In this document: positions 1 to 64,000 of the stretch, in pieces
Position numbering within the stretch: position 1 is the first letter of the stretch
How the letters are laid out: the number at the start of each line of letters is the position of its first letter
Assembly (NCBI GenBank): GCA_002189035.1
Contig: NEEC01000004.1
Coordinates: 434,001-498,000 of the forward strand
DNA length: 64,000 nt
DNA from: Utricularia gibba
Lineage: Eukaryota; Streptophyta; Magnoliopsida; Lamiales; Lentibulariaceae
Reading direction: 5' to 3'
Made by a program: the position numbers and the translations under genes
The notes under the pieces: model-generated
Databases searched by the model: none
What the model was told of the DNA's origin: nothing
What the model saw: the letters and a program-made list of their open reading frames with translations, nothing else

Positions 1-64
1 ATGTTTCATTTTCATTACTGCAAAAGCTTACGTGAAATCTTCGAATTCAGTTAAAGAACTACAG

Positions 65-490
65 ATTTTTACAGTGGTGGAAAATGGGGACAACTGGAGT
101 GTGGGTCAAAGGCAGCTATTCTGTCTTGGAAGAGCTCTACTGAAGAAAAGCAGCATTCTTGTTCTCGATGAAGCAACAGCATCAGTTGACTCTGCAACGG
201 ATGGAATAATTCAGAAGATTATAGGGGAGGAATTCAAGGAGCGAACGATTATCACAATAGCACACCGGATCCACACAGTTATAGACAGTGATCTTGTCTT
301 GGTACTAAGTGATGGTAAGAGAAGTGATTCACTTTCTGTCTCTCTCGTTTCTCTTGAAGATTCTCGATTAAAAAGACACCTTCTTTGAGCAGGAAGAATA
401 GCGGAGTACGATACGCCATCTAAACTGCTGGAACAAGAGAACTCTCTCTTCTCCAAACTGATCAAGGAGTATTCACACAGACTAGGGTGA
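65..490 (+). CDS. ABCC (MRP-type) ABC transporter, C-terminal end only
   Basis: The 3' end of a full-length ABCC transporter, an ATP-driven exporter of glutathione and other conjugates, usually vacuolar. The last exon pair covers the end of the second nucleotide-binding domain: the ABC signature appears as SVGQRQL, followed by Walker B ([14 protein letters not shown]) and the H-loop ([10 protein letters not shown]). Exons are about 65-314 and 393-490, with intron 315-392. The splice is phase-consistent and rejoins LSDG to [12 protein letters not shown], a typical ABCC tail, ending in TGA at 488. The rest of the gene lies left of the window. The exact 5' edge of the first visible exon is uncertain because acceptors at 64 and 74 are both possible. 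Family assignment is firm; the ABCC subtype is not resolved. Confidence 0.9.
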
Positions 491-1293
491 GAAAGCTCGA
501 AGCTTTGAAACAAGAGGGAGAGCATAAAAAATGAAAGTGTACCTACTTCATTTTTGGTCTTTTGATGTACTACTGCAAACCGGAGTGACGGGTTCTTTAA
601 CCCCATGAATGGGAATGACTGTTCTACTTGCTTTTATTACGTGGTTTTTTATGGTAAAAATCGATACTTTCCAAAAAATGGATATGTGAAATCATTAATG
701 TCGGGACAAAAGATTCATTCTTTTCTTGAATCAACGGAGCGACGCGAGCTCTCGCTTTCAGATCTCGGAGAATCCGGTCATTTGTAGCGCTCCCGTGTTA
801 CTTGACAAATCTTCACACCCCGAATCCCTGCGAATTCGGTTCTGTGTTATGGATAAACTGGTATCTCTCTCCCTCTCATGGTGTTTTACGAGTTTCCATT
901 TTTTCATTTCGGCTTCTACAAACGAGTTTGTGTCCCATTTGCGAAAAGGGGTTTGGGCTTTTCTTGCTTGTGAATGCGTTTGTGGGATAACTTGGTGGAT
1001 GATAGGTTCTGTGTGTTCTCTTTGATTCGTTCTGTTGAAAAGACGTGACATTCATTTCCTTGGTGTGAGTTCTAACAAACATCCCGAAAAATTTGTTCTT
1101 GAAAATCGTAGTTAGTTCTTATGTAGGTTTGTCATACTATTTCTTTTGTTTTAAAATGAAACGGCGAGCCGAGATGTCTGGCGATTAAGCCGCAAAATCC
1201 CCCATGTTTCCTAGGGAATTTTCCTGATACATGTTAGATCAAACTTAAAAAGCATTGGATTCTCTAGTTTTATTTAACGCCGCTGTATCTCAG
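491..1293. other. Intergenic stretch, possible 5' part of the next gene
   Basis: About 800 bp with no recognisable coding exon. It holds the 3' flank of the ABCC gene. Near 720-850 a moderately GC-rich segment resembles a transcribed leader; it has an ATG at 849 followed four codons later by a GT. That ATG cannot be joined in frame to the open exon that follows at 1294, so no first exon is called here. Confidence 0.3.
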
Positions 1294-1618
1294 CCTAGTG
1301 AAGGTTCGTATATCTGGACTTACCTTTCGCCGCAATGTTCAGGACGAAAACCCGCCTTACGAGAGCAAGACTGAACCTGCAAAAGAGTTTGAGGAAGATG
1401 TGACTCGTGAATCCCTGATCGAAATAGCTTATTTAGCACCCAACAACGGTGTAGCTGCTGCACCCATGTCACCCAAATATGCAAACATCAATAAGGCTGA
1501 TGAGCCTCTCATCCATGATGGAAAGGAATTATACCGGGACAAGCTCATATCCATTTCGAATGCACCATCACCTGCAGCGAATGCGCAACCGCACCTTTCG
1601 CCTCAAATTGATGCTTAA
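1294..1618 (+). CDS. Unrecognised protein, probable terminal coding exon
   Basis: An open frame of about 108 codons preceded by a good splice acceptor (a T-rich tract ending CAG at 1291-1293) and closed by TAA at 1616. It has no ATG of its own at the 5' edge, so it is best read as the last exon of a spliced gene. The product is hydrophilic, with an acidic stretch (KEFEEDVTRESLIEIA) and a proline/alanine/serine-rich tail ending HLSPQIDA. I recognise no domain, signal peptide or membrane segment. The upstream exon was not found; the nearest ATG exon (849-860) would join in the wrong phase. It could be a plant-specific low-complexity protein or a chance open frame. Codon-like composition and the clean acceptor make coding more likely than not. 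Confidence 0.4.
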
Positions 1619-2688
1619 GAAGCTATCTTTAGGCTTCCCTTTAACTTTGTAATGAAACTATGCAACTGCTGCATCAAAGATGTTGATTGGGTTTTCACCC
1701 GTTTGTTTTTGCTGATGGCTCTGTGACCTACTACACCTTTGTGTTTATCCTTGAATATTGAATATGAAAGAAAAGTTTCGATCTTGTGCATGTGAAACAT
1801 AGATTCGGAATATATGTTCTTGAAATGGGGCGTTGAATGAGGAATGTCTAAGATGCTGAATGATTATCTGATACTAGATTATGACGTGTTATGAGTGTCT
1901 AAAAATCTGCGAAGATCTGGAGCCTGTTGGTTTGGGGCCCTCTACCAAGACATGAGTTTGATTCCACTGGAAAGCCTTGCAATGCAAGTGGTGAGGATTA
2001 ACGGAGTTTCAGATTGTTACTGTTGTGGAAACATTAAGCACTGGCTTCGCAGTAGCAACAGTGAGCTTTGTTTCCACCATACTGTTTTTATGACTTGACT
2101 GGTGTGCACTACCTTCACCCATACCCAAATTCATGAAACGTTTTTTTGGTTTTTTTCTCCAGATGTGCAGGCTTCACACTGTAATTGAGGATACACTTTC
2201 CATGTGCCTCGCATTATTATGAATTTGCGAGTGGTGACACTGGAGCCACGATGTTATCAACAGTAAAAAGAAGAAACTTTGAAGTGGGATTGTCCTTATC
2301 TTCAAAAACAATGGTAGGTGGATGGTGGTGCATACATCAAAAAACGGAAGGGAGCAATTAGATAAAGATGAAATGATAGAAAAATAAAACTGGCCTTTCT
2401 CTTAGTGTGTAGTGTACATCGTTTTTTGGAGTGAATATCTTGAAAACATGCATCGACTTTCTCTAAAGAAAATACGCAGCCACCGTCACGCATGCTGTTC
2501 ACCTGTGGCCATAATTTGCTTGGTAAAAAAGGACAAATGAATGCATGCTTTTTTTTCCTACAGTATGCGTTGTCAGTCCTTTTTTGTCCCTTCCTATATA
2601 TTCACTGCTTCACAGAATTCATATTCATTTCCTCTTTTTAGTCACTCCCTCTTTAGAAGAGTTCTCTCCTTGGGATTTTCAGTTCATC
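1619..2688. other. Intergenic region upstream of CYP88A
   Basis: About 1.1 kb without a supported gene. A 67-codon open frame at 1895-2098 has no recognisable sequence features and no plausible splice partner. The last 100 bp act as the CYP88A promoter and leader. Confidence 0.4.
2595..2601 (+). promoter_or_regulatory. Putative TATA box of CYP88A
   Basis: TATATAT lies about 90 bp before the CYP88A start codon, in a C/T-rich setting typical of plant core promoters. This would put transcription initiation near 2625-2635. Confidence 0.4.
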
Positions 2689-5152
2689 ATGTGGTGGGAA
2701 TTAGTCTTGGGGAGTGTTTTTGGTTTAACGATTTTGAAATCGGTGCTTAAGCATTTTAACTGCTGGTATCATGAGAAGAATTTGGGTTACAAGAAATATA
2801 ATCTCCCTCCAGGTGATCTTGGATGGCCTTTCATTGGCAATATGTGGTCCTTCCTCAAAGCGTTCAAGTCCAGTGCTCCTGATTCCTTCGTCTCCAGTTT
2901 TGTTCAAAGGTCTCATTACCGCACTCTCTCTTTTCATTATACACATGCTTCGTGATCTTTTCCGTGAACTTATTCTTCAGCACATGCAAATCCTCCAAAT
3001 TCTGTTGCATGCAACAGGATTTTGAGGAAATGTACATATACATTTCGTTTTTTCAATGAAACTGAGTTTATCTCTGTTGTCTATCTTTGTGAGCACTTCC
3101 TCTGGAAAACTGTTACTTTCAGAGAAGACTTTTAGCTCAGAAAAAATAAGAGAACCGAACGCCATATATGTTATGCGATGAAAGTTTGATCGTATTCTGA
3201 TGGATAAAGCAGCAGTCTTTTTCTTCCATCAGCACACCCCAGTGTTCATTTTGACTTTTTTTCTTAAGCATCTTCTGTGTCTTGAGCTCGTATTTAAATT
3301 TCCTGGTTGAGTCTAGTGTAATGACTCGTAGATGATGCCCCTGTTTTCCATTTACCTCACAGGTTTGGAAACACGGGGCTGTACAAGGCCTACATGTTTG
3401 GCAATCCCAGCATCATAGTCACCACTTGGGAGGCCTGTCGGAAAGTGCTAACCGATGATGACGCCTTCAAACCGGGGTGGCCGAAATCCACAGTGAATCT
3501 TATTGGGAAAACTTCATTTGTCGGCAAATATGATGAAGAGCACCGGTGGCTGCGGAAATTGACTGCAGCCCCTGTAAATGGACATGAAGTTCTGTCAAAG
3601 TACATCAGCTACATTGACGATATGGTGGTTAAAGCTCTGGAAGACTGGACGAGCATGGGAGAGATAGAGTTCTTAAATGAAATAAGAAGGCTTACATTCA
3701 GGATAATCATGTACATCTTCCTGAGCTCTGAAAGCGAGCAAATTTTAACATCCTTGGAGAGGGAATACACGGCTCTGAATTACGGCGTCCGTGCGATGGC
3801 GATCAATATTCCCGGTTTTGCCTACCACTCGGCGCTCAAGGTGTGAAACTCAGTGTCATATCTTCTGCACCTTCCTTGTTGCGTGGTTGAGTATTGGCCT
3901 GATAAGAATAGAGATTCAAGGAGAAACGTATGCTTGTTCTGTGAAGTTAGTGCCGTTCATCATCTTGTTTCTGGTTTTCAGGCGCGAAAGAACCTCGTCT
4001 CTGTACTCCAAGGTGTGTTAGGTGAACGAAGAGAGCAAAGGGGAGGAGGAGGTTCTCCTAAGGTGCAAAAAGACATGATGGATGCTCTTATTGATGCTGA
4101 AGACGAGAGTGGTAGGAAACTCACCGATGAAGAAATCATTGATACCTTGGTGATGTACCTGAATGCCGGGCATGAATCATCCGGCCATATCACTATGTGG
4201 GCTACCATTTTCCTGCAGAATCATCCAGATGTTTTCAGAAGAGCTAAGGTTCATGCACACCTTCAGGAAACATGCATTTCAATGGTTTTCTCTTCTTTGG
4301 TTACTGTTCTGGATGTTCCTGTGCTTATATGATATCTTCAGGCGGAGCAAGAAGAAATTTCCAAGAATATGCCTCCGGGTCAGAAGGGGCTAACACTGAA
4401 AGAAATACGCAAAATGGAGTATCTTTCCAAGGTAAACCAAACTACCTTCGTTTATAAAGGCTCAGTTGTGCTGCTTCATGATTAACTTCTTCCAGCTTGG
4501 CAGGTAATCGATGAAACGATGCGTATCATTACATTCTCACTGGTCGTGTTTCGAGAGGCCAAGAAAGATGTTAATGTTTGCGGTATGCTACAAAAGACAA
4601 AAATGCAGTGTGAGAGTAGCTGTTGGCGATGAGTAAAAGCTACCATTTTGTTTCTGTTTCATCAGGTTACACAATTCCTAAAGGATGGAAGGTGTTGGTC
4701 TGGTTTAGAAGTGTCCACTTCGATCCCCAAACGTATCCAGAACCAAGGAAGTTCGATCCTTCGAGATGGGATGTGAGTTGTGAACTACTTCCTTTCATGT
4801 CTGTCTGTTCATCCATGGAAGCTGCTTGAGGTCATTACAATGTGCAGGGTTTTACGCCTAAAGCCGGACAGTTTCTTCCTTTCGGAGCAGGAAGCAGATT
4901 GTGTCCTGGAAATGATCTTGCCAAGATTGAAATCTCCATTTTCCTCCACCGTTTTCTCCTCAACTACAAGTAAATTTCATTCACGCTCTCTCTTTTTCCG
5001 TTCTTCTCTGCTGAACTGCAACCTTGTTTACCGGCAGGTTCCATCAGCGCGATCCAAGTAGCCCCTTGATGTACCTGCCGCACACAAGGCCTAAAGACAA
5101 CTGCAGGGGAACAATAACAAAGAGTGATGCACAAGATGGGTCCTGCTTTTGA
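2689..5152 (+). CDS. CYP88A (KAO): Cytochrome P450 CYP88A, ent-kaurenoic acid oxidase
   Basis: A CYP88A P450 of the endoplasmic reticulum. The family carries out the three-step oxidation of ent-kaurenoic acid to GA12 in gibberellin synthesis. Eight exons: 2689-2909, 3363-3840, 3982-4248, 4342-4431, 4504-4582, 4666-4772, 4848-4969, 5038-5152. They join in phase to 492 residues, the normal length for KAO. Visible motifs are an N-terminal membrane anchor with the [14 protein letters not shown] proline-rich hinge, the I-helix as AGHESS, the ExxR helix as ETMR, the PERF region as [11 protein letters not shown], and the heme-cysteine loop [14 protein letters not shown]. The ATG at 2689 is preceded by a TATA box and starts directly at the anchor. 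CYP88A members also make triterpenoids in a few legumes (CYP88D), but overall similarity favours KAO. The gene looks intact. Confidence 0.93.
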
Positions 5153-5443
5153 GTCTTTACAACCTCAAGGTGCGTCTTATCTTCCAATCCATGGAGCTCT
5201 TCCTATGCTTGTGTGCAAGCTCGTTGCCATGTTCGAAAAACACCGACTGTGAGATATTTTACGCATCCTTGTTGGTATCATAACCATGGATGAGAAGAAT
5301 AAACCCAATCTGGAACCAGTAAAAAGTTGCATTTGTTACCAATGTTGATTCCTATCTTAAGGCCAAGGCGGAATCTTTACTCCAGGGGCAAGAGCAAGAA
5401 CATTGCCTTCCTATAAGGGAAACCAGCTTTTCTGATCCATCTC

Positions 5444-6514
5444 ATGGCTTCATACTCGATCTCATGGCCATGTACCTGCACCCTGTTGACTAACTCTCCC
5501 GTCCCTTCACCAAAACTCACCTGCAATCCTCAGCCAGAACCAGTGAAGCCTTTTACATATACAAAGTTGGCGCACTCTTTACCAATAGCGGTGCACTCCC
5601 ACAAAGCTTCCTCGACAGCAGGGCCAGAACCTCGAGATGACTGCACCAGGACGGCCCTCGAGACCGTGATGAAGCTCTACCGAGCCATCAAAAACAAGAA
5701 TTTGCATGAGGTTTACGATCTGATTGCTGAAGAATGCTTATGCGTATCTAGATACGGACCTCTGCGTGGGAAGGAGGTATGCTCTCGATACTCGTGTTTC
5801 GATTTGTCGGAAATGAGGATTGAGACCGAATGTACGATGTAGCAAGTGGTGGCTTTCTTTGCTCATGTGATGAACAACCTGGGGAAAAATCTTCAGTTCG
5901 TGGTGCAGAGGACTTTGGATGAGGGCATGGTGGTTGGAGTATCATGGAGGCTAGGTATCTTCCCATTTTCCCCTCAGCTTCTTAGTGGGGTTCATTTGTG
6001 TTCTAGCGACAGTGCATGCAGATTTGATTGCTTCATCTTGTAGAATGGAACAACATCCCTTTGTTTCTGGGACAAGGCTTCAGCATCCACATGTGCCATG
6101 TCTACGAGGGCAAGGTCATGATAACGTAAGTGCGCTGCTCTCCCCGACCGCCGGCGTGTTTGAAACTTACTTGTCCAAAAATTAAACGTAGAAAGCAGAA
6201 TAAAAATGTCCAGAGCTCACATAACCAATTTAACATCGTTTCATGATGCTTGAAACCAGGCATGTAGAGGTATTCCTAGAGCCACTACTTCAGATTGAAC
6301 AACTGAGACTGGTGAGCTTCTGCAGTGTAAATGTTGTTCCTTTTCTGAATCTTTTGAGGAAGAAAATGACTGGATTCAGGAAGGGGTATCTGCAATCAGA
6401 AGCCTTGGTATAGAGCACCTGTTGAAGGACAAGAAGGCGATGGCGAGGATGATGTTCTACCTTCGTTTGATTGTTGCACTGGTGACATTATTGACAGCTC
6501 CACGGCAAAGGTGA
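5444..6514 (+). CDS. NTF2/SnoaL-like family protein, probably plastid-targeted
   Basis: Five exons: 5444-5776, 5843-5954, 6044-6125, 6260-6311, 6380-6514, giving 237 residues. The first ~60 residues are rich in Ser, Thr, Pro and Lys with few acidic residues, as in a chloroplast transit peptide. The middle (about 65-180) has the cone-shaped NTF2-like fold pattern: an initial helix (TALETVMKLYRAIKNKN), then strands including VVGVSWRLEWNNIPLFLG and GFSIHMCHVYEGKV. A hydrophobic C-terminal helix (MMFYLRLIVALVTLL) suggests membrane attachment, followed by a short basic end and TGA. Similar plant proteins are annotated only as nuclear transport factor 2 family proteins, and no substrate is known. 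The gene starts 291 bp after CYP88A on the same strand, with no sign of functional linkage. Confidence 0.8.
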
Positions 6515-6593
6515 GGCCTTATGTTCGGATCTAGTGGATGTTTTCGATACCCTTACAGTAATATTTTGCACTTGTAAGTAATCCGAAAATCTA

Positions 6594-7521
6594 CTACATG
6601 ATTACACACGCATTGGGGTTTTCATCACTAAACAGCTGAGGATCATAGCCATAGTGTATGAAATAAGAAGAAGCCTCGCCACCTTTGTCGTTGGTTTTGA
6701 CTTCAACCTTAACATCTTTCTCATCTTTCCCTTCCACCTCTTTTGCTCCTTTCTTTTCTTCCTTTTTCTCCTCATGCTCTTCCTTCACCTCTGTGATTTC
6801 AGCATACTTGTGAACGCTTTCCTTCATATACTCCATGAGCTCTTCAGATTTGATCACGCCCCGGACAGTTATTTTACCGGATTTTTTGTCTGTCTTCACA
6901 CTGTAAATGTCTGAAGGAACTTGTAGTAAGTAGCAGCAGAGTTTCTGCCTACCTAAAATAACGTACCCCGGTGCATGATGAGTCTTCGATCAGTCTCCCG
7001 TAGGCACTCATCGCAGTGAAAGTATGCCTTCATCGTAATGGCTCTAATGGTCACTTTCTTGGACTGCTCTTTGGATTTGGCTATGGAAATCAGCTCCACT
7101 TTCTTCTTGCTCCATTTTTCCACTCTCTCCTTGACCTTCTCTGCGTCTATCGACCCTTCAACCGTGATTTTGTTCTCCTCAAATTTCACCTTCACGCTTC
7201 GAACTCCTGAAACATTTCCCCGTTAGCTGCAACCACACGTGGTTTTCAGGATTACACATGTGTTAGAACAAAACAATACAGGTCCAGAGCATCAACTAAC
7301 GCAGAAATCAAAGCATGCAAACGTGTCAGAAGCATTGCAGAAAGCTCTCTATCTTTATATCAGCTTATGAGGAGGGGGAGAGAAGGTTGAACCAGACCAG
7401 GGATGCCAAGGATGGGAGTTTGAATGTCTTGTGCACACTGAGGGCAATGGAGGTACGCTCTGAATACTGCTGTGGATATCTCTTCCTTCTTCTTCTTCTC
7501 ATCTTCCTCTTTAGCACCCAT
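6594..7521 (-). CDS. HIPP: Heavy-metal-associated isoprenylated plant protein (two HMA domains)
   Basis: Three exons, read right to left: 7398-7521, 6967-7206, 6594-6910, giving 226 residues. HIPPs bind metal ions through ferredoxin-like HMA domains and are tethered to membranes by a C-terminal farnesyl group. The first HMA domain (about 18-85) carries HCPQC and the second (about 88-150) HCDEC, so both CxxC metal sites are intact. A lysine/glutamate-rich linker (about residues 150-195) follows. The protein ends in CVIM, a CaaX prenylation box. The start codon precedes a charged leader MGAKEEDEKKKKEE. The HxCxxC sites and paired domains match the HIPP class with two HMAs (HIPP3/5/6-like). Metal specificity cannot be read from sequence. 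Confidence 0.92.
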
Positions 7522-8707
7522 TTTCACTCCTACTTCCATGCTGCATCTCCCACTTTTTGTAGGAGGCTGATGCTACTTCGTCTGGTTGGTGAAGATCTGC
7601 TGAGGGTGGATCAACTCCATCCAACCCTCCTTTTGCTCATCGGATCCTCCTATTCGGATCGGGTCGTTCAGGGAAATTTTCGTTTTTCAACTGTCCGATA
7701 TTTTTGAAATATAGTTTATTTGATAAATATATTCTTTAATAAACGTATAATATATGAAATATTTATATTATTCATCTAATCATGTTCTAAAAATTATTTT
7801 TCATGTAAGTTTTATTAATCAATTAAATTTTGGAATATAATATAGTAAATACATATTTATAATATTAAAATATTTGTATTTTAAATATATTTATTTAAAT
7901 ACAAATAATTCATATAAATTAACAAAATTATTTTGTAACCGGCATATGTAATTATGTATCCAAGTAGTCGAGTAGATCAAATTTATTAATGCGAAATTCA
8001 TAAATTGGAAATTCGAATTTCTTAATTATTTTGAAACACGATTTTAGGGCTTGTTTCAGCGATTTCTTTTTAAAGTCGCTAAAAATTGTCGAAAAATAAA
8101 ATGATGGCTAATATGGATTTCTGTTTCCGCCGCACCGCTATTCTTCTGGTAGCTTCTGCTGCGTCGAGAGTTTCTCGCCATTTCCATGTTGTTCGAGTTT
8201 TCTTTTATTGGGTTCTGATTTGTAGTCCCCCATTTTCACCATCTTCATTCGGTGGTTTCTGAATTACACAACAATTGAGCATTTTTCTTCTCCGATTCTA
8301 GGTGGACGGGGTTGGGTCCTTTGCGCTTTAATCCGCACCACCTCCCAGATTGTTTTCTTTTTCTTTTTTTCCTGCGAAAAATTGTTTGGATTTGAGGAAG
8401 GAATAATTTAAATGAGATGGGAGGATGGATCGGAGAAGTGAAATCAAATTCTTCTTTGAAGTCGCTTCAGATGAATTTTCTAGGATGCCCATTTCAATTT
8501 GAATCGGGCATTTCCTCGTTTGCGATCGCCTGCGAAGCGTTCTCTGATCTTGTGTTGCTTTAACCGCATTGTTTGTTCTGCAGTTCATCGGATTGGATGT
8601 TCTGTTTTTCCTATTTTTTTGTTCTGTTGCATTCTTTGTGTTTCTATCCCTGGTATGAATTATCGGAAATTCCGGATTGACGATTAAAAAAAATTGGAAC
8701 TAAAAAA
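7522..8707. other. Divergent intergenic region between HIPP and WNK genes
   Basis: About 1.2 kb between two divergently transcribed genes. 7690-7970 is very AT-rich. 8100-8690 is less AT-rich and probably holds the WNK leader. No coding exon is supported. Confidence 0.4.
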
Positions 8708-11383
8708 ATGGATGCTGCCGATCTCGATGTAGCTGAAGTATCCCCGACGGACGGTACATTCGGGTAAAAACTCGTTCTTTTGTTTCCTTGCAATTTTCAA
8801 CTCCTGTTCTCGAAATTCCGGATGCATAATTTGAAGCGTTGGGTCCATAATGCTTTTTTCTCAGACTTGATTAGCTTTCTGCCTTTTTTCTTTAGATCCC
8901 GTGAATTGAAAAGGGGTTTTTAATAACTTCCGTTCTTTTGTGGGGTAGATAAGATGCCTATGGAAAAACATGAGGTTGTCATAATTTAAGAATTAATCTC
9001 ACTGCTTCCATATCATTTTTCATCTTCGAGCATTGCTGCAGAATTGCATTTTAGCTATTCGTTTACAGAATTTTGTCAGCCGTGTAGATCATCCTGAAGT
9101 TTTATGTGTTCCAAACTGGAAAATGTTTCCTTGAAAAAAGAAGGCCCCTTGATTGATAATATTTCCCATATGAGTTATCAAATGCTTGTAATAGCAACTC
9201 TATTTACTCAGCTTTTTTCAGTCCTTCCCTCTTTAGATTCTTTTACCATTTTGTTTCCTTCCTTCAGTACAATGAAATGCTGGGGAGAGGAGCATTCAAG
9301 AATGTGTATGCCCTTCTGCATTTTTTCATTTAATTTATTTTTCACTTATTTTAGAATCTTTATAGGTTGCAATATTGTAAGTTTAGCATATTTCCTTATA
9401 CCACTTTTGTTTTTCAGTTACAAGGGATTTGATGAAATTGATGGAATAGAAGTTGCGTGGAGTCAAGTGAGTATTGAGGATGCGCTGCAATCACCTGAAC
9501 ACCTGGAACGGTTATATTCTGAGGTTCATCTCCTAAGAACACTGAAACATGAGAATGTAATTAGGTCATATGGTTCCTGGGTGGATGATGAAAACAAAAC
9601 TATAAACTTGATCACAGAACTCTTCACTTCAGGGAACCTGAGACAGTGAGTTTTCTTTTATTGCCTCATGCTACTTTTCTTCACTAGTTTTTCTATACTT
9701 TATCCTGAACTTGTTTGACGTTTATTTTTTGATAAGGTACCGGAACAAGCATAAGAGTGTTGATATGCGGGCCGTCAAGAATTGGGCCAAGCAAATTCTT
9801 CACGGCTTAGATTATTTGCATACTCACAATCCTCCTATTATTCATAGAGACTTGAAATGTGACAACATTTTTGTCAATGGAAACCATGGGGAAGTCAAAA
9901 TTGGTGATCTTGGGCTGGCAACAATAATGCAGAAACCTACTGCAAGAAGTGTTATCGGTAACTTTTTCGTTTGCTAGATATTTGTTTCGTCTTTCCCTCA
10001 TCGGGTCTTTTACATCGTTGGAGTTACTTTGTAACCTTAGGTACACCTGAGTTCATGGCCCAGAGCTGTATGACGAGGAATACAATGAGCTGGCAGATGT
10101 TTATTCTTTTGGTATGTGTATGCTAGAGTTGGTTAGTTGTGAATGCCCATACAGTGAATGCAAAAACCAAGCGCAAATTTACAAGAAAGTTACATCAGTA
10201 AGTTATTGCACTTGCTTCAGAAGTGTTTAATAGTTAGTGATGCTTTTCCTTTTTTTTTTCAAATCATAGGGTATTAAACCAGTTGCCCTCGGAAGAATTA
10301 AGAATCCAGAAGTTAGACAGTTCATAGAAAAATGTTTGCTCCCTGCATCTCAGAGGCCTAGTGCTAACGAGCTCTTGAAGTCTCCATTCCTTGTGTCTGA
10401 ATATCGGAATGGTTACACTAGTGACCCTCTAGACTCAACTGGGATCATTCCAAAGGCGTTAACTGTAAAATATGACACACATTTGATGGAAGTAGATGGT
10501 TCTTGCAAAATGCTATCCAGCAGCACTTTTGCTGACAGCATGAGCGAAACTTCGATATCTGTGTTTGAGGCTCAGAGAAGTAATGAGAGGAACAAGTTTA
10601 CCTTAAGAGGAGAGAAGTTTGATGGTAATTCAATCTCTTTGACCCTGTGGATAGCAGACTACTCAGGTATGTTTTAATTGTATGAGAAGAAAAAATATTC
10701 CATTTTCTGTGTGTGTTGATCCGCCGCAATATTACTATTCAAATGCAGGATCAGTGAGGAACGTTCATTTCTTTTTCTATCTGAATGTTGATACTGCTCT
10801 ATCCATCGCTGCTGAGATGGTCGATACACTTGATCTTTGGAAAGATGATGCTGCTCTCATAGCTGACCTGATTGACTCCATGGTTTTGCAAAATGTCTCT
10901 CTCCAAGGGACATCGTTTGAAACCCCAACTGAATCAAAGAGGGCAGGAGAGAACACAACAACACGTGCTAATGAGAAGCCATTGGCGTGTGAAGGGGGTG
11001 GTTGTGGTTCCTATAGCATTTCTAGGGAAATCAAGCCTACAGAATCAGTTGCTGCATCACCCCATCTCACTGATGCCACGAAAAGCGAAGATTGGGGATT
11101 ATGTGAATGCAGATTGGGCATGTCAGTAGCAAGTGAAGGCATGAAAACCTCAGGAACCTCTTGCGCTTGTTCCTGGATCACAGCAACAAGTGGCGTGAGC
11201 TTGAGCATGTCTTCCCTTTCCCTAACAGAAAAGGGTAGTGAAGTCAGTGATGATTTGAAGGTGCAACTCGATGCCATCGATACCTACTATCAGCAGCGAT
11301 GCCTTGAACTTATAAAGATGCGGGAAGCAGAAATTGAGACTGCCAAGAAGAAGTGGATGATGAAGAAAATTTATGCTGTTTGA
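8708..11383 (+). CDS. WNK: WNK (with-no-lysine) serine/threonine kinase, frame disrupted
   Basis: Plant WNK kinase; family roles include flowering time, circadian and ion/osmotic signalling. Exons: 8708-8763, 9268-9305, 9418-9645, 9737-9957, 10041-10197, 10270-10666, 10749-11383, about 577 residues if frame is restored. The kinase domain shows WNK hallmarks: the lysine lies in the glycine loop ([10 protein letters not shown]), the usual subdomain II lysine is absent (EVAW), and HRDLKCDN and DLGLA follow. A C-terminal helix rich in charged residues ([12 protein letters not shown]) closes the protein. Two defects are visible. In exon 5 the APE motif region TPEFMAPELY is broken because the run at 10059-10061 has CCC where the frame requires one more C. 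The exon 1 to exon 2 junction is also one base short at the GGG of 8762-8764. Everything else is intact, so I read this as a functional gene with sequence errors or very recent lesions. Confidence 0.88.
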
Positions 11384-11750
11384 TTGATTCAATTGTAATT
11401 CACACGTTGCGCTTTTTTTTTATGCAGCGCCTTAGTTCGTTTATCATTCCCTTCTGCTGTGAATTCCTCATTCACGTGCCATGTATCTAACAGTCAGCTT
11501 TCATCTAAAGGTCTCTGGGGTTTGTCCCGAACCAGTTAAAGTTCCCACAGTGAATTGAATCTTGCAGTTGATTCCATTGTAATGACATTGAAATGGAGTA
11601 GATGTCGTGATTCCGTCCCCACTTCAACAGAATCTGTTGAATTCTCATCACGATTTTTGTCCGTCGATAATTCTTCCTTCTCCTTCTCTTCCTCCTCCAC
11701 AAATCCCACACGCATCGTCTCCTTTGCTGCAAGTCTGGAACCAGGAGATC
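11384..11750. other. Short intergenic region, WNK to OPT
   Basis: 367 bp between two plus-strand genes. It holds the WNK 3' flank and the OPT leader; the segment 11690-11750 is C/T-rich, as in plant 5' UTRs. No separate gene is seen. Confidence 0.4.
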
Positions 11751-14521
11751 ATGGAGCACGACTTGATCACGGTGACAGCTCCTCTAAGTAACCTTCCTCA
11801 GATTCTCTTGTTTCTTGTCTGTTCGTTCGAACTGCCAACAAAACTAAGTTCGTTAATGGATTTGCAGTTTCTTCACATGGAGAAGAAGAAGATGCTGATG
11901 AAGTCTTCGAATCGGAAAACTCGCCCATCAGAGAAGTCGCCCTCACAGTTTCGACAGAAGATGATCCATCGCTTCCGGTTCTCACCTTCAGAATGTGGTT
12001 TCTTGGTACCGTCTCCTGCGTCCTCCTGTCCTTTCTCAACCAGTTCTTCTGGTACCGAAGGGAGCCCCTGTCCATCACCGCCATCTCCGCCCAGATAGCG
12101 GTGGTCCCGATCGGTCAGCTCATGGCCGCGACGATCACCGATCGTGTTTTCTTCCAAGGCACTAGATGGCAATTCACTCTCAACCCCGGACCCTTCAACG
12201 TCAAGGAACATGTTCTCATCACCATCTTCGCCAACTCCGGCGCTGGCACCGTTTACGCCATTCACGTCGTTACGGCGGTCAAAGTTTTCTACCAGAAGCA
12301 CCTCACCTTCTTCATCTCCCTCATCGTCGTCATCACGACTCAGGTTTGACAATATTCAACAAGATAAAAATAAATCCTTTTAATTTTCGTTGCATAATTA
12401 AATAATTTGTTAAAAGCATTAAAATCGGTTGTCCTTTTAGGAGTTAGTTCCCTGATAGATAAATCTTGAATGTGGACGGTAGGTGGGGATGATTCATTGA
12501 GTTTTGGGTTGCCTGGTAGGTGCTTGGCTTCGGATGGGCTGGCATTTTTAGAAGGTACCTTGTGGAGCCGGCAGCCATGTGGTGGCCGGCCAATCTGGTC
12601 CAAGTCTCACTATTCAGGTAACCGGCGAAATTTACTGAATCCAGTTCTGTAAGTTTCTTACAACGAATGTAACAGGGCATTGCACGAGAAAGACGAACGG
12701 AATCCCGGCGGAGTAACGCGGACACAGTTCTTTGTAATAGCGTTCATATGCAGCTTCGGATACTACATCTTCCCGGGCTACATTTTCCAGATGCTCACCT
12801 CTCTCTCATGGGTGTGCTGGGTTTTTCCCAAGTCGGTCTTAGCACAGCAGCTTGGCTCCGGGCTCAGGGGACTTGGGATTGGTGCCATTGGGCTCGATTG
12901 GTCCACTGTTTCTTCATACCTCGGTAGCCCTCTGGCTAGCCCCTGGTTCGCGACGGCTAATGTTGCTGCTGGGTTCTTCTTGGTGATGTACGTGGTGACT
13001 CCATTGAGCTACTGGCTCAATCTTTATGACGCAAAGAAGTTCCCCATATTCTCTGACGGACTCTTCACCTCCTCCGGAGAAACATACAACATTTCGAGCA
13101 TCGTGGATTCGAACTTCCACCTCGATATCGAGTCGTATGATCGCCAGGGCCGTCTCCATCTCAGCACATTCTTCGCCATGACTTATGGTGTTGGATTTGC
13201 GGCTCTAAGCGCCACCATCGTTCATGTGATCTTGTTTCATGGAAGGTATGGTAGCAGATGGTTGATTTGTGCGAGCTTATTTTTTCTGACATGTCACTCT
13301 GCAACTTCTTCATGGTAGGGAGATATGGGAGCAGAGCAAGTCTAGCTTCAAGGACAAAGGCATGGACATACACACAAGGTTGATGAGCCGTTACAACCAG
13401 GTGCCGGAGTGGTGGTTTTGGTGCATCATGGTGATCAACATCGCAGTCACCATCTTCGCCTGCGAATACTACAATGAACAGCTGCAACTCCCATGGTGGG
13501 GTGTTGTTCTCGCTTGCTTGATCGCGTTCGTCTTCACTCTCCCCATCGGAATCATCACCGCCATCACGAACCAGGTGACTCCATCTGCCACACACTACAA
13601 TTCTTAACAAGAGTACATGATCAAACCGGATATGAATCCTGTCAGCATTTTTTCTGGTAGACTCCAGGCTTGAACATCATCACTGAGTACATAATCGGAT
13701 ACATCTACCCGGGATACCCTGTCGCCAACATGTGCTTCAAGGTCTATGGATACATAAGTATGACACAAGCCATCACCTTCCTCCAAGACTTCAAGCTTGG
13801 ACACTACATGAAGATACCTCCCAGGACAATGTTCATGGCTCAGGCAAGGCTCCAATGAAATCTGAACAACATTTTATCCAATATCATGACAGCACACATC
13901 CAATCTCGTAATGTAGGTTGTGGGAACGTTGATCGCCGGAGTTGTTTATCTCGGAACGGCATGGTGGCTGATAGAAACCATCCCAGACATCTGCGACAAA
14001 GCGTCCGACGTTTGGACATGCCCCGGCGACCACGTATTCTACGACGCATCCGTCATATGGGGTCTAATAGGGCCACGGAAGATCTTCGGAGATCAGGGAA
14101 CGTACGGCAGTGTGAACTGGTTCTTCCTGGTGGGTGCAATAGCTCCACTGTTGGTGTGGCTGGCAACCAGAGCCTTCCCCACCCAGCAATGGATCCGCCT
14201 GATCAACATGCCCATTTTGATCGGCGCTTGCGGCAGCATGCCCCCAGCCACGGCAGTCAACTACACGACGTGGATCTTCGTCGGGTTCCTCTCCGGGTAC
14301 GTGGTTTACAATTACCGGCCGGATCTGTGGCAACGGCACAACTACGTTTTGTCCGGAGCTCTGGATGCCGGGCTCGCCTTCATGGGCGTCATGTTGTACA
14401 TGTGCTTGGGATCGGAGAACATCAGCATTGACTGGTGGGGAACGATCTCGACGGCTGCCCATTTGCATCGTGTCCGCAGCCCAGAGGCCTGTTGGGCGAC
14501 ACATGCCCGATCGTGTCTTGA
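11751..14521 (+). CDS. OPT: Oligopeptide transporter (OPT family), frame disrupted near the end
   Basis: Plasma-membrane proton-coupled importer of small peptides or metal/glutathione-type ligands. Seven exons: 11751-11787, 11868-12343, 12520-12617, 12676-13245, 13319-13574, 13661-13843, 13917-14521. Expected length is 741 residues, normal for plant OPTs. The family motifs [10 protein letters not shown] and KIPPRT are both present, with about a dozen hydrophobic segments. The intron after exon 6 (13844-13916) begins with GC instead of GT, within the favourable context CAG-GCAAGG. In the last exon one base appears to be missing in the GGGG run at 14437-14440. As written, the frame turns into an unrelated tail ending at 14525. 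Adding one G restores a conserved cysteine-rich ending (DGCPFASCP) and a stop at 14519-14521. The rest of the gene is intact. Confidence 0.92.
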
Positions 14522-14525
14522 ATAG

Positions 14526-15360
14526 GAAGGACCCTATGGGGGGCTATCGGACTTTGGGCTATGTATTTAATGGGGGATTAATTTCAATTTTTATGATGTA
14601 AATTATAATTTCTTTTCTTTTACTTTTTGGCTTTTGCGTGATTTATGATTAATTAAATAAGGTAGAAAGTAAAGTTGTGTTGTTCAACTACAAAAAATAT
14701 TAAAATTAATCAAAATGGATAAGGTCGACTGGTTTTTGGACCGGCTAGTATAGTCCAACCCAAACCGGTTCGGTCATTCGATTGTGATTTAATACAGAAA
14801 ATCATTTACGACAACGACACAACAGTTCGATGGGAAAGAACAAAAACAGTTCGAGGGGAAAGAGGGAGACGCATATTGCCGTCTGAGATGGGACGATGAT
14901 GACCTTTGGTTTTTCTGAGGGTTTCACATTGGGCTCTTTACTCAACTCCTAGCTTCCTTGTCGGGTAGGCTTCCTTGATTTTCCGGTGAGTGTGGTATTT
15001 CATGCGTTCTTTTTTCTTGGTTTCTCCACCACGTGCTGTTGTTGTTCATGATTTGGTACAAAGCTGCTAATAAATATGTGCAGAATTGCAAGTTGGAACC
15101 ACCAGAAACAAAACGAGTGGTTAACTTGCATTTTCCTCAAGATTTTAGTTTTACACCGAAGCTTGAGGGGAAATTCGCATCACGCAATAGAGGGAGGTGA
15201 TTGGAATCTGGAAAACTGGTTGTTTTCTGCGTAGATTCAGGTTTGGATGTTCAGTTAGTAGGAAACTGAGGTTTTGATAAATGGAATGCTTGCAGGTCCT
15301 ACGAAACAGGGGATACAGAGATTGTCAGAAGTGCGCATTGCCCATAAGGCGTTTGTCATA
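14526..15360. other. Intergenic region and SDR leader
   Basis: AT-rich from 14580 to 14810. The part around 14900-15300 looks like a leader with a 5' UTR intron (acceptor TGCAG near 15296). No coding feature is seen. Confidence 0.35.
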
Positions 15361-16684
15361 ATGGACGATCGATCAAAGAAGGTGGTACTCACCTCCGCCG
15401 GCGACGACATCTCTCTCAATATCGCTCGCCATTTAGTTGATCGGGGTTGCCGGTATTTTAACTCTTCCAACGCTTCCTGTGTAATCCAATACGCACTATT
15501 TCGTTAATCGGTTTTTTTTTTTTTTTTCAATTGTTGCCAAAGTTTGGTTTTAATGGGAAACGGGGAGGAAGTTCGAAGTTGGGTTGATAAGATCTCTGGT
15601 TCATTACGCGGTGCTGATTCAATTGAGGTTGTGGATATCGACATGGAGGAGGAAAAAGAAACCATATTTTCACAAGCAATGGAGAAGGCTAAGAGAATCT
15701 TGGGGAACTTGGATGCTTTTGTTAACTGCTATACATATGAAGGTTTGTTGTGCTGTTATTTGATTGGGTAGGATTCTCATTTGTTCTTCTATGCAGAGAT
15801 GGTTTTTACTCTTTGGTAATTCTTATGCTAGAGATCAGCTGCGTTGGGCACTTCATCCATTGACAACCATTTTTGGCATTTTATTGGAACCAGGAAACAT
15901 ACAAGATCCCCTATCTTTATCCGAGTACGAATTCAAAAAGGTTGTAAAAACCAACTTCATGGCTCCCTGGTATCTTCTGAAAGCTTTTGGGAAGATAGTG
16001 CGTGATCAGAAATCGGGTGGCTCTATTGTCCTCTTAACATCAATAATAGGAGCTGAAAGAGGATTGTATCAAGGGGCGGCAGCATATGGTGCATGTTTGG
16101 CTGGACAGCAGCAGCTAGTAAGGGTAAGTGTAAAATATTTTCATCCTATCCTATCCAACAGATTCAGCTTCATTCAGGCATTTCCCCTTCAACTACTACT
16201 AGAATGTGCAAAAGTTTTTAGAAAATCTGTGTTTGTTCTATTTATCTAAGGGTTTTATACCAATACATGTCTAGCTTTTTCAAGTACGAGGATCTCAGAA
16301 ATGAACTGAATGCATGAAACACACGCTTCCTTTTTCATTGTATTTGCCTATTATGAGCTGTGAGCTGCTTACCAATGAACCTACACTACATACATCAAAC
16401 TGCAGACTTGTGCATTAGAGCTTGGCAAGTATCAAATAAGGGTGAATGGAATAGCCCGAGGATTGCATCCTAACGACAAGTTTCCCACTTGGGCGGGGAA
16501 GGAGAGGACAATGAAGCTAGTGAAAGATGCAACACCATTGCATCGATGGCTCGACGTTGAAAATGACCTGGCTTCTACTGTGATCTATTTGATCAGTGAT
16601 GGCTCAAGGTACATGACCGGAACAACCATTTTTGTGGATGGTGGCCAGTCTCTGGTGAGGCCTAGGATGCGATCCTACATGTGA
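15361..16684 (+). CDS. Divergent short-chain dehydrogenase/reductase-like protein
   Basis: Four exons: 15361-15452, 15543-15742, 15894-16123, 16406-16684, giving 266 residues, the normal size for classical SDRs. The Rossmann-type layout is clear and the C-terminal DGGQS after a MTGTTIFV strand is typical. Key SDR residues are altered. The glycine-rich cofactor loop reads TSAGDDIS instead of TGxxxGxG. The NNAG position reads VNCYT. The active-site YxxxK reads YGACL, so the lysine is absent although the serine (LTSIIG) and tyrosine remain. Several in-frame ATGs lie upstream of 15361; the chosen one (MDDRSKKVV) begins just before the first beta strand. I suspect a plant-conserved divergent SDR subfamily whose enzyme activity is doubtful. 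No substrate can be assigned. Confidence 0.85.
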
Positions 16685-17635
16685 TATTGCAATCCTGCTC
16701 GCTTGCTTCTCATAAGTTCAAGGCATTTGCACATCTACAGGGAAACTCAAGCCACTGGTGCGTGACTTTGAGTGTACCATATAATAAGACTTGTATGCAT
16801 TACCTTACCAATCCTGGTGATGCTTCGGTTTATGGGGTGGGGTACATCAACAGCCCTCCTTGTTGACTTATTGATTTATCATTTAGTGTGCGTTTCGCCG
16901 TTTGTCTAAAATTGATAAAATATAATTTACGGGTGAAATATATTTGATGGATAGATTTAAATATATTAAATAAATGTAAAATATTTAAATTGATTTTAAA
17001 TTAAAGTATCAATTTAATTTAAAACTTCTTATTATTCTATTAAATAAAATAGTTTTAAAATCAAGTTAAAAATATCTACCAAACATTTTTTTTATTTGAA
17101 TAATTGATTCATTAGTTTAGTTTGATGTGGTACAAATCATCATTAATTAAACAATATCGATAAATAAATATTTTTGGGCTATTCAATTTATTTTCACATT
17201 TTCTTTATTTAGAAAGGACATAGGTTAACCCCACAGACCGCATCGGTCTACTATTTTGACTCTACTAAAATAAAAACTAACTGCGTAGGGAACTGGTCTC
17301 CACGTCTTTATGGCTATAGATTCTTGATTGGATGAAGGCAATCAGTCGGTAACTTAAAGTCAACTCAACCAACTGTGGTATCTAAAAAGATCCGGTTTGG
17401 CTTTGATTATTCATAAAGATATTCCCACGATTTCTGTTGATCAGTTTTGCACCTTGATTATTTATATAGATGCCCTGCACGACTTGGTTGGAAATTTCAT
17501 TATCATTTTCGACTTCCCACACCCCCAGTCTTGCTCGGACTCCTTTCCTGCATCTTGCAAATATACCTATTCAGTTGCCAGTACGGCTTTAGGGGAAGAA
17601 AAAAAGAAATCGGAGCAATTTTGAGTGTCCAGTTG
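16685..17635. other. AT-rich intergenic region before the purple acid phosphatase
   Basis: About 950 bp. 16880-17220 is strongly AT-rich and has no open frame with coding character. The region 17500-17635 is the probable leader of the phosphatase gene. Confidence 0.35.
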
Positions 17636-20600
17636 ATGAGGAATATCGAGTTTCTGTGTAAAGTTACAGTTTTTATTTTGAGTTTGTCGATATGGGTTGA
17701 TGGGTTTCTTGTTCTAGCACATTCTACTGTTGGAGACCAGCCTCTCTCCAAGATTTCAATCCATAGAGCCACGGTTGCTCTCACTGCTTCTGCTTCCATT
17801 AAAGCATCACCTCCTGTTATTGGAATCCAAGTATGGAACTTTTTTTTCCCATTAGATATGTTTCCCTTATCCAGCCTCAGGTTTCTGTTTGATTCTTTGG
17901 TATCTTGGCTCGAGTTAGCAAGTTGTTGCTAGTTAAAAGTTTGTATGATTTGGTACTGCTCACTGGAAAAACTAATGCGATGATGGGCCACTTGTATCAC
18001 AGGGTCAGAATAGTGATTTTGTGGAAGTGGAATTTGAAAACAGTGAACCCTCTAATGATGATTGGATTGCTGTATTTTCTCCAGCAAATTTCAAGTAATA
18101 TACTGCTCTTTGATTCTATACACACAACATATCGTAGAAAACGATTCCTATAATTTTTTTTGTTTCGTATGCTGGTTCCAGTTTTGAGAGTTTTCTGAAA
18201 AAATGTTTTTTTTTCATATGTTTAGTGGATCTGTTTGTGATGCTGAAAACTCTAGAGAAGCTCCTCCACTTATTTGCACTGCCCCAATAAAGGTATGTAG
18301 ATCCTAATGTGTAACTACAAGTGCTGGTTGCTTATAATCTTTCACAGTTAAAAACATTTTTTGTCATCTCAGTATAAGTTTGCCAACTTCTCGGATTCCA
18401 ACTACGGCAATGCTGGGAAAGGTTCAGTTCAGTTTCAGCTAATAAACCAGCGCGCAGATTTCTCATTCGCATTGTTTGGAGGTGGACTATCGAACGTATG
18501 ACAAGTTATTCTTTTCTTCACTTAACTCTCAATTACCAAATGTTTGACACACTTACTTTACTGGCCATATGTATTAGTACATATACACTTCCAAAGACCT
18601 GAGTCCACTTTCTGTCCTGAATGTGTATTGTTCTTTTCAGCCAAAGCTTTTGGCAGTGTCGAATTCCATATCATTTGCACATCCTAAAGCGCCAGTTTAT
18701 CCTCGCCTTGCACAAGGAAAGTCATGGAACGAGGTATGTTTTCTGTACTGGCTGTTCTTACCTATCATTGCTCAGAGCATCAATCGGTATGTTGCATCTC
18801 TTTGTAACTTTTCAGATGACTGTCACTTGGACAAGTGGATATAGCATCGATGAGGCTGTCCCTTTCGTCAGGTGGGGCGTGAAGGGTCTCATAACGATAG
18901 ACTCACCAGCAGGGACCTTGACCTTCAGTAGAAGAGACATGTGCGGTGAGATAGTTTTGTTGGTGTGTTCTTTTCGCGTGATAATTGTTCTAACGAAGGA
19001 TTTCTTGTAAACAGGAGCACCAGCACGGACAGTTGGATGGCGTGATCCTGGATTTATACACACAGCCTTCCTTAAGGAGTTGTGGCCAAACACCATGTAT
19101 TTTCAAAAACAATGGCACATCTAAAATAACTTAAGCCACAAATATAGTCTATATCATCAGCCGTAATGTCCTTTCCTTTTTCCCTCCAGATATACCTACA
19201 AAATGGGGCACTTGTTAGGTAATGGATCTTATGTTTGGAGCGAGGAATACTCTTTCAGATCATCCCCATACCCTGGACAAGAGTCGGTGCAACGAGTTAT
19301 TATATTTGGAGATATGGGAAAGGTGGTGAACCCCGTTTTTCACATGTGCTTCACTTGTCCTTTTTTTTTTGGGGTTCAAGATGCAAGGAAATGAGGATGA
19401 GAAGTATATGACTAGCCCTTCTGATGAATCACCTTTCAATGGAACTGAAATATAAACTATGTCCATTTTCAGGGGGAGCGTGATGGGTCAAATGAGTTCA
19501 ACAATTACCAACCTGGATCACTGAATACCACAGACCAGCTCATAAAAGACCTGAAGAACATTGACATAGTTTTCCACATTGGAGACATCTGTTATGCAAA
19601 TGGATACATTTCTCAATGGGACCAGTTTACTGCACAGGTGGAGCCTATAGCTTCAGCTGTTCCTTACATGATTGGGAGGTCTGTTTCATGGTTACTTTTC
19701 TTAAAGGAAACTGCTTTCTAGGTATGTGTAAGTAACCTCATATTTCTTTCACAGTGGTAATCATGAGCGTGATTGGCCTGGAACTGGGTCCTTTTACAAC
19801 GGTTTGGATTCTGGTGGCGAGTGTGGTGTGCTTGCTGAGACCATGTTCTACACTCCTGCAGAGAACAGGGCCAAGTTCTGGTATCTCAATCTTCCACACT
19901 TATCTTCCTTCATTACATGGAGTTTTTGCTTTTATAGCATCATGTTGGATACCACACACCTGAAACTTGCCTCCATATTTCCCTTCAGGTACTCAACAGA
20001 CTATGGCTTGTTTCACTTCTGCATCGCAGATAGTGAGCACGACTGGAGAGAAGGGACAGAACAGTACAGGTTCATTGAAAAATGTCTAGCATCGGCTGAT
20101 CGGCAGAAACAACCGTGGCTCATATTCGCAGCTCATCGAGTTCTTGGCTACTCTTCAGACCTGTATTATGGCTTAGAAGGTTCATTTGAAGAACCCATGG
20201 GAAGAGAAAGCCTGCAGAAGCTTTGGCAGAGGTACAAAGTAGACATTGCCTTCTACGGTCATGTTCATAACTATGAGAGAAGCTGCCCAATTTATCAGGT
20301 ACAGAAACATCCATGTTTTCCTTTACTGCAACCATCTATCTCTACTTGGGCTTCTCTGAAGCTTCTACCTGCGTTTTCCACAGAATCAGTGTGTCAACTC
20401 TGAAACATCCCATTACTCCGGTACTGTGAACGGAACAATACATGTGGTTGCTGGAGGAGGAGGAGCACATTTGTCAGCATACAGTTCAGTTAACACGAGC
20501 TGGAGCCTTTACAAGGACTATGACTTCGGATTTGTTAAGCTTACAGCATTCAACCGCTCCTCCCTTCTGTTCGAGTACAAGAAGAGCAGAGATGGAGTGG

Positions 20601-20689
20601 TTTATGATTCTTTTACAATCTCCAGAGACTACAGAGATGTTCTTGCCTGTGTGCATGATGGTTGTGAAGCAACCACACTGGCAACCTGA
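17636..20689 (+). CDS. PAP: Purple acid phosphatase (PAP27/PAP24/PAP1-like)
   Basis: Secreted or vacuolar metallophosphatase of the large plant PAP type. Twelve exons: 17636-17830, 18003-18094, 18226-18292, 18373-18495, 18641-18733, 18816-18945, 19015-19096, 19190-19322, 19473-19678, 19755-19880, 19989-20298, 20384-20689. All junctions keep phase and give 620 residues. A signal peptide occupies about residues 1-27 (hydrophobic VTVFILSLSIW). The N-terminal fibronectin-like region precedes the catalytic domain. The five metal-binding blocks are present as GDMG, GDICY, GNHE, AAH in FAAHRVLGY, and GHVHNYE, so all seven ligand positions are filled. The hydrophobic V of VxxH is replaced by F, which is not a ligand. 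Motif content argues against an inactive paralogue. The plant PAP family includes phosphate-starvation genes, but I see no P1BS element here. Confidence 0.93.
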
Positions 20690-21119
20690 ACTCGTTGCCT
20701 GCTCAGCCGTTTCTGTGCTGAATAACAAGTCTATTGGATTTGCGCTCATGCTTCTTCTCCCTTTTTGCTTTCCACTAACATCATAACCAGACGAAGCATA
20801 TGGCCCCAGAGATTATACAACACTGATCTGGAAACTATGAGATTTCAATAGAAACTTGGGATGTGAATTTTGAACCGGGAATAATTTTAGGCTGTTGGTT
20901 CGTAAAATATAAATTATCTGAAAATAAATTGTTTTTTTTAAGTTTTTATAACTTTTTTAAGGAAAATATCATCTAAATTAAAAATGAGAAAAAAAATACA
21001 CATATAATATGCCTGAGGTCTACAGTGGTAAGGAATTATGTTATGGGGGAGAGATACGACAGCGACGGGGATGGAAAGAACTAAAAATATTGCAGGAATC
21101 GAAGTAATAGCAATGGAAA
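20690..21119. other. Convergent intergenic region, PAP and DUF4228
   Basis: 430 bp, AT-rich at 20890-21010, holding the two converging 3' flanks. Nothing else is seen. Confidence 0.4.
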
Positions 21120-21777
21120 TTACAACGGGACGAGATCGGCTTTAGCAGATGCCGCCGCGTTTTTGCTACCGGAGAGTGTCCACTGGTCGGAGACGGCGGG
21201 TGTGGCCGACCCACTTCCGCACTTGGCCACTGTTCGTACACTCTCGATGAGGGTTTCCGTCTTCCCATCTTCGGAAAGAATCTCAAGCAGCTGCTCGGGG
21301 CAAATCACCAGTTTCACCTGCCAGAAACCGCTACCCGCTTTCGGATCCGCGGCCTGCTCCGGCGATCTCTTGGCGAGCCCACGGCTGTGGAACGACATCC
21401 TGTATTGAGACATCTGCGGCGGCTCGCTCCTCGACCGTACATGGCCGGCGGTTCCGGGTACCCCCTTCGGATGATCTTGTTCCCCTGACCGGAACACCAG
21501 TTCAGAAACAAACAACTATATTCCCATAAAACAACACGTGCATACCTCTGAGGGGTAACAGATGGTAGAGCTCGCCGGGAACGAGGATTTCCTTATGGGG
21601 AAGCGCCTTCCGGAACAGATCGTGGCTGCGGAAAATCCCGTGGCCGGGGAACTCATCGGCGATGGACTCAACGGTGATAGGTGGACGGAATTCCATGACC
21701 CCACCGTGTGGAGTAGCGACACGAACGAGGGATCGGTTCCGGGTGTCTCCGCTTCCCCCAACGAAGCAATTCCCCAT
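21120..21777 (-). CDS. DUF4228 (PADRE) domain protein
   Basis: Two exons: 21546-21777 and 21120-21484, giving 198 residues. The product starts MGNCF, a strong N-myristoylation signal (Gly2) with a nearby cysteine suitable for palmitoylation, as in most plant DUF4228 proteins. The PADRE core is visible: VRVATPHGGVMEF, a middle helix (ESIADEFPGHGIFRSHDL), the PGELYHLLPL strand-turn, and the C-terminal conserved GSGFWQVKLVICPEQLLEIL. Family members are small, stress-responsive proteins of unknown biochemical activity. A TGACGTCA palindrome lies about 470 bp upstream of the start. The gene looks intact. Confidence 0.88.
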
Positions 21778-22218
21778 CTCTCGACAAACCAGAAACGAGG
21801 AGGAGAAGAAGGAGAAGAAGAAGAATAGAAAGCAAAGAAACGGTGGAATTTATCGCCGGTATTTTCTTGTTTTGGAGGGTGATTTAAATAAAGCGGGGGG
21901 CATTAAAGGAAGACGCGCATGGGCGTGTCCGTGTCCGTGTCCGCACCCTTCGCTTTCGTTCCTTGAAAACTTAACGACTCCTCCAGTCCCCTAAACCCCA
22001 TTTACCACCACATCCTCACTCATCATTGTCCTTCACTTAAACACCACATAACAAACTTAGCTAAAAGACAACACTTTCATCTGAAAAACTGCATTTTTTA
22101 AAAAATATATCAAATTTAATTGGAATTAAAAGTGGTTCATTTTCAGCCCTACACGTCTGGGCTGGATGATCAAGTGATTAGTCGTCATTGATGACCACGA
22201 AAACACCCAAATCATAAA

Positions 22219-22232
22219 TGTGTGTGTGTGTG
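22219..22232. repeat. TG dinucleotide microsatellite
   Basis: Seven consecutive TG units directly before a GATGATACTGATGACG stretch. Confidence 0.9.
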
Positions 22233-22242
22233 ATGATACTGA

Positions 22243-22250
22243 TGACGTCA
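22243..22250. promoter_or_regulatory. TGACGTCA palindrome (bZIP/TGA-type site)
   Basis: A perfect TGACGTCA, the core palindrome bound by TGA/CREB-like bZIP factors. It lies about 470 bp upstream of the DUF4228 start. The match is exact, but function is inferred only from position. Confidence 0.35.
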
Positions 22251-22534
22251 CATCATGAGAGGCTGGGAAAAAGGAAGGAATTCCAGATCTCGCGCAATCC
22301 ACTTTTTAGCCTTAGTCATTAATGATTGGATTTAGCAGCCAACTCATCTCTTACATCCCATGTTTTCTTTTTAATTTTATTTATGAAGCACTGTCTGAAG
22401 CTCGACCATCGGAGGCCGGACATGGGAAGAGTGACTAGTGCTTATTTACGCTGTGAAATCCGTTTCTGTAAACTGAGGATGAAGGAACATCAGCACAAAA
22501 AGTAAGAATGAGAGAGGCCACATGGGACGAAAGT

Positions 22535-22563
22535 AGAAGAAGAAGAAGAAGAAGAAGAAGAAG
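22535..22563. repeat. GAA trinucleotide microsatellite
   Basis: About nine to ten uninterrupted AGA/GAA units in the intergenic region. Confidence 0.9.
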
Positions 22564-25272
22564 GGAAGGCAGCGCACCCCACCAGAAGGACTGCATGAAT
22601 GGAATAGTGATCCTGTGTTAGTCTCCAAAAGGAATGCACCACCTTACTTTTAATGATGTGTCTCGGTGAAGCAACCCTATGGGGGGAATTGAAGTTGAGG
22701 GCGATTGCATGAGCTGGACCCGCCCGACCCATAAACATATTGATGCGACCCTGCGAGTGGGAATACGAGACTAACTGTACGAGGTTTGGCTCATGCAGCA
22801 GCCTGAACCCAAGAGGGCGGCTCAGTTTTGGAGACGGATGGAACGGAACTGTGTGTTTGGGTTCCGGGGTTTAGTGATCGGAAAGGGGGAAAAGGAAGTG
22901 GTGTTTGTGGATAACAAGGGTTTTGTCTGTGTGCATTACAACAGAATGTGGTTGTGGTCTGGACAGTCAAAGTGGGAAAGAAAATAAAGAAGCCCGGGGA
23001 CCCTTTTGCTTTTGTGTGTTGGTCCACAGCGTGTCTCTAAAGTGAACCACGAGACCCCCCCACACACACACACGTAGACACACCAACATAAAACCGCACT
23101 TTCATGCGCATCTAATTGTTCCCTTCCCAATCATCCAACCGCCATCCCCCAACCATTTCACCTAGCTTCACTTCCCCCACAAAGCCTACGGACCCATTCT
23201 GTCATTCATGCGACCAACACAGCCCAGCAGCACTCCCAAGGACGACAGGCTGATGGAGTTCCCCCAGCAGCGAGCAAATGAGTTTTAGGGGATTACCAGT
23301 TTGCGGGGTGTTGGAGAATCGGGCGGATTAGTGTCGAGTGCTGGTTCCGGGGAAGCCACCCCAGCGAGGTCCCCATCCTACCCGATCAACAGGATGCCGG
23401 ACCTCCCTCTGCGGTGGTTCCTCGGATTAGTCGAAAATAATTTGGCTGCTCGGTTTTGGACATGGATTTAAATCATCCATTCTTACTTAATCTGCCCATT
23501 CGTAGGATCCAGATTCATGCATACCCAGTGCACAAGGTATTCCATCAAGAAATCACAGCCCGCGTTTGCCCTAACATCCATCCAGTCATCGCTTCACCCA
23601 ATCCGAGATAGCGGGGGAGGGAGTGCTGTCAGGAAACCCAAAGAACACCTACGGGCAGGCGCAAGTGGGAACGCACGAAGCCAAATTCGGAGGCAGCAAA
23701 GGACACACGCACAAGTGCTGGTGGTAGTCATCATTTTAATTCATTTAATAAATGAATCTATATTTCATTATGAATGTAAATTTAAATACAAAAAAATGAT
23801 TAGATATCTAAGCATTAATATTAAATATCATTTTTTTACTAAATGCGAGATTAAAAAATATATAAGTTAACTTTTAATGTTCTATCAAACTTTTAAAACA
23901 AATAATATCACATAGTAAATTCTAGTGCAAAGTTAAAATGTGTATAATAGATTATGAATCATTAATAATCGATTAAAATTAGTATTTTTTAATATAATCT
24001 ATGCATACTTTTATATACATGTTATCACATCTATTGTATGTTTAATTTCAATATACATGTAGTCTAAAAATGAACTATGCTTTGATTCTACTGCTTTAAA
24101 AAAATCACTATTGGATTAGATTCAACTACAACACATAACTAAAGAGTAAAATAAATGGATTCATTCACTTTCCTTAAAACAATAATTTCTACTTTTTCTA
24201 AATATTATAATTAAATCAACCGCATGATTATTAAACCGGGTTTGAAACATGATGTCATGTGTCACGTCGCAAATAAGTTAAATTCCAATAAAACCAGTTG
24301 GCAGGAGCGCGACCCCAACCTAATTCAATTCCATTATTCATAATAATTGGCATGGCTCACCGGGTCGGGTGTGTCTCGTCACCCATCTCCATTAATTCCC
24401 TGGGACCACTCCCCTTCCCTGCAGCCCCTTGGCTGCAAATACATTACATTTCTCTCCCTACCACGACCCATAATAATAGGCTTCCCTTCCTAATCATCAT
24501 GCTGCATGTGCTGCTAACCCTAATATAATAATCACGTGTGGATGATGATGATGATTAACGGAATATTTGATTTGGGACGCGCGGGCCCCATTTTAACACC
24601 GTGGTCGCCCTTTCTTTTCGTTTTCGACCTACTTGCAGATTTTATGCTGTCACTTTTTTTATTATTATTTTTTACTGAGGTCGGTGGTACATTCAAGTAG
24701 CCCTATGTTCGTTTTTTTTACCCCCTGTGGTGCCTGGGGTAAAATCTGAGTAAAACATCAGGTCCACCTCTAAATTCAGTGAGCCGAAAACTACTCTTCC
24801 TCCCAAAACTGGATGCTGGAGCTGCGCGGATTGGGTTCAGACTTGGGCAGATTGGATTCCATTCAAATTTACATTTTTTTTTATAAAAAAGTGAATATAT
24901 TAAATTCCGATAATTATTTTTATATTATTATATTTTATGAGAAATATAATTAACGCTAATAAGCGTAATTCAATTTATGGTAAAAAAATGTTCAATTTAA
25001 ACTTCTATGGTAAATAAAGTTTATTAAAAATGAAATATTACTGAATGCTATGGAAATGGCATGTTTCATGTTTATTTATTTAATGGTGGTAAAAGTTAAA
25101 GCAGATGCGAATTCCGGACATGGCCTCACTGGCTTTGTTACTGTTGGGTTGTGGTATGTTCCACCACCACCGGCAGGGGGTCGGATCTGCATCGGCGTCT
25201 AATTTCCAGTGGCTATAACTGTCCTCAACCTACTCGATTTCTCTGATTGCGGGAGATCGGGAGCGAGTGCCG

Positions 25273-26440
25273 ATGTTTCTCGGTGCTCTATTGTTGGCTG
25301 TTCTCACTGTTACCGCCGCGGGGTCGGATGTGTCATTCGACGATAATTTCAGCAAAAGCTGTCCGGTCGCTCAGTTCAAGACTTCCGATGACGGCCAGAT
25401 CTGGTATCTCTCCCTCAATAAACACGCAGGTGCGGGTTCGGTTCAATTCGAGGTCCTCTACTCCTGTTTTCCTCGAGAATTATATTAGTTCCGCAATGTG
25501 ATAGGGTGTGGATTCATGACGAAGCAGAGTTACCGATTCGGATGGTTTAGTATGAAGATGAAGCTCGTCGGCGGGGATTCTGCCGGTGTGGTGACCGCCT
25601 TCTACGTAAGCAAAGTTGTGGTGCTAAACGGCGTCGTTTAGCTGTGTACTTACAGAATTGTGTCGGCGGTGCATGGATGCAGATGTGCTCGGAGAACGGG
25701 GCAGGGCCGGAGAGGGACGAGCTGGATTTCGAGTTCCTGGGCAACAGAACGGGGCAGCCGTACCTCATTCAGACCAATGTCTACAAGAACGGAACGGGAA
25801 ACCGTGAGATGCGCCACTCCCTCTGGTTCGACCCCACCGTTGATTTCCACACCTACTCCATTCTATGGAACAACCATCAAATTCTGTAAGCATTTTTTTT
25901 TTCAATTTTTCTTGAGTATCATTGATCATTACACCGTTTGTTTTCCACCATGAGAATTTTGGCCATGGTGATTTGTTCAAGTGTATTTGTGGAGCTTCTT
26001 TTGCAGCGGAAACCATGACCTTCTGGATGGATGACAGGTTCATGGTGGACAGAGTACCCATCAGGGTGTACAAGAACGCCAACTACAGCAACAACTTCTT
26101 CCCCAACGAGAAGCCAATGTACCTCTTCTCTAGCATATGGAACGCCGACGACTGGGCAACGCGTGGTGGCCTTGAGAAGACCGATTGGTCCAAGGAACCG
26201 TTCGTCTCATCTTACAAGGACTTCAGCGTCGATGCGTGCAGGTGGGAGGATCCATACCCAGCCTGTGTGGCCACAACGACGCAGAATTGGTGGGATCAAT
26301 ACAATGCATGGCATCTCTCAGCTGATCAGAAGGTGGACTACGCATGGGTGCAGCGAAACCTTGTTGTGTACGATTACTGCAAGGACACCAAGAGGTTCCC
26401 TAAGCTCCCTGAGGAATGCTGGCTTAGTCCTTGGCAGTAA
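25273..26440 (+). CDS. XTH: Xyloglucan endotransglucosylase/hydrolase
   Basis: GH16 cell-wall enzyme that cuts and rejoins xyloglucan chains. Exons: 25273-25429, 25505-25605, 25683-25885, 26038-26440, giving 287 residues, a standard XTH length. A signal peptide ([17 protein letters not shown]) comes first. The catalytic motif is [10 protein letters not shown] (family consensus DEIDFEFLG), followed directly by the conserved N-glycosylation site NRT. The C-terminal XTH extension has its conserved cysteines and ends [10 protein letters not shown]. The fourth exon must start at 26038: an in-frame open stretch upstream of it ends in a usable AG but would join in the wrong phase. Whether the protein is mainly a transglucosylase or a hydrolase cannot be told. 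It appears intact. Confidence 0.94.
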
Positions 26441-26694
26441 CAGAAAGTATGCCAAATTCATTGGCATGCTCCAAAAAGGTGCGCAGTTCATCTCATTGAT
26501 TGAGCTTTCATTCTTTGACACATAAATATGAGCTACTGTACTGTGGGGGGTTGATGTTCTTTCTGTGAAATCATTCCCGATGAATAAACACCATTTTCTT
26601 TCCCTCCAACAGTTCCATAGTTCCAAAAAGTTTCATGGATGAGCAGCTCCTACGCTCCAAGATACGTGTGATCATTCGTACCACCGACGTCGAA

Positions 26695-29600
26695 TCAGAG
26701 ATTTTGATTAGAGTACAGCTTTACTTCCCTGGGCCAAACCTGTCCATAAACATCCTTCTCCACGTACCTTCGATCCCATGACCAAGGTAAATCTGTGACA
26801 TCATTGCATATTTCATTTCAGACACAAAATGGATCAAGTATAAACCCAGATTGACAAGCAGAACCAACCTCCCAACGAGTATGGCTTTGGAGGGAGTTCA
26901 TACGGCACTGGAAACTCAATGATATCCCTACACTGTTGCTCCTCCTGATTTGCTTTCCAGAGCAAGGTCACCATACCCCTTTTCATCGGTGCAGCAGTCG
27001 TTCCTTTATCCTGAGAGAAGGAAGTACACCATGAAGTACTAAATCACGACCAATAGGCAACCAGAATCAAGTTCTATGTACCTCCAAGTGCAGTGCCCGA
27101 CCTTCATCTGTACAGGAAAAGCTGCACCCAGGTTTCTTAGGCCCCGGCAAGAAAAGGACTCCAAGCTGTATACAATACAGCGATGGCAATGAATGGTGTA
27201 GATCACCGAAACAAGCCAGGATCCTCTAGACATAACTGCAAGTAGTACCTCATACGACCGGATCATCAACTGAGAACCGTTTTTCTGGAGTGCTCCCCAG
27301 GCAGCCTTGCTCAGGTTGGAAGAAGTAAGAAGTAACCAACTGTTGGGATGCAGAAGATAAGATTAGTCTAGAAACGAAGAGCATGTCACTGCAATAGCAT
27401 CTAGAAGAGATGGATACGCGAGGTTTTGTCCGTTATAACGAGCGAATGTCTTTATGTGGGGCATCGCATGACTGTAGCAAACACATGGGAACAAGTTAAA
27501 GATCCAGATAAAGATGACAGAATGAAATTGAAGTGTAGTATACCAGCGACCAGTGTGGCTTGCTGCCCACTTTGCCCAATACTTCTTCAAGAACTCTTTC
27601 TCCACATTCTTCAGTGGACTAGGAATGGCGTTCCCAGCTGCATAACCCTTCACAAAAAACACGAAGGTACTGAGACAGTAATTTGAGATGTGTATAATTG
27701 GGGAAAAACACCCAGCATATACATCAGACCACAAACTTATCATCCACCCCAATTACTCATACTCGAGCTGTTTTTCACCGAGGAAGCAAGCATGACGTTC
27801 AATTAGACTAAGGAAAAGAATGTACAATTATAGGTGAAGACATGCTCATATATACCTCTAGGGAATACTTGACATCTTCTACAGTTGGCCATACTATTAG
27901 AGGTTTTCCCATCCCCAAAGGCTTTCCATCTTCTGAGGTACCAGCTGACATTGAAGATGCTAGCTCATTCATCCATTTCTCGTCCAAGGAACCTAATGAA
28001 GAAAACTGAAGGAGGGTGATCGAAACACGCATTAGAAGGCACCAATTGAAGAGCTGCAATCTGCAAAACATCATAAAAACTGAAGGATTCTGATGTTTCA
28101 AATCGCTGACGATGCACCATTTGGCACTAAGATTTTTCTAGCAAAATCTTTCTAAGGATGCTTTCTAATAATGAAGTAGAAGCAGCTCATTGGCACCTGG
28201 TAAACCAGAGGAGACTTCTCAAATTGATTATCAAATGTGCACTCCTGTAGGACGGTTCGTAGCTTCATGTGCCCCCATTTTTTCAAACTGGAGCCTGAAT
28301 GATATCCAGGGACGGATGCAATAAGCCTCACCTGAGCAGTTGAAAATTCTCTTAACCTCAAAACCGCCATGTAGAACATAAATTGCTTCGTCAATGAAGA
28401 AAAGTTAAGTACAGCTTTCACGACTTTCTTCTTTTCATGCAATGGTGTTACGAAAGTGAAGGGAAAATATCTTGAAAGCAATACGTGACAACTAACATTG
28501 CCAAGAATTCCACTTACCATGGCAGCACTGTAATCGAATTTCCTGAAGAATTTAGGGCTCATGCTGAAGCTTCCAATGGTAGGTAAATTGAAGTTGAATT
28601 CAGGCAACTGCAATGAAGAGACAAATGAAACTACACAAAGTTCAACGTGAGGTTTTTTTTTTTTTTTTTCCAAACCCTGAAACTTGGAAGATTTGGAGGC
28701 GGGCAAAACATAAAAGTTCGAGAGCTTCACATTATCAACTGGAAGAAGTTCATGAACCACCTTAACCAGATTCTACGCTGTTGCAACAAGGTTATTCAAA
28801 TAATAATGAGGCTATTTTAGAGCAAATGCTAATATTTGTACCTTCAATGTGCCAAGATAATCGATAAGGTCATTTTCGAATTCACTTCCAGCATGTGTAT
28901 TATTTGGATCTTTCCATGGAAAATCTTGCATCCATAAGCCTTGAGTTTTGTTGTTCCAGTCAACATATATCAGGTTTGCTGAGTGCAGAATGACTCGAAG
29001 TCCTCGAGGATAAACAAGAATCATAGCTTTTGAATGGTGTGTTCCATATGAAATCGGCAATGGAGGCTTATGGAGAATCCAATGTGAAGGCTTCATTCTC
29101 TGACGAAGAAACCAGTCAGACAGTAGATCTTTATATATCCAGATTTAGACACTGGTGTGCCACCTGACCTTCATGTACTCAAGTGCACCATCTCCTTCCC
29201 CATGGACGATGAGGACATGGGGGATCCTTTTGAGTCTTGGACATTCTACATAAAACTCACAGAAATTAACATCTTTTGATTAAAGAAATATGTTCCTTAT
29301 TCCGCAGTTAATTAAGCGAATCAAAGAAAGGGTGAGGCTTCACACTGTTTTTGCGTACAGGACAAGGGGATCACAGTTCAATACAAAGAAAGCCATCCAA
29401 TTTATTAGGAAAAATGATCTGCAATAGAGGGTATGGCTAATACAAATATTGGTTTGGCTGCTAATGAACAAAAGAAGATTTTACTCAGATCTTAAAAGGG
29501 GATCATTTTAGCAAAGAAAACACTAAACTTCAATAGAAAGTCGTAACATTTCAAGCACAAGAAAATGTCAAGTGATTTATGGAAAAAACCTACCAGAGAG

Positions 29601-30673
29601 AAGCCAATCAATGTCAACCATGTAATTTGACAGGACAGCTAAGAGAATATCTCCCTACAAACGAAAAACAGTTTCCATATCCAAACTGATAACTGAAAAA
29701 TTCAGAATACAATCTTGATTTGCATAACTACCTGAATTACATCATTGAGTGAAGCAGCATTTGTATTTGCCCACTCTGGCAAATCTTTAACTCTCAATAG
29801 TCTAAAGATAGATGCCAAATCATCCTTACTAATTTGAAAATCTCGTATACTCTTTGAGGAAAACGTGGTTGAAGCACTGGCATCCTGAAGAAGCGTCAAA
29901 AGGAGACTGAAATTAATATGCGGTAATCGAGGAAATTGAGAAGGGACACCGAAAATCCTACATCGGGCATCGTAAGAATTGATTCTTCATCTGCAACTTT
30001 ACGGGTTCTTTTCCTCACAGGAGCAACATATTCATCCTTCCTACTTTCTTGATTCAACACTTTCACCTCTATGTTGGTGCTCCCAAAATTGCTGTTGTTG
30101 ACAGGTGCATACTTGAAAAGGTATTGCCCTGGTATCAACTCTATAACATCTCCTGCTCTAATTGTCGAAGCCTCACCAGAAAAAAGCTTCTTTCTTTCAT
30201 TGTTTGACCTCACCACGACAGGGTTCGTACCTTCCTACATAACATTTCTTCAGGATTTTCCAAAAAAGACTTACCATTGCATAAACAATGCAGAATTACG
30301 ATAATCCTCATTCATCACACAAATGGATACTGAAAGTGAGATCAGACACCTACAACGACAATATCACAAGAGCCATCACCGCGCACTTCAAGAGTGAGAT
30401 GCCTCCGACTAACACGCTTATCATTCACGGGAATGCAATCTCGGCCCACGCAGGAAACGCCATGGGATATGCGTATTATTGGAATCGTAGATTCAACATC
30501 TTCCTCCAGATTGGCATTCAAAGGCACCAGAAAACCGGCCTAAGCATGATCAGTCAGCATATGCGAAGGAAAACGAGCGCATGAAGTACAATAACGAATA
30601 AACCCGTCCTCTGTACCGGTGAAGAAGAAGAAGACGAAGACGAAGCTGCACAGTCAGAGTCCGGAGTCGCCAT
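26695..30673 (-). CDS. TDP1: Tyrosyl-DNA phosphodiesterase 1 with N-terminal FHA-like domain
   Basis: DNA-repair enzyme that removes stalled topoisomerase I peptides from 3' DNA ends in the nucleus. Sixteen exons from 30673 leftwards: 30617-30673, 30354-30539, 29962-30234, 29732-29884, 29594-29654, 29169-29245, 28842-29099, 28518-28607, 28197-28331, 27856-28005, 27544-27647, 27418-27471, 27249-27339, 27082-27165, 26869-27010, 26695-26792. All junctions keep phase, giving 670 residues. The two HKD half-sites are THHSK (His291, Lys293) and PHIK (His520, Lys522), the latter followed by [11 protein letters not shown]. The conserved tail [19 protein letters not shown] is present. Residues about 20-110 look like a forkhead-associated domain (CVGRDCIPV, then [10 protein letters not shown]). 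The short first exon, with a Ser run, is inferred from splice phase only. The gene is convergent with XTH. Confidence 0.93.
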
Positions 30674-30934
30674 CCGAGAAACGTGAGGGCTACCTGCCCG
30701 CCGGCGCGTGTTCAGACGTCAAAACCCGCGATACTCCTGAGATTGATTGTTTTTTTCTTTTATCAATTATGTTTTATAAAATTAGTACGCGGGAAGTAAA
30801 TTTTAGCAGTTACTCTCATTTTTGTTTCTCTTCTACACTCATAGCATAATTGATACTATTCTCGAATATTAAAATATGATCCATATGAAGAAAACCCACA
30901 GGGGAAATGTATCAAGAATGGAGAGTCTGAAGAA

Positions 30935-33065
30935 TCATCTCTTGGCTCCATGTAATCTGCGGGCACACACGACTTGCCTTCTCCACTCGCGGATCGGCAT
31001 CTGCAAAAGGCATATCATCTGCGTCTGTGAAATCCCCACACCAGAAAGTGGAAAGAAACAAGAAGACTCACAGCAGGGAATCCTCCATAATCACCAGCTT
31101 CGCAGATGTCCTTGGTGACACAGCTGTTGGCGGCCAGCCTAACCTGCATGGCATCACAGCATCTGTAGAGATGAGAGCCGCAGACTGTATAGCAGCAGAC
31201 ATTCACACCTTTGAAGTGATATGCACGTGGTCTCGGACACAGGCTTTTCCTCCGAAGGTCACGCAGTCTCCTATCCTGAGAGAACAGCGGTAAGCAATGT
31301 GTTACAGATCCAACACAAGGGGGAAAGAACGATCTCATGAGTGTTGACTTTAATGGAAGTGGAACTCTAGATAAAATCATACGTTGCTGAACCAGCAATG
31401 CCAACTTGTCCACATAATATGCAGTTTGCCCCTATCACAACATTGTGGCCTATCTGCAAGGGTAAACAAGATCAAATGACTTTTCTGAACTCAGGAAAAA
31501 AACATCTGGCAACAGAGGATCAAAGCCTACCTGTACTAAATTATCAATCTTCGTATGATCTCCAATAAAGGTATTCCTCCAACTACAAAGGCCGTATTCC
31601 TCCAAATTATAGTGAAATGATAACATCTAAAAGGGAGTTTAGGTTTAATTAAAGGACTACAAAAAAATTCAAGGTTTTACCTGCCCCTGTCGATGCAAGT
31701 GTTTGCACCTATTTCCACATCATCCCCTATAATTGCTTTCAAGCTCTAAGATCAAGAGAAAATATAGAATTAGTGAAGGAATGGAATCAAGATAAACATT
31801 CTCTACAACACATGGTAAGAAAATAAAGGGCAGCTATAACTTTCATCTGCAACAACTAAAGAATTTATCCTCCCAGTAACAAGAAAACAACCTAATGACC
31901 TAATTTGAGAAAGATAAGCGTCACTGACTTGGGGCTTTTTACACATGATCCCATCTTCATCCACAAAGAATCCAAAACCTGCTTGACATCAAGTGTCATT
32001 TACACAAGAACGACAAGAAAACATGGACTTCAAAATAGGATACTAAATGTCCAGCTTAACTCCGGAAAAATAATGCATAAATTAGTGAGAAAAACAATAT
32101 TTTTAATACTTATGGCCTCACCATCTTGGCCGATGCAGACACCATGATGAATTGTACAAAACTCTCCTATACTGCAATTACTGAGTGAAACATTGTAGCT
32201 GGGAGAAGTATAGTCGTGTCAAGCGATAAACTTCACTCTTTTCCTAAGATACCGTAATTTCATCAAATAACAGGAACGTCTAGTAAACTAGTTATTTTGC
32301 ACTTGCTAAAAAAAACTAGCATGAATCAGACTAGAACTGACATGTGATTTTACCCTATTTTCAATCTCCAAAATAAGGAATTTACCCTGTTTTCGTTGAT
32401 TTCCCGATACTCACACCAGGCCCAACAATTGTTCCTGAATCAACTGTCACATTTTCACCCACCGAGCATCCTGAATGCACCAAAGAACCAATCTTTATTT
32501 CAGCCGTGGGATCAATGCGGGCAGATATGTGATACATGCCGCCACCATTCTCCCACCTCCGAAAACCTTGGGCATTTGTCTCGACATCTGCGTCAAGTCT
32601 TGATCACAATCTATATTTCAGGTACAATTGGAAACCAGTATAAAAAACAAGAAAAAGAAACGTCAAATGGAGGCAAAAGGGGCTAATGAACAAGAGAACC
32701 CTAACGGAACGCAGAAAATATGCATTACATTTCACTCCATCAGAACAAAAAAATTAAAATGAGAGTCAGTGGTAAATTAACCTGGAGGAGGAGGAGAAAT
32801 TATGTATCCTACTGCATTTGGTGAAAGACCACACGCTTGATGCTGATCCATTGGACTTGTGAGAAAACACGCCAGCTTGACGACACGCAGCAGCGCCATT
32901 TGAAGCGCTGCGCTCCTGATTGCTGGGAGCTTTGAGAGGATTCAAGAAAGAAAAAAAAAACACCGGTGCTCGTTGAATTTCTGAATGTGAATTCAACTCG
33001 CAGTAGACACTGCTCAAGGTGTTCGCCTCCACCCATGATCCCTGTGCCACGCCAGCCAGCTCCAT
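30935..33065 (-). CDS. LPXD: UDP-3-O-acylglucosamine N-acyltransferase (LpxD), mitochondrial type
   Basis: Plant homologue of bacterial LpxD, the third step of lipid A synthesis; in plants these enzymes are mitochondrial. Ten exons from 33065 leftwards: 32782-33065, 32386-32598, 32122-32198, 31929-31978, 31681-31745, 31531-31582, 31383-31453, 31209-31275, 31072-31143, 30935-31000, giving 338 residues. The body is a left-handed beta-helix of hexapeptide repeats ([29 protein letters not shown]). It contains the HNVVIG region with the LpxD catalytic histidine, and it ends with the [10 protein letters not shown] loop and a basic tail. The first exon is less certain. The ATG at 33065 has a good context and joins in phase, but its leader is only weakly presequence-like. 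A second ATG at about 32914 opens a more typical presequence ([12 protein letters not shown]) in a frame one base out of phase. Confidence 0.88.
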
Positions 33066-33274
33066 CGTGGAACCCAGAGAGAGTCAGTGAGCAGCTAAGT
33101 GGATCCGGGCCGGGCCTCACCATGGGCTTGCCCAAGAGGTAAATACGGCACGCCGAAATGGTGAATGGACTCTTCGATCCTTGATTCCCTTCTAGAAGAT
33201 CGGCGCGCTGGCAGACAGGGAAAGACAATAAGATCTGACATCTTTCTACCCTTCCTACATTTGGGCAGCCAGTC

Positions 33275-33284
33275 AGTATTTTCC
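33275..33284. repeat. Left target-site duplication of the MULE
   Basis: AGTATTTTCC directly outside the left inverted repeat matches AGTCTTTTCC at 37229-37238 in nine of ten positions. A 9-bp duplication is usual for Mutator-like elements; one mismatch fits an older insertion. Confidence 0.55.
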
Positions 33285-33370
33285 GGTCTTTTAGAAAAAT
33301 GGCCACTGTCTACTTTGTACATTAGAAAAATGGCCACCGTGTGAATTTTGTTAGAAAAATGGCCATCCTC
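33285..33370 (+). repeat. MULE left terminal inverted repeat with three tandem units
   Basis: Copies of the TTAGAAAAATGGCCA unit begin near 33291, 33322 and 33351. The reverse complement of the right end shows the same unit three times, so the two ends are inverted copies with diverged spacers. Confidence 0.8.
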
Positions 33371-33865
33371 TAATATTTTTTTATAAAAAAAAATTTACAC
33401 GATTTTTTATTATTTATATATAGTATAAATCAATAAATTTTGTTAATAAATATCATTTAATATATAAACATAAATAAATACATCAAAATCATCATTTTCT
33501 ATTTTGTCATTGTATTTTTTAAAAACACAGAATATAGATTAACAATAGTTAATTAAATAATTTCATTTTAATTATTAGCTTTCTAAATTTGTTTAAAATT
33601 AGTTGATTTATAAAAAAAGCATTCTCTTTTATTTTAATTTTTTTTCATTCTTTACCCTAAAGCATTCTTTACTTAAATTTTATAACCTTTATCTTCAAGC
33701 ATTCTTTTTTTTATATATTTATGTATTCTTTAGCTTCAAGCATAGTTTTCTTAATTTTTGTATTCTTCATCTTCAATCATTCTTTTTCTTCATCTATTTG
33801 AGAAGAACTTCCATTATAATTTTGAAAATACAAATCATTTCACAAGACGTATTTTCTTGATTGAG

Positions 33866-36818
33866 ATGGCATTTCAATCTATTATGGCAAAGATATTCTT
33901 CGGTGGAAATATCCAAGATTATCACAACGGATATCGGGCATATGATCAACCTCCAATCGCTATTACGAGCTTCGAAAGTCATATATCATTTGATGAATTG
34001 AAGAGTCAATTATCATCATTTTGCGGTTTACAAGTTGATCGATATGAAATAATAGTTTATGCACAATATTATGATTCAACTTCAAATTCTACAAGATTCA
34101 TGGGGCTTGGATCAGATGTTGATTTGCTATATGTTTTCAATCCATTACATGCCGCAATGGGTGTTGATCTATTTGTTGAGGTTACATTGATACCAGAAGA
34201 AGAAAACAATCCTAATTTCAATATTAACAATCCTTTACAAGATGTGGAGGAGGATCAGCAATACGGTATTTATTTTTTAAAATTTTTCTATTATGATTTA
34301 CGTAATTTTTATTAGAATAATTCAAAGTTTCATAATTTATGAAATTATTGATGAAAATATTGGCCTAACTTTTATCTCAAGTAGGAAGTTACATTTTTTT
34401 TTAGTTATTTACACTTTTTCGAAATAATTAATAAATTTATTTACATATCTCTTTATCAATATTATTTATAGAATATGATTTAGAAAGAAGAGAAGAAAAT
34501 GATCCTTTGTTCGATATTATGGCTCAATATGATACTGACTACGATGAACAAGGTCAAGAAACCAATGAAAATGAGGAGTTGATTGATGAATTCTATGAAG
34601 GATGGGTTCCACGAGGATTTATTGCCAATGAGGGTCGATTAGATAATTGGTCAGAAGATATACTTGATCCCTTACATCTGATGCCTTCACCATTCACAAA
34701 AAACCAACAGTTTGGTTCTAAATTGGCATTTCTCAATGCGGTCACTTAGTATTCAGTAAAAGTTGGCCGTGAGTTCTTTGTGTACAAAACAAATGAAGAA
34801 AAACATCTTGAATTGAGATGTTATCAGAAGGCATCTCAAATGTGCAATTGGAGGATTCGATGTGCTTATCATAAACGCCTTGATTTATGGAAGATAACTG
34901 CATTGAAGGAGCCACATATATGCCGGCGTCTTGGACCAAACGCACTCTCACATAGGAATATTGGAAATGATTATATTGCTGAAATAGCTAGACCACTATT
35001 AGAAGAAGATGTCACAACTAAGGTAAAGGTTATCCAGACATTGATTAAAAGGGATACAGGATTTACAGTGCCATACCATCGAGCATGGTATGGTATGCGA
35101 AAAGCATTTGAACTTGTTTATGGCACATGGGAGTCATCAGTACCTCTACTACCTGCATTTCTACAAGAAGTTCAGACACAAAATCCCGAACCATTGTCGT
35201 CTACAGACACAAAGAAACCAATGCTTCCGACATTAAAACACTCAAGTACGTATTTTGGGCTTTTGGACCATGTATTTATGCTTATCGATGGACTTGGCCT
35301 GTTATCACAGTAGATGGAACACATCTCTACTCAAAGTTCAATCACAAGTTATTGATTGCCGTAACTGTAGATGCTTGTGGCCTTCTTCTACCTCTTGCAT
35401 TTGCAGTGGTTGATAGCGAAAATGATGAATCTTGGTTATGGTTTATTCGGCTGCTCGATCACTATGTTGTTGCAGGACAAGGGACATGTCTTATATTAGA
35501 TCGATGTAGTTCAATTCAAAAAGCATCGTCTCAAGTGCTGCCTTTCAAACCAGAATATGGTGGATGTCATCGGCATTGTATACGACATCTACGATCTAAT
35601 TTTCTCACTCATTTTCGTACCGAGGGACTTAGGGAAAAATTCAATCAAGCAGTATATGCTACATCCATCGAAAAATTTGAAAAATACATGATTGGAATTC
35701 AAAAACTCAATTACGCAGCTTGGGAGTATTTGAATAAATTACCTCGAGAAACATGGACACTTGCTTATGATGGAGGTGCTAGGTATTTATTTAATTTCTT
35801 TTAATATATACATTTTAATTAAATTCACTTAATATATGAATATAATTTTTAAATTTAATTTCAGGTGTGGTACATTAACAACAAATCATGTTGAAAGATT
35901 AAATGGAATATTAAAAGGAGCAAGACATCTTCTTTGACAGCATTAGTACATGTATTATTATAAATTTTAAAGTATATATATATTGTGTATATCTAAAAAA
36001 TATACTATTTAATATATGCAGGCTACTTATACTAGATGCCAACATTATTTTTATGAGAGACAAGAGAAAGCAATCAATTTACGACATAAACACATCTAAT
36101 ATGCGCATTGGGATAAGCCCATCCCACATGCAAGGATCCAAGTTATCGATGCTGCACAATCAAAGGTTCGAGTTATAAACCGTAAAAAGAACGGGAAAAA
36201 TAAAAGCTACATTGTTATGGTTCAAGATGGAATATGTGAGTACAGAAAATGACAAAATTTTGGCATATCACGCTCTCATGCACAACAGGTATGTCTATTT
36301 TATTTATTTTATTAATTTGTATATTATTAACCCTATCATAAATTTATATACAGGCATGCAAGCGACTCAATATTGATCCTCGTAGTATTATTAATCTAAT
36401 GATGCATCTCAATCGTCAAATAGCAACATATGAAGTTCAAATTCAAGCATTACGGTCTGAAGAAAGATGGGCACCACCAGCATTTACCTTGATGCATGAT
36501 CCAGATCGAAAAAAAGATGTTCGAGTAGGATCATCACACAATAGACATCTAATGCCTATGGATTTCCAAGCAAGTGGATCATCACACAATAGAGCACGTA
36601 GAGATTCTGCTTTACTTGAAGATAGAAGCTACGAATCACCTCCACTGATACATCGATCTTCTATTGATCTTCCATCCGAACCTGCATATGGAAATATTGA
36701 AGTACATCCACAATCTTCGATGCACAATCCACCTACTGGATGGAAGGAACTATACAACGAGCGAAATTGGACAATCTTCAAGGAATTCTACACAACAAAG
36801 CAGTTCAATCATTCATAA
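33866..36818 (+). pseudogene. MuDR/MULE transposase, inactivated
   Basis: Remains of a spliced transposase. Exon 1 (33866-34264) encodes the N-terminal PB1-like MuDR segment, and exon 2 starts at 34472. The DNA-binding region (RCYQKASQMCNWRIRC) and the MULE core (ITVDGTHLYSKFNHKLLIAV, then VVDSENDESWLWF) are recognisable. Lesions are a TAG at 34747 inside FLNAVT-YSVKVGREF, a one-base loss near 35185-35190 just before the core, and a TGA at 36250 inside the SWIM zinc finger. The SWIM ligands are also altered (CEY for CxC, SRSH for CxH). Further interruptions lie between 35930 and 36240. The last exon (from about 36355) remains open to TAA at 36818. No active protein can be made from this copy. 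Confidence 0.85.
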
Positions 36819-37139
36819 TTTTTTAGGTAGATTTAGACGAAGCAAACGTTAAATGTTTATATTGTATTTTATTATTTTAAACAATAAATTTGATAATTAT
36901 TTATATTTTTGAAATAAATTTATTCAAATTAATATTTTAAAAATAATTTATCAAATTTTATAAAAAGAATACGTATAGAAAAGATTAAAAAGCTTTTTAA
37001 ATATTTAAATATTTTTTGAATAACTTAAAATATTTCGAAAATATTGTAATTTATAAATTTTAGACATTATTTATATATCTTAACTACTATTATTTTATAT
37101 TATTTTAATAAAGAATATAATTTTTAAAAAAAAAAATAG

Positions 37140-37228
37140 AGACGATGGCCAGTTTTATAAAGAATTACACACAGTGGCCACTTTTCTCACACACATGTGA
37201 GAGGGTGGCCACTTTTCTAATAAACTCC
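37140..37228 (-). repeat. MULE right terminal inverted repeat
   Basis: Three copies of TGGCCA(C/G)TTTT-type units begin near 37146, 37174 and 37205, in the opposite orientation to the left end. Confidence 0.8.
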
Positions 37229-38654
37229 AGTCTTTTCCATCATATTTCAAGAATATTAATATTAACCCAATATTCCTCCAATCAAACTAACTTCATTTCC
37301 TAACCCTTGTAGCATAATAATAATAAAAAAACAAGAATTCAAAATTTGTCACGAAATACAAAAACTTGGGCAAGAAGATATCCAAAAGAGGATGAAAATG
37401 ATAGGAGCACAAAATCGCGCTTGGGAGACAGAAAGAGGAGGCTCTTTTTGAGCACTGTCGGGCGCCGCCCCCAGGGTGGTTTTGCATGTCAAATGACACC
37501 TTTACCCAAACACAGAGAGCGGGGGTGCAGACGCCCATGGGCAGTAGCGTAATTTGAGGGTAAAGCTGATTGACCCTGTGCACTCAAAAAAGGGGGAAAA
37601 TGTAGTGGAGGGAGCGCACGCCCCCACACTAACTCGCACGCCTTGCTTTCCAATTTCCATGGCTCGACTCCATCACAAAGCATGGCTCTTCAAAACCCAA
37701 AAATAGATGATCCTGCTCCCACCCACCACAATGCCTTGGTAGTTGGTTCATGTTTGGTTAATTATTTAAAAATATGTGTTAAAACAAAAACACAGGATAA
37801 TCATTTTTCCAAATGATCAGGATAGAAGATAGTATAAAAAATAAAATAATTATTCTGTACTATTTATTTATATAATTATATATATTAATATTAATAATTA
37901 GGTTTCAAAGTTCCAAGGATTAAGCATTAAATTCGCCTTCAAAAAATTAAAGGATATCAGAAAAAAAAACTCGTAACGTCATCCATGACATCTAAAGAAA
38001 AGATAAAAATTTTAATTAAAATTCGATGAAATTTCATCAATTCTATGTACATTATATATTATTAAAAAATTATATTCAATCTCCTTTTTTTTTTACGTAT
38101 CTGATTTTAAAACGGGCAAATAAATCCTAGGAGAAGGGTGTCGTCGTTGACGTAGCCCAGGTGGGGACCGCAGGCCTTTTTCTTTTTTCTTTTTATTTTG
38201 CATGTGGTCGGTCATCTACAATAATACCCAGTTTTTTATTACAATTCTTTTATTATTTGATTATTTTCAAATCGCACCCAAAGAACCCATGTTTTTTAGT
38301 TTTTGAAGTAATTTGATATAATTACTATATCACATAATTTTGGTCTCGACTGATAAGCAATGCACGCCGATTCGATTTGTAATACAAAAAAAATAGTGGT
38401 ATTAATTAGTGCGCGTAAGGGTAAAAAAGTAAATGCTACGTGATTTGATTAATAATTTAATATTGTGTTTGACAACTATCATTACTTTAATGCTTTTAGT
38501 TAGGTCCATGAAAAAGAGAGCGTTCTCAGGGCAGGCTGTGAAGTGTCTTCTCTCCCGAAGCGCCTTTGTCCTGCTTCTCCGGTGTGCAAACGTAAATAAA
38601 TACCGGGCCCTTCTTATGTTGCAGAAGCAGCACCTACTAGCGACGGGGCAGAAA
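37229..38654. other. Intergenic region between the MULE and thermospermine synthase
   Basis: About 1.4 kb starting with the right target-site copy (37229-37238). 37420-37680 is GC-richer with no convincing exon. 37740-38100 and 38260-38480 are very AT-rich. The last 150 bp form the leader of the next gene. Confidence 0.35.
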
Positions 38655-40497
<1,843 letters not shown>

Positions 40498-40819
40498 CTT
40501 CACTACTCCTTACTTCTATGTTACTAAAAGTTTCCAACTTGTCTTAATACAAGTTCGCTATAAGCAATCTGAAACTACTAGATTCACTCAGAAGTTCATG
40601 TAAAGAATAGGCACCAGATCCTGTATTTCCCCTATGAGTCATTGAGAGCATAAACAGAAACGATAGCACTATCAAAATGAAAACTTGAGCTCAGTGATGT
40701 GATTACGGTGGCTTAACGTTGGATAGATGAAACATGAACGATGTGGCGAATTGGTGAGTTGATACACAGAAGTGAAAAAAAAAAATAAAACAGAGGATTC
40801 AGAATCCCAACCGCTTCAA
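40498..40819. other. Convergent intergenic region, ACL5 and PsbX
   Basis: 322 bp of converging 3' flanks; an A-rich tract at 40771-40787. No gene is seen. Confidence 0.4.
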
Positions 40820-41191
40820 TCAAGCCCTCTTAACAGGATCGAAGTTTGCCACCGCGATAACTGCACCGCCAATCACCGCAAGCACGACTCCTCCGGCGAC
40901 AATGCTGAGCAGGAAGTTCTTGAGAGACGGGGAGACTCCATCCGCCGCCATCGCCGCTTCCGGCACCACAATCGACGCTGCAATAGCCGCGGTTGTGGCC
41001 CCAGAGACAGCCCTCTTCACGAGAGACGATGCATTGACTGTGAGCTTGGGAGCTGAGCTGTTTGTAGCCTTGAGCTGCTTAGGCATCTTGACCGGGAGTG
41101 GCTTGAAGAAGGCCTCCGATGAGGGAACCGGCATCCGTCTGGTTGCGGCGGAGGCGACTGGAGTTCCCATTGCCGCGGAGATGGAAGCCAT
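40820..41191 (-). CDS. PSBX: Photosystem II reaction-centre X protein, nucleus-encoded
   Basis: Single-exon gene of 123 residues. A Ser/Ala/Lys-rich chloroplast transit peptide (about 1-45) is followed by a hydrophobic thylakoid-transfer segment ([19 protein letters not shown]), whose AMA end resembles a lumenal processing site. The mature peptide is [14 protein letters not shown], one transmembrane helix, then [10 protein letters not shown], the typical PsbX end. PsbX is a small PSII core subunit near cytochrome b559 and the QB plastoquinone site. An ATG further upstream (41341) is in frame but would add a long non-transit leader, so the start at 41191 is preferred. The gene looks intact. 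Confidence 0.93.
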
Positions 41192-42366
41192 TTCTGGGTT
41201 GCAAGATGAGCAATGAGCGAAGAACAGGAAGCCCAGGCAATGGTTTTTGAGGGAGGGAGGAAACAAAGGATATTGTGGGAATCCGGCGTGGCAAATTCTA
41301 ATCCATCGTTCTGGTCCCTGCGGAGATAAGCTTATCCACACGCCTCCACCTCAGACTTCCTCCCCAGTCCATTAAAATAATAATCAGAAAAACCACTGAA
41401 ATACCATTTCTAAATCAATATTTTGTTTATTTTGTTCAATAAAAATCAACCAATTATTGTTCAATATATTCAGATAAAATTTTTAAAAATATTATTTAAA
41501 AAAATCCAAAATCTGAAATTTCAATGGCATATAGTATCTTAAATCTCGGTTAAATATAAAGAATTATAATATATTATATATTATTAAAATTACAATGTCG
41601 TGTAATTATTAAAAAAATACTTTTTAATTTAAGGAAGTCTATTGATTAAATGGTAAGTCATTTAAGCCCCGACCCCTCCTACATTTACTACCAATTTTTT
41701 CTGAGACAATCTATCTTTCTAATATTTATTCATTTTCTCATTTAATTGGGATCAATTTGGTTCTATTTTTTTCAAAAGAATTTCTATTTTATTAGAATTT
41801 AATTTTTGAAAAGTTAAGCAAAACCAAATGAGTTATTCAACTTTAATGGATCATTATTACTTTTTTATGTGATGGTAAATGTTTTTTATTAATGTATCCA
41901 CGCGTCGATTTCAAGATAGTTAGGAATAAATGTTTAAAAAGGGAGCATTGATTCTGCGTACCTTCTTACCAAAGATAGATGAAACATTAATTACTATTAT
42001 TTTATTATATCCAGACTTTCTTTGAAATAAATTTTATTATCAAACATGAACAATTTGTATTTTAAAAAATTAAAATTTAAAAATATTTTTTTTTCAGAAA
42101 CACTGTATGTATCAAAAATACTCTAAATAAAGTTATACAATAGAAATTTGACAAGGAGAATAATAAATGATTATATTACAACTGTATAGAATCTTTGGGA
42201 TCGGTGCATCAGACTGGCGAAGGAATTTTATTTTATTTTATATTTTTAAATAGTCTTGAAATAGAATTGTATGCTTTCCGCTGCTACATCATTTTCCAGC
42301 GACTCATTTTCTGTCACTCCATCGGAGTTGTAGACTGAGATCGGGTTTTAAGGGGGGTTCTGGAGA
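41192..42366. other. Divergent intergenic region, PsbX and PERK
   Basis: About 1.2 kb, mostly AT-rich (41390-42180). It provides both promoters. No exon or transposon end is recognised. Confidence 0.4.
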
Positions 42367-44949
42367 ATGTCATCGCCGCCTCCATCAGCATCCGCTCCGT
42401 TGCCCGCAGCCGATAACAATGCTCCTCCACCCGTAACATCCACGCCGCCTGCTCCGGCTGCGGTACCTCCACCTACTCCGGCATTGGTACCTCCACCGCT
42501 GGAGGCACCACCGCCAACGAACTTTACCTCTCCGCCTCCCCCAGTTGCATTCTCTCCGCCGGCGCCTTCACTGCCCTCTACCCCATCTCTGGCTCCGCCT
42601 CCAGCCACTTCCCTGTCTCCTCCAAACGCTACTCCTCCGTCTGGATCCCTAGTTCCGCCGCCTCCCACACATTCTTCGGGAGGTGGATCACCGCCTGCCC
42701 ATAGAACGCCTTCCGGTAGGGTCTCGCCTCCCCGCCAACGAGAACTGTTCCTCCTACGTCCCCATCGGGAACCAGTGGATCCCCAACCTCCCCCGGCGAT
42801 ACCTCAGCAATATCGCCAGGGTATGTGGTGGTTGTAGCCGTCGGAGGCGTCGCGATTCTGCTGATTTTGACTCTGTTTTTTCTTTGCTGCAAGACGAAGC
42901 GAAAACGGCCAGCATCAGAATACCATATCACCCCTCCACCTCCAGGACCCAAAGGTACCAATGAACACTAGATTCAAATTCAAATTCAAATTCCAGTCTT
43001 GAGCTGCCTCCAGGATTTCGTGCTCTCCCAGTGAATGCTAATTGTGAGTCGGATGAATATTATTCTACTCGGGCGATGTTATGGGCATTGACAATTCGAG
43101 TAGAATGGAAAAAGAACTGTTCTTTATTGATTACGCCGTCAGCACTGGAAAATTCATGAGCAAATTTTGGCTTTTATATCTTTCAGTTTCAAGGAATGGA
43201 TATAGGAAGATGTATTTTCTCATTCTGTCTCTCTTTTTTTTTTTTTCCTGTGTCCCCAGTTGATCCTTCCGGCGCTCCATTACAAAATAGGCAGCATAAT
43301 GCGCCACCTGATCAAATGGTGATGGCTCCTCCTCAGTCATCGCCGACCCCTGCGGCTGCATCAAGGCCGCCTCATCCCCAGTCTTCTCCTCCACCGCCTC
43401 CTCCCTTCTTAAGCAGCAGTGGAGGTTCTGCTTCAAATTACTCTGGTGTGGAAACGCTGCCACCCCCATCACCCGGAATGGCTTTAGGCTCTTCGAAAAG
43501 TGCCTTCACGTACGAAGAACTTGCACTGGCTACAGATGGCTTTTCGAGGGCAAAGCTCCTTGGGCAAGGTGGTTTTGGATATGTACACAAGGGAATGCTG
43601 CCAAATGGTAAAGAGGTTGCAGTTAAACAACTAAAAGCTGGAAGTGGACAAGGGGAACGCGAGTTCCAGGCCGAGGTTGAGATCATCAGCAGGGTGCATC
43701 ATAGACATCTTGTGTCATTGGTTGGATACTGCATCGCGGGACGCGAGAGAATGCTTGTATATGAATTTCTTCCCAACAACACCCTGGAATTCCATTTGCA
43801 TGGTAGATATTCAGTACACCAGTGCTCTCCTCTTTAATTCTAGGCTGAACATAAAAAAAGCTGGTTCTTTTGGAGAAACCAAAGTCACAAACACCTAACA
43901 TTCTAGTGTCTCCTAGGAAAGGGAAGACCTGTCATGGAATGGCCGACACGACTGAAGATTGCTCTAGGTTCTGCAAAAGGACTTGCGTATCTGCACGAGG
44001 ACTGTAAGTTCCCTGTGGGTACATCTTAGTAGCCATTGTCACTCAATTATGCCTTTGTTCTTTGGTGATCAGGCCATCCAAAGATTATTCACAGAGACAT
44101 CAAGGCATCCAACATCCTCCTAGACTTCAACTTCGACGCCAAGGTGAGCAGTATTCCAATGGATATTCACAGATGAGGGCCTTGGTGTCTCGTAGTCACT
44201 AATAACCTTCGCTTATTTGCTCAGGTCGCAGATTTCGGACTTGCAAAATTTTCTTCTGATTTGAACACTCACATATCTACCCGAGTGATGGGAACATTCG
44301 GGTGGGAAACTCATCTTCGATTTCTGAGATGAAGTTCTTGGATGAGGCTCCTAATGATTCTTTGTGATTCAGATATTTAGCTCCTGAGTATGCCGCATCT
44401 GGGAAACTCACAGATAAGTCGGATGTGTTCTCTTTCGGTGTGGTGCTTCTCGAGTTGATCACAGGTCGCCGGCCGGTCGGCTGGAGCCAATCTTACATGG
44501 ATGATAGTCTAGTGGATTGGGTATGTCTTCCGTGTGCAACTCCATTGCTGATAATCTAGTTCACTTCACACTTTCCAAGTTCAGAACTGCATCTGTACTG
44601 CAGGCTAGGCCGTTGCTCACACGAGCGCTTGAAGAAGGGAACTTCGATGCTCTCACGGATCAAAGGCTAGGAAAGAACTATAACCACACAGAGATGGCTC
44701 GTATGGTGGCATGTGCCGCTGCCTGCGTTCGGCACTCCGCAAGGAGGCGCCCCCGGTTGAGTCAGGTAGGAAGATTAGCCTCCGAGCTCACCAACGGCGA
44801 GGACAGGCCCTTGATATTGTCTTGTTACACAGGTTGTGAGAGCCCTAGAAGGACACGTTTCCCTAGCGGCGCTGAACGAAGGAATCCGTCCCGGACAAAG
44901 CAAATTGTACAGCTCGTATGGAAGCGCAGACTACGATGCTTCCCAGTGA
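42367..44949 (+). CDS. PERK: Proline-rich extensin-like receptor kinase (PERK), one frameshift
   Basis: Cell-wall-sensing receptor kinase of the plasma membrane. Exons: 42367-42954, 43260-43802, 43917-44003, 44073-44143, 44225-44301, 44373-44520, 44604-44765, 44833-44949. The extracellular part is Pro/Ser/Ala-rich. A transmembrane helix follows ([17 protein letters not shown]), then a proline-rich juxtamembrane region and a complete RD-type kinase domain: [44 protein letters not shown]. One C is missing in the CCCC run at 42730-42733, so the ectodomain and the transmembrane helix sit in different frames. Adding it gives phase-consistent exons. The frame stops at TGA 44947-44949 after YDASQ, where PERKs normally continue. 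The downstream 45 codons still read as a PERK tail (QKLTKVALGNHDYGS). The kinase itself is intact. Confidence 0.9.
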
Positions 44950-45377
44950 AATGAAGATTTGCAGAAGCTCACGAAGGTGGCGTTGGGAAACCATGACTAC
45001 GGCAGCCGCGATCAGCACTGTGACCCGACGAGCGAATACGGGCTGAACCCGTCCGGATCGAGCAGCGAGGGGAAGCAAACGGAGAAGACGGCCATTACAT
45101 TTCGAATTAGTTCGATTTTTTGTGTACTAAAAATGGAAATTTGTAGATTACTTAATTTTGTGAACCCCTAAACTAGATTAATTTTGTGAACCCCTAAACT
45201 AGATTTGTTCAAATCGGGGAAACCTTTCCTAAAACGACGCCGTCTGGGAGGAATTCGGTCTTTCTTTTTCTACTGCAGAATTTGGCATATTCTCTCCCCA
45301 TCTGGGAGTTTGACGCCGGAGCCACTCTGATTCAGAGGAAATTGGTTCTTGCCTTGAATGTCTATCAATTCTGAGTG
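44950..45377. other. PERK tail remnant, 3' flank and SPX promoter
   Basis: 44950-45083 stays open in the PERK frame and looks like the normal PERK C-terminal tail after the TGA. The remainder is 3' flank and the SPX promoter. A 17-base string ending CCCTAAACTAGAT is repeated at about 45167 and 45195. Confidence 0.5.
45285..45292. promoter_or_regulatory. P1BS element (PHR1 binding site) in the SPX promoter
   Basis: GCATATTC is an exact match to the palindromic consensus GNATATNC bound by PHR1-type MYB factors under phosphate starvation. It lies 86 bp before the SPX start codon. SPX-domain genes are well-known PHR1 targets, which raises its prior, although the motif occurs by chance about once per 4 kb. 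Confidence 0.5.
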
Positions 45378-46911
45378 ATGAAGTTTGGCAAGAGTTTGGG
45401 CATTCAGGTTGAGGAGACGTTGCCTGAATGGAGGGACAAGTTTTTGTCGTACAAGGATCTCAAGAAGCGGTTGAAGCTTCTAGAACCGAATTCGCACCAT
45501 ACCGATGCGCAGACGCTGGAGGAAAGCGTTAGAAAGAGTGACGTGATGACGAAGGAAGAATCGGAATTCGTACGTCTTTTGGAGGATGAGCTCGAGAAAT
45601 TTAATGCATTTTTTGTCGAGAAGGAGGAGGAATACATCATTAGATTGAAGGTAATTCTTGTGAAGACTGTAGCTGGATATCCTGCTTTATCATTTCTGAT
45701 TGTTGCATTTTCAGCGTGATTCATATGATGGCACATCTGATCTCGTTTCTTTGGATTCTCGGTGTGTTGTCAGTTTATCCAGCGGTTCCGGTTGAATCAT
45801 ACTAAAAATTCTTGCTTGAGCAAGCCTCGAAATGTCTTGTACAGTCTCCATCATTAGATATGTTCTTTATGCACTTTGTTTGTTCCAAGATATGACTAGC
45901 CCTGACATGAGTGCTTGTCCGCTTGTCAAATCCCATTTAGTGACGGTGTGGCTAAATGTTGTTGTAAGTGGACCAAGGAACGCAGGGATTGATGATTGGC
46001 TGCCTTAGTTTCCGTTATTAACGAGTGAATTTAAGAGCCAAAAGTAGTTGGATAGTCATTAATAATGGGGTATGCTACAGTAATGTGCTGGTAATGAGCA
46101 TCCCGTTTATTTCTTTTATCTATCGCAGTGTGCTTTGCTGCAACTTGGACAGTCATTACTATGTGGATATGTTTTTGGCTAGCACCATGTCTGTTGCGGA
46201 TCTTTTAGAGATATATTTATTTCTTTTTTGTCTCAATCAGGAACTTCAGGATAGGGTGCAGAGTGCCAAGGATAAGAGAGATGAGATGACAACAATTCGG
46301 AGGGAAATAGTAGACTTCCATGGGGAGATGGTTCTGTTGGAGAATTACAGTGCTCTCAACTATACAGGTAACCACTCATGATCTTTTCTTTTATGAAATC
46401 ATCTGTCTGCCTGCTTTGAGCGGCCTGGAGAAAATATTTTCCATGCATGCTTTAGGAAATCGGCTTGTTCAGCCAGCTACTAAAATTGTTATCGCTGTGA
46501 AACCAAACAGGGCTTGTTAAGATACTGAAGAAGCATGACAAAATTACGGGTACTCTCCTCCGTCTCCCATTCATTCAAAAGGTTCTCCAAGAACCCTTCT
46601 TCAAAACAGACGTCCTCTGCAAGCTTGTGAACGAGTGTGAGACAATGCTTGAACGTACATTCCCTCCAAAGCCTACAGCCAATGGAAACGGAAAAGGACC
46701 CTCGATCAGTAACACCTCAGAAGATGGCATCCCAAGAGCACCACAGGATCTCGCGGATCTAGAGAACATGAAGAGCTTGTATATGAAGAGCAGTCTGTCT
46801 GCCCTACGGGTTTTGAAGGAGATTCGTGGCGGAAGTTCTACTGTTAGTCCGATGTCACTTCCACCATTGCAGGTAGATGATTCTCTGAATGTGATTTCTG
46901 TTTCTAAGTAG
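45378..46911 (+). CDS. SPX: SPX-domain protein, phosphate-sensing repressor (SPX1/2-like)
   Basis: Stand-alone SPX protein. In the family it binds inositol pyrophosphates and sequesters PHR transcription factors when phosphate is plentiful. Exons: 45378-45650, 46241-46367, 46511-46911, giving 266 residues. The N-terminal SPX motif [10 protein letters not shown], the [11 protein letters not shown] helix and the [11 protein letters not shown] helix carry the lysine/tyrosine surface that contacts inositol pyrophosphate. A C-terminal [20 protein letters not shown] segment is typical of SPX1/2. The first in-frame Met at 45378 starts the SPX fold exactly. The 3' end is uncertain: CAG-GTAGAT at about 46872 is a possible donor that could skip the [12 protein letters not shown] ending and join an exon near 47095. 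A P1BS element lies just upstream. Confidence 0.9.
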
Positions 46912-47189
46912 GAAAAATAGTTGCAGAGTCGCTTTTCTATTTCTGCGTTGCTTTCAACTTGAAGCCAATAATCATTGCCTCCATGAGTGTACCTCTGCAT
47001 GTTGAACAACATGAACGAAGATGTACCACGTATAACCTGTACATCAGAAGGCTTTGCTGTATCAGTCTCCTTTGCGTTGTCATTATTAATGCAGGCATCT
47101 GAAGAACACTTGAGCATGAAGCTATGAGCATCTGAACCACGTCTATTGACCTTAATTTTCCATATACATCCAAGTAGCAGTTGCATGAT

Positions 47190-48684
47190 TCAGGACAATA
47201 TCAACCGGAGAATCTCCCCTGAAAACTTAAATGACTTCTCGGTCTCTTGTAGGCAGTGATCCTTCTCCTCCCTGGTCCACCCCTGTATCAACAATACAAT
47301 CTGTTTTTTTAGCACCAGAAGGTGCACGTAAACACCATAGGAATCGAAGGTTTTCAAGGAATAGAAATGGAGATCATACTTCGGCCAACCGATTCAGCTT
47401 ATTACGAACTTCTTGTAGGAGTTGGGGGAGATCACCTTTCCATTTGTAGAACTCGAGTTCCTTGCCACTCAGGAGCTTCTCGGCCACCTGGTTCATGGAA
47501 AAGGAAACACACAAAGAAGTGAGTTTTCAACAGAGTGAGCAACACCCCCATAAAAGAGGCTCACTAACTGCAACTAAATGCTTCAATGAAGAGTGAGTCG
47601 ACAATGAGTCTCTAAATACATTCTAGAGAGACAGCAGGTTGTCTGACCTAACCTAGCAAACTGTATGCTGAAAATATTGGGAAATACAGTTACCTTTTTC
47701 CCAATCATCCGGCCACCAGCAGAGTGAGCAAAGTATGTGTTGTAAAAATGGCATATAAATGCTGGAGGGTCATTTTCTGATAACTCTTCAAGGTATTGAG
47801 CATAGCTAATGGAGGCTGAAGATGGTTCTGGAATGATATCACCTTGCTGGCTAAACCATCCCAAGTCTTTCACAAGGCCTTCTGATCTCTCAAGCCCGTG
47901 CTTCGAAACTCAGTATCTTTAACATACAGTTTAACAAGGTTAGTAGAATATTACCCAGAAGAAATTCCACAAAAAAAAAACATCAACAAAAAGACCTCAA
48001 TCTAATGATGTGCAGTCAAATAGACATCACATCCTGTGTCTAATGTGCCTGAACTTGGAGAAGTGACTATGAAACCAAAAAAAAACACAAAACATAGATG
48101 AACTGCAAAAAATGATAGTCTCCCAAATTTCATATGTAATAGCCTCTAACTGCAGGACTCACAGTACATCCAATGAAAACAGAAACACTTAAAAGATAAA
48201 TCGCACAGACAACTTAACAGAACAAGTACGAAAAAAAAGTAGGAAGGCATCACATCCAAAGAGCATCATCCACAACAAAATTGGCATATATACTCACATT
48301 CAGGGGACATGTCTACAATCCTCTCAAGAACATCATACACCAATTTACTATCCACTAAAAACTTCAAGTACCCTTCAATACTTGGCTCCCACTTAGCAAA
48401 TGGCTGCCCCACAGTTTCCCTTTTCCCTTCCTTAGCTTGATCTTTAGTATGCAAATTCATGGCCACAAACCTCATTTCTTCCACAAAACCCTTAGCCTCG
48501 CCAGGATACCTCTTCTTAGGCTTATCAGCCGCAGTCGTGGCAGAAACCACAGCCATCCTTGGTTTCCTTTGGGAGAAAGTCGACTTGGGTGATGGAAAGG
48601 GGAGAACTTTAGGCACTTTCAAAGGCAAAGACTGATGCTTTGCCAAAAGGGGAAGGGACTAGAGGTGGCAGCTAAAGAATCCAT
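47190..48684 (-). CDS. HO1: Heme oxygenase 1 (HY1 type), plastid, one frameshift in the leader
   Basis: Plastid enzyme opening heme to biliverdin IX-alpha for phytochrome chromophore synthesis. Four exons from the right: 48298-48684, 47694-47908, 47380-47487, 47190-47282, about 267 residues. The core is [20 protein letters not shown], with the heme-ligand histidine in NLHTKDQA. It continues with LVYDVLERI, the [15 protein letters not shown] helix, and the C-terminal [20 protein letters not shown]. The start is the ATG at 48684 ([13 protein letters not shown]), which gives a transit-like leader. The frame slips by one base at the AAAA/GGGG runs at 48645-48652 (plus-strand view). Adding one base links this leader to [14 protein letters not shown] in the core frame and corrects the exon 1 phase. 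Without it no good ATG exists for a targeted protein. The gene converges on SPX. Confidence 0.9.
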
Positions 48685-49696
48685 TTCTTAAACTATAAAA
48701 ACTTGACCTTGAAACACTAGTTTTGCTCAACGGAAAGGAAACCGACGAAATCGAAACTCGTGTTGAATACAAGCAAGAAAAGTGCAAAGAGAAGAAGAGA
48801 AGGGTGTCAACTCCGATGAAAGTTGGAGGGCTGACACAAGAGTTCGCGTGCACGATCCCCTATTTCAGTTTGTCGTCGTCTCCAACTCAAGCGACGCCTA
48901 TGGAACTCCAAAAGCGAAAATAGGATTGGCTTTTTGAGCCAACTGAAAATCAGCAGCTACTCCTATCCATACAAATTACAATTCACCATCGGGATACAGT
49001 TGCAAGCCGAATGCCCTAACCTTTTTGTTCTTAGCCTTTCGGACTGTACCGCCACTGCGTTGCTCCCTGTGGGTTCCGCTTTCTCAGCATCCCCTGGATT
49101 TTCGTTCAAGCGCTATTTCTTCGTACTCGGGTTGAATTCGATGTGTGCAGTCGCATTGAATTTGGCCATGTTTTTCCTGGTTAGGATGATTAACTAACGC
49201 ATTGACGATGAATGTTGTCGGAGGGCAGGTTGCTGGCTGCATTCTCATGGGTCATGCATTGGCCTTTCTGGGCGCTCATGCAAAGCTTCGAACTTTTAAG
49301 GTCATTGAAGCTCAGAAGAAGGTGGACCAAGCAAACAAACCCGAAGTAGATGTTTATGAAAAAACGTATCACAGACGAGATTCCAATGTTCAAAATTCAT
49401 GCCGTAATTCTACCATTCCTCTTAGAAAGTACATTTTTATGAAACAACCGAACCTAAATCAGCTCTTCACCCCCGATTGTGTCATCCATCTAGGTAGGCA
49501 AATGTGGAAAATTGTCAGAAAGAATCCGAAATGGATTAGACTGAGGCTAAATTCAGGGTCACATCGGTTCAGCATGAAATGCATGGGAGTAGGAACAAGA
49601 TGAAGAGGTAAAGCATCCTTAACACTGCAGCGAACTCCAAAAATAACAAAACTGACTTTCAACTCAGAAAGGACATAATTCAGAAGAGGGAGAGTC
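48685..49696. other. Intergenic region with unrecognised open frames
   Basis: About 1 kb between two minus-strand genes. Plus-strand open frames at 48934-49197 and 49202-49603 have no recognisable domain. The first carries a hydrophobic end (MCAVALNLAMFFLVRMI). The second begins GGQVAGCILMGHALAFLGAH. I cannot tell whether they are exons of a small gene or chance frames. Confidence 0.3.
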
Positions 49697-50815
49697 TTAG
49701 CTCTGGTCATCATCATTTCCAGATCTCTCCTCTGCAGCAGCGGCCATTAATTCATCGAACTTCTCAGTCTTACCAAGCACAATCTCAATCTGGAAATTGA
49801 TGAGGCAGCAGTAAGGAGATACACACTGAGACTCAGTTGGTATAAAACGAAAATGAATACCTAATGAGTCAGTCAGTAGATATGCAAATGAAAGCTCCCG
49901 CGACATCAAGTAGGACAAAAACAGAAAGAAAATAATACGAGTTCGTATGATGGAGAATGACCAAAAACTTACTTTGGCTTTGGAAATGGGTCTCCCTCTC
50001 GGCCCATCTCTGATTTCAACAGTTGAGGTCATAATCTCTGCAATATCATTAATAAGCTATATCTCAGAATTTAGCTACTTAAGGTTTTCACCGCTCATAT
50101 GATAAGAATGAGAACGAAAGGGGAGCGCATTACTCTTCTCAATGGCAAATCCGTTATTCTTCAAGATCTCAGCAATAGTCACGACAGTTGAAATAGCTAT
50201 ATCGAAAACATAATAAAAAAAGAATCATTGATCAGTAATGGCATCAGAATGGTATAATCATTGAAATAGTTATATAAAAAATAATAGTTAAGCAGCAAAC
50301 AAACTTTCACCATTTTCAACTTATACGTAATCAGAAAAAAATCAGGCTTTCCCACAAGACGTAAGCAAAACGTGAGCCTCGTACACTTCCATCGGAAACT
50401 AAGCTAAAAATCGCAATACCCTAGGACACTCCCAAAGAAACTCAAAATGCACATGTCAACGTTTTCGTATCTTCAAAACATGCTCCAAATTTATGTAAAA
50501 AGGATATCAGGGACTAGAAACAACAGGACAACAACAAAATAAGCGTACCCATTCCAAGGGCGGAAAGCTCAACCTCATTATGCAGCTGCATATACCTCTG
50601 CATTTTCAACGTACCCAGAGAAAATCCTAAATGTTATTTATACACAGACTGTGCGTAAATGGGAAAACGCCACAACGCAGAATGCAAAAAAACGATACCT
50701 TGGAGAGATTAACGTAGAAGAAGAGAGGCTTCTTCGTATTGGAAACCTGGATTCTGTTCCTCTGTGAATCCCCGGAGATGTTGACATTCGCCACTCCATC
50801 AGTGATCTCCTCCAT
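49697..50815 (-). CDS. ALBA: ALBA-family DNA/RNA-binding protein
   Basis: Small nucleic-acid-binding protein of the Alba superfamily. In plants these bind RNA or RNA-DNA hybrids in nucleus and cytoplasm. Five exons from the right: 50699-50815, 50549-50597, 50134-50196, 49973-50037, 49697-49789, giving 128 residues. The order is diagnostic: NRIQVSNTKKPLFFYVNLSK, then RYMQLHNEVELSALGMAI, VVTIAEILKNNGFAIEKKI, STVEIRDGPRGRPISKAKIE, and an acidic tail after FDELMAAAAEER. Length and exon layout match short plant ALBA proteins that lack RGG repeats. The gene looks intact and is divergent from the zinc-finger gene on the right. Confidence 0.93.
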
Positions 50816-51532
50816 CTATCCAATCAATTAACCTCAAACACCCGAAAGGAAAATCCACGAATTGATGTCCGCAGTGTACTTGGCACCCGAGAGAGAGAGA
50901 GAATGGCCGCTGATTCCGCAGGGCAAGAAAATGAATCCCTAGGTTAAAATGCTCCATTTTCAGTCTATTTTCTCGAGGAAATAGAAAATAATATTAATTA
51001 AAAAAATGTTTTTATTGCACACATTCCAAACATCGTGGCCCCAGGCCAATCTCCTGCTAACAGGAATCCAACTCAAGTCTGAGGAGAATCTGGCAATGCA
51101 AAGGAGACGATGGCCGCATCATCATCACGAACCGATTCCTCTTGTCTTCCGGCTGGTTCTCCACCACATCCCACCGGAACCAGATAACCCCATTTCTTTC
51201 CAACGCAGAGGAGACCGAGAAAAGCGTCGTCTTTAGCCACGTCGCAGGTAAGCTCTTCCCCTCATACTACCCTTACCGGAAAATGGCTACAGAATCAAAC
51301 CAAGAATACTGAAATATCTGCAATAATTCGAAAGGGGAGCGCTTTCGGAATCTTTCTTCAATCGACATCGTCATTCAAACACGTGTTTTGGGATTGCAAG
51401 TCTCGGACAGCCGATTCAGTTGCACCTCCAAGGTTACTGTAGTTAAGGTGCATTAGCTGTAATGAGGGACCTATGCAATGGTGTATATAAATGAAGCCCC
51501 GAGTTCTGATTTCTGAAACATAAGACAACGAA
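50816..51532. other. Divergent promoter region, ALBA and zinc-finger genes
   Basis: 717 bp. A short GA repeat (50889-50901) lies near the ALBA 5' end. 50980-51010 is AT-rich. An open frame at 51006-51236 has no recognisable features. Confidence 0.35.
51484..51490 (+). promoter_or_regulatory. Putative TATA box of the RanBP2 zinc-finger gene
   Basis: TATATAA 43 bp before the start codon, suggesting a very short leader. Confidence 0.45.
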
Positions 51533-51999
51533 ATGGGCAGCTGCTACAGAGAAGGAGACTGGGCCTGCGCAGCATGCCAGCACCTCAATTTCAAGAAACG
51601 GGGCACCTGTCATCAGTGTAGCTGCCCCAGGTACGCTACTCCAGAGGAGATAACCTCCTACGCCGCCATGCATTCCTCCAGGGTGGGAGTCCTGGCCGGT
51701 GACTGGTTCTGCGGGGTGATCAACTGCTGCGCGCACAACTACGCCAGCCGATCATCCTGCTACCGATGCGGCGCCTCCAAGGAATATTCCGGTGAAGCAA
51801 TGCCGCTATCGCCGGACTCCATTCCCGGCTGGAAACCCGGCGACTGGATTTGCTCCAGGTCTGTCAATGTTCACAGTATCATACTTTTACTCGATCCAAT
51901 TTAACCTGTCTGGTGCTAAACTTTACCAGAGCCGGATGCAGCACCCATAACTACGCAAGCAGGACAGAGTGCCACAAATGCAAGTTTCCCAAAGTTTAA
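51533..51999 (+). CDS. RanBP2-type zinc-finger protein with three fingers
   Basis: Two exons, 51533-51858 and 51930-51999, giving 131 residues. Three RanBP2-type fingers are seen, each starting GDW: GDWACAACQHLNFKKRGTCH (about residue 8), GDWFCGVINCCAHNYASRSS (about 57) and GDWICSRAGCSTHNYASRTE (about 104). Each ends in a CxxC pair. Plant proteins of this kind are single-stranded RNA or protein binders of mostly unknown role. The intron splits the third finger and the splice keeps phase 2. The gene ends FPKV, with no extra domain. It converges on the sulfate transporter, whose 3' end lies about 610 bp away. Confidence 0.88.
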
Positions 52000-52609
52000 G
52001 TAAGTCCAACGGACCAACACTGCTACATGAAATATAAAAAATGAAAGTGTAATTTATTAATTTATAAAAAAAGGTGAATATGTTAGGAAATTATATTATT
52101 TAAGAAATGATGGTTTATTATATATTTGATATGAAGTTATATAAAAAATTTTTAAAATGCTCATGGTAACTATAATACTCTTTAAATAAATATCATGAAT
52201 CCAGAACAAGTTTTTTTTGTAGTACAGGGAGTAATAATAATGTATTTTAAATGTAAATTATAAAAAATAATAATGTATTTCATGTTTCATGATCATGAGC
52301 ACTTTTCTGAATTCAGGAGGAAGAAGAGGATGGGCTTGTTCGCTGTGTGCTTGCTGCAACTTGGGGTTTTCTTGGAACGGCAGAACAATAAACATTCGAA
52401 TGAATAAAGATGTCTGGTTGCTTATCTTTTTTTATCTGGTTTTCACCGATCATGTACCAGTTAAGGGTGTTGCTGTATTTCCTCCATTTGGAAACGATAA
52501 ATTTACCAGATCGGTGTGCTCTGTGAAACACGCACTACTCCTTCTTAGGTGGCTTGCTTACGGGGTTGTGGGATAATGTGCAAAAGAAGCAGGAAGATGG
52601 GTTGAAGTG
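52000..52609. other. Convergent intergenic region, zinc-finger and SULTR genes
   Basis: 610 bp, AT-rich at 52040-52280. An open frame at 52289-52576 has no family resemblance and overlaps nothing conserved. Confidence 0.35.
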
Positions 52610-55360
52610 CTACGAGGATTCCACCGAAGATCCGCATGCTTCGATTGCATCCTCATAGGATAAAAAGACCACGTTCTTTCCTATCGCATCCATGAAGTGG
52701 GAGTTCAGCAATTTGTCCATCACGTCCAGACGAGGATTCACCAGCACCATCTGCAACCCATCGAGCACATGCATTACGCATCAGCATCGTGTGCACTTTA
52801 GAAGTTGTGGAGATGAGCAACTACCACACGAAACGGCAGCATATGTGTACCTTGATCCCTTTGTTTTCCAGGCATCTTCTGATTTCCAGCAATGCTTCTA
52901 TGCCTGTGCAGTCGATCGACGTTACTCCTGCACCATTTTCGTAGAGTTACCGCAGCTGTACTCGTCAGTAAAGTTTCTTTTAAGGAAGTTTTACCCACCC
53001 CCCAAGTCGAGCAGAACATATTTTAGCGCATTCGGGGTTGAAGTCTCTTCATCTTGTTCGTCTCGGACCAATCTCAAGATCCTTAGACAACAAGATTGAT
53101 GCAATTAAACCGAGCAGTAACTAATGGCTTCTGGTAAGCTGTAATAAGCAAATAATGAAGGTGCCTGTCTCTGATGTAACTTCCATTCGCAAAATAAATG
53201 GGAGAGCCAACTTGAAGCAGGAGGAGGCCGGGGATCTCCGTTGCTTCGGGGTACTGCTCCAAGTCTCGGTACAGGTTCGCGTCCGGTATCACTCCGAGCT
53301 TGCAACTGGGCGGCCTTGCTACGTACAGCAAGGCGCGCACCAAGGATAATCCAACCTATTCGACGTTGTATGATTTCCAGTCATGAAACAGTTGAACAGT
53401 TTAAGTAGTATTGTACCACACTCTGTGCATACTCACAGAGATCACGAGTCCCATGTCCATGCTTATGAAGGGAACCCCAATGAAAGCACACATGCATATG
53501 AGAAAGTCATACTTATCCGTCTTGAACAGATGGTAGTACTTCTTGTACTTGATCAGGCCGAGCATGGCGGATATGATGATCGCGGATAGGGCAACCTGTT
53601 GATGCAGACCATAAATGTCCCAATTCGCAGCAATCTTCAGAAATAGTAGGTATTCTCACCTGCGGGGTGTAGCTGAACAAGGGAGCAAGGAAGAGGAGTA
53701 CCAGCAGCATGCATATGGACTGCACCACGTTCGCCATGGCAGTCTTGCATCCAGCGTTGAAGTTAACAGCAGTTTTCGAAAAAGGCCCTAAAACAGTGCA
53801 TGTAAAAACAATGTAACTACCAAGTTTCAGGTGTTCCATGGCCATGTACAGTGTAGTTACCTGTAGTTAAATAGCAAGACGTCAAGGAGCCGATTATGTT
53901 CATGAGCCCAAATGCGATCATTTCCTTGTTGCCATCAACTTGCTCGTTAGTTTGGATTGCAAAGCTTCTCCCAATGGCGATCCCCTCCTGCAAAATGCGT
54001 ACAATCTCGTAGGCGTCAGATTGCTGTAAGGCTTATTGGAGAATCGATCGTTGTTGCTTACAGCAAGAGCGATCAGGCCAGTGATTAATCCAGCTTGGAG
54101 AACTGCAGCAATGTACTTGGAGTCGAAGTTCAATTCCTTGATAGAGAGCTGGTTTACTCCTTTCTTCAAGTGCCCAACCTGATATCTCAGCTGTTTTTAG
54201 AACCCTAAACTGCACTCCAATATAACTATCAGTGGTTTAATGAAGTATTGAACTGCTCACTATGGGAATGTTATGCTTCTCCGCCTTGAAAAAGTAGGCG
54301 ATGAGGCAGCCGACGAGCACGACGACCATCGGACCGATAGCCGAAACCCAAAAGAGCTTAGGCTTCTTCTTCCTCTACAGTTTGCAGTAAACAACATGAG
54401 TGGGATGATGCTAATTTCCTACATCAAAAGCTAGTTCATGAAGTCTTACCACAAATCGTGTAGCTTGTAGAAAAACCAGAAATACTATTCCAAGCAAGAA
54501 ACATATCAAACTCCACTGCAGTAAAAAAAAAAAAGGGCAATCAATTTTACTTGATATCAGAAGAACTTTTCATAAAGAAAGAATAAGCAAACAGACCTCT
54601 TTTCGGTTATGGAAAATTGCTTTTACGACAGCAACGAGGCCTGTTTTCTGAGTGAAATGCTTGAGGCCAAGCATCCCTTTAAGCTGTTGCAGGATTATGA
54701 GAACTGCAGTTCCTCCCATGAATCCGGTGATTGCCGAGTGCGACAGGAAGTCGACTAGGATGCCTAATCGGAGAAGGCCGAGAGCCGCCTGGAACACACC
54801 GGAGATGAAGGCTGAGGTGAAAACTAGCCCGACGTACAAATGTTGTTCCGTCACCGGGGACGCAACTTCACCGATCGTCTCCGCGATCAACACCGAGCAC
54901 GCCGCCACCGTCCCTACCGCCAAATGCTTCGAACTTCCGAATACCGCATATACCAAAGGTGGTACGAAGCTCGAATCTGCGCGCAGTGTTGTAAGGGTAA
55001 TATTGGAATTAGCATAATAAATATAAAATCATACATACACAGCCCGATGACCGGCGGAATCTTGGCAAGATTGGCGTAGCTTATCCCCTGCGGGATGGCG
55101 AGGCTGGCGATCGTTACTCCGGCGAGAAGATCGTATTTGAACAGGCCGAGATTGTACGCCGGCAGCCATTGGACAATGGGAATAAAATATTGAAGAAGCA
55201 TCAGCCCCTGGCGGCCAGCCGTCTTGTTCTTCATCTGCCGGAAAGGATCGTCGGGGAAGAATGTCTCCCTGAACTTCGCCTTCACAACCGTCGCAAAACT
55301 CCTGGCCGGCCCAAATCTCACCCCCGGCCTAGTCCCCGATGATCCCGCCCCCGTCGTCAT
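52610..55360 (-). CDS. SULTR3: Sulfate transporter, group 3 (SULTR3-like)
   Basis: SLC26/SulP-family membrane transporter with a C-terminal STAS domain; group 3 members act in plastid or intercellular sulfate and phosphate movement. Twelve exons from the right: 55039-55360, 54597-54976, 54450-54515, 54261-54374, 54062-54178, 53861-53987, 53660-53787, 53437-53595, 53165-53355, 52999-53081, 52851-52927, 52610-52750. All phases agree and the product has 634 residues. Marks include FRQMKNKTAGRQGLMLLQYF before the first helices, LAIPQGISYANLAKIPPVIG, and the STAS entry VGSPIYFANGSYIRDR. The STAS loop VTSIDCTGIEAL has Cys where Thr or Ser is often found. The intron between exons 9 and 10 (53082-53164) starts with GC. 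No frame defect is seen. Confidence 0.92.
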
Positions 55361-56491
55361 TCCACTGTGTCTTCTGCATTCAACACAATTATGCCATTAC
55401 ACATCTGCAAATCTTGATTTTTCCCTATAATCTGCAATCACTATGTGAACACACGAGATCCACATTGAATTCTGTATCAAGATCATCTTTTTAACCCGTA
55501 AAAGATACCGGGTTACCATATTTAACACTAACTGTCATCATCCAATCTTACCCACTAATCCTTATCCGTGCAGCACGACTGAAGAGGCAGAAAGGTTACC
55601 AGAAAAAAAAAAAACCGATGACCAGAAGGTTATAAACTGAAGCAGGGTTTAAGACAAACTGCGGTTATCCGCGCAAATCACTGTGATTCACTTCGTAGCC
55701 ATCGAAGGTAAAGGGATCCTAAGAAGAAGATAAGAAGGATTTTGCGTTCATATTAATAGGAGGCTGCCGGCGAGTGAGATCGGCGCTGCATGAGCCCTCC
55801 CTACGTGAAGGGGAGGAATTTACGGAATTCCGACGGCTGAGATGTTTTCCAGAGGTGAAGCTTGGAATCGACGGCTCGGATCAGCTTCTTTTTGAGGTAA
55901 ACTGGATAAAGTTTTAATTCCATCTTAGATCATGGTTAGTTGGAGGTTACCGCGTAGGAATCAGTCTAGACGCTCGTGTCCTGTTGGACTCGGACACGCG
56001 ACACCGCAACAATCTCATCTACTACAACTGATTTCCACATTACAATAAAACAGTAAAAGCGTGTTATCCTATTCTTGATTTCGTCTTAATATTTAAAGCA
56101 CGATTTTGATGATATATATATGTATATGTACCTGACTCTGAAGCTAGTTTTATTTCACAAACTGGGAAAAGAAGGATCCATGACAAATTTCAAATCTTGA
56201 AAGATATACTACCACTGTAGAATCGCATCCCAAATCAGGACAATGTTCTTCCATTACACAGCTGCTGCTGCTGCTTGTCTTGCAGTTTCTACGACGGGAG
56301 GACTGGACTCTTGATAACGTCTTGGAATCCCATTCTGAACAGCAGGGTGTTTTTTGGTCTAGTTTCTCCATTCTCATCGAGTTGTGAGAATCGTGGCAAG
56401 TATTATGAATACATACAGAGAAATTTCGCCGGGAAACCGGTGACGTGTACTCTGTTTCCGTATTGGGTTTAGAGAGAAACAATCAAAGAAA
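55361..56491. other. SULTR promoter and 3' flank of the extensin gene
   Basis: About 1.1 kb with no supported gene. 55440-55640 is AT-rich, and 56110-56130 has a short TATATA tract. A minus-strand frame at 56150-56482 lies in the extensin 3' flank and shows no domain. Confidence 0.4.
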
Positions 56492-58551
56492 TTAATAGAA
56501 GGGAGGGGGAGGAGGAGAAGCATAGGATACTCCGATGACAGGAGGTAGCGGCCCCACGAATACTGGGGTTGGCGGCGGAGGCGATGGAGTTGGTGGCGGG
56601 GGAGAGTAGTACAAGTATGGTGGAGGCGGTGAAGGCGACGGTGGAGGCTTGTAGATGATGGGTGGAGGAGGTGATGGCGGTGGTGGTGGTGGGTGCTCTG
56701 TACAAGGGGGCGGAGGAGGTGAGTTGACTGGAGGTGGTGGTGATGAATATGAATAGATCGGTGACGGAGGTGGTGGTGAGGGAAAAGGTGGGGGAGGCGG
56801 CGGGGAACTGAAGTAATAGATTGGGGACGGAGGTGGTGGTGGCGGCAGAGATGGCACTGGCGGTGGGGGAGAGGGTGAGGGCGGCGGAGGTGGTGGAGGC
56901 GAATGCACCGGAGGGGGTGGAGAGTAGACAGGTGGCGGTGGGGATGAAACCGGCGGGGGTGGCGAATAGATCGGCGGAGGGGGTGGTGAGTAAACCGGAG
57001 GCGGCGGCGAAGGCACGGGAGGAGGAGGTGGTGGTGAGTAAACCGGCGGGGGTGGTGAGTAAACCGGCGGCGGCGGCGAAGGCACTGGAGGAGGGGGTGG
57101 TGAGTAAACCGGGGGCGGAGGCGAAGGCACTGGAGGAGGAGGTGGTGGGGAGAAAACCGGCGGGGGTGGTGAGTAAACCGGCGGCGGAGGCGAAGGCTCT
57201 GGAGGAGGTGGTGGGGAGAGAACCGGGGGTGGTGGCGGTGGTGGGGATAAAACCGGAGGAGGAGGAGGAGAGAAAACCGGCGGGGGCGGCGAAAAAATAG
57301 GAGGAGAGAATACTGGCGTCGGCAGGGGATGGCTGGGAATAAAACTTTTGCACCTGAAAGCACTGCAATGTATCTTCTTAGACAAAACCGCCTTGCACTG
57401 CGCCGTGGACCTCTGCTCCGGCCGCTCCGGCAGGCAATTTAGACGATCATCCACTGATGGAACGGCCAGGCAAACCGGAGGCTCTCCGGTGAAAAAGTTG
57501 GAGGAGAAAGTGAAATTCAGGAGCCTGGGAAGCTTACAAATGCTCTCAGGAATCTCCCCAGACAGCAAATTGTAAGCCACGTTCAATTGTTCCAGGCTCA
57601 CCATTCCACCGATTGTCTCCGGCAACGGCCCCACCAGCTTGTTAAAACTAGCGTCAAACACAGTCACGTTCTTCAGCAGGCCGATCTCCGGCGGCAAGCA
57701 CGATGTCAACCCACTGCCCATAAAGATAACCTCATTCAATCTCGACATGTTACCCACACTCGCTGGAAGGCAGCCGTGGAATCCATTCCCCGCCGTAACA
57801 ATCACCGACACCGGCGAGTTTCCGAAATTATCCGGAAGCGGGGAGTTGAACCAATTGTGGTTGATGAAAATGGCATCCAAGGTGGGCTTATCAAAAAGTT
57901 CCGGGGGAACAGCTCCCTCGAACTCATTAAACCGAATATCCAAATAAATCAGCTTCGGAAGACTCAAAACAACGCGAGGGAATTTCCCGGCGAACCTGTT
58001 GTTGCTCAGGTCCAATTCAAACAGTGTCTTCAGGTTCCTGAACTTAGCCGGTATTGTACCGCAAAACCTGTTGCTGTTGATGTGGAAAAGGCCGAGATCT
58101 ACGAGAAGCCCCAGCTCCTCCGGCAGATACCCAGCAATGTTGCCGTGGTTGAGATCGATCCCCGCGACCGTGCGCTCCGACGGGTCATCAAGCGCCGGAG
58201 CGCAGAAAACTCCCGTGTAATTGCAGACATCGGATCCGACCCAATTCTCCGTAAGATTGAAAGGATCTGAAAGTATAGCCTTCTTCCACGCCTGCAACGC
58301 AGTGTAAGCAGATCGAAGCCTCGGATTCTCAAACCAGAGCGAAGAATCAACAGACACATCCTCCCCCTGTCCCCAAATTCATCCAAGTAGTAAAGCAGCT
58401 GCCTCCGCTTTATATACCGGACCTCCTCCGCCGTGAGTGGCCCACCATTGCTGCTGATTTTCAGCTCCAACCCCTCGCCACTCACCACAAACGCGAGCAA
58501 CAACAGACACCCAACACCCCAACAGCGAATCCGATTCCCAATCCCCCCCAT
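56492..58551 (-). CDS. LRX: Leucine-rich-repeat extensin (LRX), one frameshift near the N-terminus
   Basis: Single-exon cell-wall protein, 686 residues if the frame is restored. The signal peptide (WGVGCLLLLAFVVSG) comes first, then an N-terminal domain (AEEVRYIKRRQLLYYLDEFG) and the conserved VGSDVCNYTGVFCAPALDDP. About nine leucine-rich repeats follow (LGLFHINSNRFCGTIP and so on), with the cysteine hinge. From about residue 400 to the end there is a long extensin domain of SPPPP, VYSPPPP and VFSPPPP repeats, ending PPPPPFY. LRX proteins bind RALF peptides through the repeats and anchor in the wall through the extensin tail. The CCCCC run at 58363-58367 (plus view) is one base short. As written, DEFGDRG runs into a wrong frame; one more base gives DVSVDSSLWFENPRLRSAY. 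The rest is intact. Confidence 0.92.
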
Positions 58552-58973
58552 CTCACAACAGCATCTCAGAAGAACAAAAATGGGACACCCAGAATGAGAA
58601 ACGAGGAATGCGGGAGATCTGGGGGACGCGTGAGAAAAAGAAGAGGAAGAGACGTGTGAAGTACAACCCAAGTGTGAAGCAGCAGCCGCAGCGGCGGAGT
58701 TCACTTACAGCTCGATCCCAGCTGCTTTGCTTCCTTTTTCCCCATTATTCCCATTTCTTTTTTCCACATTAATTTTCCAAGACGCCCCCACCCTTTTATT
58801 ACCCCCCCTCGACCCCCTTTATTTCAAACTTCGGCCCCTCGGATCAACCCATCCTAATAATTGATTATTACATAAGTACACGTGTCAGCCCCGGAAAAAC
58901 CTGTAATAAGTAAATAAATAAATGCAAATAAAGGGGAGGACGCGGAGGGAGAAGCGCGAGTGGTTCCAAAGGT

Positions 58974-58986
58974 GGGGGGGGGGGGG
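58974..58986. repeat. Poly-G tract
   Basis: Thirteen consecutive G, and G-rich GGGGGC triplets follow 230 bp downstream. A candidate G-quadruplex region in the LRX upstream DNA. Confidence 0.8.
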
Positions 58987-59451
58987 TGTGGTCACACTTG
59001 GCATTGGTTTCGAAGCACTTGAAATCGCATTTTTTTGCTGTCCGATGCTCATTCAATTTCATACACATCCACCAAATGCCCCAAAGAAAACGACACGAGT
59101 TTGGTTGAATGTATGAAAATGAGGGCTCAAGCCATGTGATTAACTTTCATCATGTGCTAATGACCGAAATGCCCCCCGCCCCCCTGGATGGAATAAACCA
59201 AATAATACTAATAAAGAGAGGGGGCGGGGGCGGGGGCGTGTCATCACAGCTAAGAGGGAGCTGGAACCCAGTCTGAAATAATAATATTCTCGCGGGTGGT
59301 TTCGTGATATATATTACTTATAAGGCATTTGTTTAAAAGAAAAACTAAATAATGACGTAAAAATGATGCAGGTTGATTATGTGGATAATTAATGACGAGG
59401 AATCTTCTCCGAAAGTCGTGTGTAGCAGCAGTTAGCAGTAGCAGTAGCAGT

Positions 59452-59481
59452 AGGAGGAGGAGGAGGAGGAGGAGGAGGAGA
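59452..59481. repeat. AGG trinucleotide microsatellite
   Basis: About ten AGG/GGA units preceded by an irregular AGC/AGT tract (59427-59451). Confidence 0.9.
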
Positions 59482-60175
59482 TGGAGCATTTCTTTCTTTC
59501 TTTGTATGGATGTGTTCGTTCTCCCTGCAACTGGGTCACATGGAGGGACCCCTGGGTCTATCGTACTTGGGAGAGTGACCCCCCCCCACCTCTCACCTTC
59601 AGTCCCCTAACCTCCACAACAACACAACAGATGCGCCTTACGGCTGCGTGCAAGGCGTAAAACCTGTTAAAAGCTCTGATACAGCAGGAGGAGGAGGGGC
59701 AGCAGCAGTTAACTGAATCACCTACTCGGTGTTGGAGTTTTGATGTCATTGAAAAGGATGGGTGCAGATACATGGGGGGACATGTGCCTGGTGCCTACTA
59801 CCTGCCCAGAGAGGAGAGGAGTCTCTCAGTTGGGAACCCCGGCGCAGAGAGATCGTCCGTCCCCAGTCTGGTTCCTGCCGACGTCGTTGAATAAAAAAAC
59901 ACGAGAGGGTTTAGGGGTACATAGATGTGGGGTTGGGTGGGGTGCGACAGCATTTACTTCCAGCTCAAGTGCCTTTGCAGTGGCCATAAAAATGGTACAA
60001 TATATGTGACTTATTGGTACAACAAGGTATTAAGTAAGTGGAGCAGATGATGTCAGAGGTGCCTCCCTCTGAGGGAAGGAAAGGAAGGGAAGGGAATGTA
60101 CCTGCTTTTCTACGAAGGGGGATGGAGGCAAAATTCTTATGTTACAGGGGCGAGATCATGAACGGCAGTAGATCA

Positions 60176-63100
60176 TCACCTCCTCTGGAAGTTGAATGAT
60201 CTGATGGAGAAGGCGAAGATCACGGCGAACAAGATGCAGAAGCCGACGACCATGATTGCTGAGATGCCAATGAAGTCATGTCTGAAACCGAACACCTCCC
60301 TCACTAGCACACTCGTCGGCACTGACTGGACTCCGTCCGCGAGTCTGACCGGCCGCTCGCTGTCGGAATACTGGGAGGCGACGAGGCCGTAGAGGCTCCA
60401 TGCTACCGGGTTTGCCCAGTAGTACCATCTCCACCATAGTGGGATTCTCTGCGATCGAGTATAAGTGACTCAACGGCTGCTGCTGAACTATATCATGCAA
60501 AAAGAAACATCTTTTTGTGCGTGTGTGGGTGGTGGGTTATACCTTGTGAGGAATCATGAAACCGCTAAAGAGATTCCACAGCATGTAAAACGGGGCGCCG
60601 ATGATGGCAGCCACATTGTGGTTGGGTGTGAGAGCTGTGGTCATCATGCCGTACAAGGTGAAGTACAACATGGTGAAGAACATGAAGAAGATGTACCAGA
60701 GGAATTTGGGAGCTGTCCACTCGAAGTTTGCCATTGAGTAAAATATAGTGCAGTATATGAGAGATTGCACTAGCACATAAGGGAACTCGATTGCAACCTG
60801 CAGTGCACACAAGTAGCATGTGATGAAATCTAGTCTTGTGGCTGTAAAATAAGAGGATGTGATGTAGAAATCGCAGCATCACCTGAGCGAATGCAAATGG
60901 GAGTGCAGAGTATGTTCCAGCTGCCCTCTCTCGATATGAAACGGCTCGTTCAACAGAAACAACAGGCTGGACAGCAGTGCCATTTGTGACACCGATGAAC
61001 AGCACCGCTGCATACATAGATCCCATGGCATTAAAGATGTCCTGCTGAGTATCTCTGCTTGGCCATGGAAAGTAAAAGAGAAAAAAGGTCATGCATGCAG
61101 AGAAGTGAATGATGATAGAAAAAATAGTTTTAGAAACACAATTGCAAGTGTTGAACCTTTGGGATCCAAATTTCCAGCATATCGTTCCCAGCATCAGGGA
61201 TATTATCAGTGTGTAAAAGAACCTAACTGCAGTATACTGTGGATTTCTCCAGTATGAAAGATGTTGCTTCCAGAGACAGGTGAGGAACTGATCCAAGAAT
61301 GTTCGTGAATACTTGGAAGAAAACTTGATATCCCTTGAATCCATGCTTGGTCTGCTTAGCCTCTCAACCAACTTCTTGTTGATCCTAAACAAGGAAAAGT
61401 GCCATGTTATGCAAGAGAGGTATATGGATATCGAGAAAGAAACATGATTTATTGCACATACTTGTATAGTTTGGAGTTCTGATAAATTTCAGCAAAATCA
61501 ACACCCAGCCGGATTTCCTCTGCTGGTGATGTCACTTCCAACATCCACGTAGCTGGATTATATCCAGGGCTCATCTTGGGAACTCCTTCGATTCTCTGAA
61601 CAGAAGGTGTATATCTGAAGCTTTCAATATTGCTATACCATATTTAAGACATGTTCTGTAAACTGGTGCTCCTATCCAAGACATTTCACTTGAAAAGCCT
61701 GAAGTTATACACGTACCTCAAAGTACTCAATGAGATTGGTAGATTTGCGACCTAGTGGACCTGCATAAATGAGCTCACCTCCCCATTTCATTAACAAAAG
61801 CTGCAGAAAAACGAGCAGTTGCAGTTTATCAGATATTAAGACAATTTATACGAGAAACATTACAAGAAGACATGAGCTCTTGCAGATCGTATGAAACAGG
61901 ATAGGAAGATTATCAGGACCTCGTCAAATGATTCAAATATATCAATACTCGGCTGATGGATTGTGCAGACTATTGTTCTTCCTGTATTTACAATATTCCT
62001 CACGGTCCTCATGACAATTGCTGCAGCTCTAGCATCCAATCCCGATGTTGGCTCATCCATGAATACTATTGAGGGGTTGGCAACAAGTTCAACAGCAACG
62101 GTAAGGCGTTTTCTTTGTTCTGTCGATAGTCCATCTACTCCCGGTAAACCTATCAAAGCATCTTTCAAAGGAGTGAGCTCTACAAGCTCCATCACCTCTT
62201 CCACAAATTCCTGGAAATTATTGTGGATGTCTCATTCAGTGTCCAACAAGTAAATGCAAGATTGAAAATTAAAAGTACCTTCTGTGTTTGCAAGTTAATG
62301 CTGGACGGTAACCGCAACCATGCAGAGAAAAGCAGTGACTCTTGCAATGTTAAGCAAGGAGAATGAATATCGTTCTGCTCACAGTAACCTGATATTCTGG
62401 CGAAGGTCTCCTGCTTTTTAGGATAACCAGAGATACTGATGTTCCCTTCAATAACTCCTCCTGTCTTTCGACCAGCTAACACGTCCATAAGAGTAGTTTT
62501 TCCAGCACCACTTACACCAACCAATGCAGTTAGCACTCCAGGTCTAAATGCTCCTGTGATGTTATTTAATAACCTCAACTTATCCTCGCATACACCTTGC
62601 TGCTTCAACTCCTGAAAGATTCTTTCATAAGCACATGAAGGGATGTATGCGTAGGCACATGGAGTAGAGAAGTAAATGAGATTCACTTACCAGAGGTACA
62701 TCCACATAATATCGGATGTTGCTGAAAGCCATAGAAAGTGGTTGAAAGGGAAGAGCCATGCCCTTTTTATTAGGATTAATTTCTGCATACCAAGCAAACT
62801 AAGTTGAGTAACTCAAGCCAGCGATTCCAGCGGAACTGTTTCTGAATTGCTCAACATAGAAATCCGTACAGTAAAAGAAAAAAGAGCAGAACTCACTATT
62901 AAATGAACGCGAGTGTAGAAAAAGGTCTCTCAGCTGAATTTGTTGTCCTTCTTGAGTCTTCTTATCAGATTCTTCATTAAGAAAAAACGCTTGACGTTTT
63001 CCCAAAGCTTAAGGAGCAAGATAGAACAAACATATTTTAGTTTCTGCATGTTAGTTTCAAAGTGAACTTCACCATGAAAGCAACTGAGCTGTAAGTAGAG

Positions 63101-64000
63101 CCTTACGGTTTAGTTTGGACAGAAAAAATGTGAAGAGGACATTGAACAAAATGGTGTAGCCAATCAACGCACCAATGCCAATCCAATACCAATAACTCTC
63201 TGGGAACAAACTGCGAGACTTCAACAATGCTTGCCCAGGGACAATGCTGGGTTGCCACCACTTGCCTACATTTAGTGAATTATGAGAACTAAAGCAGAAT
63301 CAAATAAGAAATACTACTTTGAACAAAGAGTCTAAAACAGTACGAATATTACACAAAATCCAATGCAACCCTTGAATGAATGGCAATTCTAATATCCAGT
63401 GCTCATTCACAAGCAGAGGCAAAAGAATACCTTATCCCACGAGTGACCAAGAAACTCATTGACTGTAGCAGCCTCTTGTGAGTACATTAGTGGAGAAATC
63501 CAAAATCCCCAAATCCACCAACTAGGAATCCTATCTGTTGACACTCAAAATATGGGGTATAAGGTGGCGAATTACAAACACAAAGTGGCTGATTGGATCC
63601 ATTTGCTACTTCATTTTACCTCTGGAAATAATGTAACCACCGAGTGCCATGACTATCAGCATCGCAAAAGACCCAAAAGTATTTGCCACAATCATGTTCC
63701 TTCCCAGAGATCCTATCAGACGAAACAGAGCTAGAGACATTTGATGCAGAAAAAAGAATAGCATGAATTGCCGGAGAAACCTGCAGGCAAAAATGCTAAT
63801 TTAGACTTGGCACAACTCGTATGTCAATAAAAATAAGAAAAAAAAAGATTCACCTGCTAAAATTGGGGTCATATCCCACCACATAGTAGGTTACTATCAC
63901 CCATATACCAGATTCTATAAATGAAGTTGGAACACTCAAAAGCCATGAAGGAAATGTATATGCCCAACTAGGGTAGAAATGCAAGTCTCTGTGCTTATAA
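60176..64000 (-). CDS. ABCG: PDR-type ABCG transporter, C-terminal part (5' end outside window)
   Basis: Full-size pleiotropic-drug-resistance transporter exporting hormones, terpenoids or other hydrophobics across the plasma membrane. Fourteen exons from the right: 63854->64000, 63620-63780, 63431-63534, 63107-63260, 62897-63007, 62691-62782, 62279-62611, 61920-62210, 61717-61800, 61462-61595, 61157-61384, 60883-61054, 60543-60797, 60176-60448. All phases agree, encoding about 845 residues of an expected ~1450. Present are the end of the first membrane domain ([19 protein letters not shown]), the second nucleotide-binding domain (Walker [10 protein letters not shown]; signature [10 protein letters not shown]; Walker [15 protein letters not shown]-type switch [12 protein letters not shown]) and the complete second membrane domain with [15 protein letters not shown], ending SFNFQRR. 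The PDR box [17 protein letters not shown] is visible. The subfamily member is not resolved. No frame defect is seen. Confidence 0.94.

Follow-up and report, generated by a model that had tools for sequence, protein, structure and literature searches.

Tandem motifs within the ends of MULEs have been described before. They were recorded in 10 of 12 Aedes MULE families with long terminal inverted repeats (TIRs), including Muta1, which carries nine 12-bp repeats, and Muta5, which carries nine 15-bp repeats (PMC5225508). The element presented here shares with Muta1 and Muta5 of Aedes aegypti a MULE transposase and short direct TIR repeats placed behind a short terminal motif. The two mosquito families differ in being animal elements with near-contiguous repeats (linkers of 3-4 bp in Muta1), a copy number that varies among derivatives and a target duplication of 8-9 bp (PMC5225508). 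The Muta1-type feature, a direct array of 9-15 bp repeats within the TIR, is found in our element, with its units about 30 bp apart and not contiguous, and the likeness is one of working alike only. Tm1 of Meloidogyne, a Mutator/Foldback element, likewise combines tandem TIR motif units of ~14 bp with MITE-like derivatives; it differs by a count of 1-9 units that varies freely between ends, by a Phantom-like transposase and by a mostly 9-bp duplication (PMC3169594).

Among plant MULEs, MuTAnT/AutoMuTAnT of Medicago truncatula resembles our element in its single multi-exon mudrA-like gene, its small MITEs and its modular ends (PMC4486113). Compared by eye only, the MuTAnT TIR mask GGGGTTTGCTAGAACA (16 bases; PMC4486113) resembles GGGTCTTTTAGAAAA of the present family. 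MuTAnT differs in its insertion into TA microsatellites, its 9-nt duplication and its foldback TIRs of up to 144 bp (PMC4486113); the insertion sites of our family that we examined are not TA microsatellites. The tandem-TIR MULEs of tomato and Arabidopsis (Ferguson and Jiang 2012) are also plant MULEs with a repeated end sequence. Their authors suggested increased recognition by the transposase, and pointed to short TIR motifs in many DNA transposons (PMC3310237). In those elements whole TIRs of >=100 bp are duplicated, with external and internal copies similar over that length (PMC3310237), whereas the repeated unit here is ~15 bp and its spacers are unshared. The exact layout reported below, three units spaced by 31 and then 29 bp, was not found in the search, which covered open-access papers only. 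The suggestion in the original prediction that no MULE with such ends was known is too strong in view of Muta1/Muta5, Tm1, MuTAnT and the tandem-TIR MULEs. The family is new, in a class where tandem motifs at the ends are already described; less usual are the fixed number and phase of its units across diverged families and its 10-bp target duplication.

The element, its target site and its transposase

The window, which is the whole 64-kb stretch of DNA analyzed, contains a degraded MULE with three sister copies (L027, L028 and L029) elsewhere in the genome assembly that was searched (100.09 Mb in 516 contigs). Aligned over ~3.9 kb, the window copy shares 96.8, 97.2 and 93.5% identity with L027, L028 and L029, respectively; these three lie at other loci, in unrelated flanks. 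Because the copies align within unrelated flanks, the tips of the window MULE are fixed as GGGTCTTTTAGA at the left and, read inward, GAGTTTATTAGA at the right; in the window copy a C stands in place of the first G. The boundaries, predicted originally at 33285-37228, are corrected by the sister copies to 33284-37227. The features of the element are as follows.

33284-37227, + strand: whole MULE, degraded copy, 3,944 bp (sister copies L027-L029)
33274-33283, + strand: target site duplication, left copy CAGTATTTTC, a 10-bp match to 37228-37237 with one mismatch
37228-37237, + strand: target site duplication, right copy CAGTCTTTTC, a 10-bp match to the left copy
34750-35208, + strand: transposase N-terminal region (ORF; the homologous exon of L027 has a weak MuDR-type DNA-binding domain)
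35247-35783, + strand: transposase catalytic domain (MULE; PF10551, E=2.3e-16)
36053-36290, + strand: SWIM zinc-finger region, degraded, limits approximate (stops in the window copy, open in L027 and L028)
36354-36815, + strand: C-terminal transposase exon, open (ORF common to L027, L028 and L029)

The target duplication measures 10 bp and not the 9 bp first reported. A 9-bp candidate, CCGGTCTTT/CCAGTCTTT, would follow from the boundaries first predicted; it was rejected once the sister copies had been aligned, since the apparent match runs into the left tip of the element. Perfect 10-bp duplications flank L027 (TAAAACGGAC, twice), L028 (GGGGTTTTTC, twice), the short, diverged element L035 (0.67 kb) and two MITEs of ~120 bp, L084 and L078. 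This length falls inside the 7-12 bp on record for MULEs (PMC9168764) and is less usual than 9 bp. A genome search for an empty site of the window insertion returned only its own two flanks. The proposal of a single insertion with repeated end units is supported. The assignment to MULEs is upheld as well, by the catalytic-domain match, the inverted ends, the direct duplication and the sister insertions.

The PF10551 match in the window copy itself lies above the gathering cut-off, as expected of a MULE-type DDE transposase. The flanking domains were sought in L027, where PF03108 (MuDR DNA-binding) matches L027:1608-2231 at a sub-threshold E of 0.012, and PF04434 (SWIM) matches L027:3215-3511 at an E of 0.004, below the cut-off. 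The C-terminal exon gave zero Pfam matches. In the window copy a stop codon interrupts the frame at 34747-34749, and somewhere from 35208 to 35247 the reading frame shifts relative to L027 and L028. Together with the stops in the SWIM region, these lesions indicate that the window MULE is not autonomous. In the list of open reading frames, the transposase-like region is the sole gene-like region recognized in the element. Transposase-related matches number more than 150 in the genome.

Three-unit arrays at both ends and among related elements

Each end of the element is a TIR of about 100 bp holding three units. The bit scores given for the two ends come from the R1 end model, which was built with both window ends among its sequences: 85.3 bits (left) and 87.1 bits (right).

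33284-33383, + strand: left terminal inverted repeat, three-unit array (~100 bp)
33291-33305, + strand: left unit 1, TTAGAAAAATGGCCA, at position 8 from the tip
33322-33336, + strand: left unit 2, TTAGAAAAATGGCCA, at position 39, spacing 31
33351-33365, + strand: left unit 3, TTAGAAAAATGGCCA, at position 68, spacing 29
37128-37227, - strand: right terminal inverted repeat, three-unit array (~100 bp, from alignment)
37206-37220, - strand: right unit 1, outermost, TTAGAAAAGTGGCCA (from sequence)
37175-37189, - strand: right unit 2, TGAGAAAAGTGGCCA, spacing 31
37146-37160, - strand: right unit 3, innermost, TTATAAAACTGGCCA, spacing 29

The units are 15 bp long, of the form TTAGAAAA(N)TGGCCA-like, in direct order, with the consensus TTAGAAAANTGGCCA. 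Counted from the tip, the units of both ends begin at nt 8, 39 and 68, which gives an inward spacing of 31 and then 29 bp. The three units per end at about 30-base spacing were correctly anticipated, and all six are present; the proposed TAGAAAA-TGGCCA form does not extend to right-end units 2 and 3, which begin GAGAAAA and TATAAAA. The whole window has just six matches to the motif AAAANTGGCCA, at 33295, 33326 and 33355 on the + strand and at 37156, 37185 and 37216 on the - strand, and all of them belong to units of the element. Windows simulated under a first-order Markov model contain 0.37 occurrences each and no triplets within 80 bp. Genome-wide, a pattern of two adjacent units found 19 matches, against 0 for its reversed control, and the unit pattern with a short extension matched at 80 places in 100 Mb, its reversed form at 1.

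The left and right ends are 77% identical over 100 bp, as measured by the cross-match in L027 and L028. On this comparison the whole 100 bp reads as a diverged TIR in which conservation falls on the units. Terminal inverted repeats of MULEs often exceed 100 bp, and a repeat of ~100 bp at 77% stands on the short, diverged side of the class. The ends of MuTAnT, FARE1 and Tm1 are foldback or foldback-like structures of repeated modules (PMC4486113, PMC3169594), and the inverted arrays could by analogy act mainly as a foldback or hairpin. We regard this as very improbable here: the arms are only ~77% alike and lie ~3.7 kb apart in a 3.9-kb element, and conservation is centered on the units and does not run along the whole arm.

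Related ends were collected by sequence patterns and DNA queries, and the resulting census is a lower bound. The three sister copies, near full length and 93-97% identical, share the 8/39/68 layout. In no fewer than 12 additional ends, from elements ~65-80% identical, the units lie at these positions or close to them. Of 24 MULE-type ends, diverged ones among them, most have the layout (31/29). The spacing between units 2 and 3 is 29 in all ends in which three units score, except the right end of L049 (27). An altered first step with the 29-bp second step kept was seen in L030 (27), L031b (26), L041a (36) and the right end of L027 (49). The right end of L029 has lost unit 2, a loss that may have followed insertion. 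According to the original prediction, an absence of other copies or a freely varying number of units would point to a local artefact; other copies exist, and unit number and spacing are largely fixed.

Across 16 representative ends, mean pairwise identity was 0.74 in unit columns and 0.56 in the other columns, and the unit mask, shifted circularly in 88 ways, never did as well as in its true place; the diverged ends share ancestry, and these counts are not independent events. Self-similarity was maximal at lags of 29 (0.425) and 31 (0.434), against ~0.23-0.33 at other lags. These values bear on the possibility that the arrays are a neutral, functionless remnant of replication slippage in the terminal repeat. 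A process of this kind, with slippage between motifs, was put forward for tomato tandem-TIR MULEs (PMC3310237), and the right end of L027 and the tandem end of L041 demonstrate that such rearrangements do occur in this genome. Yet the spacers share little while the units stay alike, which excludes recent duplication of the units, and the units are more conserved than the spacers across diverged families at a largely fixed spacing. Neutral slippage is therefore an explanation that we disfavor and hold to be improbable.

An outward search from transposase relatives covered L049, L048 and L051. L049, with 67% transposase identity, bears an array end of the type described, at a distance of 1.5 kb from its catalytic exon. 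Three-unit ends were absent within ~3 kb of L048 and L051 (transposase 57-60% identical), and for this reason the array seems limited to a subgroup of MULEs, in what is a small sample. Three candidates were set aside. The inverted repeat of L046 (98 bp, 77%) is TIR-like, AT-rich and contains zero units. L085 and L082 match the unit pattern with neither array nor partner, and these matches are probably chance or solo remnants. Two arrangements of ends are of note. At L041:570-873 (G000:C213:1890069-1890372), two three-unit ends lie in direct orientation ~205 bp apart; this resembles a tandem-TIR MULE, and L041 is closer to that type than is the 31/29 array. L033 and L034 (G000:C255, ~1417400 and ~1393930) show the same element end twice, ~23 kb apart and inverted; as a 40-bp flank is also shared, they look like a segmental duplication carrying an element, rather than two insertions.

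Candidate binding sites, MITEs and mosaic ends

Many hits of the unit pattern belong to a gene-less MITE family of 123 bp, a family with 29 matches. One end of this MITE holds a pair of units spaced by 31 bp and the other a single clear unit; its tips read GGGTCAG/GGGTGAT, and its target duplication is 10 bp long. The presence of units in gene-less MITEs is what mobilization in trans would lead one to expect.

In our assessment the locus is a singly inserted, now dead MULE whose ~100-bp ends are three-site arrays, most likely bound by its own transposase. The position of the arrays at the tip (8 nt), the direct order, the near-integral helical spacing (31 bp being ~2.95 turns and 29 bp ~2.76, assuming 10.5 bp per turn), the conservation against a drifting background and the retention in gene-less derivatives all fit this reading. 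Multiple sites for the transposase, as predicted originally, are thus the best reading of the units, and it is conservation that suggests both the sites and the multimers on them. Against it weigh the weak PF03108 match, the lack of arrays within ~3 kb of L048 and L051, the shared ancestry of the diverged ends, and the lower unit numbers at the right end of L029 and in the MITEs. In the mechanism that we propose for this cut-and-paste MULE of a plant nuclear genome, the family's transposase would contact each 15-bp site through its DNA-binding domain. Binding at the outer site would bring the active site to the tip; the other two sites, following inward at steps of ~three helical turns, would allow several transposase molecules to load on one face of the DNA. 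The loaded transposases would pair both ends prior to excision, and reinsertion would proceed with a 10-bp staggered cut. At the present locus one such insertion would have been followed by decay. Given that the right end of L029 is without unit 2 and that the MITEs have fewer units, three sites are perhaps optimal, and three per end may not be strictly required. We extend the proposal only tentatively, as a reading less likely than not, to an obligatory 31/29-bp phasing under selection, in a clade-wide three-site transposase array with a 10-bp stagger, which would be a rigid multi-site end complex undescribed for plant Mutator elements.

The units could instead be sites for a regulatory protein encoded by the element or by the host, be it an anti-silencing factor of the VANC type or a transcription factor that drives the transposase promoter. 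VANDAL MULEs of Arabidopsis such as VANDAL21 do have short motifs in direct arrays, to which a protein of the element binds, the anti-silencing VANC21 (PMC5735166), and Mutator TIRs also contain promoters (PMC3310237). The VANC motifs, however, are internal and non-coding, with a number that changes fast (PMC5735166), whereas the arrays of the window MULE are terminal, starting 8 nt from both tips, and largely fixed in number and spacing. The gene-less MITEs retain units, and the element has no recognized VANC gene separate from its one gene-like region, the transposase. A regulatory role is accordingly unlikely, if the least unlikely of the alternatives to transposase binding.

How plant Mutator transposases recognize and pair their ends is poorly understood. 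Three phased sites per end, kept in part in 123-bp MITEs, offer a compact substrate for counting transposases in an assembly, and the unit is a clean motif for the annotation of related elements. The general picture of MULEs is unchanged by a three-unit family.

The MITE L084 (G000:C4:1882943-1883065) is inserted a short distance upstream of a repeated, gene-like sequence that has several local tandem paralogues. Because uninserted paralogues exist, clean empty sites are available for it: two of them, L090 (C1:3313492) and L091 (C4:1887475), hold a single copy of the target sequence, slightly diverged. At the right end of L027 (G000:C98, ~66,160-66,180), 18 extra bases, GGGTGATTTAAAAAAGTG, lie between units 1 and 2. 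They are identical to the tip of the 123-bp MITE, with the junction at a shared GTGGCCACTGT, and this end is a mosaic of two element families, probably produced by template switching between homologous units. Lastly, two inverted 123-bp MITEs lie a few bases apart at L076:149-404 (G000:C4:3603498-3603753), where they make up a foldback of ~255 bp.
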